Positions 1 through 6,070 of a stretch of DNA of 6,070 bases are shown in pieces (position 1 is the first letter of the stretch; each line of letters starts with the position of its first letter). The notes under the pieces were generated by a model that was not told the origin of the DNA, ran no database searches, and saw nothing but the letters and a program-made list of their open reading frames with translations. A program made the position numbers and the translations under genes. Source of the stretch: an uncultured Collinsella sp. (GTDB taxonomy: Bacteria > Actinomycetota > Coriobacteriia > Coriobacteriales > Coriobacteriaceae); contig CALGZY010000192.1 of the NCBI GenBank assembly GCA_937934355.1, positions 1 through 6,070 of the forward strand, read 5' to 3'.

Positions 1-2
1 TC

Positions 3-926
3 AAAGCCCGAGAAAACGTTATTGAAGATGATGAATGCGGGCCGGCCGTGGCAGCTCCGTGCGTTGCCGTGGCTGAAGACGTACATCCCCAGCCGTTCCA
101 TGGCGAGCGTGTTGATACCGGATCTGAAGGCGTCATGGCCAGTGAGCCAACTCTTCCCAAGCTTGATGAGGATTGGTACCTGCTTTCCCAGTTTGCGGAG
201 CTGGTGGGATGTTCGCCCGACGAAACGCTCAAGCTGGAATTGTTTGCCTATCAAACGGGGTTCACGCTTTACGCTGACTGCGCCTGCAGAGGTAGGGGTG
301 TAAGCCAGACAGATTTCTACCTGTCTTTGATGCACGGAGCCATCGTCGAACACGATAGCCTGCCTCAATCCATGTTGAACTGTATGTCCTTTAAAAACAT
401 GGTCTATCGAGCCATTAGGTCGGGCGACTTGCTTGACTACGATGAGTCGAGCTGGATTACACGCGATGGTCTTGATGAGCTTGATATTAGGGATGCCGAT
501 TTGCGCAGCTTTGCTTTGGATGCCATCGAGCGTGGCGCTGATGACGACACGCCGTACTTTACCGTGCCGTGGCTCAGGCGCTGCGCATCCGATTTGCCCT
601 TACTTGAGTACGATCTATCCGATGCGTTTTACGAAAGCGTGCTCCTGTCGCAGGAGGACCTGCTGGGGCACGGAAACCTTGTGGGCATTAAGCTCTTTGC
701 GCCACGCGGCCGCCCCATGAAGGGCCGTGATTTTATCCAGGCGGTGGTGGCGCGCGAGATATCGATCGATATCGACGATCTTGTCGATTTGCTTTCGGAA
801 GAGTACGGCGTAGTGGTTCCGCGTGCGCAGCTCATCCAGATAATCCGTAAGTCCGACTTGTTTTATTCGAGTGCCAGCGAGCGAGTATTTGTTAGTCATG
901 ACCAATTTGTACTAGAAGTGGAGTAA
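3..926 (+). CDS. Unrecognised acidic protein, 5' end outside or uncertain, first visible gene of the operon
   Basis: I do not recognise this family. The frame is open from the left window edge, so 307 residues are visible and the true start may lie upstream. In-window start candidates are GTG at 48 and ATG at 135. The ATG has GAAGG at 126-130, only 4 bases away, which is a tight spacing. The first 44 or so visible residues look like a disordered, Ala/Pro/acidic linker. The ordered part begins near 'DEDWYLLSQFAELVG'. It is rich in Asp, Glu and Leu, has no signal peptide or membrane segment, and shows no catalytic motif I can name. The last 50 residues (helix, 'EEYGVVVPRAQLIQII', then 'LFYSSASERVFVSHDQF') look like a winged-helix fold, which would suit a DNA- or protein-binding role; this is inference. 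The stop is 4 bases before the ParB-like gene, so the two are surely co-transcribed. It could be the C-terminal part of a larger defence protein or a complete protein of about 263 residues. Confidence 0.72.
   Translation, partial: KARENVIEDDECGPAVAAPCVAVAEDVHPQPFHGERVDTGSEGVMASEPTLPKLDEDWYLLSQFAELVGCSPDETLKLELFAYQTGFTLYADCACRGRGVSQTDFYLSLMHGAIVEHDSLPQSMLNCMSFKNMVYRAIRSGDLLDYDESSWITRDGLDELDIRDADLRSFALDAIERGADDDTPYFTVPWLRRCASDLPLLEYDLSDAFYESVLLSQEDLLGHGNLVGIKLFAPRGRPMKGRDFIQAVVAREISIDIDDLVDLLSEEYGVVVPRAQLIQIIRKSDLFYSSASERVFVSHDQFVLEVE
918..923 (+). promoter_or_regulatory. Ribosome binding site of the ParB-like gene
   Basis: GTGGAG lies inside the last codons of the upstream gene and 7 bases before ATG 931. 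It supports 931 over the second in-frame ATG at 937. The placement inside the preceding gene is the usual sign of translational coupling. Confidence 0.55.
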
Positions 927-930
927 GACA

Positions 931-2154
931 ATGGAAATGGAAAAGTTCATCAACACGGGTATTGCCGAGGGCTGGGTTCGCAAAACCGGCAATAGCGAGC
1001 GCAAGTTTATTAACGGTCAGAACCAGGATTGTCCAATTTACGAGGTGCGCGTCGATAAGTTGCATTTCAATGTGCAGAATGGACGAATTGCTACCTTCAT
1101 TTCGCGCTATCAGGCAGAGCATCCCGAGGGCCTGCCTCAGGATCAAGCTGAGCTCGATAACCTCATTGCTGGTATGGTCGAGGCCGATAACCCCAAGCAT
1201 CTTAAGACGACTATGTTGGATATTAAAAACAAGGGCCAACAACAATCTGCGATCATTTTGACCAACGGCGTTGTCATTGACGGTAACCGTCGTTTTACCT
1301 GCTTGCGTAAGTTGTCTGCTGCCGAGAACACCCTTCGCATGCTGCGCTGTTGTGTGTTCCCCGATACCTATGACGAAAATGCTATTAAGGGCCTTGAGCT
1401 CGAGATTCAGCTGGGCGAGGACACCAAACAGGAATATGATGCCATCTCTCGTCTGGTCGATATCGATAGGTGGGTCAATGAAGGGCGTATGACGGCAGAA
1501 GAATATGCCAAGCATGCCAATATGAAGCAGAGCGAAATGAAGAACAGTCTCGCTCAAATCGATATGTTGAAAGATTTTCTTGAGTTCTGCGAGGCTCCCG
1601 GTGCATTTCATATTGCCCAGGACCTTAAGTTGCAAGGCCCTATCGAGTCGCTTACGACCAGGCTTGGTAAGGTCAAGAACAAGGACGATCGAGAAGAGAT
1701 TAAAAATGCCGTGTTTGCAAATTTGTTGTGTCAGACGCTCGGTGACCGCACTCGTGAGGTGCGCGAGTTTATCGATAATTTGATTGCTGACGACAAGCTG
1801 CGCGAAGAGCAGCTGGATTATACCGTTGAGGTTTTGGAAAGGCTTGAGGAAAAGCCTGACGACGTGGTTGTCACTACGGAATATCTTCGCGATACGTTTG
1901 GCTCTGACACGCGTTTGAAAGAGGGGATGAAGGCGTCTAGAACCGTTGCCCGCACGAAGGCCGGCAATCGTAACATCAAAAACGGACAAGTGCGTGCCGT
2001 CCGCAACGCACTCTCGAATGTTGGCGAAGTTGACGTGGAAATACTGCACAAACTGGAGCCCGAACAACTCGCCAATATGCAGGATGGGCTGCAGTCTCTT
2101 CTTGAGAAAGCCCAGGAAGTTCTCGATGCCGTCCAAAAAAATCTAGAAGGCTAA
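931..2154 (+). CDS. ParB/sulfiredoxin-fold (ParB-like N-terminal domain) protein of a defence-type operon
   Basis: The protein has 407 residues and is cytoplasmic, with no signal or membrane segment. The ParB-like core spans roughly residues 37-130. It includes 'YEVRVDKLHFNVQNGRIATF' (37-56), the run-up 'QQSAIILTNGVVIDGNRR' (104-121) and the signature IDGNRR at 116-121, followed by a helix 'FTCLRKL'. In ParB/Srx families this GxxRR-type loop binds nucleotide, and various members act as CTP-dependent DNA clamps or nucleases. Residues about 165-215 are helical and could hold a helix-turn-helix ('MTAEEYAKHANMKQSEMKN'). The C-terminal half (about 215-407) is helical and charged, ending in a likely coiled coil (375-404). 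It lacks the genetic context of chromosome-partition ParB: there is no parA and no visible parS, and the neighbours are an SNF2 helicase and PglZ. A DNA-sensing or nuclease role in defence is therefore more likely than segregation (inference). The gene starts 4 bases after the previous stop and ends 3 bases before the helicase. Confidence 0.85.
   Translation: MEMEKFINTGIAEGWVRKTGNSERKFINGQNQDCPIYEVRVDKLHFNVQNGRIATFISRYQAEHPEGLPQDQAELDNLIAGMVEADNPKHLKTTMLDIKNKGQQQSAIILTNGVVIDGNRRFTCLRKLSAAENTLRMLRCCVFPDTYDENAIKGLELEIQLGEDTKQEYDAISRLVDIDRWVNEGRMTAEEYAKHANMKQSEMKNSLAQIDMLKDFLEFCEAPGAFHIAQDLKLQGPIESLTTRLGKVKNKDDREEIKNAVFANLLCQTLGDRTREVREFIDNLIADDKLREEQLDYTVEVLERLEEKPDDVVVTTEYLRDTFGSDTRLKEGMKASRTVARTKAGNRNIKNGQVRAVRNALSNVGEVDVEILHKLEPEQLANMQDGLQSLLEKAQEVLDAVQKNLEG
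2145..2150 (+). promoter_or_regulatory. Ribosome binding site of the SNF2 helicase gene
   Basis: AGAAGG lies in the final codons of the ParB-like gene, 7 bases upstream of ATG 2158. It fixes the helicase start and indicates coupled translation across the junction. Confidence 0.6.
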
Positions 2155-2157
2155 GCA

Positions 2158-4035
2158 ATGCGTTTATATCAGCGAGGCGGACAAATCTATCTTGATCCCG
2201 AGCCTCTCGATGCCGACTCTCTGCGTCGCAATGCTCGCTTTAAGATGACCTGTAGGGCATACGTCAGGTGTGTCGTTAAGGGTCATATTTTGCTCGAAGA
2301 GATCGGCAACTATACAGAGTTCGAAAAGATTGTTGGCAAGCTATCGAAGGTTGCCAGCCGTCTTGGTGTGGCGCTATCGGTCGATGACGATCTTCAGGAC
2401 GGCTTTACACAGATTCGCGAACTTGCCGAGCAACGTTCGCGTTTGGGAAACGAGATCAAGCGCGGCGACCACAAACACGATGCCCATCTCGCAGAGTTCT
2501 CGGAGGTCGTCGATGCCGCCATGGCGCGTCCACTTAAGGATCGCCAGATGCGCGACGCGTTTTTCTTGGCAACGATGGGACGTGCAGGCAACTTCTCGGT
2601 GCCGGGGTCGGGTAAAACGGCGACCGTTCTTGGTGCGTTTGCCTTTTTGGCACAGCGCGGCATGGTCGATCGCATTATGGTCGTGTGCCCAAAAAACGCA
2701 TTTGATTCCTGGGCGACGGAGTGGAGGCTCTGCTTTGGCGATAAGTGGTCACTCAACTTGTTTACAACGCAAGACGATGCTTACCGAAAGCTTGGTAAGT
2801 CTGACCGCCGGAGGTATATTCGCGCTCGTGTGGGCGGTTGCAATTTGCTGCTTGTGAATTACGAGGCGGCTATTGGCGTTGCCGAGGAGCTCAGTAAGGT
2901 CGCTGGAGAGCGTACGCTTTTGGTGTTCGACGAAATCCATCGCGTTAAGCGCGTTGGCGGAAAGCAAGCTAACGCGGCTCTCGTTGTTTCTAAGAGTGCT
3001 CCCTATACGTTTGCCCTGACGGGCACGCCAATTCCTAACGGATATATCGATATTTACAATATGTTGCACATTCTGTATCCGCGGGAGTATGACAACTATT
3101 TTGGCTTTGAGAAAAGCGAGCTCAAAAACGCCGAGGACTCGGACATTGAGCTCGTGAACAACAAGTTGCAGCCATTTTATTGCCGTACGACCAAGGATGA
3201 CCTAGGCGTCCCGAGGGCTGAGCCCGACGAGCTTATCAAGGTGTCGTCTGGCGAGCGTACGAATCTACTGCTCGGCGTTATTAAAAACCGTTACCGTCGC
3301 AACAAGCTGACCTTGATGCTGCGTGTTCTGCAGATGGAAAACGATCCGATCGACCTACTCGAAACGCTTAATCCCGAAGACTATCGTTGGATTATCGAAG
3401 AAGACGAGGAGACCGGCGAGGTCGATGCCGTCGACTACTCCGATAAGATTGTGGGCATGATTCGATCTGCCGGCGCATCGAGCAAACGTGCTCGTTGCTG
3501 CTCTCTGATTGGCGACTTGGTAGCACAGGGACGCTCGGTTATCGTTTGGTGCATTTTCATCAAGAGCATGTCCGATCTTCAGCGCGGTCTGGCTGATATG
3601 GGGATTGAGGCGCGTACGATTAACGGTCAGGATGACCTTGTCTGTCGTTCGGCAGACCTGGATGACTTTAGGGCTGGCAAGTTTCCCGTACTCATTACCA
3701 ATCCTCATACGCTTGCCGAGTCCGTCTCGCTGCATTCGATTTGTCACGATGCCGTGTACTACGAGTACAGCTTTAACCTGGTCCATTTGCTGCAGTCCCG
3801 CGATCGAATCCACCGTTTGGGCCTGCCGCAAGATCAGCAGACAAGGTACTACTACCTTTCGGAAGATTATGACCTTGGAAGGCCCGATCCGTGGTCGCTT
3901 GACGAGGAAATATATACTCGCCTGCGCGAAAAAGAGAACACCATGCTCAGGTGTATTGATTCCGAAATACTCGAGACGCAGCCTACCTCTCAAGAGGATT
4001 TGGATGCTATTTTCGCCGGTTTGTTTGATGACTAG
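2158..4035 (+). CDS. SNF2-family DEAD/DEAH-type helicase/translocase ATPase
   Basis: The protein has 625 residues and should use ATP to translocate on or remodel double-stranded DNA or a bound protein, as SNF2 proteins do. Motifs are in order and intact: motif I (Walker A) 'FSVPGSGKT' at 146-154, motif Ia 'MVVCPKN' at 174-180, motif II (Walker B) 'LLVFDEIH' at 254-261, motif III 'LTGTP' at 287-291, motif IV region 'SVIVWCIF' at 460-467, motif V 'TLAESVSLH' at 518-526 and motif VI 'QSRDRIHRLG' at 546-555. The SNF2-type 'LLQSRDRIHRLG' ending and motif V separate it from other SF2 helicases. The box is DEIH rather than the commoner DEGH or DEAH. About 140 residues precede motif I and match no domain I know. 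The lobes are joined by a long linker (about 300-455) with an acidic stretch 'EEDEETGEVD' at 414-423. No nuclease domain is visible. SNF2 ATPases are frequent in DISARM, BREX and related defence loci; the ParB-like and PglZ neighbours support that role here. Confidence 0.93.
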   Translation: MRLYQRGGQIYLDPEPLDADSLRRNARFKMTCRAYVRCVVKGHILLEEIGNYTEFEKIVGKLSKVASRLGVALSVDDDLQDGFTQIRELAEQRSRLGNEIKRGDHKHDAHLAEFSEVVDAAMARPLKDRQMRDAFFLATMGRAGNFSVPGSGKTATVLGAFAFLAQRGMVDRIMVVCPKNAFDSWATEWRLCFGDKWSLNLFTTQDDAYRKLGKSDRRRYIRARVGGCNLLLVNYEAAIGVAEELSKVAGERTLLVFDEIHRVKRVGGKQANAALVVSKSAPYTFALTGTPIPNGYIDIYNMLHILYPREYDNYFGFEKSELKNAEDSDIELVNNKLQPFYCRTTKDDLGVPRAEPDELIKVSSGERTNLLLGVIKNRYRRNKLTLMLRVLQMENDPIDLLETLNPEDYRWIIEEDEETGEVDAVDYSDKIVGMIRSAGASSKRARCCSLIGDLVAQGRSVIVWCIFIKSMSDLQRGLADMGIEARTINGQDDLVCRSADLDDFRAGKFPVLITNPHTLAESVSLHSICHDAVYYEYSFNLVHLLQSRDRIHRLGLPQDQQTRYYYLSEDYDLGRPDPWSLDEEIYTRLREKENTMLRCIDSEILETQPTSQEDLDAIFAGLFDD

Positions 4036-4039
4036 TTTT

Positions 4040-4044
4040 GAGAG
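4040..4044 (+). promoter_or_regulatory. Weak ribosome binding site of pglZ
   Basis: GAGAG lies 6 bases before ATG 4051, in the 15-base gap after the helicase stop. It is a weak match to the Shine-Dalgarno sequence, but it is the only candidate. The start is also supported by the family N-terminus beginning about 25 residues before the 'WHDPSGEFE' motif. Confidence 0.4.
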
Positions 4045-4050
4045 TTTGCC

Positions 4051-4458
4051 ATGAAGCTTGCAGATATTACATCCGAGCTGCTGCATTTGTTTGCAGGTCA
4101 GGACGCCGATTGCGGAGGTGCCATTGTTGTGTGGCATGATCCGTCCGGTGAATTTGAGGATGTGCTTGCAGATTTGGAGCTGCCGGGCGTCAGCGTTCTC
4201 GTTGATCGCGAGGGTGGTCGGTTTGCTATCAAGCGTAAGCTCAATGGTGACTTGGGCGGTCGTAAGGTGCTTATATATCGTCGCTCCGCGGGGGAGCCGT
4301 CTGGCGATTGGCTGGCGGATGTTGAGGCGCGTTGCGTCCCGTTTGCCGCCGACTATGTTTCTGTGCAGCTACGCGAGATCGGCGCAGTTGATTCGTATGA
4401 GATGCGCGCGGCGCTTGAGTCCCATAAGCCTTTTTTGCCAAGCGCCGCAACGTTATAA
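4051..4458 (+). CDS. pglZ: PglZ type A, N-terminal part up to the frame break (reads as a 135-residue fragment)
   Basis: This is the N-terminal domain of a BREX-1-like PglZ (type A) protein. Family features are 'WHDPSGEFEDVL' at residues 28-39, 'GVSVLVDREGGRFAIKRKL' at 46-64, 'KVLIYRR' at 72-78 and 'DWLADVE' at 86-92. In PglZ-A proteins this domain precedes a helical middle and the phosphatase-like domain. In this frame the last eight residues ('LPSAATL' region) are not family-like, and a TAA closes it at 4456-4458. Shifting by -1 at the T run 4431-4436 restores 'AKRRNVIKLNKLL', the kind of basic helix expected next. The 135-residue product is therefore not a gene of its own but the 5' part of the reading frame that continues at 4434. 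If translated as is, it would lack every catalytic residue. It begins 15 bases after the helicase stop, in the same operon. Confidence 0.85.
   Translation: MKLADITSELLHLFAGQDADCGGAIVVWHDPSGEFEDVLADLELPGVSVLVDREGGRFAIKRKLNGDLGGRKVLIYRRSAGEPSGDWLADVEARCVPFAADYVSVQLREIGAVDSYEMRAALESHKPFLPSAATL
4431..4437 (+). other. Frame break in pglZ at a T6 tract, matching the -1 slippery heptamer T_TTT_TTG
   Basis: Frame 1 reads CCT TTT TTG across this site. The phase fits the X_XXY_YYZ pattern exactly, so a -1 slip would pair both tRNAs on TTT TTT and move translation into frame 3, where pglZ continues. The zero-frame stop is 19 bases downstream. I see no strong stimulator: only a 5-bp pairing GCAAC (4447-4451) with GTTGC (4469-4473), or a 6-bp one, CGCAAC (4446-4451) with GTTGCG (4497-4502), and no convincing Shine-Dalgarno-like sequence at the right distance upstream. 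A single missing T (T6 instead of T7), through sequencing error, mutation or slipped-strand phase variation, explains the data equally well. Confidence 0.8.
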
Positions 4459-6070
4459 AGCTCAATAAGTTGCTACATTCATCGAGGGAAGTCGCTGTTG
4501 CGACCGTCGATGAGCTTGAGCTTGGCATTTTGGCTGTCTGCTTGGGTGTCAGCGAACTCGATCCCGCGGCAATCGTATCAGGCTATTTGGCGCTCCTGCA
4601 TGAGGGCAATGCTGATCAGGTGGTTGTCCTACTTGCTGAATATGAGATGAATGGCTATTTCTGCGAGCTCATTCGTCATTGGTGTGGTTTTGAGGGGAAC
4701 GCGCTCGAGCTATCTCGTGTTCCCGAGTTGCTGGTCCACGTGTTGCTCACCGCCTGCTCGCGGTCAATGACGGGTGGATGTCTGGACGCGCTGTCGGGAC
4801 GTTTCTCTTCCCAGGCTGTTCATGCCGCGTTCTGCCGCGCATGCGTTGATTATTGGGTTCGTGGCGGTAATCGTCTATTGCTGTTGAGTATGACAACGGC
4901 GGTTGAGCGTGAGCTTGAGCTTGGAAAGATACTCGCTGGCGTTGGTCTTGACTGTATTGCAGGAGCCGACGTCTTTCCCTGCATCGATGCCACCATTCTG
5001 CGCATTCTGTTTGAGCGGGTGCGTCTGTCTGTGGATGCTGCTGATGAGGTTTTGTCGGCCGTCGCCTCTCGTCGCGGATCGCTTTGGTATGAGGAACTTG
5101 CCTGCTATTATCGCGGCGTTTCGGCTGCAGCTCATATGCAGCGTTTTTATCGCGACCATGTAGAAGGTTTTGCGGGCATGGGGGCTTTGGCCCTTTGGGG
5201 TTCTTATGCCAGCGATTTTTATCGCATGGACGCTTGGTACCGTGAGCTGGTGACAGAGTTCGCCGGTGCCTTTAGAGCGGGGGAGTACGAGCTCGATGAA
5301 GACTTCCGCGCCTGCTTTGAGTCGATGGAAGCTTTGTATAAAGGCTGGTTTCTTAAGGAGCTCTCTCGCCGTTGGGCGAGTGCGTCGGGCGATACATTGG
5401 GCTTGCAGGGATATGTGAAAGGTATTCCGCGTCAGGTTGATTTTGATCTGAGCTACGTTGAACCTGCGAATCGCCGCGGAAAGCGTATTTGGGTCATCGT
5501 ATCTGATGCTTTGCGCTATGAGGTTGCTGCAGAACTCGCCGAGCGTCTTGAGCGCGAGACAAAGGGTCAGTGCGAGCTTGGCGCCGTGCAAGGCGTGTTT
5601 CCTTCGATAACCAGATGCGGTATGGCTGCCCTGTTGCCTCATGGAACGATGCGTTACGAGGCATGCGGAGAGGCAGGATCGGGCTTCGGCGTGCTTGTTG
5701 ATGGGGGGCGCGTCGATACTATCGAATCTCGCCAAAAGGTGATTGGCGAGCATTATGAGGGTGCTGTTGCGGTTCGCTATGACCGTTTTGTCGGCGAGAT
5801 GGACCGTGCCGAACGCAAGAAAGCCGTAGGAGACGCGAATGTCGTCTACATCTATCACGATCTCATTGATGCCATTGGAGACAAGGCCGCAACCGAGCGC
5901 AGGGCGTTTCATGCCTGCGATGAAACAATTGACGAGTTATCGGTGCTGGTCAAGCTCATCGTTCGTGAGTTTATGTCGTCTCGAATCGTCATTACGGCAG
6001 ATCATGGGTTTCTGTACACCGCAGAGCCGCTTGCCGAATATGATCATACGAGTGTTGCGGACGTGGCGGG
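4434..6070 (+). CDS. pglZ: PglZ type A, main part with the phosphatase-like domain, frame-shifted and cut by the right edge
   Basis: This frame is open for 545 codons to the window edge and carries the diagnostic PglZ/alkaline-phosphatase-superfamily motifs. Numbered on the joined protein, they are 'WVIVSDALRYE' at about 481-491 (metal-binding Asp), 'PSITRCGMAALLPHG' at about 518-532 (the Ser/Thr region that holds the nucleophile in this superfamily), 'YIYHDLIDAIGD' at about 600-611, and 'TADHGFLYT' at about 649-657 (metal-binding Asp and His). The middle (about 130-470) is helical. PglZ is the signature protein of BREX and Pgl phage defence, presumed to be a metal-dependent phosphatase or nuclease that works in a complex. 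Joined across the T tract, about 673 residues are visible. From memory, type A members are near 850, so roughly the last fifth lies beyond the window. The first in-frame ATG (4647) has no good ribosome binding site, so separate translation is unlikely. Function depends on whether the frame break is real. Confidence 0.87.

Follow-up and report, generated by a model that had tools for sequence, protein, structure and literature searches.

The window, by which we mean the whole stretch of DNA analysed (6070 nt), was compared with its nearest relative among those examined, Collinsella aerofaciens D40t1 (L001), which is 95.5% identical over the whole window; from this match the host would be a Collinsella aerofaciens-like bacterium. 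The features discussed below are the following:

3-926: 3' part of a regulator-like gene, by comparison with L001
931-2154: ParB-like gene
2158-4035: SNF2-type helicase gene (PF00176)
4051-6070 (window end): about the first three quarters of pglZ
4051-4458, + strand: 5' part of pglZ, read in frame 1 as 135 aa, of which residues 1-125 follow the native frame and the end is out of frame
4408-4448, + strand: perfect 10-bp inverted repeat (4408-4417 / 4439-4448) with a 21-nt loop, enclosing the break; also in L001
4426-4427, + strand: A tract with a one-base length difference from the intact L001 gene; the native frame is lost here
4428-4458, + strand: overlap of the two open frames, 31 nt
4431-4437, + strand: T_TTT_TTG, put in -1 phase by the break upstream of it; the intact L001 gene also has this T6
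4437-6070, + strand: rest of pglZ, read in frame 3 for 544 codons and running off the window; BREX-1 PglZ type A

The ORF at 931-2154, for which no Pfam and no PADLOC matches were found, is taken to be ParB-like from its resemblance. Searches of the window gave no Rfam matches at gathering thresholds and no plasmid matches in 'near' mode. The frame-3 part of pglZ alone (4437-6070) scored 314.5 bits with TIGR02687, above the curated cut-off of 270.35, and the frame-1 part matched the start of the same profile (positions 16-121) with 47.7 bits. Judged from these scores the broken gene is the type A PglZ of BREX-1 (TIGR02687; PF08665), and the identity assigned in the preliminary description is borne out by a score over the NCBIfam cut-off. 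In L001 the same genes sit behind two PglX pieces. The gene thus resembles BREX-1 PglZ type A in the score of its frame-3 part and in the presence of PglX pieces in the L001 locus, and differs from it in that the frame is broken in the 5' part.

Frame 1 ends with TAA at 4456-4458 and the rest of PglZ is read in frame 3, which is open from 4428 to the window end; the frame break reported in the preliminary description is present. A run of six T (T6, 4431-4436, context CC[T TTT TTG]) does lie in the phase required for -1 slippage, as had also been reported, and forms the sole in-phase X_XXY_YYZ heptamer within the 31-nt overlap. The further claim that the break is exactly at this run did not hold. 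The L001 pglZ is intact (873 aa in one frame, where the window needs two) and has the same CCTTTTTTG, and the sole true indel between the window and L001 in 6070 nt is in the A tract at 4426-4427 (AA/AAA). Two further alignment gaps relative to L001, at 1746 and 1749, offset one another and most plausibly reflect substitutions, and there is no gap inside any of the 18 homopolymer runs of at least 5 bases in the window. Protein comparison agrees with this placement. The best 120 of 2176 protein matches to the frame-3 part were listed, and the sequences of P0001-P0005 were compared: all are 873 aa long, are read in a single frame and are 88-98% identical to the frame-3 part. P0001 shares 533/544 and 120/125 residues with the window and, because residues differ, was treated as a relative rather than the window's own protein. 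Where P0001-P0005 have SH[K/R]AFFAKRR, frame 1 of the window reads SHKPFLPS; since the residues differ, the native frame must be gone by residue 127, before the T run. It is lost 4 bases ahead of T6, and T_TTT_TTG stands in slippery phase because the break upstream of it shifts the frame.

Across the site 47 loci were compared, 46 of which had a PglZ frame by BLASTP. The site is covered by 45 rows, among which L004/L028, L007/L029 and L005/L031 each represent the same gene twice; L027, with a match of 58 residues, and L021, whose match starts no earlier than residue 386, were dropped because they leave the site uncovered. One frame runs through the site in 45/45 covering rows, T6 is present there in 7 (L001 included), and a conserved frame transition was found in 0/45. 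Of the 65 family genomes searched, 20 gave a PglZ match at E <= 1e-20, none with a stop inside the matched stretch. Among these 20, G009, which is the same as L031, changes frame further on, near residue 707-763. The gene concerned (L005:4332-6916 in the L005/L031 pair, residues numbered as in P0001) is a different pglZ, 49% identical to P0001. In viral_contigs a DNA pattern spanning the site had no match, and the protein search gave one PglZ (L048, 33%), aligned as a single tblastn piece over residues 1-834.

With the 135-aa product as query four short proteins were found (P0121-P0124). P0122 (121 aa; 3 sequences on 4 contigs, the longest of 107,545 bases) and P0123 (91 aa) are truncated N-terminal fragments of almost the same protein. 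As judged from the proteins, the end of P0122 is the one expected if two bases were lost from CGCGCG (4405-4410), and that of P0123, which seven tested insertions reproduce, the one expected from a one-base gain near 4314-4319. P0121 (189 aa), in which the frame of the relative is kept through the site, was probably cut by a contig end. No small indel among those tried yielded the tail of P0124, and this protein was not counted as explained. No two of the window, P0122 and P0123 share an inferred break point; the pglZ breaks appear to be scattered, as would be expected for sporadic loss or for errors.

The inverted repeat at 4408-4448 lies inside the coding sequence and is the sole perfect one of at least 10 bp with a loop of at most 40 nt in the window. 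When the window was dinucleotide-shuffled 100 times, 24 of the shuffles held at least one such repeat, and the hairpin is therefore unremarkable by itself. The break at 4426-4427 is in its loop and the loss inferred for P0122 (within 4405-4410) is at its foot, so that two of the three placeable broken N-terminal forms (the window and P0122, not P0123) map in the hairpin or at its foot, a count that is post hoc and based on few forms. One could imagine the hairpin in the pglZ of this lineage as an indel hotspot, where hairpin-assisted replication errors would repeatedly make BREX-off Collinsella alleles without a long simple repeat, but we think this improbable.

The pglZ DNA differs from that of L001 by 2.9% in the 5' part and by 2.5% in the rest. 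The ratio of non-synonymous to synonymous codons relative to L001 was 1:10 before the break and 15:23 after it (Fisher p 0.076), and a higher non-synonymous share after the break would fit relaxed selection. When the 16 amino-acid differences between the window and L001 in pglZ were polarised by P0001-P0005, 3 were found to be window-derived, 8 L001-derived and 5 ambiguous. Because most of the polarised changes are on the L001 branch, relaxed selection in the window is not convincingly indicated, and the lack of a pile-up of changes on the window's branch argues for a break that is either recent or not real. The preliminary description had drawn a similar conclusion, a recent, artefactual or tolerated break, from the lack of decay elsewhere in pglZ, and the polarised changes agree with the first two of these.

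Taken together, the window probably carries a recent one-base deletion allele that inactivates the BREX-1 type A pglZ of a Collinsella aerofaciens-like bacterium, although our confidence in this reading is moderate. Loss of one base from the short A tract at 4426-4427 would shift the frame after codon 125, and translation would stop at 4458, leaving a fragment of 135 aa that lacks the phosphatase domain of PglZ. In intact L001 the T6, which lies four bases downstream, codes for Phe-Phe; in the window it would owe its slippery phase to the shift. The deletion would be real in the cells, and PglZ, hence BREX phage defence, would be inactive. In favour of this reading are the place of the indel, the intact relatives, the same T6 in L001 and the absence of an amino-acid pile-up on the window's branch; against it, the window's own truncated form is missing among the four short proteins found by the 135-aa query. 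The finding is an ordinary one. The likelihoods assigned here to the deletion and to its rivals are a matter of judgement.

The main rival reading, possible if somewhat doubtful, is that a sequencing or assembly error left the contig one base short in the A tract and that the gene is intact in the organism. In favour of such an error are the intact frame in 45/45 covering rows and the lack of a pile-up of changes on the window's branch. Moreover, the loop of the perfect 10-bp inverted repeat contains the break, inverted-repeat structure can also disturb library polymerases, and the window may be a metagenome contig. A three-base tract is, however, an atypical site of error, and no other true indel relative to L001 was found in 6070 nt despite 18 homopolymer runs of at least 5 bases; since these runs contain no gaps, a platform prone to homopolymer errors is disfavoured. 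On the side of an error, the authors of GeneTack, in the excerpt available, expect singleton frameshifts validated by BLASTp to be mostly sequencing errors (PMC3711429). The different break points of P0122 and P0123 fit sporadic loss. A phase-variable switch, in which a reversible change of tract length toggles pglZ, is very unlikely. Another truncated form, P0122, is placed some 20 nt from the break, and the preliminary description had pointed to phase variation of Pgl genes through homopolymer tracts in Streptomyces; this precedent is sound as far as the phenomenon goes, but according to the part of the source available the tract in Streptomyces coelicolor is a G tract, which changed from 8 to 7 G in two strains, and it is in pglX, not in pglZ (PMC4365076). 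The break in the window, on the other hand, is in a tract of 2-3 bases (AA/AAA), not in a long simple repeat and not in the T6, T5, G5 or G6 tracts of pglZ, and the breaks inferred for P0122 and P0123 fall at other points, different from each other. Slippage between T6 and T7 was rejected, as intact L001 has the same T6. The homopolymer switch proposed in the preliminary description is thus left without support, and inspection of reads for a T6/T7 mixture, which it recommended, would be the wrong test for a break located outside T6.

A conserved, programmed -1 frameshift in this lineage of pglZ had also been proposed, to be judged by whether close homologues carry an uninterrupted frame. Its sole support is the slippery heptamer found in the correct phase inside the frame overlap. 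No relative examined shares the break, and conserved recoding is rejected because the homologues cross the site in one frame, with T6 (7 rows) or without it; we consider this explanation virtually excluded. For GeneTack, as described in the excerpt available, a programmed frameshift needs a conserved site in a cluster of at least 5 genes, singletons being indels or errors (PMC3711429). How readily a deletion creates an in-phase heptamer was simulated by removing each distinct single base from the L001 pglZ except in its first 30 and last 300 bases, which gave 1766 cases. TTTTTTG was in phase within the overlap in 268/1766 deletions (15%) and any X_XXY_YYZ in 591/1766 (33%), the median overlap being 127 nt vs 31 nt in the window. 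For overlaps shorter than 40 nt the corresponding counts were 3/105 (TTTTTTG) and 4/105 (any heptamer), and for overlaps of 20-44 nt they were 9/98 and 12/98. The probability of an in-phase heptamer by chance is therefore roughly 4-33%, depending on what is fixed, a mild to moderate coincidence that is insufficient alone to support recoding. There is a slight chance that the allele is truly shifted and adventitiously rescued, some -1 slippage at T_TTT_TTG giving a little full-length PglZ. A -1 slip at the heptamer would return the ribosome to the native frame and could still yield some full-length protein, few simulated deletions with overlaps as short as this left a heptamer in phase, and the 4400-4520 segment folds better than most shuffles (z -2.42, 4/200 shuffles as good). 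The hairpin of this fold (4408-4448), however, begins upstream of the heptamer and spans it rather than follows it, and is thus no ordinary stimulator of the downstream type; folding past the heptamer (4438-4510) is unremarkable (z -1.12, 29/200 shuffles as good), and over all simulated deletions this very heptamer is not rare. Bacterial -1 frameshift genes include dnaX and the transposase genes of the IS3 family, with which the window shares an in-phase X_XXY_YYZ heptamer in a frame overlap; unlike in these genes, the site in the window is not conserved, shows no clear stimulator in the folds computed and its heptamer is not ranked efficient in E. coli. In the available part of a survey in E. 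coli, H_HH.U_UU.Y is given for the U-type motifs that shift efficiently, whereas U_UU.U_UU.G is efficient for a eukaryotic system only and is outside the 18 motifs chosen for >0.10% unstimulated shifting and a negative z-score (PMC4066793); Collinsella is outside that survey.

An inactivating pglZ deletion would have a parallel in the StySA BREX of Salmonella laboratory strains, where, according to the excerpt available, mutations in brxC and pglZ explain the lost restriction and modification; the host is unrelated to that of the window, and the likeness is drawn without regard to the kind of pglZ change (PMC9009780). Streptomyces coelicolor Pgl, as presented in the accessible part of the source, is likewise a Pgl/BREX system with an out-of-frame core gene, but there it is a G tract of pglX that varies, here a three-base A tract of pglZ without signs of switching (PMC4365076). 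By title or beginning of abstract, none of the BREX literature found describes a frameshifted pglZ as recoding, and no paper relevant to BREX in Collinsella was seen by title among the matches listed. The case calls for caution, as a break beside a slippery-looking run can mimic recoding until an intact relative locates the indel. If the allele is real, it would add to the cases in which a gut commensal has sporadically lost a core gene of BREX. In Streptomyces, PglX is toxic when functional PglZ is lacking (PMC4365076, available excerpt), and the state of pglX, which is outside the window, would therefore be worth knowing in such strains.

Some observations were made on the neighbouring genes. 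The ParB-like gene (931-2154) differs from L001 by 9.8% at the DNA level vs 2.5-4.1% in its neighbours, as if it had been replaced by recombination or had evolved faster. The regulator-like gene at 3-926 corresponds to the 3' part of L001:2534-4489, which encodes a protein of 651 aa; in it, two winged-helix stretches of the OmpR type (PF00486) precede a short one similar to the PglZ N-terminus (PADLOC PglZ, 20.8 bits, residues 244-339). PglX is encoded as two ORFs in L001 (1-2501) and also in L002, L004, L005 and L006: the first part ends near ...W(D/N)F(K/R)R and the C-terminal part is a separate ORF (L001 1527-2501), to which rows in 20 loci (at least 2 duplicates) are 69-85% identical and that in L034 62%. 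In Firmicutes-type loci such as L009 and L010 both PglX parts are in one ORF. The ORFs between the two parts are variable, L001 having one of 211 aa with a sub-threshold HEPN match and L004 several, including a DrmD/DpdE-like helicase, an arrangement suggesting that there may be a fixed cargo site within pglX.
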